Below, one piece after another: positions 1 through 64,000 of a stretch of 64,000 bases of DNA (position 1 is the first letter of the stretch; each line of letters opens with the position of its first letter). The stretch spans positions 2,706,217-2,770,216 of the forward strand of contig OX639992.1 in the NCBI GenBank assembly GCA_951828515.1. The letters run 5' to 3'. Source of the DNA: an uncultured Poribacteria bacterium (GTDB taxonomy: Bacteria > Poribacteria > WGA-4E > WGA-3G). The position numbers were made by a program, and so were the translations under genes. The notes under the pieces were generated by a model. That model did not search any database. It saw only the letters and a list, made by a program, of their open reading frames with translations, and was not told the origin of the DNA.

Positions 1-405
1 ATCCCTCAAGATCATGAGATTTACAACAGTTTCTATGAGTTGAGCGGACCGCTCCGATTTCCTGTTCGGAAAATTGGGTCTACCGTTCTCCATCACGGTC
101 CCTATCGTCAGTTGCAAGGTGTATTCATTGATGATCGGTTGGCTGTTCTTGTTGATACGGAAGCGATGATACATGTGATGGATGGTGCCGTCCAGAAACC
201 TTTCTTCGGTCACTATCAGGATCGGAATAGAATCTTAGATGAATTCGCCCCAGCCGCCGCACGACAACTCATTAACGTCGTCGTCTATGCGGTGACACAC
301 GGAAGCATCTCGGATTACAGCAACTATATTCCTGCGAGTGCCCTCGCCGATGGCGAGATAGATAGTGCCCCGAAAAAGTTACCTAATGCTGCCAGTCGGT
401 TGTAG
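1..405 (+). CDS. C-terminal part of a DUF4159-type protein (partial)
   Basis: The reading frame is open from the first base, so the 5' end lies outside the window. The visible 134 residues start with a P-x-D-H-E-I-Y segment and contain a V-x-I-D-D-R-L-A-V-L-V strand and an R-Q-L-I-N-V-V-V-Y-A-V-T-H segment, a pattern I associate with the C-terminal part of DUF4159 domains (class I glutamine-amidotransferase-like fold, usually in exported or membrane proteins of gliding and PVC bacteria). The function is unknown. A strong terminator follows at 441-484, so this is the last gene of its transcript. The family assignment rests on remembered motif similarity only. Confidence 0.55.
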   Translation: MPQDHEIYNSFYELSGPLRFPVRKIGSTVLHHGPYRQLQGVFIDDRLAVLVDTEAMIHVMDGAVQKPFFGHYQDRNRILDEFAPAAARQLINVVVYAVTHGSISDYSNYIPASALADGEIDSAPKKLPNAASRL

Positions 406-440
406 GGGTGCTAATTAGGAACAACACATAACTACCTGTA

Positions 441-484
441 AACAATAAGCCGCGTCAAAAGATTGACGCGGCTTATTGTTTTTT
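441..484 (+). terminator. Rho-independent terminator after the DUF4159-type gene
   Basis: A perfect 18-bp stem (441-458 with 463-480), a 4-base AAGA loop and a run of T. It separates the first gene from the sulfurtransferase, which has its own promoter. Confidence 0.9.
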
Positions 485-651
485 CATCCTTTGTTTCTAT
501 CCCCACAGACGAAAGTATTGATTTTTCAGTTCTACTGGTGCGTTCGTCTACCCTCTAATAACTGAACCCATCTCAGCTTAAACCAATTTTGCTGGGAAAC
601 TTGGCAAATCCTACAAAAATAGACGAGATGATAGCAAAATCGCGTTTCTAT

Positions 652-680
652 TTGACAAATCGGGGTTAGATATGTATAAT
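652..680 (+). promoter_or_regulatory. Sigma70-type promoter of the sulfurtransferase gene
   Basis: TTGACA (652-657), 17-base spacer, TATAAT (675-680): a full consensus match. It is followed by GAGGAG at 718-723 and the ATG at 736. Confidence 0.85.
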
Positions 681-735
681 ATAAACAAGAATCGTCCTTT
701 TAAGGCACAATTACAATGAGGAGCTTAACATAAAA

Positions 736-1584
736 ATGGCTGATTACGCAAATTCTGATGTTTTGGTAAGTACGGAATGGGTTGCTGAGCACGGTGGTGA
801 TGATGGCATCCGACTGCTTGAGGTCGATGTGGATACCTCAGCTTATGCTGAGGGACATATCGCTGGTTCGGTGGGACTCAATTGGCAGACACAATTGTGC
901 GACCAAGTTCGACGCGATATCCTCACGAGAGAACAGTTCGAGGCACTCTGCAATGACAGCGGTATCGCTAACGATACCACTGTTATTTTTTATGGAGATA
1001 ACAATAACTGGTTCGCAACGTATGCTTTGTGGCAATTCCGCTATTACGGACACGATGAAAGTCTATTGAAAGTGATGAACGGTGGTCGTCAAAAATGGAT
1101 TGATGAAGGCAGAGAGCTTGTCACTGATGTCCCAGACCATTCCAGCACAGGATATCAAGCGAAATTCCCCGACGACAATGTCCGCGCTACAGCGGGTACG
1201 GTTAGTGACACATTAGGGCAAAGCGTTGTTAACCTTGTCGATGTTCGTTCACCTGCTGAGTTCACCGGCGAAGTTATCGCACCTCCCGGTATGAGCGAAA
1301 CCGCTCAACGCGGTGGACACATCCCCGGCGCAGCAAATATCCCGTGGGCAACAGCAGTCGCTGAAGACGGCACCTTTAAGTCTCACGACGAACTGCAAGC
1401 CATCTACGGCGGTGCAGGCGTTGATGAGAGCAAGGAAACAATCGCTTATTGCCGTATTGGTGAACGCTCATCGCATACCTGGTTTGTGCTGAAGTATCTA
1501 CTCGGTTATGAGAAGGTTCGCAACTACGATGGGAGTTGGACAGAATGGGGCAACCTCGTTGGAGCACCCATTGCACGCGACTAA
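736..1584 (+). CDS. Two-domain thiosulfate sulfurtransferase (rhodanese)
   Basis: A 282-residue protein with two tandem rhodanese domains (about 8-125 and 155-280). The catalytic loop is in the second domain: Cys239 in a C-R-I-G-E-R-S-S-H-T-W-F motif, typical of the CysA/SseA type that moves sulfur from thiosulfate to cyanide or another thiophilic acceptor. The first domain lacks an equivalent Cys, as is normal. It is cytoplasmic, with no signal peptide. The start is set by GAGGAG 12 bases upstream, and a consensus promoter lies just before. It appears to be a single-gene transcript; the region downstream is a repeat cluster. Confidence 0.93.
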   Translation: MADYANSDVLVSTEWVAEHGGDDGIRLLEVDVDTSAYAEGHIAGSVGLNWQTQLCDQVRRDILTREQFEALCNDSGIANDTTVIFYGDNNNWFATYALWQFRYYGHDESLLKVMNGGRQKWIDEGRELVTDVPDHSSTGYQAKFPDDNVRATAGTVSDTLGQSVVNLVDVRSPAEFTGEVIAPPGMSETAQRGGHIPGAANIPWATAVAEDGTFKSHDELQAIYGGAGVDESKETIAYCRIGERSSHTWFVLKYLLGYEKVRNYDGSWTEWGNLVGAPIARD

Positions 1585-1724
1585 AGGCATAGCTATCAGC
1601 CTTTGGAGACTTGCTTCGCTGGTGATGACGATGCCTGCTACGCGCCTGAACCCAAAATCGTAGTCCCAAACATCGCGCTGGGATGGATAGGCACCAAGGC
1701 GCGTTTTAACACGACCCATTTCAT

Positions 1725-2045
1725 CGAACCGCAAGGTATAATAATTAGCAGTCGGTTATCAGTAAAGAGGTGTTCGTTAACTCCAAAGTGATAGCCTGCA
1801 ACACCGGCGCAGGCGGGTCTACGGAGAGGCACTTCATTTATCAAAACAACCTGACCGAACCGCAAGGTATAATTAAAAACCTGCAACACCGGCGCAGGCG
1901 GGTCTACGGAGAGGCACTTCATTTATCAAAACAACCTGACCGAACCGCAAGGTATAATTAAAAACCTGCAACACCGGCGCAGGCGGGTCTACGGAGAGGC
2001 ACTTCATTTATCAAAACAACCTGACCGAACCGCAAGGAAAATTAA
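1725..2045 (+). repeat. Triple 85-bp tandem repeat plus a partial copy
   Basis: Three near-identical 85-bp units begin at 1795, 1880 and 1965, the last ending near 2037. A shorter related segment (CGAACCGCAAGGTATA) lies at 1725-1740. Each unit has a small GC-rich hairpin (CCTGC...GCAGG) and ends with ACCGCAAGG followed by an A/T-rich tail with ATTAAAA. The last copy runs into the start of the next gene and supplies its ribosome-binding site. The core recurs at 3871, 53448 and 53602. The 1585-2047 gap holds nothing else I can recognise. Confidence 0.9.
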
Positions 2046-2047
2046 AA

Positions 2048-2341
2048 GTGCCTAAATTTGTTTCCACCCATGTTATTGCTTGCATGACACGCCAAGACGT
2101 TTCACGATTGCTGAAGCGTTTCAAAGAAGAAGAAAACGCCGATGTAATCAATATCCGAGTCTTGTGCGATACGCTGTCAGGACGGATGGTTTGCGAATGG
2201 GAAGCACGCGATAGCGTAACCTTAATCGAGTGGTTGAAAAAGTGCAACGTCCAGATACGCGGAACAGGCGAATGGCTCATGGCGGTCCAATATGAGTCAA
2301 TTGACGATGGACTTGTAGTCCCACCGCGGCACGATGCTTAG
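2048..2341 (+). CDS. Small conserved hypothetical protein at the head of the pterin operon
   Basis: A 97-residue soluble protein starting with GTG at 2048; AAGG at the end of the upstream repeat is the only plausible ribosome-binding site. The pattern V-S-T-H-V-I-A-C-M-T-R-Q-D-V followed by a helix and alternating strands suggests a ferredoxin-like alpha/beta fold, faintly like DUF4242 proteins, but I do not recognise it with certainty. It ends 33 bases before the double PTPS gene and is probably cotranscribed with it and folE. No catalytic motif is evident. Confidence 0.6.
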   Translation: MPKFVSTHVIACMTRQDVSRLLKRFKEEENADVINIRVLCDTLSGRMVCEWEARDSVTLIEWLKKCNVQIRGTGEWLMAVQYESIDDGLVVPPRHDA

Positions 2342-2374
2342 GTCCTTAAGCACACAACGTAACACCACGAACCG

Positions 2375-3202
2375 ATGTACTACTTAACTCGGCAGACGGC
2401 GTTTGAAGCATCACATTACAATCGTATCCCTGAATTGAGCGATGCAGGGAACTTTGAGTTGTTTGGTGCCGCCGCAAATCCAAATAGCCACGGGCATAAC
2501 TATGTGCTTGAGGTAATGGTGAAAGGCAGTGTAGATGTAGATGATGGTATGGTCATCAATCTGGTGACTTTGGATGCGTTGTTGAAGAGCGAAGTGCTTG
2601 CCAATTACGATCACAAGCATTTAAACCATCAACATCCGATATTCGCAAAGAACTCTCATCTGCAACCGACGTGTGAGAACATCACCATAGAGATTTGGCA
2701 GCGGCTTGTCGCTTCTTTGCCCGAGGGAATGTTACACAGGGTGCGCCTCTACGAAAATGCGGCAAATTTTGCAGACTATTATGGGGAAGGACCTATGGTT
2801 TATCTTACTAAGGTCTACGAATTTAGTGCTGCCCACCGCTTGCACAGCCACGCGCTCAGTGACGAAGAAAACCAAGAGATCTTCGGAAAATGCAACAATC
2901 CGGCTGGGCATGGGCATAACTATATTCTTGAAGTTACCGTAAAGGGCGACGTAGATGCGAAAACCGGGTTGGTTGCGGGTTTGAACTTTCTTGACGAAGT
3001 CGTTCAAAAACAGGTGCATGCGCGTTTCGACTACAAACATCTAAATCTCGATACACCTGAATTTGAGATGCTCAATCCGACTTCGGAGAACTTCGTCAAA
3101 GTGATTTGGGACGTGTTAGAACCGAATTTGCGACCAGTGGTGCTGTACCGCCTTCGCTTGCGAGAGACACCCAAAAACCATTTCGACTACTACGGCGAGT
3201 AA
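2375..3202 (+). CDS. Fused double-domain 6-pyruvoyl-tetrahydropterin synthase/QueD-like protein
   Basis: 275 residues made of two PTPS domains (about 1-138 and 142-275); family members usually have one domain of 120-145 residues. Zinc ligands are kept in both: His14, His39 and His41, then His154, His179 and His181. The pterin-anchoring Glu of the P-T-x-E-N motif is also present in both (Glu101, Glu238). The catalytic residues are split. Domain 1 has Asp79-His80 but Ala33 where the Cys of G-K-C-N-N-P belongs; domain 2 has that Cys (Cys173) but Asp219-Tyr220 instead of Asp-His. In rat PTPS the Cys and the Asp-His pair come from neighbouring subunits, so a composite site is possible. The next gene, folE, makes the PTPS substrate dihydroneopterin triphosphate. 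Confidence 0.9.
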   Translation: MYYLTRQTAFEASHYNRIPELSDAGNFELFGAAANPNSHGHNYVLEVMVKGSVDVDDGMVINLVTLDALLKSEVLANYDHKHLNHQHPIFAKNSHLQPTCENITIEIWQRLVASLPEGMLHRVRLYENAANFADYYGEGPMVYLTKVYEFSAAHRLHSHALSDEENQEIFGKCNNPAGHGHNYILEVTVKGDVDAKTGLVAGLNFLDEVVQKQVHARFDYKHLNLDTPEFEMLNPTSENFVKVIWDVLEPNLRPVVLYRLRLRETPKNHFDYYGE

Positions 3203-3262
3203 GCCACCTTCTACCCAGTAGGCATATATAAACACAGCCCATTGGAGGCACATTTTAACATA

Positions 3263-3841
3263 ATGGAGTTTAATCAGGCGAATGTTACCCCTGAGTTAGA
3301 AGGGCTTTATACAAAAATCCTTCAAAACTTAGGTGAAGATCCGAGTCGTCAAGGCTTGGTGAAAACACCATACCGTGCCGCGAAAGCAATGGAATTCTTG
3401 ATGAGCGGCTATCATCAAAGTGTTGATGAAATTCTGAATGGAGCCATCTTTGATGAGGATTATGACGAAATGGTGATTGTGAAGGAGATTGAATTTTACA
3501 GTCTCTGTGAGCACCATATCCTTCCGTTTTGGGGTAAATGTCACGTTGGATATCTCCCACGGAAACAAATTGTGGGTTTGAGTAAGATTCCGCGTATTGT
3601 AGATATGTTTTCCCGTCGGTTGCAAGTTCAAGAACGTCTTACGCGCGAGATTGCCGAATCACTCGAAACCGCCCTTAACCCGCGGGGTGTCGCAGTCGTC
3701 ATGGAGGGACAGCACCTCTGCATGATGGCACGCGGTGTTGAAAAGCAAGCACCGGTAATGACAACGAATGTCATGCGCGGGACGTTTCGTGAGGATAGTT
3801 CAACGCGCGCCGAGTTTCTGAGGTGCATTCAAGTATCCTAA
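3263..3841 (+). CDS. folE: GTP cyclohydrolase I
   Basis: 192 residues from the ATG at 3263, preceded by GGAGG at 3244-3248; an in-frame TTG at 3242 lies before that site and is unlikely to be used. Zinc ligands are visible as Cys82 and His85 (S-L-C-E-H-H) and Cys153 (H-L-C-M-M-A-R-G-V). The length and the C-terminal T-T-N-V-M-R-G-x-F segment fit the homodecameric type I enzyme, which converts GTP to 7,8-dihydroneopterin triphosphate. It sits between the PTPS and a short-chain reductase, the enzyme order of tetrahydrobiopterin synthesis; folate or 7-deazaguanine synthesis are alternatives. Confidence 0.95.
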
Positions 3842-3870
3842 TATATTTCTCAGACTTTCTCATTAGTCCA

Positions 3871-3892
3871 ACCCGCAAGGAACAATTAAAAA
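3871..3892 (+). repeat. Dispersed repeat core serving as ribosome-binding site
   Basis: A CCGCAAGGAACAATTAAAA-type segment lies directly before the ATG at 3893. It matches the end of the 85-bp repeat at about 2028-2047 and provides an AAGGAA Shine-Dalgarno sequence. Confidence 0.6.
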
Positions 3893-4645
3893 ATGGTTTC
3901 TCCAAGCCATCCCAATGGGACAGAAATAGGAAGACTCGACGGCAAGGTCGTAGTGGTTACCGGCGCGTCGAAAGGGATTGGTAAAGCAACCGCCTTCGCT
4001 TTCGCAGCAGCAGGCGCGAAGGTTGTGCTCGCTGCCCGAACACGTGAGACACTTGAACAGGTCGCAGTGGCGCTTAAAAAAAATGGTGCCCAAGCACTTG
4101 CTGTTCCAACAGACGTTACCAGCGTCGATGCTGTGAAGCAACTCATCCAACAGACATTAGATGTTTACCAACACGTGGATATTCTAATCAATAATGCAGG
4201 GATCGGTCATTTCGGACCCGTTGTTGATTTCGAGCCTGACGACTGGGATGCGGTACTCAATTCCAACTTAAAGGCTGTGTATCTCTGCGCAAAATATGCG
4301 CTTCCATCCATGTTGGAACAAGGCAGTGGACAGATTATTAATGTGCTTTCAGTCGCCGCGAAAGTGACTTTTCAAGCTTCAAGTGCGTATTGTGCCGCGA
4401 AAGCAGGAGCATTAGCACTGACAAAGGTCTTAGCCAGTGAAGTCCGTCAACAGAATATTCGAGTTACCGCTGTGTTACCCGGGTCAGTGCATACCCCATT
4501 TTGGGACGGCGTTCCAGAACACCCGGACTTTGAACAGATGTTAACACCGGAACATGTTGCTGATACGATTGTCTCTGTTTGTCAGCAACCACCGGGTATG
4601 GTGACTGAAGAAATTGTCGTAATGCCACCGCTTGGAATTCTCTAA
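3893..4645 (+). CDS. Short-chain dehydrogenase/reductase, candidate sepiapterin reductase
   Basis: A 250-residue classical SDR. The dinucleotide-binding motif T-G-A-S-K-G-I-G is at 23-30, N-N-A-G at 100-103 and the catalytic triad is Ser153, Tyr166 and Lys170. The basic A-A-R-T after beta-strand 2 suggests NADPH preference. The sequence alone also fits 3-oxoacyl-ACP reductase-like enzymes. Its place after PTPS and folE suggests a 6-pyruvoyl-tetrahydropterin or sepiapterin reductase completing tetrahydrobiopterin synthesis; that is inference. It lies 51 bases after folE and is convergent with the CBS protein gene that follows. Confidence 0.85.
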   Translation: MVSPSHPNGTEIGRLDGKVVVVTGASKGIGKATAFAFAAAGAKVVLAARTRETLEQVAVALKKNGAQALAVPTDVTSVDAVKQLIQQTLDVYQHVDILINNAGIGHFGPVVDFEPDDWDAVLNSNLKAVYLCAKYALPSMLEQGSGQIINVLSVAAKVTFQASSAYCAAKAGALALTKVLASEVRQQNIRVTAVLPGSVHTPFWDGVPEHPDFEQMLTPEHVADTIVSVCQQPPGMVTEEIVVMPPLGIL

Positions 4646-4712
4646 TAGAACGTATTTGAATCCTCTCTAATGCCAAATCGGAGAAATTGAAGCGATATGT
4701 CTATGAGTGTTC

Positions 4713-6074
4713 TCAGGTGGTAAAACGTCCAAGTCGTCGCCGAATTCGGACCTTGCGGATAGCACGTGCGTCAGCATCCATAACTGTGATGATGGAATCA
4801 CCCAGGTCAAGTTCAGTGTCAATTTCTGGAATAGTACCAGTCCGATCCAGAATATAGCCAGCAACTGTCTCATAATCACCTTCAGGAATTGCGAGTCCGT
4901 AGTGTTCTTCAAGTACATCTACTTCAGTTCTCGCATCACATTCAAGGATCTGGGGCGTAATTAGACGGATAAATTCGGGGGCATCGCGTTCATCGGCAAA
5001 TTCGCCGACAATTTCTTCAACAAGATCTTCGATGGTGACAAGACCAACCGTGCCACCATATTCATCAACAGCAAATACCATTGTATGTCGGGTATGCTGG
5101 ATCTCTTTGAGGAGAGCGTTAATGTTTTTTGATTCAGGGACGTGCAACGCTGTTCGGATGAAAGGTTCAATCGTGTTAGGCAGGGCATCTGATGTGTCGC
5201 GATGATGTGAATTCGCCTCTGATTCAGCGTCATTATAAATAACATCCAGGAGGTTAACAATCCCAACGATATTATAGATTTGTTCTTCGTAGACCGGGAT
5301 TCTTGAAAAGCCGGAGTCAGCAGCGATTTGCAAAAAATCTTCACATTTTGTGTTTTTCTCAATTGCAACAATATCAACAAGCGGCACCATGACCTGTGCG
5401 ACCGTCCGATCTTGTAAATTGAGCAGACTATGGATCATACGCCGTTGGTCAGTGTGCAGGTTGCCGGAACGTTCCCCCATTGTTGCGAGAAGTCGTAGTT
5501 CTTCACGCTGGGCATCAGGACTTGGTGTACTTGCCCCCCTATCTATGAATTTAACAATAAACTGCGTCAGAGTTTGCACAAGGTAGATAAGGGGTGCTAA
5601 AATCATTTCAGAAAGGCGTAGGAGATAGGCATAGCGGAGTGCTAACGCATCTGCCTTGACACGAAAGATCGTTTTCGGTAAAATTTCTCCAAAAATGAGG
5701 AGTAGAGTCGTTATACCAACCGTTGCAATGAGTCCTTGTAGACTTACCGCAAGGTTCGGGAATCCTCGGGCAACAAGCCCTTCACCGAGCTGAGCAATAA
5801 GCACATTGGCAAGATTTGTCCCGACCAATGTGAGTGCAAGCATTCTCTGGGGCGATTCTACTAAACGATGAACGATGCTCGCTCTGGCATTCTCAGATTC
5901 AACAAGCTGATTGATTCGAAGTTTGTTCACAGAGACAAGTGCTGTCTCCGAACCCGAATAGAAAGCTGATAGAACAAGGCAGACAAGAAGTACCAGCACA
6001 AGTGAACTTAACACAGTTATCTGTCCTGTGCTACCCGCACCGATTAAAAAGATTGATAGAAGAAGAAGTTTCAA
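4713..6074 (-). CDS. CNNM/CorC-type membrane protein with CBS pair (second of two)
   Basis: 453 residues: an N-terminal DUF21/CNNM membrane domain (about 15-190, several hydrophobic helices with the S-G-S-E-T-A-L signature), two CBS domains (about 215-345, including V-M-V-P-L-V-D-I) and a C-terminal CorC/HlyC domain ending in a basic tail. The family includes hemolysin-like proteins linked to Mg2+/Co2+ efflux. The start appears to be TTG at 6074: the frame is closed by a stop just upstream and no in-frame ATG is near. It follows a paralogue by 27 bases, so the two form an operon, perhaps a heterodimer. Confidence 0.9.
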   Translation of the reverse strand: MKLLLLSIFLIGAGSTGQITVLSSLVLVLLVCLVLSAFYSGSETALVSVNKLRINQLVESENARASIVHRLVESPQRMLALTLVGTNLANVLIAQLGEGLVARGFPNLAVSLQGLIATVGITTLLLIFGEILPKTIFRVKADALALRYAYLLRLSEMILAPLIYLVQTLTQFIVKFIDRGASTPSPDAQREELRLLATMGERSGNLHTDQRRMIHSLLNLQDRTVAQVMVPLVDIVAIEKNTKCEDFLQIAADSGFSRIPVYEEQIYNIVGIVNLLDVIYNDAESEANSHHRDTSDALPNTIEPFIRTALHVPESKNINALLKEIQHTRHTMVFAVDEYGGTVGLVTIEDLVEEIVGEFADERDAPEFIRLITPQILECDARTEVDVLEEHYGLAIPEGDYETVAGYILDRTGTIPEIDTELDLGDSIITVMDADARAIRKVRIRRRLGRFTT

Positions 6075-6101
6075 TTGCTTCGTATCCGGTATTCGTTGTT
6101 G

Positions 6102-7451
6102 TTACACTTCAGCTTGGTTTCCGTCGGTAACCGGCATTTTGATGAGTAAACTTGTGATCGCATTGCCTGCTGTAGCAGTAATTTCAAATTCGATCCCGTT
6201 CTCATCAATGTGGGATTCGGCAACGGACGGAATGCGACCAAAGAGTCCGAGGACATAGCCACCGATAGTATCTACGTCATCTTCGCTGAGTTTTAGTTCA
6301 GAAAATTGCTGGTTAAGCTCTCGGATACTCATACGTCCAGAAGTTTCGAGTAACAACGGTTTTTCAGAGTGTTTGACAAGATCAGGTGGAGAATCGTCTC
6401 TATCATGTTCATCGACGATGTCTCCGACAACTTGTTCAACAATGTCTTCGGTGGTAACGATTCCTGAAACGCCTCCATACTCATCTTGTAGGATCGCCAT
6501 TTTGGTTTTTTCGCGTGTGAGTTGTAGTAGCAATGCCCCGATCTTACGGGTCTCAAGGACGAAGATGGGTTCGCGAATGAGGGAGGCATTAGACGTGGCT
6601 TCAGAAATCTGATCCCGTTTTTCGAGGAAAGCATCAAGTGTAAGTGAATTCACAGCGGCGTGTCGCCAGAGTGCTAAATCTTTGACATAGAAGATGCCAC
6701 AAATATTATCAATTTGCTCTTGATAGACCGGAATGCGTGAAAATCCATATTCCTTTGCTTGCTTTAATGTTTCTTGAATAGTGTTTGATGTCGGCACTGC
6801 AATGACTTCGGTACGTGGCACCATAATCTCTTTTGCCTCAATGTCACGTAACTGGAGGATATTGCTCACAATTTCACGTTCGTCGCGTGGAAGTGCTTCT
6901 TCGTGGTAGGTATCGACAATCTCTCTAAAATCTGTCGCCGTGAGATGTTCCGTAGGTGATGGATGCCCGCCAAATACTGGAACCAGAAAGTCAATTATTC
7001 TGCGTAGCAAGCCACGTAATGGTGAAATGATAATGGAGAATATCCATAGGGGTGGCGCAGCGATTTTCGCAAAAAGTTCTGCATGCTTAATCGCACACGT
7101 TTTCGGAGTCATCTCACCGAAAATAAGCATGAGGACGACACTAAGGACTGTGGCTGTGGCAAACTGGAGCACTTCTGTGTATTGCGGGAGCACTTGTTTA
7201 ACAAGCCAGAGCATCAGAATCGCGAATGCGACATTGACAAGATTATTACCAAGTAGAACGGTGATAAACAGTCTGCGTGGGTTGTCAACGAAACTGACAA
7301 TTGCAGACGCGCTGCCCTTTTCAAGACGGAGCCTTTCAATTTGGACGCGGGTAAGTGCGCATAAAGCCGTCTCAGAGCCGGAGAAAAAGCCTGAAAGGAC
7401 GAGTAACCCTGTTAAACCGATTAGATAGGGGAGTAGTGGAACAACTTCCAT
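6102..7451 (-). CDS. CNNM/CorC-type membrane protein with CBS pair (first of two)
   Basis: 449 residues with the same architecture as its downstream neighbour: DUF21 membrane domain with F-F-S-G-S-E-T-A-L near residue 25, a CBS pair (about 200-330, beginning near I-M-V-P-R-T-E-V) and a CorC/HlyC C-terminal domain. Its ATG is at 7451. The two products are clearly paralogous but well diverged. The family role in divalent-metal efflux or membrane integrity is known; the substrate here cannot be read from sequence. It is transcribed away from the aldolase gene across a 220-base intergenic region. Confidence 0.9.
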   Translation of the reverse strand: MEVVPLLPYLIGLTGLLVLSGFFSGSETALCALTRVQIERLRLEKGSASAIVSFVDNPRRLFITVLLGNNLVNVAFAILMLWLVKQVLPQYTEVLQFATATVLSVVLMLIFGEMTPKTCAIKHAELFAKIAAPPLWIFSIIISPLRGLLRRIIDFLVPVFGGHPSPTEHLTATDFREIVDTYHEEALPRDEREIVSNILQLRDIEAKEIMVPRTEVIAVPTSNTIQETLKQAKEYGFSRIPVYQEQIDNICGIFYVKDLALWRHAAVNSLTLDAFLEKRDQISEATSNASLIREPIFVLETRKIGALLLQLTREKTKMAILQDEYGGVSGIVTTEDIVEQVVGDIVDEHDRDDSPPDLVKHSEKPLLLETSGRMSIRELNQQFSELKLSEDDVDTIGGYVLGLFGRIPSVAESHIDENGIEFEITATAGNAITSLLIKMPVTDGNQAEV

Positions 7452-7564
7452 TCTTTTTTGAAAACAACTTTTCAGCGGAACTACAAACCGAAAATTGCTA
7501 TTAAGGACACTGAATCAGCGATAATTTGTAATTTAGGCTTCCTTGTCCACTTAATGATAACATA

Positions 7565-7594
7565 TTGACAAAAAAATCGCAACAAAAATATTAT
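7565..7594 (+). promoter_or_regulatory. Promoter of the KDPG-type aldolase gene
   Basis: TTGACA (7565-7570), 18-base spacer, TATTAT (7589-7594), about 80 bases before the aldolase ATG. Confidence 0.7.
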
Positions 7595-7673
7595 CTCTTG
7601 TAAGTGTTGTTCCTAAGCCAATGTTAAGATATGCCTTAACCTCAAACGAATCGTGCTAATTTTGAGGAGGTCC

Positions 7674-8333
7674 ATGACAAAATTAGAACAGATGCAACAG
7701 ATTGAAGCATGTGGTATTGTCGCTATCATTCGTGCCAATAGTGCAAATGAATTGATTGAAGCGGCGGCGGCAATTCATGCGGGCGGTGTTAATATAATTG
7801 AAGTGACGATGACAACGCCGAATGCGTTACAAGTAATTGACGACGTTTCTTCCACTTATGGAGATACAGTTCTCGTAGGTGCCGGATCGGTGTTAGACGC
7901 AGAAACAGCACGCGCTGTGATGTTATCAGGTGCTGATTTTGTCGTCAGTCCGGTTACAAAACCAGATGTAATTGAGATTTGTAACCGCTACGGTAAAGTT
8001 GTTATCCCCGGTGCCTTTACGCCAACAGAAATCTTGATGGCGTGGGAAACCGGAGCAGACTATGTGAAGGTGTTCCCATCAAGCGGTGTCGGTGCTGACT
8101 ATATAAAAGATGTGAAAGCGCCACTGCCGCAGATCCCATTGGTTCCAACAGGTGGCATCAACGCAGAAAACGCAGCCGATTTTATCACAGCTGGTGCTAC
8201 CGCTTTGGGGGTCGGAAGTGCTCTCGTTAACAATCAACTCATTGCAGCTGGTGAATTTGCAATCCTCACTGAGAGAGCTGAGAGACTGGTGAAGGAGGTA
8301 CAACACGCCCGTTCAGGCTCTAATTCAGTCTAA
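7674..8333 (+). CDS. 2-dehydro-3-deoxy-phosphogluconate (KDPG)-type aldolase
   Basis: 219 residues from the ATG at 7674, fixed by GAGGAGG a few bases upstream; an in-frame TTG at 7653 is less likely. A class I aldolase TIM barrel of the KDPG/KHG family: the catalytic Glu lies in I-I-E-V-T-M-T-T-P and the Schiff-base Lys in Y-V-K-V-F-P-S-S, followed by P-L-V-P-T-G-G-I. It cleaves 2-keto-3-deoxy-6-phospho-sugar acids to pyruvate and a triose phosphate. The nearby iolC, iolD and HpcH-type aldolase suggest a sugar-acid or cyclitol catabolic context, but it has its own promoter. Confidence 0.9.
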   Translation: MTKLEQMQQIEACGIVAIIRANSANELIEAAAAIHAGGVNIIEVTMTTPNALQVIDDVSSTYGDTVLVGAGSVLDAETARAVMLSGADFVVSPVTKPDVIEICNRYGKVVIPGAFTPTEILMAWETGADYVKVFPSSGVGADYIKDVKAPLPQIPLVPTGGINAENAADFITAGATALGVGSALVNNQLIAAGEFAILTERAERLVKEVQHARSGSNSV

Positions 8334-8417
8334 AATTGTTAAAAATGTATTTTTATGTTGACAATTAATCTTAATTCTGTTAATTTTAACGCAAGGTGCC
8401 ATCTTTGTAGCATAATC

Positions 8418-8543
8418 TTTTAGGTTGTGCTGATGAGGTGCGCAAAATCTTTGCGAATGCCACACGCACATTCGCCAGTTTACGCTACAAAACGCTGCGG
8501 ATCATCAACCCCTTTCATGAAAGTGGTGTTGGCACACCTAAAA
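8418..8543 (+). other. Structured intergenic element of unknown type
   Basis: The 8334-8613 gap contains a 126-base segment whose ends pair (TTTTAGGTTGTGC with GCACACCTAAAA, one bulge). Inside are CGCAAA/TTTGCG, CGAATG/CATTCG and CCCTTTCAT/GAAAGTGGTG-type hairpins. It could be a leader RNA of the kinase gene, a small RNA or a miniature element. I recognise no family. Confidence 0.4.
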
Positions 8544-8613
8544 CTTTGTAAGTAGCAAGTTGGGTTAATTTTATTTCTTAAGATGTATACCTTGTCCCCT
8601 TTAAAAGGCTATT

Positions 8614-10548
8614 ATGCAGATTGACCAACTAATCTTAGGTAAATATAGATTACTTGAGTTTCTCAATTCAGGGGGATTCTCGTCAGTTTTTCGCGCTCGC
8701 GAGGAGATGACAAATCGAATCGTTGCAATTAAAGCCTTAGCAAAAACCGCCTATCCTGCCAGCAGAATGAAGTTTTTGCTGACCGAATTTCAGGCAATGT
8801 CGAAGATTTGGAGACATCCAAATATTGTCTCCATTCATACCGTTGAACCCGGCAAAGATGACTATGTCGCGTGGATAGTAATGGAATATGTTGAGGGCAA
8901 GAGTCTTCACGATCTAATGCAGGAGGGGGCACTCAGCCTAACAGATACTCTCAATATCGGTTTAGACATTTGTCGTGGACTAAAAATAGCGCATGCACAC
9001 AAGATTATGCATCGCGATATCAAACCGCAAAATATCTTACTCACAACCGAAAAAGAGGCAAAAGTCGCCGATTTTAGCATCGCTCGCATATTTGGCGAAA
9101 CCACTGAATTCGCTGAAACTATGGCTGGTACCCGACGTTACATGGCACCCGAACAACACTACGGTGCTTACGACTATCGTGCAGATCTTTATTCCACAGC
9201 GCTCATCTTGTATCAAGCTGTAACTGGGCGATTCCCATTTTCGGGTGAAAATAGGGACATTGATAAAAAGAAAGCCGCTGGAGAAATAGAAGAAATCCAT
9301 AGATGTCCCGAAGTACTCCGAAATTTCCTGCAAAAAGCGCTGCACCGACAACTCCCAGAACGTCATCAGAGTGCTGATGAGATGTACGAAGAGCTGGATC
9401 GGATTCGTCAAGATGAGTATGTTAAACAAGCTTCCCAGCTTATTGATGCCAGCGTTAATTCCAATAATCCAAGATTAGCAGAAGCGCTTGAACGATACCG
9501 TAAGACGTTCCGCCTCTCGCTCGCAGATGCCGAACGAATGAATCAAAACCTCTTTTTTCAACGAAGGCAGAAGGAGGAAAATAGTAAGCGCGAGAAGTTG
9601 GCAACCGAAGTCCACAGGCACTATACGCTCGCCACACGTTACATCGAAAACCAAGACTTTCGAGGCGTACTATCAGAACTCCACAGAGCAAGCCGCCTCT
9701 ATATTGACGACCAGGGTTTAACCAAAGTGATAGACGATTTATTTGAAGAACTCAATGCCGCGAACATGGTCTTTCCAGCAAATCCGACGGTTGAGGAAAT
9801 TGTTGCACTCATTCAGAAATTACCAGAGAATGAAAGCACTGTCCTTCGTACATGGCTTGAACATCAAAGACCAGCACCAGAAGAAACAACAGATATAACC
9901 CCCATCCGACCCCGCGTTAGGGCAACCGGTAGTTATCGACTCGTAATTGAGGAAGCCTCACCAGAATTCCTACTCGACCAGGTTCACAACGACATCCAAT
10001 ATCCACATGAAGTGGAAGCATTTCGTATCTTCCGGCAAGTTCAAATCTATGAACAGCAGGGGCGAACCCGGCAGTGCCACGTACTTTATAAGAAACTCGG
10101 TAGATTCTACCAAAAACAGGCTAACAACTTCGTCAAGAAAGACGATTTAGAACTCGTTGCCAACTGTTATACGCGCGCTCGCTTTGCTTATACCGTCGCG
10201 GAGAAGCAGCGTCTCGCCAGGAAAAACGCCAAGAAAGGTGGGATTTATTACACGCGCTTGGCACGCCAATTTGAGCTACAGCGTTCATGGGAAGAAGCCG
10301 GAAAATCTTATATCCTCGCCGCTTACAATCACGGCTACGCGAATTTGCCATCCCTTGTCGAAGAATGCCATCGAATGGCAACCGTCTGTTATTTTAACGC
10401 TGCTGAAAGTGCTCATCTCAATAGTGAATTACAAACCGCTTATGACTTTTACACGTTAATCTTGGCAGTCGGTGAAAAAATGTCTACACCGACAAAAATG
10501 GTAAGCGAAGCACAAAAATTAATGTCGGAGATCCCAGTCGAAAGTTAA
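8614..10548 (+). CDS. Hanks-type Ser/Thr protein kinase with helical repeat C-terminus
   Basis: 644 residues. The kinase domain is at about 10-270: glycine loop L-N-S-G-G-F-S-S-V, ATP-binding Lys40, H-R-D-I-K-P-Q-N with catalytic Asp135, and A-P-E at 178-180. The metal-binding motif reads D-F-S (153-155) instead of D-F-G, which still keeps the essential Asp. Residues 280-644 are highly helical and probably TPR-like (Y-T-R-A-R-F-A-Y and similar segments near the end), and likely bind protein partners. There is no transmembrane helix, so it is cytosolic. It is followed after 11 bases by the HpcH-type aldolase gene, so the two may be cotranscribed. Confidence 0.9.
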   Translation: MQIDQLILGKYRLLEFLNSGGFSSVFRAREEMTNRIVAIKALAKTAYPASRMKFLLTEFQAMSKIWRHPNIVSIHTVEPGKDDYVAWIVMEYVEGKSLHDLMQEGALSLTDTLNIGLDICRGLKIAHAHKIMHRDIKPQNILLTTEKEAKVADFSIARIFGETTEFAETMAGTRRYMAPEQHYGAYDYRADLYSTALILYQAVTGRFPFSGENRDIDKKKAAGEIEEIHRCPEVLRNFLQKALHRQLPERHQSADEMYEELDRIRQDEYVKQASQLIDASVNSNNPRLAEALERYRKTFRLSLADAERMNQNLFFQRRQKEENSKREKLATEVHRHYTLATRYIENQDFRGVLSELHRASRLYIDDQGLTKVIDDLFEELNAANMVFPANPTVEEIVALIQKLPENESTVLRTWLEHQRPAPEETTDITPIRPRVRATGSYRLVIEEASPEFLLDQVHNDIQYPHEVEAFRIFRQVQIYEQQGRTRQCHVLYKKLGRFYQKQANNFVKKDDLELVANCYTRARFAYTVAEKQRLARKNAKKGGIYYTRLARQFELQRSWEEAGKSYILAAYNHGYANLPSLVEECHRMATVCYFNAAESAHLNSELQTAYDFYTLILAVGEKMSTPTKMVSEAQKLMSEIPVES

Positions 10549-10559
10549 AGGAACTACAG

Positions 10560-11348
10560 GTGAAAGCAGATTTGAAGCGCGGAGAAGTGCTTATCGGAAC
10601 ATTTGTACTTGAATTCGCTGGCTCCGCGATCGCAACACTTCTCGCAAGTGCCGGGGCAGACTTTGTTATCGCAGACTTGGAGCATAGCTCCTTCTCCATA
10701 GAAACTATTGGGCGAACAATTCGGAATGCACGGGGTTCCAGTCTGCCCTGTATTGTTCGTGTCCCCACACTTGAACGCCATTTTATCTCTCGGGTCCTTG
10801 ACGCTGGGGCAACCGGTGTCATGATTCCTCGGGTCGAATCTTGTGAAGACATTGAAAAAATTAAGAAATGGACAAAATACGCGCCTGAAGGCGACCGAGG
10901 GGTCGCTTTCGGCATTGGACATACCGATTATGGGGACTTTACAAAGCTCGATACCAGAGAATATGTCCACAACGCAAATCAGGAAATCCTCACCATCGGG
11001 CAAATTGAAACCATCCAAGCCGTTGAGAACCTAAATGAAATCCTCGACACCGGTGAATTAGATGTTGTATTTATTGGTCCCTACGACCTATCCACATCTA
11101 TCGGTATCTCTGGTGAACTCAACCACCCACTACTTTTAGAAGCGATAAAAAATATTATCGACCTCACACAGGCACGTAATATCCCTTTAGGTTGTTATGT
11201 CAACGACTTTGAGAGCGGTGAACAGTGGTTAAATCTTGGTGTTCAACTGATTGCCTGCGGAAATGATGCTTTTCTGTTAACTCGTAAATTTGCTGAGGAA
11301 CATCAAAAATTCAAAAGTGCAGTAAGGGATTCAAACGCCTATAAATGA
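10560..11348 (+). CDS. HpcH/HpaI-family aldolase
   Basis: 262 residues from a GTG at 10560 with AAAGGA just upstream. A class II, metal-dependent pyruvate aldolase of the HpcH/HpaI (2,4-dihydroxyhept-2-ene-1,7-dioate aldolase/2-keto-3-deoxy-L-rhamnonate aldolase) type: A-D-L-E-H-S near 40-45, metal-ligand Glu in Q-I-E-T, and F-I-G-P-Y-D-L-S. It would release pyruvate and an aldehyde. It lies directly upstream of iolC and iolD, so it may stand in for the usual iolJ aldolase; that is inference. The exact substrate is not readable. Confidence 0.85.
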   Translation: MKADLKRGEVLIGTFVLEFAGSAIATLLASAGADFVIADLEHSSFSIETIGRTIRNARGSSLPCIVRVPTLERHFISRVLDAGATGVMIPRVESCEDIEKIKKWTKYAPEGDRGVAFGIGHTDYGDFTKLDTREYVHNANQEILTIGQIETIQAVENLNEILDTGELDVVFIGPYDLSTSIGISGELNHPLLLEAIKNIIDLTQARNIPLGCYVNDFESGEQWLNLGVQLIACGNDAFLLTRKFAEEHQKFKSAVRDSNAYK

Positions 11349-11394
11349 CCGGTTACCGGTTTTTAATTTTTGGTACACGTGCTGCGAGAAGAAA

Positions 11395-12402
11395 ATGAAA
11401 ACTTACGATATTCTCTCAATCGGACGGAGTTCTTTAGATCTCTACGCCAACGATATTGGTGCCGCTTTTCCAGATATTAAAAGTTTTGGTGCCTTTGTTG
11501 GCGGGTGTCCCACTAATATCAGCGTTGGTGTCCAGCGGCTTGGGCTTCAAGCCGCACTCCTCACCGCCATCGGTGAAGATCCTGTTGGAGAGTTCCTACT
11601 CAAGTTTTTGAAAGATGAGGGCGTTGAAATCCAGTTTATTCCACACAAACCGGGATACCGGACAAGTGCTGTCGTACTCGGTATTGAACCACCAGATCGG
11701 TTCCCATTGATTTATTATCGCGATAACTGTGCGGATATTGAACTCACTATTGACGATGTTCTCGCCGCGCCAATCGTTGAAAGTCGAGCAGTGCTAATAT
11801 CGGGAACTGGTTTGAGTAAAGAACCGAGTCGCAGCGCAACACTCTACGCTGCAGAGCAGGCACAAGCACTCGGCAAACACGTCTTTTTGGACCTTGATTT
11901 CCGGGCGGATCAGTGGCATGATCCAAGAGCATTCGGTGTTGTCATGCGATCAGCTTTGCGTTATATTGATATTGCCATCGGGACAGAGGAAGAAGTAAAA
12001 GCCGCAACGCTTACGAATCTTTCACAGCTCACAATTGAGCATTCTCAAATCTCAAATCCTACGATTGAAGGGGATATGGCACTTGCCATTGAGACGCTTT
12101 TAGGTGCCGGTCCAGATGCGCTAATAGTAAAACGTGGGATTGAAGGTGCGGATGTTCATTTAACGAACGGAGAAATTATTCACGCCGAGCCGTTTCCTGT
12201 CGAAGTTTACAATACGCTCGGTGCCGGTGATGCCTTCGCAAGTGGTTTTATTTACGGTCATCTCAGTGGTTGGAGTTGGGAAAAATCTGCCCGTCTCGGC
12301 AATGCCACGGGAGCAATTGTCGTAACACGGCACGGGTGTGCTAACTTTATGCCGACAATGCTCGAAGTTGATGAATTTATCGCCGAACGCGGCGGATGGT
12401 AA
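11395..12402 (+). CDS. iolC: 5-dehydro-2-deoxygluconokinase (PfkB family)
   Basis: 335 residues. PfkB-family signatures: G-G-C-P-T-N-I-S-V-G near 36-45 and the catalytic N-T-L-G-A-G-D-A-F-A-S-G-F motif near the C-terminus. The G-R-S-S-L-D-L-Y-A-N N-terminus and the D-F-R segment are those of IolC, which phosphorylates 5-dehydro-2-deoxy-D-gluconate in myo-inositol breakdown. iolD follows 66 bases downstream, supporting the assignment. Confidence 0.88.
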   Translation: MKTYDILSIGRSSLDLYANDIGAAFPDIKSFGAFVGGCPTNISVGVQRLGLQAALLTAIGEDPVGEFLLKFLKDEGVEIQFIPHKPGYRTSAVVLGIEPPDRFPLIYYRDNCADIELTIDDVLAAPIVESRAVLISGTGLSKEPSRSATLYAAEQAQALGKHVFLDLDFRADQWHDPRAFGVVMRSALRYIDIAIGTEEEVKAATLTNLSQLTIEHSQISNPTIEGDMALAIETLLGAGPDALIVKRGIEGADVHLTNGEIIHAEPFPVEVYNTLGAGDAFASGFIYGHLSGWSWEKSARLGNATGAIVVTRHGCANFMPTMLEVDEFIAERGGW

Positions 12403-12468
12403 ACACACTGTGGCTTAGGTTTCCATACCACAACCATACACTACTTTGTCAAAGGAGCAGCAATCTTC

Positions 12469-14334
12469 ATGAAAACACAAACACTCACGATGGGCCAAGC
12501 TATTGTTCAATTTCTTCGACAACAATATGTCGAACGAGATGGGAACGAGACCCAATTTTTTGCCGGCATGTTCGGAATCTTCGGACACGGAAACGTTGCA
12601 GGTATCGGGCAAGCCTTGCACCAGTATTCCGATTCCTTCCGTTTCTACCAGACTCGGAACGAACAATCGATGGTGCACACCGCTGCTGCATTTACCAAAA
12701 TGAACAATCGCCTGCGAACCTTTGCCTGCACGTCATCCATCGGACCCGGGGCAACAAACATGATTACAGGTGCTGCAGGGGCAACGATTAACCGACTGCC
12801 GGTCCTCTTACTACCGGGGGACATCTTTTCCACACGCTTAGTTGCCCCAGTGTTACAGCAGTTGGAGTCCTCCAATTCACAAGATTATTCAGTGAACGAT
12901 TGTTTCAAGCCGATTTCACGTTATTGGGATCGGATTAATCGCCCAGAACAGATAATTACTGCCTTGCCAGAGGCAATGCGGGTGCTGACATCGCAAGCGG
13001 ATACGGGGACAGTAACCTTAGCACTTCCACAAGATGTTCAAGCTGAAGCCTATGATTATCCTTCACAACTCTTTGAGAAGCGTATTTATACTATATCTCG
13101 ACCTCGTGCCGATGTAAGTCTTCTTAATCGCGCATCGGCGTGGATTCGTGAAAGTAAGTCTCCTGTGATTATCGCCGGTGGTGGTGTTATCTATGGCGAA
13201 GCCACAGCACAACTCGCTCAATTTGCAGAGCAAACCGGTATTCCTGTCGGTGAAACCTTCGCAGGGAAAGGTTCCCTGCCCTATAACCATCCTCAGAATC
13301 TTGGGGCAATAGGCGCGACGGGAACGCCAGGCGCGAATATCACTGCTCGAGAGGCGGATTTAGTGATTGCAATCGGCACGCGCTTGAGCGATTTCACGAC
13401 TGCTTCTAAAACTGCTTTCCAAAACCCAAACGTCCGTTTCATTAACATTAATGTTGCTGAATTCGATGCCTTTAAACATGCCGCCTTACCACTCGTCGCC
13501 GATGCGCGTGTCACACTTGAAGAACTTGCCACTGCTGTGGGAAACTATCACGTTGATACCGACTATGTCACGCAAATCAGGAACTATCGCGACGAATGGG
13601 AGGAAGAAGTGGATCGGCTTTATCATCTTGGTCACAGCCCTTTACCGAGCCAAAGCGAAGTTATTGGCGTGGTTAATGAATTTTCGCGTCCCGAAGATGT
13701 TATGGTTTGTGCCGCGGGGAGCCTTCCTGGGGACTTACACAAGTTATGGCGAACCCGTAATCCGAAACAGTACCACTTAGAATACGGGTACTCGTGTATG
13801 GGCTACGAAATTGCTGGTGGATTGGGCATCAAAATGGCAGATCCGAACCGAGATGTCTACGTCATGGTAGGTGATGGTTCATACTTAATGCTGGCACAGG
13901 AAATCATCACGTCAATTCAGGAAGGTTTTAAACTCATTATTGTGCTTGTGAATAACGAGGGACATAGTAGCATCGGTGGGTTGTCTCGAGCAACTGGTGC
14001 GCAAGGTTTTGCCACCCGGTTCCGCTACCGGGACGAAGGAACTGGTGAACTTGAAGGCGACTTTTTACCAGTGGATCTCGCCGCGAATGCCGCCAGTCTT
14101 GGTGCCAAGGTAATTGAAGCGACAACCTTGCAAAGCCTAAAAGCCGCCCTACATGAGGCACGCGAAGCTGAGCACACAACCGTTGTAAAAATGGATGTGG
14201 ACTACTACCAAGGAGTGCCACGCTATGAATCGTGGTGGGATGTTCCTATCGCACAAGTCTCCGAAGTTGACACGGCACAAAAGGCCTACGAAGAATACGA
14301 ATCGGATAAGCAAAAGGAACGATACTTCCTATAG
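12469..14334 (+). CDS. iolD: 3D-(3,5/4)-trihydroxycyclohexane-1,2-dione hydrolase
   Basis: 621 residues, a thiamine-diphosphate enzyme with the three-domain acetolactate-synthase layout. The pyrimidine-binding N-terminal domain includes R-N-E-Q-S-M-V-H-T-A; a central Rossmann-like domain includes I-I-A-G-G-G-V; the C-terminal domain has the metal/ThDP motif V-G-D-G-S-Y-L-M with N-N-E-G. The sequence and length match IolD, which opens the inositol-derived ring to 5-deoxyglucuronate. The ATG at 12469 is preceded by AAAGGAG. No iolB, iolE or iolG is in the window, so the pathway is split or incomplete here. Confidence 0.92.
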   Translation: MKTQTLTMGQAIVQFLRQQYVERDGNETQFFAGMFGIFGHGNVAGIGQALHQYSDSFRFYQTRNEQSMVHTAAAFTKMNNRLRTFACTSSIGPGATNMITGAAGATINRLPVLLLPGDIFSTRLVAPVLQQLESSNSQDYSVNDCFKPISRYWDRINRPEQIITALPEAMRVLTSQADTGTVTLALPQDVQAEAYDYPSQLFEKRIYTISRPRADVSLLNRASAWIRESKSPVIIAGGGVIYGEATAQLAQFAEQTGIPVGETFAGKGSLPYNHPQNLGAIGATGTPGANITAREADLVIAIGTRLSDFTTASKTAFQNPNVRFININVAEFDAFKHAALPLVADARVTLEELATAVGNYHVDTDYVTQIRNYRDEWEEEVDRLYHLGHSPLPSQSEVIGVVNEFSRPEDVMVCAAGSLPGDLHKLWRTRNPKQYHLEYGYSCMGYEIAGGLGIKMADPNRDVYVMVGDGSYLMLAQEIITSIQEGFKLIIVLVNNEGHSSIGGLSRATGAQGFATRFRYRDEGTGELEGDFLPVDLAANAASLGAKVIEATTLQSLKAALHEAREAEHTTVVKMDVDYYQGVPRYESWWDVPIAQVSEVDTAQKAYEEYESDKQKERYFL

Positions 14335-14364
14335 TAATTTGATGAATGTGAATGAAGGAACGTT

Positions 14365-14604
14365 ATGAAAGCATCAGAATTTTTAGCGAAAGTCAAATCA
14401 GAAGAGGCTATTCCTTGCGGTTCATGTGACGAGAAAATCCCCGCAAATGACATTTTGGGATTTGTGTTTAAGTTGGGGACGCTCGCGCCACGCATGGAAA
14501 ACGCAAACGTCGGGGATATTACCTGCGTTAAATGCCAAACTGCAGACCCGGATATTAATATTGAACCGCGCGGACCAGATGTTAAGTTCGTTCGTGGCGA
14601 CTGA
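14365..14604 (+). CDS. Small protein with two CxxC motifs (zinc-ribbon-like)
   Basis: 79 residues. Two C-x-x-C pairs (C-G-S-C near 18-21 and C-V-K-C near 54-57) suggest a zinc ribbon. No further domain is recognised. It follows iolD by 30 bases and precedes rlmB by 50 bases. The function is unknown. Confidence 0.65.
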   Translation: MKASEFLAKVKSEEAIPCGSCDEKIPANDILGFVFKLGTLAPRMENANVGDITCVKCQTADPDINIEPRGPDVKFVRGD

Positions 14605-14654
14605 TCTGTGACTAATCTATAAGGGCTGATATCCCTATTCGTCCACACTTCGAT

Positions 14655-15395
14655 ATGTCCGAATACATTGTTGGTAGAAATCCAGTTATAGAGTATCTAC
14701 AGCGCGGGACTCAAACCGTAGAAAAGATCTGGATTGCCGAAGGGAATACCCACTCGCGCATCCAACATATCGTCACAATGGCAGAAAAGGCGGGGGTCCC
14801 TATAAAGCGTTGTACGCGACGCGAACTCGATAGGCTTGAGCCATCTGTACCACACCAAGGTGTTATCGCCTTTGTCAGTCCAGCGCGTTATGCCGATCTA
14901 TCATCAATACTCGCGAAAATAGAACGCAGTGAACACAACGCGCTCTTAATTATATTAGATAACATTCAAGATCCAAGGAACTTCGGCGCGATTCTTCGTA
15001 CTGCTGAGGCTGTGAATGCCGATGCTGTTATTATTCCGAAAAATCGTGCTGTCGGCGTCACAGCAGCTGTACACAAAGCATCAGCAGGGGCTTCCACGTA
15101 TATGCCTATCGTCAAAGTGACAAACATTGCACATACCATAGACACGCTTAAAAGCGTAGGGATTTGGGTTGCTGGTGCCGCTGAGGAGGCATCCTGTTTG
15201 TATACAGATACTGACTTTCGTGTGCCGATGTGTCTCGTTTTAGGAAGTGAAGGTAAGGGACTCCGACGACTGGTCAAGCAAAAGTGCGATTATCTGATTC
15301 ACCTGCCGATGTTCGGAAAAATTGACTCTCTCAACGTTTCAGTAGCAGCGGGCGTTCTGTTATATGAAGTAATGCGACAGCGCGCTGTGAAATGA
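14655..15395 (+). CDS. rlmB: 23S rRNA 2'-O-ribose methyltransferase, TrmH/RlmB family
   Basis: 246 residues: an N-terminal substrate-binding domain (Y-I-V-G-R-N-P-V-I-E near the start) and a SPOUT methyltransferase domain. The knot motifs are N-I-Q-D-P-R-N-F-G-A-I-L-R-T-A (motif 1), L-V-L-G-S-E-G-K-G-L (motif 2) and L-N-V-S-V-A-A-G-V-L-L-Y-E (motif 3). It most likely methylates the G2251 ribose of 23S rRNA with SAM; another RNA position cannot be excluded. It is convergent with radC, 11 bases apart. Confidence 0.92.
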   Translation: MSEYIVGRNPVIEYLQRGTQTVEKIWIAEGNTHSRIQHIVTMAEKAGVPIKRCTRRELDRLEPSVPHQGVIAFVSPARYADLSSILAKIERSEHNALLIILDNIQDPRNFGAILRTAEAVNADAVIIPKNRAVGVTAAVHKASAGASTYMPIVKVTNIAHTIDTLKSVGIWVAGAAEEASCLYTDTDFRVPMCLVLGSEGKGLRRLVKQKCDYLIHLPMFGKIDSLNVSVAAGVLLYEVMRQRAVK

Positions 15396-15406
15396 ATCAC
15401 CATACT

Positions 15407-16156
15407 TCAAATGAAATTTTCTTCCTTCAGGCTAACAAAAATTCCATCGCCGATGATAATGTGATCCAATACTTTTATCCCAATTTGATTTCCAGCCTCA
15501 ATCAGTTGTTTTGTTGCACGAATGTCCTCTTGACTCGGTTGAGGATCTCCAGATGGATGATTGTGAACAAGGATGATTGAATTCGCTGATTCCTCAATAG
15601 CGAATCGGAAAATTTCGCGTGGATGAAAAACGCTGGCATTTAGAGTGCCTTCAAAGACTGTTCCTTCTGACAATAATTTTTTGCCCCAGGTCATATCGTC
15701 ATTGAGATCACCAGTGACACCTTGGGTTGTCACACCACCCTTTGTGTCAAGACATAAGACACAAACGACTTCTTTCTGTAGGTACCGCATTTTAGACATC
15801 ATCAGGTCTGCGACATCAGCCGGGGATGTAATTTTGTCGCGATCAGCGTGGAAACGTGCCAATCGTTTTCCGAGTTCAAGTGCCGCGACAATCTGCGCTG
15901 CCTTTGCCTCACCAACGCCTTTAATCTTCTCAAATTGTTTGGACCTGTGATCCGCCATCCGCTTCAAATCACCTTCAAAAGCCGTAAGAATTTGTTCACC
16001 AAGTTGAACAGCGGTTGTGCCTTTGAAACCGCTTTTGAGAATGATAGCTAAGAGGTCAGAATCTCTTAGAGCCTCCGGTCCGTATTTGCGGAGTCTTTCA
16101 CGGGGACGTTCATCTTCGGGAAGATCCTTAATTCGTGGAGGGGGTTCGTTATACAT
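15407..16156 (-). CDS. radC: RadC-family JAMM protein
   Basis: 249 residues from the ATG at 16156, preceded by AAAGGAAC; an upstream in-frame extension to 16273 lacks a ribosome-binding site. The N-terminal helix-hairpin-helix region (I-K-G-V-G-E-A-K-A) precedes the MPN/JAMM metalloprotease-like domain with H-N-H-P-S-G-D-P-x-P-S-x-E-D. RadC proteins are widespread, and their link to DNA repair is doubtful. It diverges from the STAS operon. Confidence 0.93.
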   Translation of the reverse strand: MYNEPPPRIKDLPEDERPRERLRKYGPEALRDSDLLAIILKSGFKGTTAVQLGEQILTAFEGDLKRMADHRSKQFEKIKGVGEAKAAQIVAALELGKRLARFHADRDKITSPADVADLMMSKMRYLQKEVVCVLCLDTKGGVTTQGVTGDLNDDMTWGKKLLSEGTVFEGTLNASVFHPREIFRFAIEESANSIILVHNHPSGDPQPSQEDIRATKQLIEAGNQIGIKVLDHIIIGDGIFVSLKEENFI

Positions 16157-16393
16157 TGTGTTCCTTTCTGCTAATAGAAATCCGTTGACATTATATCCTA
16201 TTTCAGCATTAAAGACAAACAAAATCTGGTTGTATTTCAGATTCTGCCATGCAGATGAAACAACATAGACCAATAGTGATTGGTTTTTCGCACAACTGAA
16301 CGGTTATCTTACTTTGAAAAGAATTTAAGATTGCAAGGGAGAAACCCTTTTTGGCAAGATTTGAAAAAATCAAAGAGATACCCAAATTGCAGG

Positions 16394-16422
16394 TTGACAA
16401 ATATTTTCAAATAGTGTAGAAT
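16394..16422 (+). promoter_or_regulatory. Promoter of the STAS/stress signalling operon
   Basis: TTGACA (16394-16399), 17-base spacer, TAGAAT (16417-16422), about 50 bases before the first STAS gene. The rest of the 16157-16475 gap shows only a weak AAGGG/CCCTT hairpin near 16335. Confidence 0.8.
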
Positions 16423-16475
16423 TAGAGGTGTGAATCGAACCTCAGTTTTCCAGCAAATTAAAAAAGGAGACAATC

Positions 16476-16823
16476 ATGGCAACCACGATTCGCCAGAAAG
16501 ATGGTGTTGCAATCTTAGAACCGAGTGGGAAAATAATGGGATCCTCAGTATCGGAATTACGAGAGGCAATCACCTCACAAATAGATGCTTCCGATGCGCC
16601 GCGCATTCTCATTAATTTCGATCGCGTCAACATGATGGATAGTTCAGGTCTCGGCACTCTGATGGGGGCACATGTCGCCGCAACGCGAAAGAAGGGGCGT
16701 ATCGGTGTCATCAACGTCGGCACAAACATCAAAAACCTAATTGTCCGTAGTCGGCTCGTTAGTATTTTTGAACATTTCGAGACTGAGGATGCCGCAGTTT
16801 CGGCACTGTCGAGTGAAAGTTAA
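16476..16823 (+). CDS. STAS-domain anti-sigma factor antagonist (RsbV/SpoIIAA type)
   Basis: 115 residues, a single STAS domain. The phosphorylation site D-S-S-G-L-G is at 55-60, with Ser56 as the expected target. It would bind and inactivate an anti-sigma kinase when unphosphorylated. AAAAGGAG precedes the start. It is first in a row of signalling genes with a second STAS gene 64 bases later. Confidence 0.92.
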   Translation: MATTIRQKDGVAILEPSGKIMGSSVSELREAITSQIDASDAPRILINFDRVNMMDSSGLGTLMGAHVAATRKKGRIGVINVGTNIKNLIVRSRLVSIFEHFETEDAAVSALSSES

Positions 16824-16887
16824 GTGCCGTGATGGGGAAAACCTACCCATGACCTAAACGCACAGTAGCATTAGGAGTATGTACACT

Positions 16888-17241
16888 ATGGCAATTACCG
16901 TGTCTGAGAAAGAAGGGGTCGTTATTTTCAGACTCAGCGGCAGAATTATCACCCCGGCGGTCAAAGAGGTCTCGGAAACCGTGGAGGAGGCACTTGCTGT
17001 GCACTCCTCACCTCCGAGACTATTGTTTGACTTTAAAGAAGTAACTGGAATGGATAGTTCGGGGCTTGGTGTCCTTATGAAAATTTATTCTCAAATCCAC
17101 CCGCAGGGGGGCAAAATAGCAGTGATTAATGTGAACAAACATGTCAAGAACCTCATTGTCATGGCGCGGTTAATCACCGTCTTTAAAAGCTTTGAAAGCG
17201 AAGACGATGCTGTTGCTGCCTTGTTGCAGCACTCCGAGTGA
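16888..17241 (+). CDS. Second STAS-domain anti-sigma factor antagonist
   Basis: 117 residues from the ATG at 16888, 11 bases after GGAG; the ATG at 16879 lies too close to that site. It is paralogous to the preceding gene, with M-D-S-S-G-L-G-V at the phosphorylation loop and the same M-A-x-T start. The pair may respond to different kinases or phosphatases. Confidence 0.9.
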   Translation: MAITVSEKEGVVIFRLSGRIITPAVKEVSETVEEALAVHSSPPRLLFDFKEVTGMDSSGLGVLMKIYSQIHPQGGKIAVINVNKHVKNLIVMARLITVFKSFESEDDAVAALLQHSE

Positions 17242-17331
17242 GATTCAGGTTAATCTTAGTTTTATTGTAGCGAGAGGTGCCTTGACTTGTAAGGAAAGCT
17301 CTACTGCCTCGCATCTATAAGGGAATGTCTC

Positions 17332-18093
17332 ATGATAAAAAATATCCTTGTTGCCATCGGTGATACAGATTACGAGAAAAATGCCTTTGAGTACGCCGGG
17401 CAACTGGCAGTGCTTTTGGGAACACACTTATCATGTGTTTTCTTTCAGGACAGCCAGCACGGTGGAAATGCTGATGTCGCAGAGACCGTCATACGTCGAA
17501 CGGAAGCGGAGTGCTCGCTCTACGATTTTTTGGATTACCACGTTGAGGCTGTCGCTGGCAACCCGCGACAAATGATCTGCGAAAAAGCACGTTCCGCTGA
17601 CCTTGTCGTTGTCGGCCTCCCTGAAGATGTAAGAAAGCGGCGCCTCAAACTTATCCAGGACCAGATTGACGATGTGCTGCTCCACATCACGAGACCTATT
17701 ATTGTGGTACACGAACAATGTACACTCTTGCGGAAAATTCTCGCTGTACATCATGGCGATACCTATTCTGATCACGCCTTAGAGCTTGTCGCCGAAATCG
17801 GGGAATTAACAAAAGCTGGAATATTAGGACTCGCCCTTTCAAATACGCAACAGGAGGCAACCCAGATTAAGCAGCAGATGGAAGCGTATTTGAAATATTA
17901 TGACGTTCAAACCGATTTCCTCACTGCTCGCGGTTTTACGGTAACAAACATCCTGGAAAACGCAGAGGAAAATGATTGCGACCTCATTGCACTGAGTGCC
18001 AGTCATCACGGAAGATTGTACGAACTTGTTTTCCAAGGTACTACACAAAGTGTTGTAAAACTCTCAAACCGAGCTGTCCTCGTAACAACATAG
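17332..18093 (+). CDS. Universal stress protein with two Usp domains
   Basis: 253 residues. The first Usp domain is at about 1-125 (I-L-V-A-I-G-D-T-D-Y start, R-P-I-I-V-V-H end), the second at about 130-253 (C-D-L-I-A-L-S-A-S-H-H-G-R near the end). The G-2x-G-9x-G ATP motif is not clear in either half, so ATP binding is uncertain. It is cytosolic and lies in the stress-signalling operon between STAS genes and a histidine kinase. Confidence 0.85.
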   Translation: MIKNILVAIGDTDYEKNAFEYAGQLAVLLGTHLSCVFFQDSQHGGNADVAETVIRRTEAECSLYDFLDYHVEAVAGNPRQMICEKARSADLVVVGLPEDVRKRRLKLIQDQIDDVLLHITRPIIVVHEQCTLLRKILAVHHGDTYSDHALELVAEIGELTKAGILGLALSNTQQEATQIKQQMEAYLKYYDVQTDFLTARGFTVTNILENAEENDCDLIALSASHHGRLYELVFQGTTQSVVKLSNRAVLVTT

Positions 18094-18143
18094 ATTCACG
18101 GGACTCATGAGGTGCTCTTACCTCGCATCTTGTGGAGGTAGAC

Positions 18144-19700
18144 ATGAAGCTTAAAGACACAACTGGCAAACACATATTAACGGATGAAATCATTGAGCCT
18201 CGCTGTTTTTTGGAAGTTTCCACAGATATGTTCGGGTATATCAGTTGTGACGGTGGTTTCGTCGCACTCAACTCGGTATGGGAAGAAATTCTTGGATTCA
18301 CACGATCAGAACTTCAAAACTCCGAATGGGTATCGTTTATACATCCAGAGGAACGGGAGGAGGTACTCGCCGAAATCGAAAAGGTGGAAATAGAAAAACG
18401 CGATGTTGTTACCTTTGAAAACCGGTTTCAGTGCAAAGACGCGTCCTACAGATGGTTAAGATGGCGCGCGGTAAAAGACGATGAAAAACAACTCTATTAC
18501 GTCATCGCGACAGATATAACACCGCGAAAGCAGTTAGAAGCGAAATTGAAAGAGAGTGAAACACGGTTCCAGCAACTGGCAGCACAACATGTCCAAGAAG
18601 CGGATCTTTTGCATACCCTGATGGAGAACACCCCTGACCACATCTATTTCAAAGATACAGAGAGTCGATTTATACGCATCAATCGCTCTTTAGCAGATCG
18701 GTTTGGTTTAAAAAATCCCGCAGAGGCTACCCATAAAACCGACTTTGACTTCTTTACCCGAGAACACGCGCAACAAGCGTATCAGGACGAACAAGATGTC
18801 ATTGAATCTGGAAAACCAATTGATGGAAAACAGGAAAGAGAGACCTGGCCCCATGAACAGGATACGTGGGTATCGACGACTAAAGTCCCAATTCGAGATA
18901 GAGAAGGACGCATAGTAGGAACATGTGGTATTTCACGGGACATAACTGAGTACTATCGCGCACAACAAGCCGTTGAGTACGCCAGCCGTGCAAAAAGCGA
19001 CTTCCTGGCAAATATGAGTCACGAACTGCGTACACCTTTGAACGCGATTATCGGATTTGCCGAAATTTTGCGGGATGAACTCGTCGGAAGCGTTAACGAT
19101 GAGCAAAGGGAATGCATCAATGATATTCACATTAGCGGCGAACATTTGCTCGAAATGATCAATGACATCCTTGACCTTTCAAAAATCGAAGCCGGAAAAA
19201 TGGCACTCCAATTGGAGACATTCTCTATTGTTGAAGCCGTCGAGGAGGTCAATGCCATTATTACCGCACTCGCTGTAAAGAAGGATCTCGACCTTACTTT
19301 GAACTACAACCAGAATGGTATGATTGAAGCTGACCGAGTTAAATTCAAGCAGATTTTCTATAACTTACTCTCCAATGCAGTGAAATTCACCCCAGAAGGC
19401 GGTAAAGTAGCAACAGAACTGGAAGTCGGAACGACAGAACTGCGAGCCGAGGTTATTGATACAGGCATAGGTATCTCCGAAGCAGATCAGGCGAAACTCT
19501 TCGCTCCGTTTACACAGATAGATACGTCAAAGTCTCGCCGGTACGGTGGGACAGGTCTCGGTTTAGCCTTGACACACAGGCTTGTCGTCTTGCACAGTGG
19601 CGAGATTAGTGTGACAAGCCAAGAAGGAGGAGGGAGTAATTTCGCTCTGAGAATCCCCCTTCAACACCTCTTTAACAACCAAAGCGTAAATCCAGCATAG
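18144..19700 (+). CDS. PAS-PAS hybrid-less sensor histidine kinase
   Basis: 518 residues from the ATG at 18144, five bases after GGAGG. PAS domain 1 is at about 15-130 with a PAC tail, PAS domain 2 at about 150-270, HisKA with H-E-L-R-T-P (His293), then HATPase_c: N-box N-L-L-S-N-A-V-K, G1 D-T-G-I-G-I, G2 G-G-T-G-L-G-L. There is no transmembrane segment, so it senses a cytoplasmic signal. It probably phosphorylates the receiver encoded immediately downstream. Confidence 0.94.
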   Translation: MKLKDTTGKHILTDEIIEPRCFLEVSTDMFGYISCDGGFVALNSVWEEILGFTRSELQNSEWVSFIHPEEREEVLAEIEKVEIEKRDVVTFENRFQCKDASYRWLRWRAVKDDEKQLYYVIATDITPRKQLEAKLKESETRFQQLAAQHVQEADLLHTLMENTPDHIYFKDTESRFIRINRSLADRFGLKNPAEATHKTDFDFFTREHAQQAYQDEQDVIESGKPIDGKQERETWPHEQDTWVSTTKVPIRDREGRIVGTCGISRDITEYYRAQQAVEYASRAKSDFLANMSHELRTPLNAIIGFAEILRDELVGSVNDEQRECINDIHISGEHLLEMINDILDLSKIEAGKMALQLETFSIVEAVEEVNAIITALAVKKDLDLTLNYNQNGMIEADRVKFKQIFYNLLSNAVKFTPEGGKVATELEVGTTELRAEVIDTGIGISEADQAKLFAPFTQIDTSKSRRYGGTGLGLALTHRLVVLHSGEISVTSQEGGGSNFALRIPLQHLFNNQSVNPA

Positions 19701-19793
19701 GTCTGGTAAAGTAACATAGGACAAACAGATAGGAGATTTAGCTCCGCAACTTCGGTTCATTTTTTAACTGCTGGCTTGAATAGAAGGCAACCT

Positions 19794-20213
19794 GTGAAAA
19801 CTGAAAACTCACTCCCAGCCGAGGAACAGACAGAAACGCAAAAACGGATCTTGGTGATTGAAGACCAAGAGTTGAACCGAAAAGTTGTGCGGATTGTCCT
19901 GCAATCAAGGGGTTATACAGTCGTGGAAGCGACTGATGCTACGGAAGCGATCGCAAGCTTGGAGGACGCAATACCACAACTTATTCTTATGGATATTGCC
20001 TTACCCGGACAAAGCGGTGAAGATTTAACGAGACGCATTAAAGCGAACTTGGCATGGGTAGATATACCAATTATCGCCCTGACAGCTGCAGCGATGGCTG
20101 GTGACAGGGAACGCATCCTCAAAGCTGGATGCGACGATTATCTCAGTAAACCTATCGACATCAAAGTTTTGGTGGAACGTGTAGAGACTCACATCAAGAG
20201 GACAGAGACATGA
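19794..20213 (+). CDS. Single-domain response regulator
   Basis: 139 residues from GTG at 19794 with AAGG six bases upstream; an in-frame TTG at 19776 is an alternative. A receiver domain only: E-D-Q-E near residue 23, phospho-acceptor Asp67 in L-M-D-I-A, T-A-A and C-D-D-Y-L-S-K-P. It is CheY/DivK-like with no output domain. The TGA overlaps the next ATG by four bases, so it is translationally coupled to the receiver-phosphatase. Confidence 0.92.
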   Translation: MKTENSLPAEEQTETQKRILVIEDQELNRKVVRIVLQSRGYTVVEATDATEAIASLEDAIPQLILMDIALPGQSGEDLTRRIKANLAWVDIPIIALTAAAMAGDRERILKAGCDDYLSKPIDIKVLVERVETHIKRTET

Positions 20214-21400
20214 ACGAGGAAGTGATTTCCGAACAGCAAGAAGGTGCGAAAATCCTTGTTGTTGATGATGAACCCAAAAATGTCAGAATTCTCCAAATTC
20301 ACCTCAATGCACGCGGATATACAGTCTACACAGCCGCTGATGGACTTGAGGCACTTGATATTGTCGAAAAAGAAATGCCAGATCTCATCTTGTTGGACAT
20401 TAATATGCCGAGAATGGATGGGTTTGAAGTTGTTAAACGAATCCGATCGAACGAGGCTACCGAATTCATTCCGATTGTGATGATAACCGCTCTACGGGAT
20501 ACCCGCGAAAATCGAATTAAATCCATTGAGGCAGGTGCTGATGATTTCATTGAGAAGCCTTTCGATAGTTTAGAGGTGCTTGCCCGGGTTCGTTCACTCT
20601 TGCGGATCAAACGCTACCAAGATACACTCGCAGAATATAACACCCGCTTGGAAGAAGAACTCCAAATGGCACGAAGCGTTCAGGAAATTCTGATTCCTCA
20701 GGATGGTGTCCAGGAATTATCAGGGTTTCGAATTGCTTCACACTGCCGTCCTGAAATGGCGGTCGGTGGGGATTTTTTTGATATCTGGGAAATTGCACCG
20801 AATCGACTCGGTGTTTTTATTTCTGATGTTATGGGACATGGTGTTTCAGCGGCTTTCGTAACCGTCTTTATTAAAACAATTTTGGCGGAATTCCAGCAAC
20901 AAGTCAAAGATAATCCAGGGTATCTGCTTGAAATACTAAACACCCGTTTTAATGATTTGATTAGTTCGCGACTGTTCATGTTTGCAACAGCATTTTGCGG
21001 TATCATTGACCTCAATAAAGGCGAACTCATCTGTGCAAACGCCGGACATTCATTCCCTTTTTTGTACAATGCGCATCAACAAACATACCAAGCTATTGGC
21101 GATCAGCAGACAGGAAACGGGTTGGGCATTTGGCGAGATTCGGTCTATGAAACAATACATTACCCATTCGATCGGTCGAGCAGAATGTTCCTTTATACCG
21201 ATGGTGTTTACGAAGCCAAAAACCGACAGGGTGAGGAATTTACAGTAGATCGCCTTCAAAGATTAGTATATACATACGCAGATAAATCTGCAGCAGGACT
21301 CATCACCAGCGTCTCGGAAGCTATTGATGCCTTCACTGAAAACTGCCCGAAAGACGACGATTTAACACTTATCGCTGTTGAAGTTTCAGAGGAAGATTAA
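20210..21400 (+). CDS. Receiver-PP2C (RsbU/SpoIIE-type) serine phosphatase
   Basis: 396 residues. The receiver domain is at 13-130 with Asp63 in L-L-D-I-N-M-P as phospho-acceptor; a coiled linker (140-160) leads to an SpoIIE-type PP2C domain (about 190-395). Metal-ligand motifs are G-G-D-F-F-D, S-D-V-M-G-H-G and K-D-D-D-L-T. Phosphorylation of the receiver should control dephosphorylation of a STAS antagonist. It ends head-to-head with the anti-sigma gene; the two stop codons overlap. Confidence 0.94.
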   Translation: MNEEVISEQQEGAKILVVDDEPKNVRILQIHLNARGYTVYTAADGLEALDIVEKEMPDLILLDINMPRMDGFEVVKRIRSNEATEFIPIVMITALRDTRENRIKSIEAGADDFIEKPFDSLEVLARVRSLLRIKRYQDTLAEYNTRLEEELQMARSVQEILIPQDGVQELSGFRIASHCRPEMAVGGDFFDIWEIAPNRLGVFISDVMGHGVSAAFVTVFIKTILAEFQQQVKDNPGYLLEILNTRFNDLISSRLFMFATAFCGIIDLNKGELICANAGHSFPFLYNAHQQTYQAIGDQQTGNGLGIWRDSVYETIHYPFDRSSRMFLYTDGVYEAKNRQGEEFTVDRLQRLVYTYADKSAAGLITSVSEAIDAFTENCPKDDDLTLIAVEVSEED

Positions 21401-21852
21401 ATTTCGGGATTTCTTGGTTTTGAAAAGCGAAAAGCAACTCGGACATCAGTTCCGCCGTCTCTATTTGGTTGCATTTTGTGCATATCCGCGAGAGATTTAG
21501 CGATGAAAATACCGTGCCCACTCTCATTGCTTGGAGAACGGTTCATCTCAATCTCTGAGAGTCTTTCATGTGTTAACCAATTCTTTTCTCCCGAATGCCG
21601 CCCACCAGTATCCCTTACTATAATTTCAAGGGCATCTGTATCAATACTGATACGCAATTTAACGCCAACTGTAGCATCGGCAGAGCCATGATGTACTGCA
21701 TTGCTACAGATTTCGTCAAGCACGAGTTGAATGTCTGCTACACGTTTTCTGGAGAATCCGAGGCTTTGCGCGAGATTACCAACAAATGCCCGAACAGGTT
21801 CTATGTAAAAGGCAACACTCGGAATTTGAAGTTGAATATCTGCTTGCGACAT
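21397..21852 (-). CDS. Anti-sigma factor serine kinase (RsbW type)
   Basis: 151 residues, a single HATPase_c (GHKL) domain: N-box L-D-E-I-C-S-N-A-V-H-H-G, G1 D-T-G-G, and G-H-G-I-F-I-A lid. It would phosphorylate STAS antagonists and sequester a sigma factor. It lies in an operon with the STAS gene at 21871-22215, 18 bases upstream of it on the same strand. No sigma factor gene is in the window. Confidence 0.9.
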   Translation of the reverse strand: MSQADIQLQIPSVAFYIEPVRAFVGNLAQSLGFSRKRVADIQLVLDEICSNAVHHGSADATVGVKLRISIDTDALEIIVRDTGGRHSGEKNWLTHERLSEIEMNRSPSNESGHGIFIAKSLADMHKMQPNRDGGTDVRVAFRFSKPRNPEI

Positions 21853-21870
21853 GTACTAAATTTACTTTGA

Positions 21871-22215
21871 TTAAAATGCTGCGAGGGCACTGTTTTCCGA
21901 TTCGTAGATTTCAACGACGCTGGATGCCCCAATGAGATTAAATGTCCGTGTTAAGTTGTCTGCAAGCGCGCAAATTTTAAGGTCACCACCACTCTGGCGG
22001 AGCCGCTTGGCAACACCTACCAATGCGCCCACAGCCGTACTGTTTATATGACTTACTTGACTAAGATTAACAACAATCTTTTCAACTTTTTCCGCTAAGA
22101 GCCCCTCAAGCATCTTCCGTAAATCGGATGCTGCGTAACTACTTAAGTCTGTTGTTATTTCAATTACTTTGATACCGGATTCCTCCCGGAGCTTCATTAA
22201 TTTTGTCGAATCCAT
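21871..22215 (-). CDS. Third STAS-domain anti-sigma factor antagonist
   Basis: 114 residues from the ATG at 22215, seven bases after GAGAGGTG; a GTG at 22224 overlaps that site. STAS domain with H-I-N-S-T-A-V-G-A-L around the phosphorylatable Ser. It is cotranscribed with the RsbW-type kinase and probably its direct partner. Confidence 0.9.
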   Translation of the reverse strand: MDSTKLMKLREESGIKVIEITTDLSSYAASDLRKMLEGLLAEKVEKIVVNLSQVSHINSTAVGALVGVAKRLRQSGGDLKICALADNLTRTFNLIGASSVVEIYESENSALAAF

Positions 22216-22389
22216 AGAAATCACCTCTCATAGATTAAAGCCAGTCCTGACTCAAGGAGTCATTCTTAAATTCTATCTTAAATCGATAAAAAAATCAAGC
22301 AAAATTCTGTGTTTGAACTGAAAATCAAAGAGACATTTTCCAATGGAAGGTCTTTTTCAGAATTAAATCAGGTCATTCATAAAAAATTG

Positions 22390-22419
22390 TTGATTTTCTT
22401 TCTGTATTTATGATATACT
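22390..22419 (+). promoter_or_regulatory. Candidate promoter of the structured RNA
   Basis: TTGATT (22390-22395), 18-base spacer, TATACT (22414-22419), placing a transcript start at about 22426-22430, just before the folded region. Confidence 0.55.
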
Positions 22420-22439
22420 ATTATGCAACCGATTTGAAA

Positions 22440-22870
22440 GTGCCAAAAGCACTAGCCCCACCCTTTAAGGTGTGGGTGGCATCACATGGACCAGGTATCT
22501 TAGTCAATAACCCCTACCTGAAGTTAGGGGCTTGTGGAATACGGTAGCCAAGCCTATAGGTTTTACGAGGGTAACTTATTGACTACCGTAACATATCGCA
22601 GTGTCTGTGCGTGGCAGCCCAAACGATGTGTGTTAAAAGGTAATATCCTGTGGTGGGGTATTACTCAAGGATGCTCCCAAGTCTCACACCTCTCGGACAT
22701 TGTGATCGGGATGGGGTAATATATACCCGCGAAAGCGGAGAGCCCGAAAGGGTCATTACCTGTTTTCTCAAAGACACTGTGTCAGGTCAAGTAGATAGGT
22801 AGTGCGAGTCCTATTGAACGAAGCAGCACATCCGAGAGAATCGCCTACGTGCTTGTGGCGAAAAAACGGC
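22440..22870 (+). ncRNA. Large structured RNA, HEARO/omega-RNA-like, without an ORF
   Basis: Four hundred bases with no convincing coding frame but dense stable pairing. There is a GCC..ACCC/GGGTGGC hairpin near 22454; CCCCTA/TAGGGG near 22511; an 8-bp TACGGTAG/CTACCGTA helix closing a region from about 22540 to 22592; and a long GTAATA-CC/GG-TATTAC hairpin near 22642-22671. A three-way junction lies at 22715-22760: GGTAAT/ATTACC closing two hairpins with GAAA tetraloops (CCGC-GAAA-GCGG and GCCC-GAAA-GGGT). The composition recalls HEARO RNAs, the omega RNAs of IscB-type IS200/IS605 elements, but no IscB or TnpB gene follows. The structured-RNA call is strong; the HEARO identity is from memory. 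Confidence 0.6.
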
Positions 22871-22887
22871 ATGTACTTTCTATATCA

Positions 22888-23009
22888 TAGGACTTACGCA
22901 AAATTGGCTTCCCTGCCAAAATTGAGGGGATATTCCCGAAGAAAGCGCAATGAATTGCGCGACTACGAACCAAAGATTGTGCGAAAACCGGTCGACTGCG
23001 TAAGTCCTA
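22888..23009 (+). mobile_element. Miniature inverted-repeat element (MITE-like)
   Basis: A 122-bp segment bounded by perfect 13-bp inverted repeats (TAGGACTTACGCA at 22888-22900 and its complement at 22997-23009). TATCA flanks both sides (22883-22887 and 23010-23014) as a likely 5-bp target duplication. There is no transposase. Such ends resemble those of IS5-like elements, so it was probably mobilised in trans. It sits between the structured RNA and the S1 gene. Confidence 0.85.
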
Positions 23010-23038
23010 TATCAATAAAATAGGAGATGGGCTTTCCT

Positions 23039-23059
23039 CCCCCGAATGAATTTAGGGGG
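23039..23059 (+). repeat. Dispersed palindrome (CCCCCGAAT...AGGGGG)
   Basis: CCCCC at 23039-23043 pairs with GGGGG at 23055-23059 around GAATGAATTTA. A related palindrome (CTCCCGAAT...ATTCGGGAG) is at 63084-63103. It falls in the S1 leader. Confidence 0.6.
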
Positions 23060-23077
23060 TCTCCAGCCCGAAGATTG

Positions 23078-25414
23078 ATGAACAACGAACAGGCGAATAC
23101 AAATGCTTCCACTGTTGATGTGGAAGAGGAAAAACATTCAACTGAGAGTTCAGTTGAAGTGAATCAGGAAGTAGCGAGTGAGACAGAGGCTTCAGAAGTT
23201 GCGGAAACTGCTTCTGCAACCAACGCAGACGCTGAAGAGCATGAAGAAGCCACAAACGGTGAAGTGGAAGCGACTGCTGGCGACACCGATGTTGAAGAAG
23301 CAACAACGCTTACTGATGAAAGTGCCCCTGAAGAGGTGACAGAAGTGACTGATAGTGACGCTGATTCGGAGCAAACTGACGAAACCGCCCCCGAAGAGGC
23401 GGTAGAAATGGCTGATGGCGATGCTGAAGAAGTAGTAGAAGTTGCTGATGAAACTACTTCTGAAGAGGTAGCGGCAGCACCGGAAGAGCCAGCGGAACCA
23501 ATGAGTCCAGAATCTCTTGAAGAAGCGTATGATAATTCAATTAAGGCGTTTACAGATGGCGAAATTGTTAAAGGGGTCGTCGTAGATGTCACCCGCGATG
23601 AAGTAATGATTGACATCGGATTTAAGTCCGAAGGTTATATACCGGCATCTGAATTTGATGCTGGGCAAGACGGTTTGCCTACTGTTCAGGTGGGCGATGA
23701 AATCGATGTCTATATTGTGCGGCGCGAAGATTCGGAAGGGCAGATCGTCCTTTCGAAGAAGATCGCCGACCAAACACTCATTTGGGATGAAATCGCGACC
23801 GCGTACGAAACGGGTGCCCCCGTCATGGGACGTATCACCGAACGGATTAAGGGCGGTCTACGAGTCAGCGTTGGATCCCTTCGAGGGTTTTTACCAGCTT
23901 CGCAAGTTGAGTTGCGACCTATCCAGAACCTTGAGCAGTATGTAGGACAAACGCTTGAAATGAAGGTTATCAGCCTGAGCAAGCGGCGGCATAACATTGT
24001 TCTGTCGCGGCGGGCTTGGTTGGAAGCCGAACTCGTCCAAAAACGCTCGGAAGTGCTCAATACACTTGAAGTGGGTCAGCATGTGGCAGGAGTGGTGAAA
24101 AACATCACTGCTTTTGGGGCGTTTGTTGACCTTGGTGGCGTCGATGGGTTACTTCATAAAACAGATATGGCATGGAAGCGGATACATCATCCGTCTGATG
24201 TTGTCTCTGTTGGAGAAGAAATCGAAGTCCAAGTCATTGGTATCAACCAAGAAAATGAGAAAATTTCCTTGGGCTTGAAGCAGAAAACCCCCGATCCATG
24301 GGCAGACATTGAGGGAAAATATCCTGTTGGTGCCACGGTTCACGGTGTTGTTGTTAATATTGTCAATTATGGTGCGTTCCTACAACTCGAAGAGGGTGTT
24401 GAAGGGTTGATTCATGTCTCTGAAATGGCATGGACTCGCCGGAACGTTGCTCCATCGCGAATTGTCAATAAGGGTGATGAAATCGAAGCTATTGTGCTTG
24501 AAATCTCAAGGGAGGACAAGCGGATTTCACTTGGACTCAAGCAGTTACAACAAAACCCTTGGGAACTTTTGGAAGAGAGATCCCCTGTTGGCAGTAAGAT
24601 CACTGGACGTATCCGAAATTTGACAAGTTTTGGAGCGTTTGTTGAAATCGAACCAGGAATTGACGGTTTAATCCATACCTCAGACCTTTCATGGACTAAG
24701 CGTGGTGCTGCAGCCAATGATGAACTTAAGGAAGGCAGTGAAATTGAGGTAGTCGTGTTGCAGATTGACGCTGCTGAACGTAGAGTTTCATTGGGGCTCA
24801 AGCAGACACAGCCTGATCCATGGGCAGAAGTGCCCGAGAAGTACAAGGTTGGTTCCGTTGTCCGAGGTAAGGTTGTCAATCTCACGAGTTTTGGAGCGTT
24901 CACCAAACTTGAGGAAGGCATTGAAGGCTTAATTCATATTTCTGAACTCGCAGATCGACGGATTGAAAAACCAGAAGAAGTGGTTTCCGTGGGCGATGAG
25001 TTAGATTTAAAAGTGATTAATCTGTCTCCAAAAGACCGACGGATTGGGCTGAGTTTGAAAGCACTCCTTGCCGAGCAAGAACGCGCTGTGACAACTGAAG
25101 AAGAACAGCCGGCGAGAACTCGATCCGAGCGACCGCCTCGATCACGACGTGAACGGGAGCCACGGCGGCAAATGCCTGCACGCGAAGAGACTGTCACCAC
25201 GTTAGGGGCGTTGCTCAAAGAAGAGATGGGTAAGTCGACAGCGGAGAATTCTGCAGAGGTCGCAAGTGAAAAAAGTTCCGAAGACGTTGTGGTCGCTGAA
25301 AGTTCTGCAGAGGTCGCAAGTGAAGAAGGTTCCGAAGACGTTGTGGTCGCTGAAGGCTCTGAAGAGGTCGCAAGTACGGAGAATCCTGAAGACGCTGAGA
25401 ACTCTGAAAATTAA
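23078..25414 (+). CDS. rpsA: 30S ribosomal protein S1
   Basis: 778 residues from the ATG at 23078; an upstream in-frame ATG at 23027 would add residues encoded by the palindrome and abuts a GGAG with no spacing. Six S1 RNA-binding repeats follow one another from about residue 165 to 680 (for example G-V-V-K-N-I-T-A-F-G-A-F-V-D and D-G-L-I-H in repeats 3-6). The first about 145 residues are an extremely acidic Glu/Ala/Thr/Val-rich region unlike canonical S1, and the last about 100 residues are a basic patch followed by acidic 18-residue repeats. It binds mRNA on the 30S subunit. Confidence 0.9.
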   Translation: MNNEQANTNASTVDVEEEKHSTESSVEVNQEVASETEASEVAETASATNADAEEHEEATNGEVEATAGDTDVEEATTLTDESAPEEVTEVTDSDADSEQTDETAPEEAVEMADGDAEEVVEVADETTSEEVAAAPEEPAEPMSPESLEEAYDNSIKAFTDGEIVKGVVVDVTRDEVMIDIGFKSEGYIPASEFDAGQDGLPTVQVGDEIDVYIVRREDSEGQIVLSKKIADQTLIWDEIATAYETGAPVMGRITERIKGGLRVSVGSLRGFLPASQVELRPIQNLEQYVGQTLEMKVISLSKRRHNIVLSRRAWLEAELVQKRSEVLNTLEVGQHVAGVVKNITAFGAFVDLGGVDGLLHKTDMAWKRIHHPSDVVSVGEEIEVQVIGINQENEKISLGLKQKTPDPWADIEGKYPVGATVHGVVVNIVNYGAFLQLEEGVEGLIHVSEMAWTRRNVAPSRIVNKGDEIEAIVLEISREDKRISLGLKQLQQNPWELLEERSPVGSKITGRIRNLTSFGAFVEIEPGIDGLIHTSDLSWTKRGAAANDELKEGSEIEVVVLQIDAAERRVSLGLKQTQPDPWAEVPEKYKVGSVVRGKVVNLTSFGAFTKLEEGIEGLIHISELADRRIEKPEEVVSVGDELDLKVINLSPKDRRIGLSLKALLAEQERAVTTEEEQPARTRSERPPRSRREREPRRQMPAREETVTTLGALLKEEMGKSTAENSAEVASEKSSEDVVVAESSAEVASEEGSEDVVVAEGSEEVASTENPEDAENSEN
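25253..25375 (+). repeat. 54-bp in-frame tandem repeat in the S1 tail
   Basis: Two full units and a partial third, period 54 bp, coding an acidic 18-residue unit (A-E-V-A-S-E-x-x-S-E-D-V-V-V-A-E-x-S). It keeps the frame, so copy number may vary between strains. Confidence 0.85.
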
Positions 25415-25500
25415 TCTTTTCGTGTTTTTGTCCGAGATTACGTCTAAACTTTCGGAGCAGAGGCGGAAATACAAAATGAAAGGTCTCATTACAGAGTGTA

Positions 25501-25579
25501 CCTACGTTTCAAACGTAGGGGTGGATTTTTGCGCGCTTTTTCGCTATTTCACCCGCATGGGTGGGCACAGGTGCCCACC
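25501..25579. repeat. Two hairpins between rpsA and metK
   Basis: CCTACGTTT/AAACGTAGG at 25501-25519, followed by GGATTTTT and possibly a weak terminator; and GGTGGGCAC/GTGCCCACC at 25560-25579, a palindrome that looks like a dispersed repeat. I see no SAM riboswitch core here although metK and ahcY follow. Confidence 0.5.
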
Positions 25580-25668
25580 CGTCCTTTCTTGTACAAGAGA
25601 CTTGACGAGGCACAAAACCCTTGCTCCACAAGATGGAGCATAGGCACGTAGACTTAGGAGACGTGGAA

Positions 25669-26793
25669 TTGAGCAAAAATTTTTTGTTTACGTCCGAATC
25701 CGTTACTGAAGGACACCCGGACAAAATGGCAGACCAGATTTCTGATGCAGTGCTTGATAACATATTCACAATTGACCCAATGGCGAGAGTCGCTTGTGAA
25801 ACATTGGTCACAACAGGACTCGCAGTCATCACTGGTGAAATCACGACTACAGCAAACTACGATGCACAGCAAATCGCACGAAAAGTAATAGCTGATATCG
25901 GTTACACTGATATTGAATATGGTTTTGATGCTGAACGAAGTGCTGTGTTGAGCATCATTGATAAACAATCACCTGATATTGCAATGGGTGTAAATCCTGG
26001 TGGTGCAGGCGATCAAGGATTAATGTTTGGATACGCATGTACCGAAACGCCTGAATTGATGCCGCTGCCGATTACCCTCGCCCATCAATTAACCCAGCGT
26101 TTGGCTAAAGTTCGCAAAGAGCACATCCTCCCCTTTATTCGTCCCGACGGAAAATCTCAAGTAACAGTGGAATATGTTGACAGTAAACCTAAGGTTGTCA
26201 CTACAGTTGTCATTTCTTCGCAACACGATCCTGATGTTACAGATAGCGAACTCCGTGAAGCAATTATTGAAGAGGTTATCAAAGAAATTATCCCTGAAAA
26301 TCTCCAAAGCCCAGATATTAAATATCATATCAATCCAACCGGACGTTTTGTGACGGGAGGTCCCCAAGGTGACGCCGGATTAACCGGGCGAAAAATTATT
26401 GTTGATACCTATGGCGGGATGGGTCGGCATGGTGGTGGCGCACTTTCTGGGAAAGATCCTACCAAAGTAGATCGGAGTGCGACTTACGCAGCACGACATG
26501 TTGCGAAAAACCTCGTTGCCGCTGGTCTCGCGGAACGGTGCGAAATTCAAATCTCCTATGCAATTGGTAGAAAAGAACCTACCTCTATCATGGTGGATAC
26601 ATTTGGGACTGGTGATGCGGAGGCTCTCACTAAACTTGTCAACACACACTTCGATTTAACACCGGCTGGCATCATAGAACGCTTGAAATTACGCCAGCCT
26701 ATTTATCAAAATACTGCCGCTTATGGACATTTCGGACGTGAAGAACCCGGCTTTACCTGGGAAGAAACCGACTATGTCGAAAAACTCCGGTAG
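25669..26793 (+). CDS. metK: S-adenosylmethionine synthetase
   Basis: 374 residues from a TTG at 25669, eight bases after AGGAG; GTG at 25663 is too close to that site and an ATG at 25633 precedes it. N-terminal [13 protein letters not shown]; metal and ATP motifs [14 protein letters not shown] and G-G[20 protein letters not shown]. It makes SAM from methionine and ATP. It lies immediately upstream of ahcY, forming a methyl-cycle pair. Confidence 0.96.
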
Positions 26794-26834
26794 ATTGGAA
26801 AAATTGAGAATGCTGGTAAACAAAAAGGATAGTA

Positions 26835-28097
26835 ATGAACTACGATATAAAAACAACGGAACTCGCATCGACTGGTAAACAACGCATCGACTGGGCAAAT
26901 CGGTTCATGCCCGTTTTGGATTCTATCCGCGACCGATTTCAAAATGAACGTCCGTTGGACGGGTTGAGAGTGGCAGCGTGCCTACATGTCACAACTGAAA
27001 CAGCTAACTTGATGAAAACCTTGAAAGCAGGTGGTGCGGAAGCCGTTGTCTGTGCATCAAATCCGCTCAGTACACAAGACGATGTTGCGGCATCTCTCGT
27101 TGTCGACGAAGAAATAGGTGTTTTTGCGATTAACGGAGAAGATACAGAAACTTATTACAAACACATTGATGCCACCCTTGATTTGCAACCGACTATTACC
27201 ATGGATGACGGTGCCGATCTCGTTTCAAGACTTCATTCTGAAGAAACAAATCCAGCTTTAGTGGAGCAAGTCGTTGCAGGAACAGAAGAAACAACAACCG
27301 GAGTTATCCGACTCAGGAGTATGGCAACTGAAGGTGTGTTGAAATATCCGATCATCGCTGTGAATGACGCAAAGACAAAGCATTTTTTTGATAACCGATA
27401 CGGCACCGGACAAAGTACATTAGACGGTATTATCAGAGCAACGAATCTACTCATCGCCGGAACGACTACTGTTGTCGCAGGCTATGGGTGGTGTGGCAGA
27501 GGAGTTGCTAACCGGGCACGCGGCTTAGGCGCGAATGTCATTGTAACCGAAGTCGATCCATTAAGAGCGTTAGAAGCCGTGATGGACGGATTCCGGGTCA
27601 TGCCGATGCAGAAAGCGGTTCAGGAAGCAGATTTGGTTGTGACGCTCACAGGGGATATTCATGTCTTACGTCAAGAACATTTCAAAGCGATGAAGGACGG
27701 CGCGATTATAGCGAATTCCGGTCACTTCAACGTTGAAATCGACATCCCAGCCCTTGAAAAATTAAGCGTTGATAAAGGGAAAGCGCGACCGTATGTAGAT
27801 GTATACACCCTCGGAGATGGCAAAAAGCTCTATCTTGTCGGCGAAGGCAGATTGGTAAACTTGGCGGCTGCTGAAGGGCATCCGGCGAGTGTTATGGACA
27901 TGAGTTTCGCGAATCAAGCGTTGTGTGTTGAACACATCGCCAAGAATCGGGATGGGCTTGAGAATCGTGTATATGATGTCCCTGAATCTATTGACGAGAC
28001 CGTGGCACAACTCAAGTTGGGAGCATTCGGTATTGAAATTGATACGCTCACGGCAGAACAGGAAAAATACCTCAACTCGTGGGAAATGGGGACTTAG
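26835..28097 (+). CDS. ahcY: S-adenosylhomocysteine hydrolase
   Basis: 420 residues. NAD-binding motif [13 protein letters not shown] near 215-230, C-x-H-x-T near residue 48 and the N-S-G-H-F-N-V-E segment. It cleaves SAH to adenosine and homocysteine, regenerating the methyl cycle. The length is that of bacterial/archaeal forms without the extra 40-residue insert. GGA precedes the ATG. It is probably cotranscribed with metK, 41 bases upstream. Confidence 0.96.
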
Positions 28098-28164
28098 TGC
28101 CGTATTTCCAGAATTGTTTCATATACTGTTACAAGTTTAGATACCACCCTTTTGTGAGACACCT

Positions 28165-28401
28165 ATGAAAAAATCAGAGATTTTGGAGGGGGTAATACTA
28201 CTCGTATCGGCGCTACTGTTGTTACCGATCTGGATAGCATCCTCTCAACAAATACAACTTCCACCGACATTGCTAAAAGTGTTGAGTTTCTTGCAGTATC
28301 CAGTTATCATTGTGCTTGGTGTTATTTTCGTTCGCCGATTGCGACGCGTTATCCGAGCACTACGGGAAAACAAGAATAGACCGGGTCCCTTTTTATTTTA
28401 A
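28165..28401 (+). CDS. Small two-helix membrane protein
   Basis: 78 residues with two hydrophobic helices (about 9-27 and 40-57) and a basic C-terminal tail (R-R-L-R-R-V-I-R-A-L-R-E-N-K-N-R). The function is unknown. It lies between ahcY and the BrnT/BrnA pair. Confidence 0.55.
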   Translation: MKKSEILEGVILLVSALLLLPIWIASSQQIQLPPTLLKVLSFLQYPVIIVLGVIFVRRLRRVIRALRENKNRPGPFLF

Positions 28402-28460
28402 TGGGATATCGTAGAAACACCGGACAAATATATTGAAAATGTGTTTGTACACTCGGGAGT

Positions 28461-28751
28461 ATGTCAATACAACAACGATTTTCTTGGGATCCGAGAAAAA
28501 ACCGGACCAACATTGTAAAACACCACATTAGTTTTGCCAGAGCAGCAAAAATCTTTGATGGTCCGCGTCTGGAAAAGGAAGACACCCGTAGAGACTATGG
28601 TGAAAAACGGATGCTGGCACTGGGCCGAAGTGAAGGACGAATTCTTCGCGTCGTCTATACACAGCGCAACTCAAGCATCCATATCATTTCAGCCAGAAAG
28701 GCAAACACCCATGAAAGAGCAGAATACATACGTCGAATACAGTCGTTCTGA
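28461..28751 (+). CDS. brnT: BrnT-type ribonuclease toxin
   Basis: 96 residues with the BrnT/COG2929 pattern: F-S-W-D-P-R-K-N-R-x-N-x-x-K-H-x-I-S-F near the start, D-Y-G-E-K-R, R-V-V-Y-T, and I-I-S-A-R-K-A near the end. BrnT is a RelE-fold mRNA ribonuclease. It overlaps the antitoxin gene by 41 bases in another frame, typical of a coupled type II module. Confidence 0.9.
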   Translation: MSIQQRFSWDPRKNRTNIVKHHISFARAAKIFDGPRLEKEDTRRDYGEKRMLALGRSEGRILRVVYTQRNSSIHIISARKANTHERAEYIRRIQSF

Positions 28752-29013
28752 GATAGACACGCAGCCGGATAAGACCGAGTGGAGTCGCTTTGATGCCTTA
28801 ACGGATGAGGACATTGATGCTGCTACAGTGTCTGATGCGGACGATCCCAAAACGGATGCAGCCTTCTGGAAAGATGCAACCGTAATAATGCCGGAAAATA
28901 TTGTCGCTATTGATCTGGATCTGTTAGAGTGGTTTAAGGCACAGGCACCTGACTATGAAACACAAATTAACACAGTCCTTCGGGAATACGTTAAGGCAAA
29001 CGCCGGTAGCTAG
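28711..29013 (+). CDS. brnA: BrnA-type antitoxin
   Basis: 100 residues from the ATG at 28711, with AGAAAGG upstream. An acidic N-terminal part (D-A-L-T-D-E-D-I-D) should bind the toxin; the C-terminal ribbon-helix-helix-like part (I-D-L-D-L-L-E-W-F-K-A-Q-x-P-D-Y-E-T-Q-I-N-T-V-L) should bind the operator and autorepress the pair. An upstream extension in the same frame is shadowed by brnT. Confidence 0.88.
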   Translation: MKEQNTYVEYSRSEIDTQPDKTEWSRFDALTDEDIDAATVSDADDPKTDAAFWKDATVIMPENIVAIDLDLLEWFKAQAPDYETQINTVLREYVKANAGS

Positions 29014-29087
29014 TTCTCTTCATAGGCATAGTGAGGAGAAACGAAGATGGCTGATAATTCAAGGTAGGTCATAAGAGGGTTCATAGT

Positions 29088-29993
29088 ATGGGAGTTTTGG
29101 TCGTTGGGACGGTTACTTTAGATACAGTAGAAACACCGAGTACACGGGTTGAGGATGTGCTTGGCGGTTCTGGTGTCTATGCTGCTGTTGCCGCGAGTTT
29201 TTTTAAAGGGACTGTCCAACTTGTTGGGGTTGTTGGTGCTGATTTTCCGCACACTTACACAGATTTCCTCCATACCCGAGGGATCGATCTTCAAGGATTA
29301 AAACGAGAAAGTAACGGTAAGTCATTTCGATGGGGTGGTCGTTATGCCAAAGACTTTAACGTGCGAGATACACTTTTTACAGAATTGAATGTTGTTAGTG
29401 ATTTTAACCCCATTCTGCCTGAAGCTTACAAAGAAACTCCCTACCTTTTTTTGGCAAATAACTCCCCGGTATTACAGTTGAGCATCATTGAGCAAGCGGC
29501 GAATCCGCAACTTATTGTATGCGATACCATGGACTTCTGGATTAACGAGGAGCGAGAGGCGTTAGAGGCGCTCTTAGCACGCGTGGATATTCTTATCTTG
29601 AACGATAGTGAGGCGTTATTGTTCACTGGCGATTCTAATTTGATGCGGGCGGCACAGGCAATTTTACGTTATGGTCCAAAGCGAGTTATCATCAAAAAGG
29701 GGGAACACGGGGCAATCAGCGCGACGGAATCATCCTTCTTTAGCACGCCGGCATACCCGCTCACACGAGTCGTTGACCCGACGGGGGCTGGCGATAGTTT
29801 CGCTGGGGGTATGATGGGCTACCTCGCATCTATTGGAGATACCTCTGAGGAAGCGATACGCAGCGCGATGGTGTATGGCACGGTTGTTGCCTCTTTTAAT
29901 ATTGAAGATTTCAGTATTAATCGACAAAGAGATGTGCAGTTTTCTGAAATCTTATCCCGTTATCGTGAACTTCAAGAAGCCGTCCGTTTCTAA
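29088..29993 (+). CDS. PfkB-family sugar or nucleoside kinase
   Basis: 301 residues with G-G-S-G-V-Y-A-A-V-A near residue 28 and the catalytic D-P-T-G-A-G-D-S-F-A-G-G motif near 234. The substrate is not readable; closeness to metK/ahcY makes adenosine possible, and a ribokinase-like role equally so. The last four bases overlap the end of the convergent dehydrogenase gene. Confidence 0.82.
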   Translation: MGVLVVGTVTLDTVETPSTRVEDVLGGSGVYAAVAASFFKGTVQLVGVVGADFPHTYTDFLHTRGIDLQGLKRESNGKSFRWGGRYAKDFNVRDTLFTELNVVSDFNPILPEAYKETPYLFLANNSPVLQLSIIEQAANPQLIVCDTMDFWINEEREALEALLARVDILILNDSEALLFTGDSNLMRAAQAILRYGPKRVIIKKGEHGAISATESSFFSTPAYPLTRVVDPTGAGDSFAGGMMGYLASIGDTSEEAIRSAMVYGTVVASFNIEDFSINRQRDVQFSEILSRYRELQEAVRF

Positions 29994-31378
29994 TGTAGGC
30001 TATGAATTGCTCTATCATACGCTGCTTCAGCAGATTCCATCACCATTTCTGCGAGAGTAGGATGCGCGTGCACGGTACCTGCTATGTCCATCACGGTCGC
30101 CCCCGTGCGAATCGCGACAGCGGCTTCATGAATAAGGATTGAAGCATGAGCACCAACAATATGAGCACCGAGGATATCCCCACTGTCGGCATCAGAAACG
30201 GTTTTAACAAACCCGTCCGTCTCGCGTAGTCCCAATGCTTTTCCGTTAGCAGCGTACGGAAATCGTCCTACCTTCACTTCGTAACCCTCATCCGTTGCCT
30301 CTTTTTCTGTCATACCGACGTGTCCAATTTCAGGTAAGGTAAAAACACACCACGGAATAACCTGATAATCCATCTCAGCGTTGTCACCAAGACAGTTTTG
30401 TGCCGCAACCTTTCCCTCTGCTGATGCAACGTGTGCCAACAAATATCGACTCGCGACGTCTCCGACAGCATAGATACCCGCGACGTTCGTTTGTAGTCGG
30501 GCATCCACGACGATTTTTCCACCCTCTGTACGAACACCAACCTTTTCTAAGCCTATCCCGTCTGTGTTGTAACGCCTTCCGATCGAGACGAGCATCTTTT
30601 GCGCCGTCAATTCTTCACCTGATTCAAGCACTGCTGTGACACTCGCATCCGATTTTTTGACGTCGGTAAGTTGCGCGCCAGTATGGATCGTAATACCTTT
30701 CCGCTTCATGAAGAGCTGGATATGTCGAATAACTTGAATATCTTCAGTCGCTAAAATTGTAGGGAGAAGTTCCAACACAGTCACGCGGCAACCGAGTGCA
30801 TTGAAGATGGAAGCAAACTCACATCCTGAAACGCCACCACCGACGATCAGTAGGCTTTCAGGAAGTTCCGTGAGATTGAGAATACCAGTTGTCGTCAAGA
30901 CTTGGCTCTCATCTATGTCAAAAATAGGCGGTTCCGCAGGTTCGGAACCTGTGGCAATGATAATATTTTTTGCGTGTAACTGTTCGGTTATACCATCGGG
31001 TTTGCTGACGGCAATGGTGTTTCTGTCAATAAGTGTTGCCGTCCCGTTAAGACTATCAACCCCATTCGCTTTTAGCAGTTGTGCGATACCACCTGTTAGC
31101 TGCTGGATGACTGAGGTTTTGTGATTCAATACTTGTGAGTAATCAATTGTCGTCTCGCCGTTAATATTCACACCGAAGGCAGATGCTTCTTGAACCTGTG
31201 TTGCCAAGTTGGCAACTGCAAAAAGGGTCTTCGTTGGGATGCACCCGCGATTCAAACAGGTACCACCCCACTCCCCTTTTTCTATCAGGCAGACGCTGCC
31301 GCCAAGTTGTGCCGCTTTAATAGCCGCGACGTAACCTCCTGGTCCTCCACCTATTATTCCGAGATCATACGTTGACAT
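29990..31378 (-). CDS. lpdA: Dihydrolipoyl dehydrogenase
   Basis: 462 residues if started at the ATG at 31378; an ATG at 31390 lies only two bases from the AGGAGG site while 31378 lies 14 bases away, so the start is uncertain by four residues. FAD motif G-G-G-P-G-G-Y-V-A-A, redox disulfide G-G-T-C-L-N-R-G-C-I-P-T-K, NAD motif G-G-G-V-S-G-C-E-F-A and C-terminal His-Glu region H-A-H-P-T-L-A-E. It is the E3 component of 2-oxoacid dehydrogenase or glycine cleavage complexes. No partner subunits are nearby. Confidence 0.95.
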   Translation of the reverse strand: MSTYDLGIIGGGPGGYVAAIKAAQLGGSVCLIEKGEWGGTCLNRGCIPTKTLFAVANLATQVQEASAFGVNINGETTIDYSQVLNHKTSVIQQLTGGIAQLLKANGVDSLNGTATLIDRNTIAVSKPDGITEQLHAKNIIIATGSEPAEPPIFDIDESQVLTTTGILNLTELPESLLIVGGGVSGCEFASIFNALGCRVTVLELLPTILATEDIQVIRHIQLFMKRKGITIHTGAQLTDVKKSDASVTAVLESGEELTAQKMLVSIGRRYNTDGIGLEKVGVRTEGGKIVVDARLQTNVAGIYAVGDVASRYLLAHVASAEGKVAAQNCLGDNAEMDYQVIPWCVFTLPEIGHVGMTEKEATDEGYEVKVGRFPYAANGKALGLRETDGFVKTVSDADSGDILGAHIVGAHASILIHEAAVAIRTGATVMDIAGTVHAHPTLAEMVMESAEAAYDRAIHSLH

Positions 31379-31390
31379 TTTTCTAACCAT

Positions 31391-31725
31391 GGCCTCCTGT
31401 TAACCGTCAACTCGTGCTTTAACATTCTATAACGGAGGCGAGTTGATGGTCAAATCTCCCACCGCATTTCGCGATGGGTTCCGGTTAATTCCGACACGCA
31501 TAAGGATCTGCACGATTCTTAAAAGTCTCTCCGCTATACCAATGGTATGTGTGAAGCGAAGTGGAAAGCAGAAACTTAATAGATAAAAAAGACGAATTGA
31601 ATTTTATCACAAAGGTTGAGGGTTGTCAAGGTAAGATAGTCTAAGCGCAACACCATCTAACCCCTGAAAATCGACACTCTGGGGCAGTGCTCCCACGGAA
31701 ATCAAATGTGCCTTTGGTCCTAAAT
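31391..31725. other. Intergenic region without recognised gene
   Basis: 335 bases between the divergent lpdA and ggt genes. It holds a CCCA..GCG/CGC..TGGG hairpin near 31460-31480 but no tRNA, riboswitch or ORF that I can support. Confidence 0.5.
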
Positions 31726-31754
31726 TTGACAAAAAATATGGGGTGTGCTACAGT
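31726..31754 (+). promoter_or_regulatory. Promoter of the gamma-glutamyltransferase gene
   Basis: TTGACA (31726-31731), 17-base spacer, TACAGT (31749-31754), 30 bases before the ATG at 31784; AGGAG follows near 31772. Confidence 0.75.
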
Positions 31755-31783
31755 GATACCAGTCTGAGAATAGGAGAAAATGG

Positions 31784-33394
31784 ATGTTTGATGGATATTC
31801 CCCAAACCTGTTTGGGCTTGGTCGTTCAGCTGTCATCTGCCAACATGGAGCGATTGCAACAAGTCAACCGCTTGCGGCACAGGGCGGGTTGCAGATTTTA
31901 CAGAAGGGTGGAAACGCCATTGATGCAGCGGTCGCGACTGCCGCGATACTTAACGTTGTTGAGCCAATGTCAACCGGCATCGGTGGAGATGCCTTTATGC
32001 TCGTTTATCAACCCGAAGATGGAGTGATTCGCGGCTTAAATGCGAGTGGTAGAGCACCTTACGCTGCAGAACCAGAATTCTTTACCAAGCAAGGGGTGAT
32101 GAGTATTCCTTCTTTTGGGAGTATGTATCCAGTCACGGTCCCTGGTACAATTGACGGGTGGGCAACACTCCTCAGCGAATGTGGAACAATGTCGTTAGCG
32201 GAGGTCCTTCAGCCTGCCATCAATTATGCGGAAAAGGGATTTCCTGTCAGCCCACAGATTAGTCTCGCATGGCAAGAAAGTGCCCGGATGTTGGCACAGC
32301 ACCCCGACACAGCACGGACGTACCTCCAAGATGGAAAAGCACCGGCACCCGGGGAAATCTTTTATCAACCGAATCTTGCACGCACATTTCGGTTGATTGC
32401 AGAAGGCGGACGCGATGCCTTCTATCAAGGGGAAATTGCTGATAAAATCGTGAAATTCTCCGATGAAAACGGAGGTTTGTTTACCCAACGCGACTTTGCT
32501 GAACACAGATCAGATTGGGTAGAACCAATTTCTACCAATTATCGAGGCTACGATGTTTATGAGATACCACCAAATGGACAGGGCATCGCTGCCCTCCTCG
32601 CACTTAACATCGTTGAAGGGTTTGAACTCGGAACGATGGGGCATAACGGTCCTGAGCATCTACACCATGCAATTGAAGCAATGAAATTGGGGTTCGCGGA
32701 CCTCTATGAGTACGTGACAGATCCAACATTTGTGCAAGTACCAGTGGATGGACTGCTTTCCAACGACTATACAGAAAGCCAACGAAAGCGTATCTCACCA
32801 GAACGGGCGAACCTGCCGCCAAGTCCTGGCGTACCCGCAATGGGTAGTGATACGGTGTACCTCTGTACAGTTGACAATGAGAGAAATGTCGTTTCCTTTA
32901 TCAATAGTCTCTTCGCTGGGTTTGGTTCAGGTTTAGTTGCTGGCGATACAGGTATTATGTTACAAAATCGGGGTGCAGGTTTCTCGCTTAATCCCAACCA
33001 TGCAAATTGTATTGCGCCACATAAACGTACACTGCATACGATTATCCCCGGTATGATTGCACAAAACGGTGTGCCGTTGGTCACCTTCGGGGTCATGGGG
33101 GGACAAATGCAGGCGCAAGGACATTTACAATTTGTATGCAATCTTGTAGATTTCAATATGGACGTACAGAACGCCTTGGACGCGCCGCGATTTCGAGTGA
33201 TGGACGACTCGCGGATTATGCTGGAAGCAGGCATTCCGATGAATACACAGGCCGCATTGGCACAAAAGGGACATCATATCGTACCGGGGCACACTTTTTT
33301 TGGAGGCGGTCAAGCAATTTTTATCAATCCGTCCTTCGACACGCTCGTCGCAGGTTCAGATCCAAGACGAGATGGGTGTGCAGTCGGCTATTGA
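31784..33394 (+). CDS. ggt: Gamma-glutamyltransferase-family Ntn-hydrolase
   Basis: 536 residues. N-terminal Q-P-L-A-A-Q-G-G-L-x-I-L-x-x-G-G-N-A-I-D-A-A-V-A and V-V-E-P-M-S-T-G-I-G-G-D are hallmark segments. The autoprocessing site is the Thr of M-G-S-D-T-V-Y-L-C, which replaces the usual T-T-H-F-S, so this may belong to an acylase branch rather than be a true glutathione gamma-glutamyltransferase. There is no signal peptide, unlike most periplasmic GGTs, suggesting a cytoplasmic role. Confidence 0.88.
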   Translation: MFDGYSPNLFGLGRSAVICQHGAIATSQPLAAQGGLQILQKGGNAIDAAVATAAILNVVEPMSTGIGGDAFMLVYQPEDGVIRGLNASGRAPYAAEPEFFTKQGVMSIPSFGSMYPVTVPGTIDGWATLLSECGTMSLAEVLQPAINYAEKGFPVSPQISLAWQESARMLAQHPDTARTYLQDGKAPAPGEIFYQPNLARTFRLIAEGGRDAFYQGEIADKIVKFSDENGGLFTQRDFAEHRSDWVEPISTNYRGYDVYEIPPNGQGIAALLALNIVEGFELGTMGHNGPEHLHHAIEAMKLGFADLYEYVTDPTFVQVPVDGLLSNDYTESQRKRISPERANLPPSPGVPAMGSDTVYLCTVDNERNVVSFINSLFAGFGSGLVAGDTGIMLQNRGAGFSLNPNHANCIAPHKRTLHTIIPGMIAQNGVPLVTFGVMGGQMQAQGHLQFVCNLVDFNMDVQNALDAPRFRVMDDSRIMLEAGIPMNTQAALAQKGHHIVPGHTFFGGGQAIFINPSFDTLVAGSDPRRDGCAVGY

Positions 33395-33409
33395 GACGAG
33401 AGGATTTTT

Positions 33410-33438
33410 TTGACTTTTGGCTTAAATTAGGGTATAAT
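33410..33438 (+). promoter_or_regulatory. Promoter upstream of glutamate synthase
   Basis: TTGACT (33410-33415), 17-base spacer, TATAAT (33433-33438). It implies a leader of about 370 bases before gltB. Confidence 0.8.
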
Positions 33439-33444
33439 ATTAAG

Positions 33445-33815
33445 ACAAACAGGCGGTTTCGGTTCAAAGACTGAGAACCGAACCGAAGCATGTAAGCCCG
33501 CCAAGTCGGTCGCGAATCACCGTTGACGCGATCGCGGATCGCCGTTGATTCCAAAGGTTCTCTTGCCTTGAGGCGCGCTACCTCTGGCAGGATATGAGTC
33601 GTCAGCGTCCGATTTAAGCCGTACGAAACACCCTATCCAGCCTTGCAAACTAAATCCGTTTCTCGATTGTTTGTACCCTTGATAAATAGGAGTAGGGCTA
33701 AGACACGTACACCTCGCCCCGGAGATAAAATACAAAATGGCGAGTCGCAGGGAGTCCACTCTACAATGCCAATTCAAAAAAAATAAAGAAGAATGTATGG
33801 AGAATCAGTTTACAA
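33445..33815 (+). other. Long gltB leader
   Basis: The leader opens with a stem of ten pairs and one bulge (33455-33484, GGTTtCGGTTC with GAACCGAACC) and then two direct 14-base near-repeats (33513-33526 and 33535-33548) flanking a GCGATCGC palindrome. I recognise no riboswitch class and no ORF. Confidence 0.5.
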
Positions 33816-36800
33816 ATGTATAATGAATTAAATGAAAAAGATGCCTGTGGCGTTGGTTTTGTCGCAAACCGTTTTGGAAATCGGAGCCACGATATTATCA
33901 AGATGGCGGTGCAAGCGGTCACGAATTTGACACATCGAGGTGCAGTGGCGGCTGATGCCAAAACTGGAGACGGGGCAGGCATTTTAACGCAAATTCCAGG
34001 AAAAATATTTCAAAAAGAACTTCAGAAACTCGGTGTCCACCTTGATTCGATAAATGATATGGGTGTCGGGATGATGTTCCTGCCGAGGCACGACCGGGAT
34101 GCGCAGGCACGGGGGCGCGCAATCGTTGAAGAGATATTACAAGAGTACGGTGTTCCTCTTCTTGGATGGCGTTCAGTCCCTCAGGATTTTTCGGCTCTCG
34201 GTGCTAAGGCACTCGAAACGCTGCCGGAAATCCAGCAGGTATTGGTGGGACGTCCAGAGCAATTTGCCGATGATGCTTTTGAACAACGTTTGTATCTGAT
34301 ATGTAAAGAGTTAGAGCATCGCGTTACAGCGGCAGCTCTTGACGAATTTCATATCGCCTCTTTCTCGCATCGGACAATTGTCTATAAAGGACTGCTGGTG
34401 GCACCTCAGCTTGCACAGTTTTATTCGGATTTAAAAGACCCTGATTTTCAGGCAGCACTTGCCGTTTTCCATCAACGCTACAGTACAAATACCTCGTCCA
34501 CGTGGATGCTTGCCCAACCTTTTCATACACTGGCACACAATGGCGAAATCAATACTTTGATGGGCAATCGGAACTGGATGCGGGCGCGCGAAGCCGATTT
34601 ACAATCACCGCTTTGGAACGAAGACATCCAAAAACTCATTCCAATTATCGATCCACATGGAAGCGATTCCATGAGTTTGGATAACGTGTTAGAGTTGTTA
34701 ACACACTCCGGTCGCGATATTCTACATGCTATGATGTGCCTGATCCCCGAAGCCTATGAGCAGATTCCCGATATGCCGGAGAAATTGAAAGCCTGTTACG
34801 AGTACCTCTCATGTGTCAGTGAACCTTGGGATGGACCGGCGGCGGTCGCCTTTACTGATGGCGTTATTGTCGGCGCAAGTTTGGATAGAAACGGGCTACG
34901 ACCCGCACGTTACAAAGTCACAGAAGACGGTACGGTCGTTATGGGGTCCGAAGTTGGCATTATTGAACTTGATGAGAGTTGCGTCGTGGAAAAGGGGCGT
35001 TTGGGACCTGGGCAAATGATTGCCGTTGATACAGCGCAAGGGAAATTGCTGAAAGATCCCGAGATTAAACATAATATTGCCGGACGGAAGCCTTATGCTG
35101 AGTGGGTGAAGAAAGGTATCGTAACGCTGCCAACCGAGAAAAATGAGACGTGTGTCACGGCAGATGCTGTCCCTGAACAATTGTCAACATACCAGAAGGC
35201 TTTCGGTTACATGACTGAAGACGTAGAGCGTTTTATTAAACCTATGGTGTCGGAAGCGAAGGAAGCGGTCGGTTCAATGGGTGATGACACACCGCCGTCT
35301 GTGATTTCTCGGCATCCGCGTTTGCTCTATAGTTACTTCAAACAACGTTTCGCGCAGGTTACGAATCCACCTATTGATTCGATCCGGGAACGTTTGGTAA
35401 TGTCTCTGACAACACACCTCGGAAAGCAGTATAGTTTGCTCACAGAAACTCCAGCACACGCTCGACTTATTCGGTTACATTCCCCAATTTTGACAAATAC
35501 AGACTTACAAGCATTGCGTGAACTGGATATATCCGATTTTCAGATAGAGACACTCCCTGTTTGCTTCCCTGTCGTTTCTGGCAAACAAGGTCTGGAAGAG
35601 GCATTGGCGACGCTCTGCCAACGCGCCTCTGAGGCTATCGATGAAGGTATAACACTCCTCGTGCTAAGTGACAAAGAGGTTAGCACTGACCTTGCTCCGA
35701 TTCCGATGGCACTTGCTATTGGTGCTGTCCACCACCATTTGATTCGGGAAGGAAAACGAATGCGGGCAAGTCTCATCGCTGAAACCGGAGATACGAGAGA
35801 AGAACATCACTTCGCTGTGCTTCTCGGTTATGGCGCAACTGCAATCAACCCTTACCTTGCTTTCTCAACGATTGTTCAACTTGCTGAGGACGGGGAGTTT
35901 GCGGAACTCACCGCCTCGGAAGCCATTGAAACCTATAAAACAACCGTCGAAAAAGGTGTTTTGAAAATTATGGCAAAGATGGGAATTTCGACGGTGTCAA
36001 GTTATCACGGTGCCCAGATCTTTGAAGCACTTGGTATCAACTCAACAGTTATTGACAAATGCTTTACAGGCACTACCTCGCGCTTAAGTGGCATTGGCTT
36101 TGCTGAGATCGCAGCGGAGACGCTCCACTTCCACACGAAAGCGTTTTCCGAAAATGAAGGCGATACGTCCTTAGAGGAAGCAGGCTATTTCCGATTTCGT
36201 AGAAACGGTGAATTCCATGCCTTTAATCCGACAGTGTTTAAGGCACTTCACCGATTTGTCAAAGGTGGTAAATCAGAGGACTACGAAAAATACGCCGCCG
36301 CTGTTGAGGATGGAGAACCTTCCAGCTTACGAGATTTGCTCGCCTTCAAACCCAGTATCCCTATTCCAATTGAGGAGGTAGAGCCAGCAGAAGATATCGT
36401 TCGGCGTTTCACAACAGGTAGTATGTCTTTTGGCGCATTAAGTCGCGAGACCCACGAAACCTTGGCAATCGCGATGAATCGCCTCGGCGCAAAATCAGGG
36501 AGTGGCGAAGGTGGTGAAAGCAGTGAACGCTTCAAACCCCAACCCAATGGTGACCTTGCTTCCAGTGCCATCAAACAGGTGGCATCCGGACGTTTCGGTG
36601 TGACCCCGACCTACCTCATATCGGCGAAGGAACTGGAAATTAAGATGGCACAAGGTTCAAAGCCGGGAGAAGGTGGACAGATTCCAGGACATAAAGTGAC
36701 AGCCGAAATCGCCTCTCTTCGACACTCTGTGCCGGGAGTGCCGCTGATTTCGCCTCCCCCACATCATGATATCTACTCCATTGAGGATTTAGCGCAGCTC

Positions 36801-38309
36801 ATCTACGATCTGAAACAAGCGAATCCGCAAGCAAAGGTAGCTGTAAAACTGGTATCCGAATTTCTCGTTGGAACGATTGCGTCAGGGGTGGCAAAGGGCT
36901 ATGCTGATGTAATACAGATAAGTGGACATGAAGGAGGCACCGGAGCATCCCCGCTCAGTTCCATTAAGAACGCAGGTACCCCTTGGGAGCTCGGACTTGC
37001 TGAAACACAACGCGCACTCGTGATGAATGAGTTGCGGGACCGGGTCGTGCTACGGGCTGACGGTGGAATGCGTTCCGGACGCGACATTGTTATTGCCGCA
37101 ATGTTGGGCGCAGAAGAATATGGATTTGGAACAATAGCGATGGTCGCGACAGGTTGTGTGATGGCACGCCAATGCCACTTAAATACGTGTCCGGTTGGTA
37201 TTGCTACCCAAGATCCGGCACTCCGTGCGAAATATCCCGGCACCCCTGAAATGGTTGTCAATTTCATGCTCGGTGTAGCGAATGAAGTGCGAGTTATCCT
37301 TGCCAACCTCGGGCACCGGAGCCTTAACGATATTATTGGGCGTCCGGAATTGCTTCAACCCGTCGATTTGGCAGATTACCCAAAAACGGAAACGCTGGAT
37401 TTAAGCGAAATCCTGACTCCTGCCGATCCAACCGGAGCGCAGCCACGTTATCATCTACAAAAGCGAAACAACCGGGATGATATTTCTCTTGACGACCAGA
37501 TTCTGGCAGATGCTAAGGAAGCTATCTCGCAAAAAACATCGATACAACTCTCCTATCCCATCCGAAATACCCATCGGACAGTAGGCGCAAAGTTATCCGG
37601 TGAAATTGCGATGCGTTATGGCGACGCTGGCTTGCCTGACAGGACGATCCAGTGCAACTTTAAGGGCAGTGCAGGGCAGAGTTTCGGCGCATTCTGTATC
37701 AGTGGCGTGCAGTTCGTGTTGACAGGTGAAGCCAATGACTATGTAGGTAAAGGTATGGCAGGCGGAGAACTTATTATTAAGCCCGCACCGACTGCTCAGT
37801 TCCAAACTTATGAGAATACAATTATCGGGAATACAGTGTTGTATGGTGCCACTGGTGGTTCGCTTTACGCAGCGGGCAGAGCCGGCGAACGGTTCTGCGT
37901 CCGAAATAGCGGTGTGACTGCTATCATTGAAGGTGTCGGGGACCACGGTTGTGAGTATATGACAGCGGGGACAGTTGTAATTCTCGGTGAAACGGGTAGA
38001 AACTTTGGAGCTGGAATGACTGGCGGTACTGCCTACGTTCTCGACGAGAAACAACAGTTCGAGGAGAAGTACAATTCGGATTGGGTGAAGTTAGAAAAGG
38101 TAACCGGTGAGACGGATATTAAGAATCTGATGGCTCTTATACAAAATCACGTAGCGTATACCGGTAGTGAATATGCTGAGAAAATCCTTACCAATTGGGA
38201 AACTTTCCTTCCACACTTCTGGAAAGTTGTAACGCCACCGCCGCCACCGCCGCCAGCACCTGTCCAGCTTAAAAGAAGAGCTGCGGGACGCAGAGGTCGT
38301 AAACGCTAA
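33816..38309 (+). CDS. gltB: Glutamate synthase large subunit
   Basis: 1497 residues. Class II amidotransferase domain with nucleophile Cys11 (D-A-C-G-V-G-F), so a ten-residue propeptide is expected to be removed; central domain; FMN-binding synthase domain with the 3Fe-4S cluster motif C-x5-C-x4-C (C-V-M-A-R-Q-C-H-L-N-T-C); C-terminal GXGXG helix domain. It converts glutamine and 2-oxoglutarate to two glutamates. The end is unusual: seven consecutive Pro and then a very basic tail. No gltD small subunit is adjacent, so the electron donor may be ferredoxin or an unlinked GltD. Confidence 0.96.
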   Translation: MYNELNEKDACGVGFVANRFGNRSHDIIKMAVQAVTNLTHRGAVAADAKTGDGAGILTQIPGKIFQKELQKLGVHLDSINDMGVGMMFLPRHDRDAQARGRAIVEEILQEYGVPLLGWRSVPQDFSALGAKALETLPEIQQVLVGRPEQFADDAFEQRLYLICKELEHRVTAAALDEFHIASFSHRTIVYKGLLVAPQLAQFYSDLKDPDFQAALAVFHQRYSTNTSSTWMLAQPFHTLAHNGEINTLMGNRNWMRAREADLQSPLWNEDIQKLIPIIDPHGSDSMSLDNVLELLTHSGRDILHAMMCLIPEAYEQIPDMPEKLKACYEYLSCVSEPWDGPAAVAFTDGVIVGASLDRNGLRPARYKVTEDGTVVMGSEVGIIELDESCVVEKGRLGPGQMIAVDTAQGKLLKDPEIKHNIAGRKPYAEWVKKGIVTLPTEKNETCVTADAVPEQLSTYQKAFGYMTEDVERFIKPMVSEAKEAVGSMGDDTPPSVISRHPRLLYSYFKQRFAQVTNPPIDSIRERLVMSLTTHLGKQYSLLTETPAHARLIRLHSPILTNTDLQALRELDISDFQIETLPVCFPVVSGKQGLEEALATLCQRASEAIDEGITLLVLSDKEVSTDLAPIPMALAIGAVHHHLIREGKRMRASLIAETGDTREEHHFAVLLGYGATAINPYLAFSTIVQLAEDGEFAELTASEAIETYKTTVEKGVLKIMAKMGISTVSSYHGAQIFEALGINSTVIDKCFTGTTSRLSGIGFAEIAAETLHFHTKAFSENEGDTSLEEAGYFRFRRNGEFHAFNPTVFKALHRFVKGGKSEDYEKYAAAVEDGEPSSLRDLLAFKPSIPIPIEEVEPAEDIVRRFTTGSMSFGALSRETHETLAIAMNRLGAKSGSGEGGESSERFKPQPNGDLASSAIKQVASGRFGVTPTYLISAKELEIKMAQGSKPGEGGQIPGHKVTAEIASLRHSVPGVPLISPPPHHDIYSIEDLAQLIYDLKQANPQAKVAVKLVSEFLVGTIASGVAKGYADVIQISGHEGGTGASPLSSIKNAGTPWELGLAETQRALVMNELRDRVVLRADGGMRSGRDIVIAAMLGAEEYGFGTIAMVATGCVMARQCHLNTCPVGIATQDPALRAKYPGTPEMVVNFMLGVANEVRVILANLGHRSLNDIIGRPELLQPVDLADYPKTETLDLSEILTPADPTGAQPRYHLQKRNNRDDISLDDQILADAKEAISQKTSIQLSYPIRNTHRTVGAKLSGEIAMRYGDAGLPDRTIQCNFKGSAGQSFGAFCISGVQFVLTGEANDYVGKGMAGGELIIKPAPTAQFQTYENTIIGNTVLYGATGGSLYAAGRAGERFCVRNSGVTAIIEGVGDHGCEYMTAGTVVILGETGRNFGAGMTGGTAYVLDEKQQFEEKYNSDWVKLEKVTGETDIKNLMALIQNHVAYTGSEYAEKILTNWETFLPHFWKVVTPPPPPPPAPVQLKRRAAGRRGRKR

Positions 38310-38360
38310 AACTTAGCTGCCGGGTAAGTGTCAAATACCTACCTTTAGCAGTATGTTACC

Positions 38361-38392
38361 ACAAAAAAGGCAGCCGAAGCTGCCTTTTTTGT
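38361..38392. terminator. Bidirectional terminator between gltB and exbD
   Basis: A perfect 14-bp stem (38361-38374 with 38379-38392), CGAA loop, with A6 on one side and T6 on the other. It can stop transcription from both convergent sides. Confidence 0.93.
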
Positions 38393-38411
38393 CGTAACTG
38401 CCTTACAGTTT

Positions 38412-38834
38412 TCAGTCTTCTTCCGAGACCGCGAAAGCGATTTCAAGCCCCTCCGTTTTACTGGAGCGTTGTTTCGCTCGTTCCACTACATCAATGACAA
38501 CCCCGTGTTTTGCACGCTTATCCGCTTTGATAATTAGGGTACTGATCTGGTTTTCATGGGCTGCAATGAAAAGCTCCATATCTTCCAGGGTCAACATCTC
38601 TTGGTCATCGATCGATATCCGTCCGTCAGTGCTAATGAAGAGGTTGAACTTCTTCCGTGTAAATTCGTGCTTGGTCGCGGAATTAGGTAAGGTGACAGTG
38701 AAAGGCGGTTGGGCTTTCATGACAGCAGACACCATGAAGAAGATAAGCAACAAAAAGACACAATCGATCATTGGTGCCATCGGAATGTCATCATCGTCGC
38801 CTGTTTTTTTCCGCCGAGACATGTTCAAAGCCAT
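38412..38834 (-). CDS. exbD: ExbD/TolR-family proton-channel subunit
   Basis: 140 residues. A cytoplasmic N-terminus, one transmembrane helix (about 19-42, with the conserved Asp in M-I-D-C-V-F-L-L-L-I-F-F) and a periplasmic domain. It is preceded by AGGAGG. It is the last of a three-gene set exbB-exbD-exbD and probably energises an outer-membrane transporter with a TonB encoded elsewhere. Confidence 0.92.
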   Translation of the reverse strand: MALNMSRRKKTGDDDDIPMAPMIDCVFLLLIFFMVSAVMKAQPPFTVTLPNSATKHEFTRKKFNLFISTDGRISIDDQEMLTLEDMELFIAAHENQISTLIIKADKRAKHGVVIDVVERAKQRSSKTEGLEIAFAVSEED

Positions 38835-38887
38835 CTAAATTCTCCTCCTGTAAAGAGTGGAGTGCTATTGTTATCGCGTGAGGTAAG

Positions 38888-39340
38888 TCAGTCTCTCGCG
38901 ACAATAGCGAACCCGATTTTATCTATACCTGCCTGTTTTGCGATATCCATCACTTGCACGATCTGTTCATGTAACACGTCTCGCTCTGATTGGATAATCA
39001 ACATACTTGTTGCTTCGTCAGGCGCATTGATGAATCTGTTGAACATTTCATCAACCTGGACGACCTCATCATTCAGCACCATAGTGCCTCTGTCATCACC
39101 GGGTTCCGGGTTTGCGATTCGGACAGTCAGACCTTTTGGCTTATCGGGTGACGGTTTCCCCGGTGGGGGGAGTTGTACCCGGAGGCCCGGAATCGGCGAG
39201 AAGGTTGTCGATACCATGAAGAAGATCAGGAGCAGGAACACACAATCAATCATAGGTGCCATACTGAGCGTTGGTGGCTTGCGTTCCCGAATTTTGGTTG
39301 CCATCAAACTCAATTTGACTTCACCACCGGCTTGTTGCAT
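38888..39340 (-). CDS. exbD: ExbD/TolR-family proton-channel subunit (second copy)
   Basis: 150 residues with the same M-A-P-M-I-D-C-V-F-L-L-L-I-F-F-M-V-S transmembrane segment (about 27-46) and a longer periplasmic part with a Pro-rich stretch (P-P-P-G-K-P-S-P-D-K-P). AAAAGGAG precedes it. It is paralogous to the next gene; two ExbD types may form a mixed ExbB-ExbD complex. Confidence 0.92.
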   Translation of the reverse strand: MQQAGGEVKLSLMATKIRERKPPTLSMAPMIDCVFLLLIFFMVSTTFSPIPGLRVQLPPPGKPSPDKPKGLTVRIANPEPGDDRGTMVLNDEVVQVDEMFNRFINAPDEATSMLIIQSERDVLHEQIVQVMDIAKQAGIDKIGFAIVARD

Positions 39341-39453
39341 TTCAGAATCTCCTTTTTCGTTAATGAGGCTAAAGCTAAGGTACGAGGACCTGGTAGCCTA
39401 CAAAGCCTATTAGGAGAGGGCGAGTGAAAGTACCCGCCCGTTCCGTTCCAAGA

Positions 39454-40446
39454 TTACGCATCGCCGCCTTCACCAACGATCAACTGGTTCACAATCTCAG
39501 TGGAAACCTGAGAGATTTCAACCATGTGCCTGTTGACCCAACTATCAAAGAGTTGGAAGAAAATCAAACAGGGAATAGCAACTGTCAAACCAGCAGCAGT
39601 TGTGAGGAGAGCCTGTGAGATACCACCGGCGAGCTGCTGCGGGTCACCAGTACCTTCAAGTGCGATTGTCGTAAACGCACTAATCATACCTGTAACTGTT
39701 CCGAGCAAACCAAACAGCGGAGACACGACTGCAACCGTACCCAGGACCGGCAGATTTCTTTCGAGTTCAGGGATTTCAAGCAGACTTGCTTCCTCAATAG
39801 ATTCCTGAATTTCTTCTTTGGTAATATCGCGTTCCTCAATTTGGGCTTGGCTGTATCGCAGCAATCCTGCTTTAAGAACGTTAGCAAGCGGTCCACCGGC
39901 TTCTTCACAAGTCGAGACGGCTTCCATAATGTTCTCTTTCCTCAGTGAATCAGCAATACTGGCGATAAACTGTTCGGTTCCAATTCGCGAACGGCTCCGA
40001 ACAAAGGTGAAAAGTCTTTCAATAATGAAAGTCAACGCCGTGATAGAGCAGAGCGCGAGCGGCCAGAAGACGAATCCAAATTTCTGGAAGAAGGTAACAA
40101 TATTGTCTTTCTTGGTCATCTTGAGTGGCACGAAGTGATCGCCGCCATTAACGACTGTAACCGGTTTACCAAGTCGATCCCCGTATCCTTCTCTATAGAT
40201 ACTGATAAGGTAGCGACCCGCGGGAACACCGGAGCGCTCATAATCACCGTTAGCATCCGTTGATGCTCCATATTCTTCACCACTTTGGGCAACAATCTTG
40301 ACTTCAACGCCTTCAATTGGGCTTTGTGCTGTGGTTGTATCAACAATCTGACCTCGAACGGTTCCGCCACTATCTTGTGCGAAGACAACACCCGCGGACA
40401 TGCCAATACAAGCAACCAACATTAACACCAAACTTAAACGAGTCAT
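39454..40446 (-). CDS. exbB: ExbB/TolQ/MotA protein with exported beta-sandwich domain
   Basis: 330 residues. A signal peptide (1-23, ending V-F-A-Q), a carboxypeptidase-regulatory-like beta-sandwich (about 28-105, V-R-G-Q-I-V-D...G-V-E-V-K-I...D-A-N-G-D-Y) and then a MotA/TolQ/ExbB channel domain (about 115-325) with transmembrane helices near 127, 235 and 280 (L-F-G-L-L-G-T-V-T-G-M). The fusion of a periplasmic domain to ExbB is unusual. The first of the ExbB-ExbD-ExbD genes. Confidence 0.9.
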   Translation of the reverse strand: MTRLSLVLMLVACIGMSAGVVFAQDSGGTVRGQIVDTTTAQSPIEGVEVKIVAQSGEEYGASTDANGDYERSGVPAGRYLISIYREGYGDRLGKPVTVVNGGDHFVPLKMTKKDNIVTFFQKFGFVFWPLALCSITALTFIIERLFTFVRSRSRIGTEQFIASIADSLRKENIMEAVSTCEEAGGPLANVLKAGLLRYSQAQIEERDITKEEIQESIEEASLLEIPELERNLPVLGTVAVVSPLFGLLGTVTGMISAFTTIALEGTGDPQQLAGGISQALLTTAAGLTVAIPCLIFFQLFDSWVNRHMVEISQVSTEIVNQLIVGEGGDA

Positions 40447-40766
40447 TCGTTCTGATCCTCCTTAGGATAACTTGCCGGATACATTGGCAAGTTTTTACAA
40501 GTCATCTTATAAAATGTTGTGGGAACCCCAACAACTCAATTTTACTAACACTTGCGTATTTCAAAAACCAAATAAGCTTTTAGGTCGGGTAGGAGCGGTG
40601 AGGAAACCGAACCGACCGTTTACAACGCTATTCTCGTTAATAACACCTAAGCATTTAAGAAGTTACGCGTTATATTCAAACTCCACAGAAAATGGGAGCA
40701 TAGGTGATATAGCGAGATAGGGATTGCTGGACCCGAAAAAATTGTGTCCAGCAATCCAAACATCAT
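40447..40766. other. Intergenic region without recognised gene
   Basis: 320 bases between the ExbB and barrel genes, both minus strand. It must hold the exbB promoter, but I cannot place it with confidence, and no ORF is supported. Confidence 0.4.
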
Positions 40767-43700
40767 TTAGAAACCCATCATTGCTCGCACGAACGTCGTG
40801 TTACTCGTCGTGTGATCGAGCAGGATAGTGGTTCGCCGGTAACCAGCGAGGATAACAATGTTAAACCCAAGCCATTCACCACGGTTGATTGCTTGGACTT
40901 CAAATATCCGTGTTCGTAGGTCGGGTCGGAAAAGAATTGGTACATCCTCATCCTCCGGGAAATTCGTCAAATATTGTTTGAAGTTATTATCCCGGTTGGT
41001 GAATTTCCTGTACTGGAAACCACCAAGAATGTTCATTCTTTGCGTAAACTGATAGTCAAGCCGTACGCCAAGAACATCTTCACGACTTCTACGGTTGAAG
41101 CGCAAGTATTCAATGGGTTCGTCATCAGTCGGAACAAACAGACGTGGATTAAGGGCATCCCCAATTTCCTCTGCACCGCGATCGAAAGCGCGATCCCAAA
41201 TATACTTCACCATCGGTGTAAGAGTTAAATCTTCACCGATTCTGTCAATGAAGGGGAGATCACCAAGTGGTATCTCGTATCTGGCTTTGAGAATTGTTTG
41301 CTGATTACGAATATCTCGTTCCGGGTAACGACGCTTCTTCCAGTTTTCAGCATCATAGATTAAGCCCGGATCCTCAGGGTTCAAAGCGTTAATTCCGTGA
41401 TCTGGATAGAATGGGAATTCCCGTTTGTCGCCAGAGGCTCGAACCTGCTCAACGGGAACCATGAAGTCAACACGTTGATCGGCATTGAGTGGGTCGCCGT
41501 CTTCTCCTGATCCCTCAACATCCAAGAAAATAGCACCATCCTCATCCTGTTCAAACTGTTTTTGGAGGACAACGAGGAATTTCGCTTCAAGGGTGAGGTT
41601 AGGAACAGCAGTGTAGAGGAACTGCAGCGTTGTCGTATTCACACGAGCATTGTAGAAATCAAGCTCGTCGGAAATTTGGACAGGCTCCAATTCACCAACG
41701 CGTAGTGTAATGGTATAATCTGGAATATCGTCTCGGACTCGGACGAATCGGTTTTGGAAAAGGACAGTTCCAAAGTCAGGGATGTCACGTTGGTAGGTGA
41801 CATGTAGGTATTTGGAATCATTCTGCCGGCGGCTTGAAACTTCGTTTTCATTGAGCCACCCGACTTTGAGTGAAAGGTTATCAAGGAGGTCATATTCAGC
41901 GAAGACATGGTATCCTTGCCTGTCTACCCCGTACTCATATTGTGGTTCAAAGTCGTCCTCAAGAGAATCGATGGTGCCGTTGTTGTTCAGATCGACGAGG
42001 TCGGTAAACACCGGCGGGTCGGCATCAAAGATGAGAAAGTCTTCTTGGAAATCCAAAACGCCATTCTGGTCTCTATCATCAGCGCGTGGTAGGACTCCGT
42101 CGAAGTCAATGTCATCGGGCCAGTCATCATCATCATCATCATCTTCAATGAGGGCGTAATTAACTTCATCCCAAGGATCTCTTTCAGCCTGAGATTCGGG
42201 AGTGCGATCCAGCGAGTAGGGTTGGTCTCTGTCGGTATTCGCACCGAAGTTGAGATAAGTTGTTGTGTATCCAGGATCGATGTGGTAATAGACCCCTTCA
42301 AGGTACAACTTCCCAAAGCGAGATTTGAGTTGGACGAACCAAGCGGTTTCTCTGCCCATTTCTCCGTCGCCGCTTTCGTCGGTTCCATCACCACCCAATC
42401 TGGCTTCAAATCGCTCACCTTCGGTTTCTGAATAGGTGGGTACACCGTTTCGATCTAACGGCAGACCTGTTGCGGGGTCAACAGAGATACCGGTTTCTTC
42501 CTCGCCATCTTCGCCTATAATGGTCGGTGTAAGTCTGCTAAACCCAGTCTGATCTTTGGGGATCGTTGGATACTGCTTATATTTACCGTTGATAGAGTAG
42601 TGTGCACGAACGAAGACGTTGCCGATGCTACCTTCCAAGTCAAGCCCGTAGAGGAGTGCAGCGCGTGCCGCGCCGTAACGATAACGGATTTTACGCGGTC
42701 TGCCTTCACCTGTCCAACTACCCGGATTATCAAAGCGGGCATCGCGATTCTGAATGTAATCCGAGGATTGTCCATAGTTACCTGGGGCTTGAATAACATC
42801 GCGGTATGGCATTTCAATGTGCCCATCTTCGGTTTTAATCCATTCTTCAGCAAACGGATCTGCACCTTCAGCAGCCTTGTTGGCATCACTGAATCCGATG
42901 ATAGCAATGTTATAATCACCGGCTACGACTATATCAAAAACAACCGATTGAACAGTCCGCGGCTCAATGTCATGTTCCTCAAAAACGAGGTCATACTTCA
43001 TTTTATTGAAGCCGTCTACAATTGCCCAATCTCCTGATTCACGAATATCAGAGGGAAGTCCGCCTACATCAATCGGAGTGACATCGCTACTGAAGATATC
43101 AATCTTTTGAGTTTGTACGGGTTGCGCTTTAGGTTCAGCACCCTCTTCAATTTCTTCAGGTGTTAAGTCTTCCAACTCTTGCGTGATGACTGTAGCTGTC
43201 ATTTTCTTGAAAGCCGCACCGACACCCCCTTGGATGTTTCCGCCATGTTTGTTTTCATCATAGCCAGAAAATAGGGTAACGGTTCCATGGTTGTCTTCAG
43301 GAGAATCATCGCGGAAAACAACAGAAATTACCTCGGGCGGTGTATTCGCTACAGTACCCATAATCGGATTTTCAACGCGTTCGGGGTGTTCTTTATGAAG
43401 GTTAACATAAGTAAACCCAACGCGGAAGATATCGCCCAAAAGCCCTTGAGCTCGGAAGCCCATGAGTCGTGCGTTTTCAATATGCCGAACGCCAGCATCT
43501 TCATTTAAACCATTTCGACGTCCAAGGGTCGGCGCGAGGTTTGCCGCTGCGTCTGTCAGCTGAACGGGGTTCGAGATACGTGAGTTAATGAGCGTGAAAA
43601 GGTGTCGTTCCTGTGCAAAAGAGATATCCCAACGAAGCCCATCAAACTCTGTTTTGTAGAGGATATAGCGGTTCGGGAACAATGTAGAGGGCTTAAAACG

Positions 43701-44087
43701 CATGCTATCGCCAATAGCAAACTCGGTATATCTACCACGGAAACTGTCTTCTGTCAAGACGGTTCTATCCAACTGCGCTGAGAATCTTTCGCTATCAAGC
43801 TGACCGGTCCGACCAACAATCAATGTACCCGCTTGGTCAAACTCTTTCTCCTCAACATAGTTATAGACCTCGTTACCCTCAAGCAGCTCTTTTCCGAACA
43901 GGTCATAGAAGAACTGTGGTTCTTCTTCTAACTGGAACCGTGCTGAAAATTTAGAACTCCCCTCAATTGTTGGCAATAGGGGTTCTTGTGGACCAAGGCT
44001 CTGTGCACCACAACCGTAAAGCACAAAAGCACTCAGGATACAGGTCGCTACAAGTAAAACATCAAATGATTGTTTTAGCCTGTTCAT
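40767..44087 (-). CDS. Very large outer-membrane beta-barrel lipoprotein with EF-hand loops
   Basis: 1106 residues from the ATG at 44087, 13 bases after AAGGAGG; the frame continues 21 residues further up without a site. The N-terminus is a lipoprotein-like signal (about 1-27, V-L-Y-G-C). Most of the protein is alternating beta strands and it ends with a C-terminal Phe (A-M-M-G-F), both features of outer-membrane barrels. Around the middle is an Asp-rich stretch with two canonical EF-hand calcium loops, encoded at 42042-42077 and 41958-41993. I do not recognise the family. Its closeness to ExbB/ExbD suggests envelope transport, but no TonB box or plug domain is clear. Confidence 0.75.
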   Translation of the reverse strand: MNRLKQSFDVLLVATCILSAFVLYGCGAQSLGPQEPLLPTIEGSSKFSARFQLEEEPQFFYDLFGKELLEGNEVYNYVEEKEFDQAGTLIVGRTGQLDSERFSAQLDRTVLTEDSFRGRYTEFAIGDSMRFKPSTLFPNRYILYKTEFDGLRWDISFAQERHLFTLINSRISNPVQLTDAAANLAPTLGRRNGLNEDAGVRHIENARLMGFRAQGLLGDIFRVGFTYVNLHKEHPERVENPIMGTVANTPPEVISVVFRDDSPEDNHGTVTLFSGYDENKHGGNIQGGVGAAFKKMTATVITQELEDLTPEEIEEGAEPKAQPVQTQKIDIFSSDVTPIDVGGLPSDIRESGDWAIVDGFNKMKYDLVFEEHDIEPRTVQSVVFDIVVAGDYNIAIIGFSDANKAAEGADPFAEEWIKTEDGHIEMPYRDVIQAPGNYGQSSDYIQNRDARFDNPGSWTGEGRPRKIRYRYGAARAALLYGLDLEGSIGNVFVRAHYSINGKYKQYPTIPKDQTGFSRLTPTIIGEDGEEETGISVDPATGLPLDRNGVPTYSETEGERFEARLGGDGTDESGDGEMGRETAWFVQLKSRFGKLYLEGVYYHIDPGYTTTYLNFGANTDRDQPYSLDRTPESQAERDPWDEVNYALIEDDDDDDDWPDDIDFDGVLPRADDRDQNGVLDFQEDFLIFDADPPVFTDLVDLNNNGTIDSLEDDFEPQYEYGVDRQGYHVFAEYDLLDNLSLKVGWLNENEVSSRRQNDSKYLHVTYQRDIPDFGTVLFQNRFVRVRDDIPDYTITLRVGELEPVQISDELDFYNARVNTTTLQFLYTAVPNLTLEAKFLVVLQKQFEQDEDGAIFLDVEGSGEDGDPLNADQRVDFMVPVEQVRASGDKREFPFYPDHGINALNPEDPGLIYDAENWKKRRYPERDIRNQQTILKARYEIPLGDLPFIDRIGEDLTLTPMVKYIWDRAFDRGAEEIGDALNPRLFVPTDDEPIEYLRFNRRSREDVLGVRLDYQFTQRMNILGGFQYRKFTNRDNNFKQYLTNFPEDEDVPILFRPDLRTRIFEVQAINRGEWLGFNIVILAGYRRTTILLDHTTSNTTFVRAMMGF

Positions 44088-44950
44088 TACTTTGTTTTTC
44101 CTCCTTGGAAATAATGAATCGGATGTTTGGGCGACGGAACTACGATACAAATTTCACGTTTCGCTGTCCCTACCTCGGTTTCCGACAAAAAACCTTAAAA
44201 ATGGATGAAAACTGCTTTATTAATGTAAGCGGAAAGTCCCAAAATCTCGTTAATGAAACCAACATTACTTCAATTTCGTTCTTTCCTACTACTGCCAAGC
44301 AGGCATCTAAAAGTTGTGGACACCCAACGAAGCATGTAAAAAGCAAATCTCCTTCCAACAAATTAAGGGTTTGTTTTGCGGTAATTCCCTGCAAACAGGT
44401 GATAAAATACCCACAAAACTGTTCTTAAGCATTTAAAATAGCACTGATTCAAATTTCTGTCAAGTTTTTAACAGAAAAAACGCATGCATTGGGGTGGTAA
44501 TCTCACATATCATACCACAAACGTCATATTTTTCAAGTTTAATCATATCAGCACCATTTTATCTTCGGTTTTTCGCCCATCTTAAGGATGAGTCGCGATC
44601 TACAAATCACTTCCGCATGCACCCAAGTAATTACCCTACAAAATGCTGTGCAGGGTGGGTGCGTCCCTAATATGAGGATCATTTTGGAAACTACTGTCTC
44701 TTGGAGACACCTGAAGACAATAGAAAATAGATGATAAAGTTGTATTGTCTTAGGACCTAAGTAAAATATTGTGATAGGTCCTCGTATGAATTTGTTAGTA
44801 TCCTCACAACGGCAGCAAACAAGTTATGCAACTCTGCACATTGGGCGTACTATAATTATACTACATTTTAAGGAAAATTGACATTTTTTTTTTCATACTA
44901 CCATCAATATAGGCTTCTAAGCCTGAAAATTGGCTATAAAACTTTAAAAA
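44088..44950. other. Long intergenic region
   Basis: 860 bases upstream of the barrel gene. It contains an ACCCT/AGGGT hairpin near 44632-44660 and a GTCTC/GAGAC palindrome at 44697-44709, plus A/T-rich tracts near 44850-44900. No gene, RNA family or clear promoter could be supported. Confidence 0.5.
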
Positions 44951-46375
44951 TTAAGACTTTGCGTCTTTTAGGTTTTCAGGACTTTTGTTGAAATATTCGA
45001 TAAACAAAGCAGTTGTAACACCTAAGGACAGACCGGCGATTCCCGCAATGACCAAGACAAACCTAAGTTGAGGACTAATGGGAATTTTTCTTGGGACCGC
45101 GCGGTCGATGATTTCAATACCGCCTATTTGGTTGCGAGCGGTATTTAACTTGGATTCAGCATAGAGTATTTCAGCTTCAAGGGATCGTTTCGCAATCTCT
45201 TCAGCAAGTTCATTGGTTTTTTGAAGCTTGGCGACTGTCTGCGTAAGAATTATCTGGTTTTCTGGAATCTGTTCCAGCATTCGCGCCAATTCAGTTTTCA
45301 ACGTGCTAAGTTCCTGCGTAAGGCGTTCTACAGCGTTTTCATAACGCGTGAGGCTTGGAACAAGCGTCAATAACTGGTTCTTTATATAGGTATAATGGGC
45401 GGAGGTACCGGAAGTAGCGGTGGTAGTTGTAGGAGAGATTTGAGCGTTTTTTTCCCGAATTTCAGCAATTTGTGCATCGAGACCCTTCAATTCTGAGGCA
45501 GTCTTGCCTACCTGTTCTGCATCCGCAACACGCTGCGATTCAAGGTTGAAGAGTTTTTCCTGCTGAAAAAGCCAAACCGGATCGTAGGATGTGGTTTCTG
45601 ATATTTTCGTCTGCTCTGGTAAGGCTTTTAATTGTTCCTGTAGATGGACAATGTGGACGCGCGTCGCGTAGAGTTGCTGCTGATTCGTTTCAAGCCTTTC
45701 CCGGATACTGGCATGACGTTCAAGCAAATTGGTAAGCGTCGGGACCCAGGTTTCTGGACTGCCATTTTGGCGAACAAATAAAAGGAGATCGTCTAAATCT
45801 TTTTCTATTTTGATTTGGATTTCTCGTCGTTTATTTTCGAGAAATTCCATCCGTCTTTTGAGTTTTGTTTCTTCATCTCCATGCCTCAATGTTTTCATAA
45901 CCTCTACGAGCTGGTTAACAAGAAGAGCCGCATTACGTTCCCCTCCCTCCGCCTCGGTCAAAGCAAGCGAAAGATTGATATAGTCAGAGTCCGGATTCAG
46001 CTGAGCCTTCAGTATTCGTTTGAGTTTGCCGACCGGTGGGAGGAGAGAAACTGCCTCAGCGTTGCCACTCTCTTCAAGGTTTTCGATTGCAATTTTCAGC
46101 ATCGATTCTGTGGAAAATCGAGCACTGATTGTCTCCATTTCCCGTCGGTCAACACCGCCAGAGAGTACGCTTTGAAACAGGTTCGTTGAAGGAAGGGCAG
46201 ACGTTGTATTAGGTTGGACAAGTAACATTAAAGTAGAGGCAGCATACGTTTTAGGCAAGCGGAGTGAAATAATCAGGGCGATTCCTAATACCAACAAAAC
46301 ACTCAGGCAAAGTGTAAAATCATACTTTCGAATAAGTTGAAGATAATCGCGGAGATGTTCCTCCTGTTGCGGCAT
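44951..46375 (-). CDS. Wzz/GumC-type polysaccharide co-polymerase without kinase domain
   Basis: 474 residues from the ATG at 46375; a TTG at 46432 would add 19 residues but is poorly placed next to the preceding stop codon. An N-terminal transmembrane helix (about 20-40), the Wzz periplasmic region with P-K-T-Y-A-A-S-T-L, long coiled coils (about 165-385) and a second helix near the end (about 440-462) preceded by P-x-x-P-I-S-P. It controls chain length or export of a polysaccharide. No BY-kinase domain or motif is attached. Confidence 0.85.
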   Translation of the reverse strand: MPQQEEHLRDYLQLIRKYDFTLCLSVLLVLGIALIISLRLPKTYAASTLMLLVQPNTTSALPSTNLFQSVLSGGVDRREMETISARFSTESMLKIAIENLEESGNAEAVSLLPPVGKLKRILKAQLNPDSDYINLSLALTEAEGGERNAALLVNQLVEVMKTLRHGDEETKLKRRMEFLENKRREIQIKIEKDLDDLLLFVRQNGSPETWVPTLTNLLERHASIRERLETNQQQLYATRVHIVHLQEQLKALPEQTKISETTSYDPVWLFQQEKLFNLESQRVADAEQVGKTASELKGLDAQIAEIREKNAQISPTTTTATSGTSAHYTYIKNQLLTLVPSLTRYENAVERLTQELSTLKTELARMLEQIPENQIILTQTVAKLQKTNELAEEIAKRSLEAEILYAESKLNTARNQIGGIEIIDRAVPRKIPISPQLRFVLVIAGIAGLSLGVTTALFIEYFNKSPENLKDAKS

Positions 46376-46434
46376 GAGCGCGCGGTATTCCCACCCAATT
46401 CTTGAAGTGGAAATTGCCCCTCCTTTTCTCAAAC

Positions 46435-46995
46435 CTATAGATTGTTGGCAATACGAATTTCTTCCTCGTTAAAGGCTTCGTCATGCCATTCAACTATACG
46501 CCATTCATTATTTCTCTTTTCAAAGATAAAGAGGTTGTCACCTTCAGCGTACACACCACTAAATCCACCCTCAAGCGAGTGTCCATCGGATATGAAGAGT
46601 TGGATTCTATAGTGATTTCGTACTTCTGCCTGATTGCCATCCTCGTTCATAGAGATCTCTGGTGGGACAGAGAGTTCTATCTCAATATCTTGAAACTTCT
46701 CAAAGACCCGAGTGGCAGCGTCCCGTTCCTTTCGAATGTCATCAAACTCCAAGTCATCCGTTTTGTCCCCGTCTGTCCCCATATCAGAAACATAGAGGAA
46801 ACCGTCTTCCCAGAAGGTGTTGATATACGAGTTAACATCTTCGGTCTCATAGCCTTGCCGCCATTGGTCTAAGATTTTATTGATTTGAAGGAGTTCTTCA
46901 GGCGGAACCTGACCAACCTTATCAGCGTCCCCACACCCCATAAAACCTATGAGTAAGATGAGTACGCCGGTGACTTTGGCAAAAGCCTTGAACAT
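46435..46995 (-). CDS. Lipoprotein with NTF2-like (SnoaL/DUF4440-type) domain
   Basis: 186 residues. Lipoprotein signal with F-M-G-C at about residue 21; residues 35-175 have the cone-like NTF2 pattern (Q-W-R-Q-G-Y-E-T-E-D-V-N-S-Y-I-N-T-F-W-E-D... and R-I-V-E-W-H-D near the end). AAGGAGGG precedes the ATG. The function is unknown. Confidence 0.7.
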   Translation of the reverse strand: MFKAFAKVTGVLILLIGFMGCGDADKVGQVPPEELLQINKILDQWRQGYETEDVNSYINTFWEDGFLYVSDMGTDGDKTDDLEFDDIRKERDAATRVFEKFQDIEIELSVPPEISMNEDGNQAEVRNHYRIQLFISDGHSLEGGFSGVYAEGDNLFIFEKRNNEWRIVEWHDEAFNEEEIRIANNL

Positions 46996-47013
46996 AATAA
47001 GTACCCTCCTTAT

Positions 47014-47577
47014 TTAAAAGGTTTTAACAATACCTAAATAAAGACGTGATGGGGTTGCCCCGACCGCAACCCCCAATTTTTCAATATCCTTTGCATCCTG
47101 TTCAATGGACTGAATGAGTGTAGTCGCATTGTAGAAGTTTGCACCGACATAAGAATCAATGAGACTATAAACCCAAATCCCGATACCCGCATACATAAAA
47201 AACGTCCTGAGCTTGTAGCGCTGATTCGCGAATTCGTACTGCTCTAACACACCTTTATCATCATTGGGATACAAACTGGCATACGTCGCGTAGGCATTGT
47301 AACGATTCTGAAAGGATTGCTGTGCCAACAAAGCACCGACAACAGAACCACCTATTCCCAAAATAGTAAAACTGCCGCGGATATAACCACGACTATAAAA
47401 TTGTCCCCACCCCGGGAAAACGGCAGAGCGCACCATAGCCCCGATCGGCGAGACGAGTCTCTCCTCTTCCACCACTTCAGGTGTTTGCTGCTCGGTATCT
47501 GCACCGTTTTTAGCCTCCTGCGCAAAACTGGCGTGGAGGCTAAACAATAGTAGTGACAAAATTAGCAAAAATCGCAT
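47014..47577 (-). CDS. DUF5683-like membrane protein
   Basis: 187 residues: signal peptide (1-19), a P-G-W-G-Q-F-Y-S-R-G motif (about 55-65) typical of the DUF5683/TM2-like family, a hydrophobic helix with G-I-G-G-S-V-V-G-A-L-L, and a second helix near 122-140. The function is unknown. In operon with the lipoprotein downstream. Confidence 0.7.
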   Translation of the reverse strand: MRFLLILSLLLFSLHASFAQEAKNGADTEQQTPEVVEEERLVSPIGAMVRSAVFPGWGQFYSRGYIRGSFTILGIGGSVVGALLAQQSFQNRYNAYATYASLYPNDDKGVLEQYEFANQRYKLRTFFMYAGIGIWVYSLIDSYVGANFYNATTLIQSIEQDAKDIEKLGVAVGATPSRLYLGIVKTF

Positions 47578-47640
47578 CTGAATATAAGGCTTTACGCCTC
47601 TAAGAAGTGCGCAAAGCCTATACTACTCCTAATAAACGTA

Positions 47641-49242
47641 TTAACGTCTCCGTTTCGTCCGTTCCGTTGTTCGACTCCGATTATCATCGTCATCATTGCT
47701 ACTGCTTGAGCTACTACGCGATGAACTCGAACTTGATGTCGTCGGGCGCGTCCGAGACTTTGTAGAAGAAGAGGAACGGCTTACGCTTGAACGCGAGCGT
47801 GTTGAACTTGACGTCGAACTCGAACGACTGATACGAGACCTTTCAGTGGAACGGCTTACGTTTGAACGCGAGCGCGTTGAACTTGACGTTGAACTCCTAT
47901 ACTTTGAACGCGAGTCGTTACTTGTACCGGACGAGAACGATCGGTTTGAAGAAGGAGTCGAGCGTCTATAAAGTGGTGTAGTCCGCTGTCTATCTACGGA
48001 ACTTCTATAACTGCTCGCTCTCTGTGCTGTCGAACCCGAATAATGCCGCTGCTTGCCAAACGCACTTCCAGAGTATGTACTTCGTCTTATACCACTCTGT
48101 TGGAGTGTTGATGCAGAGGCAAGTGAACGCCGTTTCTCCGAAATAATTGACTGGCGCGGAATCCGTTCCGTTGTCGCCGGTGTCTGCCTGCGATGGGTTT
48201 CAAGCGCGGTGCGGATGTTTCTCCTAACCGCTGTCCGTTCTCCTTGACGACTGTTCGCAGCCAAGCGGCTACGGCTATACTGTCGACGTGCTGTTTCATG
48301 CTGTGTACTCCACCGATTCAAACGCGTTCGTCGCTGGTAAACCTTTGGTGTGCCACGGTAGCGACCTTGGTAGGAACCGTAATACGGCGAATAACCGCGG
48401 TAGTAGGCACCTGAGTAATACCTACGGTAACGTCCAAGATACCCGCCATAATGCGAACGGATTGACATGTAGTGGTGATCGTAGATAGGATAACTCCATC
48501 GGAGATAGTAGTCGTGGTCTGTCGCGTAATAGATGGGACCATCGTAAAAATAGAGGTAGGTGTAGCGATGCCACGGCCGCCAACGATAAGTCGGTGTATA
48601 CCGCTGAATCACTTTAACCTTCGGTTGTCTCTGATAAGTAGATACCTCAAGATGTTCTACGTCAATCTGTTCGCCACCTTCTGCGACTATATGAAGTTCC
48701 ATCCATCCATCTTTGATATGACCCACGGCAGGAATCTTAATGCGCTCGGAACGATTTTTCGCTCGCAGGACAAAGGTGTCACCGTAGCGTGTTTCCTTAG
48801 CATTCTCGTCATGGTAACCTCGGCGAGTCACCTCGCGCTGGGTGTTACGAATCCAAACACGTCCCGCGATGGGTTCTTCGTAGTCTTCAATCTCCAGGCG
48901 ATGTGGTTCCCCTCGATATCTCACCAAAACTTCAATGTACTGTGTCCCTGCTGGAATTTCAAAGAGATATACCGCGCTGGCAATCGCAAATTCGTAGTTA
49001 TTTGCGTTCTCGGCAGCATTTGCCCAAGCGGTGAGCCGGACACCGTCTTCAAAACGCGGACTGGCTGTAATTGTCGCATTCCCACGTTCTATCCATTCAT
49101 CGACATCATTTGCAACGCGATGTTCTCGACTCAATCGGTCCGTGTAGTAATCATAATCCGCAGCGACAGGGGTTAACAACCCAGCAATTGCAAAGCAACT
49201 GATGAGGCATACTGCACTTAAAATAGAAATACGGGTCTTCAT
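47641..49242 (-). CDS. Exported protein with Tyr-rich middle and Ser/Arg-rich tail
   Basis: 533 residues from the ATG at 49242, just after AGGAGGAGG. A signal peptide (1-29), a beta-rich domain (about 30-205) that may be carbohydrate-binding-like, a Tyr/Arg-rich stretch (about 215-300, many Y-x-Y and R-Y) and a tail of about 200 residues with Ser-Arg-Ser-Ser-rich low complexity ending D-D-D-D-N-R-S-R. The tail is highly basic, so it may bind acidic polysaccharide or nucleic acid at the surface. The family is unknown. Confidence 0.75.
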   Translation of the reverse strand: MKTRISILSAVCLISCFAIAGLLTPVAADYDYYTDRLSREHRVANDVDEWIERGNATITASPRFEDGVRLTAWANAAENANNYEFAIASAVYLFEIPAGTQYIEVLVRYRGEPHRLEIEDYEEPIAGRVWIRNTQREVTRRGYHDENAKETRYGDTFVLRAKNRSERIKIPAVGHIKDGWMELHIVAEGGEQIDVEHLEVSTYQRQPKVKVIQRYTPTYRWRPWHRYTYLYFYDGPIYYATDHDYYLRWSYPIYDHHYMSIRSHYGGYLGRYRRYYSGAYYRGYSPYYGSYQGRYRGTPKVYQRRTRLNRWSTQHETARRQYSRSRLAANSRQGERTAVRRNIRTALETHRRQTPATTERIPRQSIISEKRRSLASASTLQQSGIRRSTYSGSAFGKQRHYSGSTAQRASSYRSSVDRQRTTPLYRRSTPSSNRSFSSGTSNDSRSKYRSSTSSSTRSRSNVSRSTERSRISRSSSTSSSTRSRSSVSRSSSSTKSRTRPTTSSSSSSRSSSSSSNDDDDNRSRTTERTKRRR

Positions 49243-49487
49243 GAGAATCCTCCTCCTATATTCATGTCCTTCATTTGGTATTGCCAATAGGCTTTTACCC
49301 ACCGAGCGCGGTAACGTGTGCGTATCAAAGATAAACTATCTTAGTCAAATTGCCATGGAAATAATACAATTTTCTTTAAGAATTGTCAAGGATTAATCAA
49401 CGCCGTTCAATAGTTCAGACACCCTAATCACGACTCACCCTTTAAGAACCAACGGGCTTCTTAACATATTGGGAAAACTAAATAGTT

Positions 49488-50234
49488 TTAGTTTTTAGGT
49501 ATCAGTTGAATACCTCGTTTTTTCGCATGTTCACGGGCGAGTGGCGTAATAATCGTTGGGTTTTCATAAACTAATTCTCGCACATCCGCATCCAGCTTTG
49601 AAATAGTCGCTGCGCTAATTAAAGTTTTTTCCACAACAGCACGCGAACCGCTCATTTTCTCTATGACCGACTCGGCGATTTGGGTTATCGGTACCAATTG
49701 AACGCCGAGTTCAGACAAAGCGTTTACATAATCGCTTTTAAGTTTACTGAAAATAGAACCCATTTTTATGGAAACTTCGCTCTGATTAAGTGCGTCAGAG
49801 GCTGCGATAACCTTCTTTCCCTTAGAGAGTGCTTCGGACACCAGATAGGTACACGGTGTGTCCGCCAACCTTAACGCAAGTTTCGCAACCATCGGATACG
49901 AGAGGACAGGGAGCACAATTTGCTGATAAGTTTCCAAAAAAACTGCTATATTACTTAGGGAATTCTCCTGCAAAACGTTCTCTTCACCAAATGCGACATA
50001 AATCGGTTCGAGGTTTGCAACCTTAGTCGCAAGATCAGACAGAATTATCGTAATTTCCCATCCATTTTGTCTGCAAGTCTGAAGCTGCTGGATTGCTTCA
50101 TGTAACTCAAGTTGTGTTGCACCAAAAATAGCAAGTAGTCGTTTTTCGTGTGTAATTTGCGTGGAAACCGGCGTTTGCTCTTGCAGTACCCTCTCCACAA
50201 TTCTCCTAATCTGGTCAATCAGCTCCTGATTCAT
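49488..50234 (-). CDS. Microcompartment-associated protein with encapsulation-like N-helix
   Basis: 248 residues. An amphipathic N-terminal helix (E-L-I-D-Q-I-R-R-I-V-E-R-V-L) resembles encapsulation peptides. A flavoprotein/Rossmann-like domain follows (about 30-150, L-L-A-I-F-G-A-T), and the C-terminus has I-I-T-P-L-A-R-E-H-A-K-K-R-G-I, a segment found in several microcompartment proteins. The enzyme function is not recognised. It lies 32 bases after pduL on the same strand. Confidence 0.65.
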   Translation of the reverse strand: MNQELIDQIRRIVERVLQEQTPVSTQITHEKRLLAIFGATQLELHEAIQQLQTCRQNGWEITIILSDLATKVANLEPIYVAFGEENVLQENSLSNIAVFLETYQQIVLPVLSYPMVAKLALRLADTPCTYLVSEALSKGKKVIAASDALNQSEVSIKMGSIFSKLKSDYVNALSELGVQLVPITQIAESVIEKMSGSRAVVEKTLISAATISKLDADVRELVYENPTIITPLAREHAKKRGIQLIPKN

Positions 50235-50266
50235 ACTGCCTCAAAATATTAGGAAACCCATACGTT

Positions 50267-50980
50267 TCAACCAGCATCGCGTACGATTTCAACGGGTTCA
50301 CCGCCTTTTAAGCCTGCCGCATTGGAATCGTCAGTGTCTAAGTGCATCTGAAGCACATAATCTTCAGAAATTTTAGGACGGACATTTTCAAAGATTAAAG
50401 CGCGCTCACCACGGAAGCGTACCTTTAAAAGGGCATCTTCGCGAATACCGAGCGCATTAGCATCGCCGGGGGTCATGTGGATGTGTCGTGTCGCACAGAT
50501 TGCCCCTTCCTCTAAATAAATGCTTCCGGCGGGACCAACGAGGGTAATAGGGTCGGCACCGACAAGGTCACCTGAGTCTCGAATGGGCGGGTTTAATCCA
50601 AGCCGGATTGCTTCCGTTTGAGCGACTTCGACTTGGGAATAATCTCGTACGGGACCAAGGATACGAACCGCTTCAATAGCGCGCATCCGTTTCCCAACGA
50701 TAGTTAGCGTCTCATTCGCAGCGAATGCTTCAGGTTGATAAAGTGGGGCATAGACAGTAAGCTGATGTCCGGCACCGTATAGAATTTCGAGGTGCTCCTG
50801 CGTTACATGAGCATGTCGTGCTGAAACGCCAACCGGAATCTGCTGCTGCTGTGTAACAGCATCACAAGCGCGATTTCCCGCATCACAAGTCCGTAAAGCA
50901 CAACCGCTACATGCCTGGTCTGTCGTCAGTCTATTAACAACACGCCGGGTAATCAACTCAACAAGGGCGCGATCTGGCAT
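50267..50980 (-). CDS. pduL: PduL-type phosphate acyltransferase
   Basis: 237 residues. Zinc-binding His residues in V-S-A-R-H-A-H-V (His56, His58), C-A-T-R-H-I-H-M (His166, His168) and Q-M-H-L-D-T-D-D (His213). It converts acyl-CoA and phosphate to acyl-phosphate, recycling CoA inside a microcompartment. The first helix (A-L-V-E-L-I-T-R-R-V-V-N-R-L) looks like an encapsulation peptide. Unusual: four Cys (24, 27, 32, 39) between this helix and the catalytic part. Confidence 0.93.
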   Translation of the reverse strand: MPDRALVELITRRVVNRLTTDQACSGCALRTCDAGNRACDAVTQQQQIPVGVSARHAHVTQEHLEILYGAGHQLTVYAPLYQPEAFAANETLTIVGKRMRAIEAVRILGPVRDYSQVEVAQTEAIRLGLNPPIRDSGDLVGADPITLVGPAGSIYLEEGAICATRHIHMTPGDANALGIREDALLKVRFRGERALIFENVRPKISEDYVLQMHLDTDDSNAAGLKGGEPVEIVRDAG

Positions 50981-51059
50981 CTATGTTCTGCCTTCTTGGT
51001 TAGGATATACTGAACGCCATGAAAAAAGGAACGTCCAATGAATCCGAGGGCTACCTAAT

Positions 51060-51335
51060 TTAAGACTTTGGCAACATAGTTTCAACTTCAGCGTGTGGCC
51101 GTGGAATCACATGAACTGAAACCACTTCGCCGACGCGCGCCGCAGCCTCGGCACCAACATCCGTCGCGGCTTTCACAGCACCAACATCGCCACGAACCAT
51201 GACAGTCACGTAACCCGCACCAATTTGCTGATAACCAATCAGGTGAACATTTGCCGCTTTCACCATAGCATCGGCAGCTTCAATGCTCCCAACTAAGCCT
51301 CTCGTTTCTACTAAACCCAATGCCTCTCCGGTCAT
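51060..51335 (-). CDS. Bacterial microcompartment hexameric shell protein (BMC-H)
   Basis: 91 residues, a single BMC domain of the PduA/EutM/CsoS1 type: [10 protein letters not shown] near the start, D-A-M-V-K-A-A-N-V, and the pore-region [20 protein letters not shown] lies about 13 bases upstream. It is first in a three-gene set (shell, PduL, associated protein); no pentamer or other shell genes are in the window. Confidence 0.95.
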
Positions 51336-51492
51336 ATTAATTCTAATGCCTCCTATTGAAAATTAATTCAAAAATAAGATCAAGTTTTTAACTTGTGAGT
51401 CGTACAATAGAAGCAATTTTCTGATCGCGAATCCGCGCGCAAAAAAAGGGGAAAATCAGGTGAAATGCTAAAATCTCGCCCTGACCTCACCC

Positions 51493-52389
51493 TTATAGTA
51501 TATCACAATTTCCTACTTTTTTCAAGAAAAAACTAAAAACGCGCTTATACGTTTCATGGACATCCGTTTCTGCCTTACTAACTTCGCCCAATTTTTCGTA
51601 AGCGAAGGCACGCGATAGGTAAACCTGTGTAAGCGCATTCGGTTCACCTTGCCATGTGCGAATTGTTTCGGTCAAAAGTTCTACAGCGTTCCTATAATCA
51701 GTAGTTGCTAATGATTGTTCTCCCAAACGCATGTAAACTTGGGCGCGGCTGATATAGGCACCAGCAAAGTACTGCTCCGAACTAATAGCTTGATTCAGGT
51801 CTGCCAAAGCGAGTCTTAAACGATCTTCGTCCCTTTTGGTGGAAAGCCGTAGATAGGTATTACCACGTGCGTAATAAGCCACGGCACTCGGTTGCCGCTT
51901 AATTACAGTACTATAGTCAGCAAACGCATTTTGAACATCGCCCTGTTCAAAATAGGTTTGTGCTCGCCTTCGCATGACGCGGGGGTTCCATCTTTTTTTC
52001 AACGAGGCTGAGTAATCCGCAATGGCGTGTTGTCCGTCCCCTAATGCTCGGTACGCATCGCCACGACTTGCGTACGCATCGGCGTGATACCGATTCAGGT
52101 CTAACGTTTGGGTGTAATCCGCGATAGCCGCTTTGTACTGTCCCACACGATAATGTGCCAGTCCACGCTTCACGTAGGCTTCAGCGTATTTGGGTTCAGT
52201 TTCAATGGCACGTGTAAACGCCGCTATTGCGTGTGGAATCTTCCATGTCCTCAACGATATTGTCCCTTCCCGTACGTCTGCTTGTGCCTCGGGTTTTTCT
52301 CCCTTTATCGCGTCCCATGTTACGAAACGAGAAGCGAGGATGATAGTAAGAATCAACACCGGGGTCATGATATAAACGAGTGGGCGCAT
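51493..52389 (-). CDS. TPR-repeat protein, membrane-anchored
   Basis: 298 residues: N-terminal membrane helix (about 3-20) and 5-6 tetratricopeptide repeats (about 45-285, for example A-E-A-Y-V-K-R-G-L-A-H-Y-R-V-G-Q-Y-K-A-A-I). A protein-protein scaffold, possibly periplasmic. It overlaps no gene and follows the phosphoesterase by 30 bases. Confidence 0.85.
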   Translation of the reverse strand: MRPLVYIMTPVLILTIILASRFVTWDAIKGEKPEAQADVREGTISLRTWKIPHAIAAFTRAIETEPKYAEAYVKRGLAHYRVGQYKAAIADYTQTLDLNRYHADAYASRGDAYRALGDGQHAIADYSASLKKRWNPRVMRRRAQTYFEQGDVQNAFADYSTVIKRQPSAVAYYARGNTYLRLSTKRDEDRLRLALADLNQAISSEQYFAGAYISRAQVYMRLGEQSLATTDYRNAVELLTETIRTWQGEPNALTQVYLSRAFAYEKLGEVSKAETDVHETYKRVFSFFLKKVGNCDIL

Positions 52390-52419
52390 GGTGAACGTCT
52401 TTCTGACAAAAATATCCGT

Positions 52420-53418
52420 TTAGTCGGATTTTGGCTTTCGAGTTTCGCTATAGAGGTGATGGATATTTGTTCCTAACTTTAGAACGTTTACAGACGGATA
52501 CGTCTCTGCCAAGTCAATTTCAATATACGCCGGAATTCCAGGTCGACCGCTGTAGCCTGTCGAAAAAATGAGTTGGTTTTCACCGAATGTCGCTATACCA
52601 TCTCTGATATTTTGTCTTGGAAAATAGTGAATCGGGGTATGTCCAACAATAAGGAAAGTCCCGTGGATGGCTTCAAGGAAATTTTTAATATGCGTTAAGG
52701 TGTATCCGCCGCTGTAGGCGACCTCTGGACGATGCCAAAGGAGTTCCTCAAGGGTTTTCGGGTTCGGATCCACCAGGTCGACAAGGCTTGTAACAAAACG
52801 CGCGGGACCCGCATGGATACCGACGAAGCCGTTTTTTCCAACGACTACCGTCGGGAGATTCATCAGAAATTCGTAATGTGCGTCCGTCATTCTTTCAATA
52901 AAATTGAATTGCTCATAATAGGCACCGAGAGGACTGTCGTATAAAGCCCGAATAAAGTGTCTCTGGTTTTGTGCCGTCATCCCTTGCCTTTTGAGCATCG
53001 CGTATGCATCTGCGGCAGCGAATTCGTGATTTCCGCGGAGATAGATGAGCCTTTCACCTTTATTGCCGAGTTGTCTTTGGAGCTCCATAACTCGGTTAAC
53101 GATGAGTGTATCCCCATAAGGCGGATGTCTCGGTTCATCGGGTTTATAATCAACCGCATCACCGAGTATTAATCCGTAAACGTCTTCGTCCGCTTGAATT
53201 CGTTCAACCAGTTTCGTGAGTTGTAACCATTGATTAAAATCGTCCCAATGTGCGTGCAGGTCGGAAACAATGTAAACAGTGCCGTGGTCGGGTAGAACAA
53301 CGATGTGCCCATCGCGCGTCAGTTGATGGGGATACTGCGCGAGTAACTTGGGTTGGGCAGTCGCAGCGGAGGTAAAACAGATCAAACAAAGTGCAAGGTC
53401 AATAAGTGAAATGTTCAT
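52420..53418 (-). CDS. Exported calcineurin-like metallophosphoesterase
   Basis: 332 residues from the ATG at 53418; the frame extends to 53463 through a dispersed repeat and lacks a site there. A signal peptide (about 1-20) precedes the phosphoesterase domain with all motifs: S-D-L-H-A-H-W-D-D, G-D-A-V-D, R-G-N-H-E-F, G-I-H-A-G-P and G-H-T-P-I-H-Y. Related to PPP-type serine/threonine phosphatases or diadenosine tetraphosphatases; the substrate is unknown. Confidence 0.88.
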   Translation of the reverse strand: MNISLIDLALCLICFTSAATAQPKLLAQYPHQLTRDGHIVVLPDHGTVYIVSDLHAHWDDFNQWLQLTKLVERIQADEDVYGLILGDAVDYKPDEPRHPPYGDTLIVNRVMELQRQLGNKGERLIYLRGNHEFAAADAYAMLKRQGMTAQNQRHFIRALYDSPLGAYYEQFNFIERMTDAHYEFLMNLPTVVVGKNGFVGIHAGPARFVTSLVDLVDPNPKTLEELLWHRPEVAYSGGYTLTHIKNFLEAIHGTFLIVGHTPIHYFPRQNIRDGIATFGENQLIFSTGYSGRPGIPAYIEIDLAETYPSVNVLKLGTNIHHLYSETRKPKSD

Positions 53419-53447
53419 AATAGTATGGTCCGTAATCTCCAAAACCG

Positions 53448-53474
53448 CCTGACCGAACCGCAACGGATAATTAG
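53448..53474 (+). repeat. Dispersed repeat copy (CCTGACCGAACCGCAA...)
   Basis: It shares CCTGACCGAACCGCAA and ATAATTAG with the repeats near 1725-2037. A further copy (CCTCCGCAAGGAAAAATTAAAA) lies at 53608-53629. The 53419-53634 gap contains nothing else I can support. Confidence 0.7.
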
Positions 53475-53634
53475 TAATCAGTTGTCAGTTAGGAGGAAGT
53501 CGTCTAACACTCTTTACCTCTTACCATAGTATCAAAACCTATAGCTCGTAATGGAATGGAGAGCGGATATGAGGAACGCACGTTAAAGTTCAAACGCCCG
53601 TTGTTCCTCCGCAAGGAAAAATTAAAAAGTAAAA

Positions 53635-54543
53635 TTAAAATCTGAAGAATGGGTCTATAGCGTCTTCTTGCTGTGCGAGTCTATTTAGGTGTCGTCGTCT
53701 CCGGTTCCAACAGACGAGATAACCAATAAGGGCAAGTCCACCGAAGCCTCCCCATAAGACGTAGGCATTAGAAAAGACGGATGCCCACTGATAACGTTCT
53801 GTCAGCGATTCGCGCCAGAGTACATCGTATGTGGCGAGATCCCATCCAACGACAGTTTCAAAAGCGGTATTGAAATTGCTGCCAGTGTGGAGTTCAGCAA
53901 TCAGCGAAAACAGCACATCCCTACCTTTAACTTCGACCAACCAACGGAGTGTATCCTGACTTTCAGCATACGCCAAGTCCGCACCGGCTTGTGTCCGTGG
54001 AAAACGCCGTTCCAGTTCCTGAAGCGGTATAATAGATTTTGAAAAAATATGTTTTAGCAGTGTTTCGTGGCGACTCGGCACCCATTCCTCAGCAAAATAA
54101 ATTGCGATGCCTTCTATGAACCACAGTGGAATTTCTTTTACGGCTTTACGGGTGCACTGTCCAAAAAGGACATGTGCAATCTCGTGACGCAAGACTTGCG
54201 TCAACTGCAGTTTCGCAAGAGCAATATGTTTCGGATTTTGGATAACGATACGCCGACTCAACGGAAAGGCGCAACCAACCGCCCAATCTTGAATCGGGGC
54301 ATGAACGGAAGCCTGAAACTCCTTTTGTGTGTCGCACACCCAGATGTCAATCATTCCCGCGGGAATGAGACTTGTCAATTGCGGCATTTCAGCGTAGAAA
54401 TCCTCCGAAATCTGAAGAATTGACGCTGGATCTACTGTCCCTTCTCGATAGTAGACTCGGAAGTGTGGGCTTTCCACTGAGTGCCAGGCTGCCGATGCCG
54501 AAAATATAGGCAATAGTAATAGGAGAAAAATAAGGCTTTTCAT
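53635..54543 (-). CDS. Exported zinc metallopeptidase (peptidase MA type)
   Basis: 302 residues. A signal peptide (1-19) and a gluzincin domain with H-E-I-A-H (about 138-142), with the third ligand Glu in W-F-I-E-G downstream (about 165-169). A transmembrane helix near 268-285 and a basic tail make it an inner-membrane protein with its catalytic domain outside the cytoplasm. The substrate is unknown. It lies 26 bases after the serpin on the same strand. Confidence 0.8.
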   Translation of the reverse strand: MKSLIFLLLLLPIFSASAAWHSVESPHFRVYYREGTVDPASILQISEDFYAEMPQLTSLIPAGMIDIWVCDTQKEFQASVHAPIQDWAVGCAFPLSRRIVIQNPKHIALAKLQLTQVLRHEIAHVLFGQCTRKAVKEIPLWFIEGIAIYFAEEWVPSRHETLLKHIFSKSIIPLQELERRFPRTQAGADLAYAESQDTLRWLVEVKGRDVLFSLIAELHTGSNFNTAFETVVGWDLATYDVLWRESLTERYQWASVFSNAYVLWGGFGGLALIGYLVCWNRRRRHLNRLAQQEDAIDPFFRF

Positions 54544-54569
54544 ATATTTGCATCACCATACATTTTCAC

Positions 54570-55832
54570 CTAAGGATCTACGACAACACCCATAAACAGC
54601 ACCGTCTTTGTCTCGTTATCGCGAATCGCAAAGAAAAAGGGTCGGTCTAGAATAAGAGGAATTGGTGGTGGCGATACCGCACTTGTCGCAACAACCCCAA
54701 CACTGGTCACCGCCGCAGCTTCAGTGCCTTCTTCATTGACCTCGACGAAGGTTTTATGAAGCACTTCTCCGATATACAAATTTTGACCCAAAATCTCTAA
54801 AGGTGCCATACGACTGAAATCCGCACGTCCTTGATCAAACGCGACATCCATGCCGAGTACTTGCAACGGGTCGTTAAGATTCCTTTCATACTCCAACTTA
54901 AATTTAGGCATGACGAGGGACACGTCTTGTGTGCGAAACTGCGGCATCCAATTCTCCCAGTTTTCGGCGTTCAAATTCTCTAAAAAGATGTTGAGGTCGG
55001 ATTCAGGGTCCGGGAGGAAAATATACATACGCATTTGCCCATCGCCATAAGCGAGGCTAATCGCTTGAAATTCCTCTCCCTTGTAGTATGGATACCAACG
55101 GTTCTGTCTCATCATTGGCACCTGCTTTTCATCGCCACTTGAGAGATAGAAGGTATCATCTCGTGTCCTCAATGGATTGAATTCTCTCTGCCACGTCCCT
55201 TTGAAGTAGATAGCGTTAATGAGGAACAATACTTTGGCTGGGTCAATCTCATCAACGATTTTTTGAATTTTACCGTTTGTATTAGTATCTACCCACTGAT
55301 TAATTGTTTGTGAAGCACTTGGGTCGTCAAAATCCAGTGTTGAAATCTCCGCTCCGAAAAATTGGGTGTTTCGCTGCAAGAAGTCTGGTTTGAACGAGAA
55401 TCCTTGACGCGCCCAGAGTGAGTTTGCAATCGCGAGTGTTACCTTCGGCTCTGATGTTAAAAGTGTCTGGCGCAATCCGGCATAGCCTGTGTTAATCGAT
55501 TCGGAGCCTAACCCTTGCAATTGCAACGTGTTGGTCATTGCCTGCTCGGTTTCACCAGATGCGCCGTTCAGCGTCATTGCTAAGGCAGTAGAAATACTAA
55601 GCGGTGAGATAAAAATATTCTTGTCCTGCTCAGTTTTACGGATTTCATCGAACAGATTAAAGCCAAATTTAGTATTCGCCGTGACAACACTGTCATCAAT
55701 GGGACCAACTTCAAGTTTAACTTCCTTCTTGTCAAACATGTCGGTACGAAACTCGTCACATCCGGCGAATAGTAGCAAAACCGAGCAGAAGAGTCCAAGA
55801 AAAGTTATTGTGGCTGTCTGTTTTCTATGCAT
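54570..55832 (-). CDS. Lipoprotein serpin (serine protease inhibitor)
   Basis: 420 residues. Lipoprotein signal with L-F-A-G-C at about residue 25, then a full serpin fold: N-I-F-I-S-P-L-S-I-S, F-L-I-N-A-I-Y-F-K-G-T-W, and the reactive-centre hinge E-E-G-T-E-A-A-A-V-T, which is the small-residue hinge of inhibitory serpins. Counting 17 residues from the hinge Glu puts the scissile bond at Thr-Ser in V-A-T-S-A-V. It ends F-F-F-A-I-R-D-N-E-T-K-T-V-L-F-M-G. Probably protects the surface from host or neighbouring proteases. Confidence 0.93.
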   Translation of the reverse strand: MHRKQTATITFLGLFCSVLLLFAGCDEFRTDMFDKKEVKLEVGPIDDSVVTANTKFGFNLFDEIRKTEQDKNIFISPLSISTALAMTLNGASGETEQAMTNTLQLQGLGSESINTGYAGLRQTLLTSEPKVTLAIANSLWARQGFSFKPDFLQRNTQFFGAEISTLDFDDPSASQTINQWVDTNTNGKIQKIVDEIDPAKVLFLINAIYFKGTWQREFNPLRTRDDTFYLSSGDEKQVPMMRQNRWYPYYKGEEFQAISLAYGDGQMRMYIFLPDPESDLNIFLENLNAENWENWMPQFRTQDVSLVMPKFKLEYERNLNDPLQVLGMDVAFDQGRADFSRMAPLEILGQNLYIGEVLHKTFVEVNEEGTEAAAVTSVGVVATSAVSPPPIPLILDRPFFFAIRDNETKTVLFMGVVVDP

Positions 55833-55891
55833 CTGTTTCCTGCTATTTCAAGCCTTCACTTTGCGACTTTGGCTGAAAGACTTGTCCTTAC

Positions 55892-56851
55892 TTAATAGAG
55901 GTGGGCAACATAGCTGCCATAGCCGTTGTAAATTACCGTTGGATGTCTTTCATTACTTCCAATCATCCGCTCTTTGGCTTGCGACCAGCGTGGATGCGGC
56001 ACATTGGGATTGACGTTTGCCTCAAAGCCATACTCTCTCGGCGCGAGCGTATTCCAAAAAGTTCTCGGCTTCTGATCGGTCAACTCAATGCTAACAATGG
56101 ACTTAATACTTTTAAATCCATATTTCCAAGGGACGATAAGCCGAATAGGTGCCCCGTGCTGCGGCGGCAAGACATGCCCATAGATACCGACACCGAGTAG
56201 CGTCAAGTCGTTCATTGCCTCGTCGAGCGTTAATCCTTCAAAGTAGGGCCACGGCAAGCGTGCATTGTGTTGCTCAGGTGCCATGTCGGGGTCCAAAAAT
56301 GTGAGCATCCGGACATATTTGGCTTCAGCCTTCGGTTGAACTTTTTCAAGCAACGCTTTCATTGGAAAGCCGATCCACGGCACCACCATCGCCCACGCTT
56401 CAACACACCGGAGTCGGTAGATGCGTTCTTCGATCGGCATCTGTTTGATTAAGTCGTCCACATCCAGTGTCATTGGATTTTCGACCAATCCCGATATTTC
56501 AACTTCCCAGGGGCGTGTTCTGAATTTTTCCACCTTTTTCCAAACTGTGCTTTTCCTATTGGTAAATTCATAGTAATTGTTGTAGGTAGCGGCAACTATT
56601 TCATCAGTCATCTGCCTTTTTACAGTAAAGTTTGCATTATTTTCGGCAGCAAGTTTTTGTGCACGGAAAGGCTCTAACTGCTTTGCTACGCCTTTATTCT
56701 GTGCACATGCGTTTGAACTTGGAATGAGTAAGGCACTGGCACTCGCTATCCCCAAGTTTTTGATGAATTTCCGGCGATTGATATAATCTGATTCAGATGT
56801 CGCTTGATTTTCAGGGATTTCCCATCCCTTTGGAATTTTAATATACGCCAT
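55892..56851 (-). CDS. msrP: Protein-methionine-sulfoxide reductase catalytic subunit
   Basis: 319 residues from the ATG at 56851, after GGAGG. A twin-arginine signal (N-R-R-K-F-I-K near residue 28), then the molybdopterin oxidoreductase domain with the Mo-ligand Cys in Y-R-L-R-C-V-E-A-W (about 150). The long N-terminus before the RR motif (M-A-Y-I-K-I-P-K-G-W-E-I-P-E) is that of YedY/MsrP. It reduces methionine sulfoxide in exported proteins using the membrane partner MsrQ, which is not in the window. Confidence 0.92.
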   Translation of the reverse strand: MAYIKIPKGWEIPENQATSESDYINRRKFIKNLGIASASALLIPSSNACAQNKGVAKQLEPFRAQKLAAENNANFTVKRQMTDEIVAATYNNYYEFTNRKSTVWKKVEKFRTRPWEVEISGLVENPMTLDVDDLIKQMPIEERIYRLRCVEAWAMVVPWIGFPMKALLEKVQPKAEAKYVRMLTFLDPDMAPEQHNARLPWPYFEGLTLDEAMNDLTLLGVGIYGHVLPPQHGAPIRLIVPWKYGFKSIKSIVSIELTDQKPRTFWNTLAPREYGFEANVNPNVPHPRWSQAKERMIGSNERHPTVIYNGYGSYVAHLY

Positions 56852-57278
56852 GATATTTTCCTCCGTTGTGATAGTACCCAACGCCTATAGGAATCTTTTT
56901 GCTTGTAAACATTGTAAAAGAATAACATGCAACGGGAAAGAAAATCAATTGAAAAAGGAAAGAGGCTCTCCAAAGTATAGGACTATTCAGTTTTCTTGTA
57001 GGAGGGAACTCCGATTCCCGACTATCTTCTTTCCTGTATTTTCCGTGTGAATGGACACGCGAATTTCAGAGTATTCAGAGTAAAATCTGAAAAAGGATAG
57101 GTTTCAGAAAGGAACATAAGGATAGTGATTGGGTTTTGAACGGTTTTGATAGGCGGTTTTGTATGCGCCTTAATATTTTCAGATTGGGATACTGATGCAG
57201 GTGCCTCTTTTTGAGGGGTTAAATTCGGATAGGATAATGAGAAGGACTCAGTGAAAGGTGTTATGTCTATAGTGTGAT
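56852..57278. other. Intergenic region without recognised gene
   Basis: About 430 bases between the divergent msrP and lipoprotein genes. Open frames on the minus strand here look like non-coding artefacts. Confidence 0.4.
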
Positions 57279-57307
57279 TTGACATGTTTTTTCAACAGTG
57301 CTATAAT
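57279..57307 (+). promoter_or_regulatory. Promoter of the coiled-coil lipoprotein
   Basis: TTGACA (57279-57284), 17-base spacer, TATAAT (57302-57307), 155 bases before the GTG start. Confidence 0.8.
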
Positions 57308-57461
57308 TTCTTGCATGGGTGATACTGACCACGAAAAATGATCCTCTGTATTTACCGTTCGCGATGCTGAAAATGCCATGATGACCTTCACGGTATTTGC
57401 GATTGCGACTATTGTTTCCGAAGTATCCATCAAGCAGAAAGTACCGAAGAGGAGATAAATA

Positions 57462-58265
57462 GTGTTAAAGTTTAGGTTGATCGTCACGATAGTTTTTGTT
57501 TCGTTGTTTTTAGGTTGCGGACCCAGTAAACTTGAACAGACAGTTGCCGAGGGAAACCGCAAATTAGAGGAACGACGAGAGCGGGATCGTATAAAAGCCG
57601 AGATTGAGAGTGCCGCAGCAGAGAAACGTTGGCAGCAGACGCTTGTGGAAATGAACCGTAAACGGGAAGCGGAGGCTGAACTGTCACGACTACAGGCGGA
57701 ATACGATTATGAATTATCACGATTAGATGCAGAGAATCGTAAACTTGAGATTGAGAATGAACTCCGTAAAGCCGAGATTACGTCTGAAAAAGAAATCCGT
57801 ATCACTGAGATTACGTCCGAGTCCGAAATTAAGAAATATCAAATTCAGGCGTATGAAAGGATCACTACAGAGAAAATTAATGCTCAAGCGAATCTTGAGG
57901 AAGCAAAGCTGCTTTCAAGAGTTGGTGTAGAACAAGCTCGGATGCAAGCGTTAATTGGAGCCGTCCAGATGCGACTGGAGAGCAAAACGAAATCTGAGGA
58001 GATTGAAGCTGCCAGACAAATTGAAATCGCGAAAAGCATTACATCCGCTGAAATCGCTCGCGCTGAAACTATTCGCGCTAAAGACGCTGGTGTTGGAGAA
58101 ACGGCACGTGTTGAGGCGGCAGCTGCGGTTGCAATTGTCGATAGAATAAGTCGTGCAAAAACCGAAGAAGAGTTGATAAAATATGCGGCAACGGTTGCAG
58201 TTTTTAGTCAGTTTGTTCCGCAAGGATACTATGATGCCGATGGTTACTTTATTCAGACAAACTAA
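57462..58265 (+). CDS. Coiled-coil lipoprotein
   Basis: 267 residues from GTG at 57462 after GAGGAG. A lipoprotein signal (V-S-L-F-L-G-C near residue 19), then a long Glu/Lys/Arg/Ala-rich coiled coil (about 25-245) with repeated E-I-T-S-E-x-E-I units and a C-terminal tail ending G-Y-F-I-Q-T-N. Probably a periplasmic or outer-membrane spacer. No enzymatic motif. Confidence 0.75.
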   Translation: MLKFRLIVTIVFVSLFLGCGPSKLEQTVAEGNRKLEERRERDRIKAEIESAAAEKRWQQTLVEMNRKREAEAELSRLQAEYDYELSRLDAENRKLEIENELRKAEITSEKEIRITEITSESEIKKYQIQAYERITTEKINAQANLEEAKLLSRVGVEQARMQALIGAVQMRLESKTKSEEIEAARQIEIAKSITSAEIARAETIRAKDAGVGETARVEAAAAVAIVDRISRAKTEEELIKYAATVAVFSQFVPQGYYDADGYFIQTN

Positions 58266-58305
58266 GTTTTTGCGAATTCACAACACATTGGAAAGGAATA
58301 GTAAG

Positions 58306-58662
58306 ATGTCTGTAAGTTCTTTGCCAACGACTAAGGATATTGAGCCTGTTATCCTTGAGATTCTCTCTGATCGAGAGATTCATGAATTGCAAGATATAGT
58401 TGCTGAGTGTGCGAATCGTTTTAATCTTACCAAGAAGGTTCTTCGTGAAGTGTACTGCCATCGGAAATTTGGGCCACTGTCAATTTCAAACTCACGTTCC
58501 TACTCCTTGAAAACACACCAGAAAACAGACTGCCCTTGTCCAAACTTTAGTTTAGTTATGAGAGCTCTTAGAATGAGATGGACGCGCTTGGCATCCATCT
58601 CTCAGTGTTTACAGGTTATCGCCAAAGTAAGGATTGTTCGTGGTAACCTCAGAAAGGAATAG
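58306..58662 (+). pseudogene. Mrr-type N-terminal winged-helix remnant
   Basis: From an ATG at 58306 with AAAGGAA upstream. The first about 55 residues (I-E-P-V-I-L-E-I-L-S-D, then F-N-L-T-K-K-V-L-R) match the pattern of the Mrr_N winged-helix domain found before restriction endonuclease folds. After that the sequence loses the pattern and ends without a nuclease domain; its last 14 bases overlap the convergent helicase gene. It looks truncated, but a short functional protein cannot be excluded. Confidence 0.4.
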
Positions 58663-59917
58663 CATCAGCCGCCATATTGAAATCAAAGGTATCTAAAAGA
58701 GGCGGATCAAAATCACTAAAATGTTCGCGACCAAACGGTTCGAGCTCAGGACAAGACGAAACCACTGTAAGTGCAGAACCTTTCGGATGCCTATTCAGAC
58801 GACTCAGTGCCGTATAAAAAAGTGCTCTATCCGTGTCACTTTGAATACTTTCAACGTGCACAACTAAATGCGGTGTTTCCCATCCTTTGAAACTATGCAC
58901 CGTTGTCGCACATATTTCGGCACACCCTGGGTACAGATTTACTTTTTTGTGGCGGGACTCACGCCAATATTTAGAATGTGTATCAAGGACATGCCGTCCT
59001 CTTTGTTTTAACCCCCTAACGACAGGTATACCAATACGCTTCCCTGAAAGAAAATGGACTGTCGGAATATCAGGATCACTGTAGAGACGTTCGATTTCCT
59101 CGATGCAGGTATCCTCCACTGATGTTCCTTGGGAGACCTGAACCCATCGAAATTTATCGAACATATCTGTTTGCTCAACCGCCTTATGTGGGGGAATATT
59201 TACTTCCCCACTGCAAGGAAATCGCTTTAAAAGATCCTCCAAAACAGGAATCATCCTAGCGGGTAAGCGATAACTCTCTGATAACTCCATCCAACGTCCA
59301 GTAAATCCACATTCTAAACCCTCCATTGTTTTGTCAGTCCACGCTTTAGCAGTTCCATAAATATCCTGGGTCTTGTCACAGACAAAGAGTGCTTCTCCTC
59401 CGTTCACTATCGCTTTTCGCAAGGTCTTCCACCAATCTACATGGCAGTCGTGCCCTTCATCAAGAAGAATAGCATGGTATGTCGGTAGGTTTAGAGTATC
59501 CGGTGACTCATAGAGTTCCGAGACAAGTTCCGCCATGCGGTAATCCCAGATAGCCTCTTTAGGATAGTCTACCCAGAGATCACTGTAAGCCTGCATATAC
59601 TCGGCACTCTCGCATACATCCTTACACCAAGCATGGAAGTTCGTGAGAGTGATTTGCTGAGAAACTTCCTGAGGTATAAACCGTTCAACAAGATCTCTAA
59701 GGTAGTTATAAAGTGTTATGTTATACGTGCAAACGAGAACTCTCTTGTTTTCGCATGCAAGCATCGCCGCACGAGCTGCAAGTGCCAAACTTTTTCCAGA
59801 TCCAGCAGGACCTTTGACGCGACGGTATCCAGTTGCTGTACGAGTTGTTGCAATCTGGTATTGCCGCGGATCGAGTTGCGTTTTTAAATCATCTTTTAAA
59901 GCATCAACATTAAACAT
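58649..59917 (-). CDS. Compact SF1 (UvrD-like) helicase/ATPase
   Basis: 422 residues. Walker A G-P-A-G-S-G-K-S (36-43), DEGHD Walker B (153-157), T-Q-D-I-Y (183-187), S-Y-R (215-217), T-V-H-S-F-K-G-W-E (339-347) and Y-T-A-L-S-R (368-373). These are helicase motifs I-VI of the UvrD group, but the protein is about 300 residues shorter than UvrD and lacks room for the large 1B and 2B insertions. No nuclease domain is seen. AAAAGGAG precedes the ATG. It may act on DNA or RNA in a defence or repair role. Confidence 0.88.
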   Translation of the reverse strand: MFNVDALKDDLKTQLDPRQYQIATTRTATGYRRVKGPAGSGKSLALAARAAMLACENKRVLVCTYNITLYNYLRDLVERFIPQEVSQQITLTNFHAWCKDVCESAEYMQAYSDLWVDYPKEAIWDYRMAELVSELYESPDTLNLPTYHAILLDEGHDCHVDWWKTLRKAIVNGGEALFVCDKTQDIYGTAKAWTDKTMEGLECGFTGRWMELSESYRLPARMIPVLEDLLKRFPCSGEVNIPPHKAVEQTDMFDKFRWVQVSQGTSVEDTCIEEIERLYSDPDIPTVHFLSGKRIGIPVVRGLKQRGRHVLDTHSKYWRESRHKKVNLYPGCAEICATTVHSFKGWETPHLVVHVESIQSDTDRALFYTALSRLNRHPKGSALTVVSSCPELEPFGREHFSDFDPPLLDTFDFNMAADAIPF

Positions 59918-59963
59918 GTTATGGCTCCTTTTTTATCTATTTTGAAATTTCGATTTCCCAGTC

Positions 59964-60059
59964 CCAGCCCGTTTACCCCTGTTCCAGTGAAAAGGGCTGG
60001 AATGGAGAGAGGGACCGAACTTATAGGTTAGCAAGGGGCAGCACATACTGCCCCTTTTC
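59964..60059. other. Two hairpins between helicase and DUF4268-like gene
   Basis: CCAGCCC/GGGCTGG (59964-59970 with 59994-60000) and a perfect 9-bp AAGGGGCAG/CTGCCCCTT (60033-60041 with 60048-60056). They lie between two minus-strand genes and could weaken or process the transcript; no T-run follows on the minus strand. Confidence 0.55.
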
Positions 60060-60070
60060 CATTGACTAAA

Positions 60071-60970
60071 TTAGTGGTTGTAGGATCTCCTGATTGGAGA
60101 TAACAAGGATTGATAAATTGCGTCTAATCGATCTCCGAATATCTCATTCAATTTTTCAAGGATTTTACGCAGATGCTCAAAAAGTAGGTCCTCGCTATGA
60201 TTGTGATCTACACCAACCAGCACACTAATTCTATAAATCCCAGCGTTGCCTGTCGTAGGTCTCCAATCAAGAAGTCTTCCAAACTCTTGTGAAAACTCAA
60301 AGTCGATTCGGGATTTTTGCGCTTCTAATTGTTGGAAGTATAAAGGATCTCGGAAATGGATTCCCGCAAAAACTTGCCTTTCTCTTAAATTGGCGGCGAG
60401 CCAGTAAGTATCCGAACCAAAAAAATCAAAACCATCCTCTGATCTTCTAATGTCAAATCCAATATAGTGAGGGTAACTATGTTTTCGCCCTAACCACAGA
60501 TCCAGAAGTGAACTATTTTCGCCGTCTAAATAAGCTATAAACCCATCAGCAAATTGCTCACTCCAATTATCCTGTTCGTTAGAGACGGGTTCGGGTCTAT
60601 CTACAGCAATCCTATCTCTAATCTCCTGTTGTGGCTGTCTTGATTGCGACTGTCCTGACAGCAGGAGATTATTTTTATACAAATCAATATCGGAAAGCTG
60701 TTGTTCTTTCAAATCACCTATCCATTCTTCGACTTGATGCGATGCATCACCTTGAGATGTATTTATCCGTAGATTCAGAGACTCTAAAAGTTGCTCACGC
60801 GCTTGCATCGAAACAAGTATATTCACTGTTTCCTTGACCATATTTTCGTTATTCATAATTGTCTCCTTTGTTAGGTTAAAAAGCATTTCAATCGTTGTAT
60901 CCAAAACACTCGCTATGTTTTGCCCCTGAAATATATCAGGGATAGTTGTTGTCGTTGCTTCATTCATCAT
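60071..60970 (-). CDS. DUF4268-like protein
   Basis: 299 residues from the ATG at 60970 after GGAGG. Residues 1-135 are mostly helical and variable, with a Gln-rich linker. Residues 140-290 have the DUF4268 look: F-I-A-Y-L-D, a beta-rich stretch with Y-I-G-F-D-I-R-R, a long helix (L-E-A-Q-K-S-R-I-D-F-E-F-S-Q-E-F-G-R-L-L-D-W) and I-Y-R-I-S-V-L-V-G-V. That domain often ends restriction-endonuclease-like proteins. No nuclease catalytic triad is visible. It follows a 39-base repeated 5' element. Confidence 0.6.
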   Translation of the reverse strand: MMNEATTTTIPDIFQGQNIASVLDTTIEMLFNLTKETIMNNENMVKETVNILVSMQAREQLLESLNLRINTSQGDASHQVEEWIGDLKEQQLSDIDLYKNNLLLSGQSQSRQPQQEIRDRIAVDRPEPVSNEQDNWSEQFADGFIAYLDGENSSLLDLWLGRKHSYPHYIGFDIRRSEDGFDFFGSDTYWLAANLRERQVFAGIHFRDPLYFQQLEAQKSRIDFEFSQEFGRLLDWRPTTGNAGIYRISVLVGVDHNHSEDLLFEHLRKILEKLNEIFGDRLDAIYQSLLSPIRRSYNH

Positions 60971-60986
60971 TTATTACCTCCATAAA

Positions 60987-61025
60987 ATGCGGGGCGTTTT
61001 GAACTCGCACACCCTGCAAAGCGAG
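60987..61025 (-). repeat. 39-base repeated 5' element, copy 1
   Basis: It is identical to 61524-61562. On the minus strand it lies 17 bases upstream of the start at 60970. CTCGC can pair with GCGAG, and GCAGGGTGT with ACGCCCCGC across it, which together give an H-type pseudoknot. Confidence 0.8.
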
Positions 61026-61061
61026 ATTCACAATCGTTTATTTGGTGGGTTGCTTTTGGTT

Positions 61062-61466
61062 TTATTCCTTCAAGTTGTTTTGACGGATGATTTCACGCTG
61101 GATACGCCGCTGAATTTCCTCAGTTGTTACGCGCTGTGTTTTCATAACTGGAACATACGGTGTTTTCTCAACTCGAGCATGCTGCATTTCCTGAGGTTCT
61201 CTCCGACGAATATCCTGACGTGTGTTGTGTGATACTTTCTGCCGTAAGGATTTCGGTGGTTGCTTGGGCCGTGGTGTGCGTGTAAAATTAGGCCTTCTCT
61301 CAAGCGTGAATTGCGATTCCATAGATTTTTTTCGCAGCGTGAACTGTGATTCCGCAACTTTTTTTGGTTTTGTTTTCTCTTTAGATAGGATAAGGTGACG
61401 ATGCCGACCCCTTACAGATTCACCTCTTGCATCCAAATTATCCTCGTGATATGACGCGAAGCCCAT
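61062..61466 (-). CDS. Small basic protein of unknown function
   Basis: 134 residues from the ATG at 61466, after AAAGGAG; the frame extends to 61577 through the repeat. Very basic (Arg/Lys-rich), with an E-S-Q-F-T-L motif twice in its middle and Q-R-V-T-T-E-E-I-Q-R-R-I-Q-R near the end. The N-terminus M-G-F-A-S-Y-H-E-D-N is distinctive. Likely disordered and nucleic-acid binding. Confidence 0.55.
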   Translation of the reverse strand: MGFASYHEDNLDARGESVRGRHRHLILSKEKTKPKKVAESQFTLRKKSMESQFTLERRPNFTRTPRPKQPPKSLRQKVSHNTRQDIRRREPQEMQHARVEKTPYVPVMKTQRVTTEEIQRRIQREIIRQNNLKE

Positions 61467-61523
61467 AAAAAATATCTCCTTTTTTGGTTTCCTTTGTAAA
61501 TTAGATGAACAAATGTGGCACAA

Positions 61524-61562
61524 ATGCGGGGCGTTTTGAACTCGCACACCCTGCAAAGCGAG
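61524..61562 (-). repeat. 39-base repeated 5' element, copy 2
   Basis: Identical copy of 60987-61025, upstream of the gene starting at 61466. Homology continues beyond both copies (GATTCACAAT) with a small insertion in this copy. Confidence 0.8.
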
Positions 61563-61580
61563 GGTTGGTTGATTCACAAT

Positions 61581-61739
61581 TTATTTGCCTTTTGAAGATG
61601 ACTTACTGCTATTGGACTTTGCGGGAGCATTGCTTCTACCGCCGCCAGACTTGTTTCCCGTTTTTGCGGGCTTGTTTGCGGGGTAACTCGGACGCGAACC
61701 GCCGCGACTCTTACCACCACCGCCTTTGTCTTTTGCCAT
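61581..61739 (-). CDS. Small Gly/Ser/Lys-rich basic protein
   Basis: 52 residues starting M-A-K-D-K-G-G-G-G-K-S-R-G-G and ending S-K-S-S-S-K-G-K, preceded by AAGGCGGTGATAGGC. Low complexity, rich in Gly, Ser, Lys and Asn, so disordered and probably nucleic-acid binding. It lies just upstream of the 134-residue basic protein and the 39-base repeat. Confidence 0.6.
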   Translation of the reverse strand: MAKDKGGGGKSRGGSRPSYPANKPAKTGNKSGGGRSNAPAKSNSSKSSSKGK

Positions 61740-62386
61740 GCCTATCACCGCCTTTCCTATAAAAAATATGGATGGAAAACAGAGACACTACCACAGAAAC
61801 CGATAGGTCTTCAATATGTAAAACGAGGTATCACTCGTTGGCTCGTATGCCCCTTCTCAAAAGTGTACTCTGTAGTCACCTTGGTCTAATCTTAACATTG
61901 TTTCTCCTTCATTAGTTGTATTCAATGGTTTCCAGTTGGGTTTGTGTCAATAAGTTCATTTTATACCTCTTGATTTCTATAGTGGACAGAGATTGAAGTT
62001 GCTGTCCGGTTGAAATTAACAAGATAACGTTTCGCTAAATATGCTATCGAAAGTGGATATCCTACTTTACTCTAAGTTGAAAGGGCTCATTCTTGACCTC
62101 CTCCGGAATTATTTGTTGTAGTCCTGGCAGTCTCAGTCTTAACACTGTCCTGCCAGCCTCAAAAACTCATGTTTCGTCTATAAGGTAAACTTGGTTTGTA
62201 GTTGTGTAATTCATTGTATCTTCAAGACACGCGATAAATCACACAACTGCCAACCCACTCTAAAATTCAAAGTGGATAAGACCACTGTCACGTAGTCATT
62301 CTTAAAGTTGTCGAAATCTCAATTAGCAGATAGAACTATAACTTAAAATTGTTTTGAGGTCAGATACCAAATAAAAAGTGAAATCT

Positions 62387-62566
62387 TTATTTTTTAGCAT
62401 GGTTTACTGTCCTCCTATACCATAAAAACGGTTCATTGACGTTATCTGATAAGTTTCCATGAAAAGTTTGTAACGGTTTGCCAAGACTGGTTTGTGATAC
62501 CATTTTCAATACTTCGGGTCTGTCTATTCGGAATAAGTATGTCGCTTCAGGATAATACCACCACAC
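62387..62566 (-). pseudogene. Short ORF or decayed gene fragment
   Basis: 59 codons from a GTG at 62566, reading V-W-W-Y-Y-P-E-A-T-Y-L-F-R-I-D-R-P-E-V-L and ending N-H-A-K-K. Protein-like composition but no recognised family; upstream neighbours in other frames suggest frameshift decay. Confidence 0.25.
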
Positions 62567-62627
62567 ATTTACGTGCTAAAGTGCTACTCCCATCGAAATA
62601 GTAGTAACTTCTACTGATATTATCATG

Positions 62628-62684
62628 AAATAAAGTAGGTCTAAATGCCTGCCATAATTTTCACCACCTCCAATTAATAGAATC
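62628..62684 (-). repeat. 57-bp direct repeat, copy 1
   Basis: Identical to 62812-62868. On the minus strand each carries GGAGGTGG and an ATG-GCA-GGC-ATT-TAG micro-ORF. Confidence 0.9.
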
Positions 62685-62811
62685 GGGTCTCTCACCGTAT
62701 CTATAGATCGAATCCTGGGATTTTTACATTCGGGTATCCCTGCGTAAACCCTTACATAAGTTGCTTAATCTTTTTTATCCCTTGGGGGACTATTATCATC
62801 GGAACTTCTGC

Positions 62812-62868
62812 AAATAAAGTAGGTCTAAATGCCTGCCATAATTTTCACCACCTCCAATTAATAGAATC
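62812..62868 (-). repeat. 57-bp direct repeat, copy 2
   Basis: Second identical copy, 184 bp from the first. Confidence 0.9.
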
Positions 62869-63072
62869 ATATTTATGGTGTTTGCTGACGTTCGTTTTTT
62901 ATGGTATATAGGTTTTCTACATCCACACCGCCTCGCACAAAAGAGAAGCGAGAACAATGGACTGAGGATGTCCAAAGTTGCAAGTTTAGACGTGTGAAAT
63001 CAAGAAAAGTTTAATACAAAAATAAGACAGTCCCTACATTCCCATGTTAAACCATGGTCTAATCCATCAGGG

Positions 63073-63113
63073 CGAGACTGTATCTCCCGAATTCATTCGG
63101 GAGTTTAGTCTCG
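63073..63113. repeat. Strong interrupted palindrome downstream of the HEAT-like gene
   Basis: GAGACT...CTCCCGAAT/ATTCGGGAG...AGTCTC: an inner 9-bp stem at 63084-63103 and an outer stem at about 63073-63113. It may end the minus-strand transcript and resembles the palindrome at 23039. Confidence 0.7.
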
Positions 63114-63145
63114 GAGTCTTTGATAAACTTAAACTTGAAACCGTA

Positions 63146-64000
63146 TTAGTTTTCTGCTCGGATTGCCAGCAAACTCTCTGCTTGCTCCTTGGAGAGTTGA
63201 ATGCCCCGAATCATATGAATGGATATATCTGCGATTTTTTTAATCGCGTGTATCCGTTGCATATTCGCCAAATCTGCCAGGCTGCCATCTGTACGAGAGC
63301 GCAAGAAAGGCTCAATTGATTGAATGACCTCCTTGCTCCTTTCGGCATCAATGCTATCCTTAGCACAATCGCGTCGGTCGCATATCTCACCAAGGGCGTA
63401 GATGCCATTCCGCGTTATGTCGTTGTCAGGTTCAGTTTGCAACTGGTCGATGAGAATAGAAATGACCGACTCCAATTCTCGAATTGAGAGTGGCGTCTCA
63501 TGCTCACGACTTCCCATTTTTCCAAATGCCCAATTGATAGCAACGCGATCTGTGTCCTCTCCATATTCAATCAAACGTTTCAGGTGTTCAAGCGCGTTAA
63601 CACTGTGACAGCACTTTCCAATAGAATACACCGCAATCGGACGGACTGTAATCGGAATTTCTCGCGTAATGAGGTTAATAAGGTGTGATTCCGCACTCGA
63701 GAGTCGCGTTTTCCCAATTGTTTTAATGGCGTTTGCAACAACATTTTCAATAACTAAATGGTGCATGGACTTAATCTTTTCGGGATGACTCAACGCGGCA
63801 GCGGTATCATAAATATCGTAAAGGAGATCAGTATCCGAGCACCTGTCCGCTAAATTACCCAGTAAGACTATTATTTTTCCTTTCCCATAGTTATTAACGT
63901 AATCAATATTGTCAAGCAATGGACTGATAAATTCGTCGGCATTCCTTGCGTCGACAATTCTGGTATGCTGCCGAGTAACTTGGCTGTCAATTATCTTTTT
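63146..64000 (-). CDS. HEAT-repeat-like protein (partial)
   Basis: The frame stays open to the right edge of the window, so the N-terminus is missing; 284 residues are visible. Alternating amphipathic helices (for example L-I-N-L-I-T-R-E-I-P-I-T-V-R-P-I-A-V-Y-S-I-G-K and V-A-I-N-W-A-F-G-K-M-G) indicate HEAT/armadillo-type repeats. No catalytic motif is seen. It could be a scaffold in the accessory region. Confidence 0.65.
   Translation of the reverse strand, partial: KKIIDSQVTRQHTRIVDARNADEFISPLLDNIDYVNNYGKGKIIVLLGNLADRCSDTDLLYDIYDTAAALSHPEKIKSMHHLVIENVVANAIKTIGKTRLSSAESHLINLITREIPITVRPIAVYSIGKCCHSVNALEHLKRLIEYGEDTDRVAINWAFGKMGSREHETPLSIRELESVISILIDQLQTEPDNDITRNGIYALGEICDRRDCAKDSIDAERSKEVIQSIEPFLRSRTDGSLADLANMQRIHAIKKIADISIHMIRGIQLSKEQAESLLAIRAEN

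Follow-up and report, generated by a model that had tools for sequence, protein, structure and literature searches.

A gene of an uncultured member of the Poribacteria, which are sponge-type bacteria, encodes a fused tandem PTPS whose two halves have lost different parts of the catalytic triad. The first half has no catalytic Cys and the second has Tyr in place of the catalytic His, so that neither is complete by itself. Throughout the homologues compared here the Asp-His of the first half and the Cys of the second are retained without exception, and the reciprocal combination of residues breaks repeatedly. The best explanation, which we consider probable, is a bimodular (pseudo-heteromeric) PTPS with one mixed working site and a reciprocal site in decay. 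The gene lies in a stretch of 64,000 nucleotides, the window, to which all coordinates given without a contig name refer.

A tandem PTPS gene with complementary residue losses

The following features were assigned to the gene:

2375..3202, + strand: fused tandem PTPS gene, 275 aa (translation; two PF01242 stretches)
2375..2794, + strand: half 1, residues 1-140, putative Asp-His donor without Cys (structure match, homologue conservation)
2414..2497, + strand: zinc-ligand span of half 1, with His14, His39 and His41 (alignment to rat PTPS)
2471..2473, + strand: Ala33 (GCC) at the position of the catalytic Cys, rat Cys42 (alignment to rat PTPS)
2609..2614, + strand: Asp79-His80, kept, rat Asp88-His89 (alignment to rat PTPS)
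2795..3199, + strand: half 2, residues 141-275, Zn/Cys/Glu lobe with the CxxxxxHGH motif of PTPS-II
2834..2917, + strand: zinc-ligand span of half 2, with His154, His179 and His181 (alignment to rat PTPS)
2891..2893, + strand: Cys173 (TGC), kept, rat Cys42 (alignment to rat PTPS)
3029..3034, + strand: Asp219-Tyr220, with Tyr replacing the catalytic His, rat His89 (alignment to rat PTPS)

The whole protein matches PF01242 in two stretches with a score of 195.6 bits (curated cut-off 22.4; E 2.9e-58). Both halves possess the three zinc histidines and the anchoring Glu that define a COG0720 domain, the latter being Glu127 in half 1 and Glu264 in half 2 by alignment to rat PTPS. A Cys together with Asp-His is not found within either single domain, and all three residues are present only across the whole chain. 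Because neither half has the full triad, the protein was classed as a PTPS variant and not as an ordinary PTPS. The residues and their numbering had been correctly given in a sequence-only reading of this DNA, as the alignment to rat PTPS demonstrates for Ala33, Asp79-His80, Cys173 and Tyr220; the zinc ligands and the Glu residues, too, are kept in both halves, as that reading stated.

The motif CxxxxxHGH, by which PTPS-II is defined (PMC5041015), occurs in half 2 only (C173NNPAGHGH), as half 1 lacks the Cys. The motif CxxxHGH of QueD (PTPS-I) is absent from the 275-aa protein, and searches of Pfam and NCBIfam gave no match of the protein to the QueF family. The source genome (5.85 Mb, one contig) contains no PTPS (COG0720) gene besides the fusion. 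A frameshift, an assembly error or a sequencing error as the cause of the residue pattern was ruled out by conservation: the reading frame is conserved in relatives at up to 93% identity and therefore does not reflect a sequencing error.

Conservation among poribacterial fusions

Within the order, most poribacterial genomes have the fusion, and it also occurs in family f7, which belongs to the same class; identities range from 41% to 93%. In the resulting set of 73 distinct fusions, the Cys position of half 1 is occupied by A, S, T, M, K, V or E in all 73 and by Cys in none. The Asp-His of half 1 and the Cys of half 2 are present in 73/73, and the Asp-His of half 1 is also invariant in an alignment of 46 sequences. 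At the His position of half 2 Tyr predominates (58/73), followed by His (13/73) and Phe (2/73). The 13 fusions that still have Asp-His in half 2 belong to families f2-f4 and to two f1 genomes. Thus, loss of Cys from half 1 is general across the fusion lineage and loss of His from half 2 is general only in parts of it. The zinc ligands are retained in 72-73 of the 73 fusions in half 1 and in 73/73 in half 2.

A few fusions show early loss of zinc or anchor residues in half 1: Gln replaces the first zinc His in L069, and Ser replaces the anchoring Glu in L072 and L077. One fusion (L104, genome G019) is split over two overlapping frames, by a frameshift, an assembly error or natural fission. Another (L102:3870-5438, genome G008) lies in an open frame of 523 aa, whose first ~240 residues precede the two PTPS domains, have no Pfam match and may be a non-coding extension.

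Unfused gene pairs in Acidobacteriota

A distant match, L082, consists of two adjacent PTPS genes that overlap by ATGA and are followed by folE. Of the 299 genomes in its class, 272 gave PTPS matches, commonly with two genes side by side and a third one elsewhere. Since the 16S sequences of four of these genomes, that of L082 among them, carry the acidobacterial 5′ signature, we infer that the pair-bearing genomes are Acidobacteriota.

We read 91 unfused adjacent pairs. All 91 first genes retain Asp-His, and 8 of them have lost Cys. All 91 second genes retain Cys; Asp or His is lost in 26, and one further gene was unreadable here. Both losses occurred in the pairs L197 and L122. The sequence-only reading had called the fusion obligate; the same complementarity in separate genes speaks against this, as do the 13 poribacterial fusions with an intact Asp-His in half 2. 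All three triad residues are intact in both genes of 58 of the 91 pairs. Such homologues had been named as evidence against a shared site, and to this extent the expectation was contradicted; because no homologue breaks the predicted diagonal, we read the 58 pairs as the putative ancestral state. The stand-alone third PTPS (QueD-type) of the same Acidobacteriota shows no loss of Cys, Asp, His or Glu (30/30 intact), and the triad positions are thus not generally lax. These stand-alone proteins (L227-L256) mostly show a CExxHGH motif; a combination of this type is known from PTPS-I/III hybrids that serve both queuosine and folate (PMC5041015).

In phylogenetic comparison half 1 groups with gene 1 of the Acidobacteriota (support 92, not starred), and it likely derives from the same duplication. 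For half 2 a grouping with gene 2 is compatible with the data (p-AU 0.63), and so is an independent duplication inside each phylum (p-AU 0.50 and 0.32). As judged from these sequences, the fusions and the acidobacterial genes likely go back to a common ancestral pair.

One-way decay of the triad

The 73 poribacterial fusions and the 91 acidobacterial adjacent pairs were combined into a set of 164 homologous pairs. Asp-His of the first half and Cys of the second half are each present in 164/164. The Cys of the first half is lost in 81 and replaced by ten different residues across the set; the Asp-His of the second half is altered in 86, and its His is replaced, depending on the lineage, by Y, F, Q, E, L, M, R, T or C. 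The suggestion that the losses in the two halves are complementary thus holds well beyond the single gene: the diagonal of Asp-His (half 1) and Cys (half 2) is unbroken and the other diagonal breaks repeatedly.

Because the pairs share ancestry, raw counts overstate their independence, and a count on a tree is the fairer figure. A quick tree was built from the 164 concatenated pairs after removal of the three columns in question, and the fewest changes were counted. At least 4 changes are needed for the Cys of the first half and 19 for the Asp-His of the second half, and none for the Asp-His of the first or the Cys of the second. The 23 changes thus inferred lie without exception on one diagonal (p 2.4e-7 under the null that both diagonals are equally open). 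For the acidobacterial pairs alone, 18 of 18 changes do so (p 8e-6). As the opposite events were never seen, the direction of decay holds regardless of the finer branching order. Together, the one-way pattern of the 164 pairs and the intact stand-alone control rule out chance.

The constraint on the two halves is reciprocal beyond the triad. Rat positions 24, 25, 41, 42, 47 and 134, which lie around the Zn/Cys lobe, are invariant in half 2 and variable in half 1; positions 15, 89 and 114 are invariant in half 1 and variable in half 2. Taken together, the conservation pattern strongly suggests that residues from different domains meet in one site.

A diverged copy on a phage contig

Genome G028 contains a second, diverged fusion of 250 aa, P0002, on a contig of 143.9 kb (C1). 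This contig encodes portal, major head, terminase and tail-fibre proteins and is a large tailed phage. Half 1 of P0002 has lost the three zinc histidines, the Cys and the TxEN loop and has kept Asp-His. Half 2 has kept Zn ligands, Cys and Glu and carries Arg-Asn in place of Asp-His. The predicted structure still shows two domains (pLDDT 84, pTM 0.70). By its residues, P0002 would be just the end point that a shared site predicts. P0002 has the QueD form of the Cys motif, CxxxHGH, and the phage also carries its own QueC and a QueE-like radical SAM gene.

A search of viral contigs gave no clear relative of the phage-type fusion, and a search of phage records gave weak partial matches only. The phage (L222:9047-9796, L223, L224, L257-L259) also encodes a class II ribonucleotide reductase, thymidylate synthase, RecJ, Hsp70, a sliding clamp and an NrS-1-type polymerase domain.

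Predicted structure and assembly

An AF2 model of the 275-aa fusion (pLDDT 95.5, pTM 0.90) contains two tandem T-fold domains in one chain, a bimodular architecture also recovered by VIA-align. Residues 1-138 match E. coli QueD (4ntn, Z 16.5) and residues 138-275 match rat PTPS (1gtq, Z 19.7, 43% identity). Over its whole length the model matches uricase (Z 13.4, ~225 residues, 4.1 A), and the modelled halves therefore look like ring neighbours. The linker from the last strand of half 1 to the first strand of half 2 has ~5 residues in the model.

The canonical PTPS assembly is a dimer of trimers with D3 symmetry. If the halves are ring neighbours, chains of two domains cannot fill the classical three-domain ring, which counts against the best explanation. 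Modelled as such neighbours, the fused enzyme would therefore have to form an even-numbered ring or a dimer that, as in V. cholerae QueF, has no central tunnel.

In rat PTPS, one chain reportedly contributes Cys42 and Glu133, and chain B contributes His89 (Nar 1994). With two chains per asymmetric unit, the Asp-His of rat PTPS would by this account reach in from the opposite trimer. In the open-access literature we found no paper stating which trimer supplies it. An intersubunit catalytic triad in rat PTPS is named in the title of Burgisser 1995, as cited in the reference list of PMC7546909.

Proposed mechanism and alternative readings

According to our proposal, the working site would combine the zinc ligands, Cys173 and the pterin-anchoring Glu264 of half 2 with Asp79-His80 from a half 1, which may be that of a different chain. 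The reciprocal site, with Ala33 and Asp219-Tyr220, has lost two of three triad residues and would mainly be a folded, metal-binding scaffold. In the putative ancestral state two adjacent symmetric PTPS genes would have formed a mixed oligomer with two types of site. Selection would have kept the type made of half 2 Zn/Cys/Glu and half 1 Asp-His, leaving the other dispensable and free to decay through loss of Cys from half 1 or of Asp-His from half 2. The Poribacteria would additionally have fused the two genes. Nevertheless, nearly all members conserve the zinc ligands and Glu of the site that is supposed to be dying; this exceeds the need of a pure scaffold and counts against the proposal. 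As these residues are kept so widely, the second site may still bind metal or pterin, and it was too strong to call the other interface dead, as the sequence-only reading did.

A narrower version of the mixed-site explanation, the one put forward in the sequence-only reading, has the complementary site formed by a single polypeptide alone, as is the case in V. cholerae QueF; it appears to us somewhat doubtful. In the AF2 model the halves are arranged as are the tandem T-fold domains of uricase, the short linker fits, and bimodular QueF has interdomain sites within the subunit (PMC5372742). However, the unfused pairs have the same pattern, and the reported arrangement in rat PTPS, with Asp-His from the other trimer, would be interchain. 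That the two halves instead hold two sites for two reactions seems improbable. Half 1, with Zn and Glu and without Cys, would then perform another step on a related pterin and half 2 would do PTPS chemistry without His. Such a division would agree with the retained Zn ligands and Glu of half 1 and with the Glu found at its Cys position in two f7 genomes, a change which in Plasmodium PTPS leads to 6-hydroxymethyl-dihydropterin (PMC2229834). Yet the ten different replacements of Cys look like drift and not like a new catalytic residue, the source genome has FolB for folate, and neither the invariance of half 1 Asp-His and half 2 Cys nor the phage half 1 without a Zn site is accounted for.

Least probable of all, and by a wide distance from what we prefer, is a half 1 that acts as a regulatory or structural pseudoenzyme, with Tyr220 or water replacing His in a homotypic site of half 2 and the complementarity being coincidental. 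The 13 fusions with a full Cys-Asp-His set in half 2 would be in line with this, but there is no single substitute for His across the lineages and no reason for an invariant half 1 Asp-His, least of all in the phage copy. The mixed working site remains our preferred explanation. It could be extended to a heteromeric PTPS lineage that runs from symmetric pairs through one-sided decay to fused and phage forms, with half 1 reduced to an Asp-His donor, one reciprocal site given up and a new ring or non-ring assembly of the fused form unlike the known hexamer; this larger scenario is in our judgement just as apt to be wrong as right.

Relation to known T-fold enzymes

The closest precedent by analogy for a T-fold active site divided over two fused domains would be bimodular QueF, the nitrile reductase of V. 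cholerae and E. coli, which like the fusion has ~280 aa and two tandem T-folds; its catalytic Cys and substrate Glu lie in one domain and its other essential motif in the second, giving one interdomain site (PMC5372742). It differs from the fusion in family and reaction. Furthermore, it is the PTPS Cys/Asp-His triad that is partitioned in the fusion, whose second site keeps its Zn ligands and which exists in an unfused, two-gene version.

Mammalian PTPS-II (rat 1gtq, human 3i2b) offers the closest solved structures and shares the Zn, Cys and Glu positions of half 2, but derives from one gene, with identical subunits that each hold a whole triad and six equal sites per hexamer (PMC7546909). E. 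coli QueD (PTPS-I) resembles half 1 in fold and Zn site; unlike the fusion it has the motif CxxxHGH, a single domain and complete site residues per subunit. Uricase and GTP cyclohydrolase IB also have two T-fold domains per chain (Z 13.4 and Z 11.3), with only 6-7% identity and other chemistry.

No description of tandem, paired or fused PTPS was found in the open-access literature searched. The many related genes, fused or side by side, that have decayed one way form a natural record of a symmetric enzyme turning lopsided, in effect many parallel evolutionary experiments in which a symmetric shared-site enzyme loses half its sites. Intermediates are still alive, with both sites intact, one residue lost, both lost or the zinc site lost. 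The long-standing claim that the PTPS triad is shared between subunits thereby becomes directly testable by genetics. Motif-based annotation will misjudge such genes, because one adjacent copy looks inactive.

Genomic context and probable product

Two pathway genes follow the fusion:

3263..3841, + strand: folE, GTP cyclohydrolase I, next gene after the fusion (PF01227, E 1.7e-73)
3893..4645, + strand: short-chain reductase, a sepiapterin-reductase-like SDR (PDB match 2bd0)

The FolE product, dihydroneopterin triphosphate, is the substrate of PTPS. Sepiapterin reductase 2bd0 is the second-best PDB match of the SDR (E 3.6e-42) and aligns nearly end to end. The order PTPS1-PTPS2-folE, often followed by the SDR, is common to both phyla. 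In the Poribacteria the SDR follows folE in the f1-f4 fusions where the sequence is long enough, and it adjoins the fusion in f7.

This synteny, a pterin-carbinolamine dehydratase in 73 of 85 poribacterial genomes and the PTPS-II motif of half 2 suggest a product of the biopterin type. Most likely the fusion would convert dihydroneopterin triphosphate to 6-pyruvoyl-tetrahydropterin for the neighbouring SDR. No biopterin-dependent aromatic amino acid hydroxylase was detected among the 85 poribacterial genomes, which speaks against a simple biopterin story. A role in folate bypass is unnecessary, as FolB is present in the source genome.

All 85 poribacterial genomes have QueC and 81 of the 85 have a QueE-like protein; TGT is present in the source genome. 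Since the fusion is the only COG0720 enzyme there, it may also serve as QueD and supply preQ0 synthesis. That its physiological role is that of QueD (6-carboxytetrahydropterin for preQ0/queuosine) and not biopterin synthesis is rather unlikely in our view. These queuosine genes argue for it, as do the QueD equivalog score, which exceeds the cut-off when both halves are added together, and the QueD motif of P0002 beside the phage's own QueC and QueE-like genes. Against it stand the PTPS-II motif of half 2, the neighbouring folE and SDR genes, and the separate QueD-type gene which the Acidobacteriota have besides the pair.

Directly upstream of the fusion lies an ORF of 97 aa (2048-2341, + strand) with no Pfam or NCBIfam match. 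It is preceded by a two-domain rhodanese gene (736-1584), an arrangement kept in families f1 and f3 only. Positions 1795-2047 consist of three head-to-tail units of 85 bp (98% matches), and the end of the unit reads AACCGCAAGGTATAATTAAAAA. A copy of AACCGCAAGGTATAATTAAAAA with one mismatch occurs at 3871-3892, just before the start of the SDR gene. This pattern is not expected by chance, and the repeat end is possibly a spreading translation-start element.
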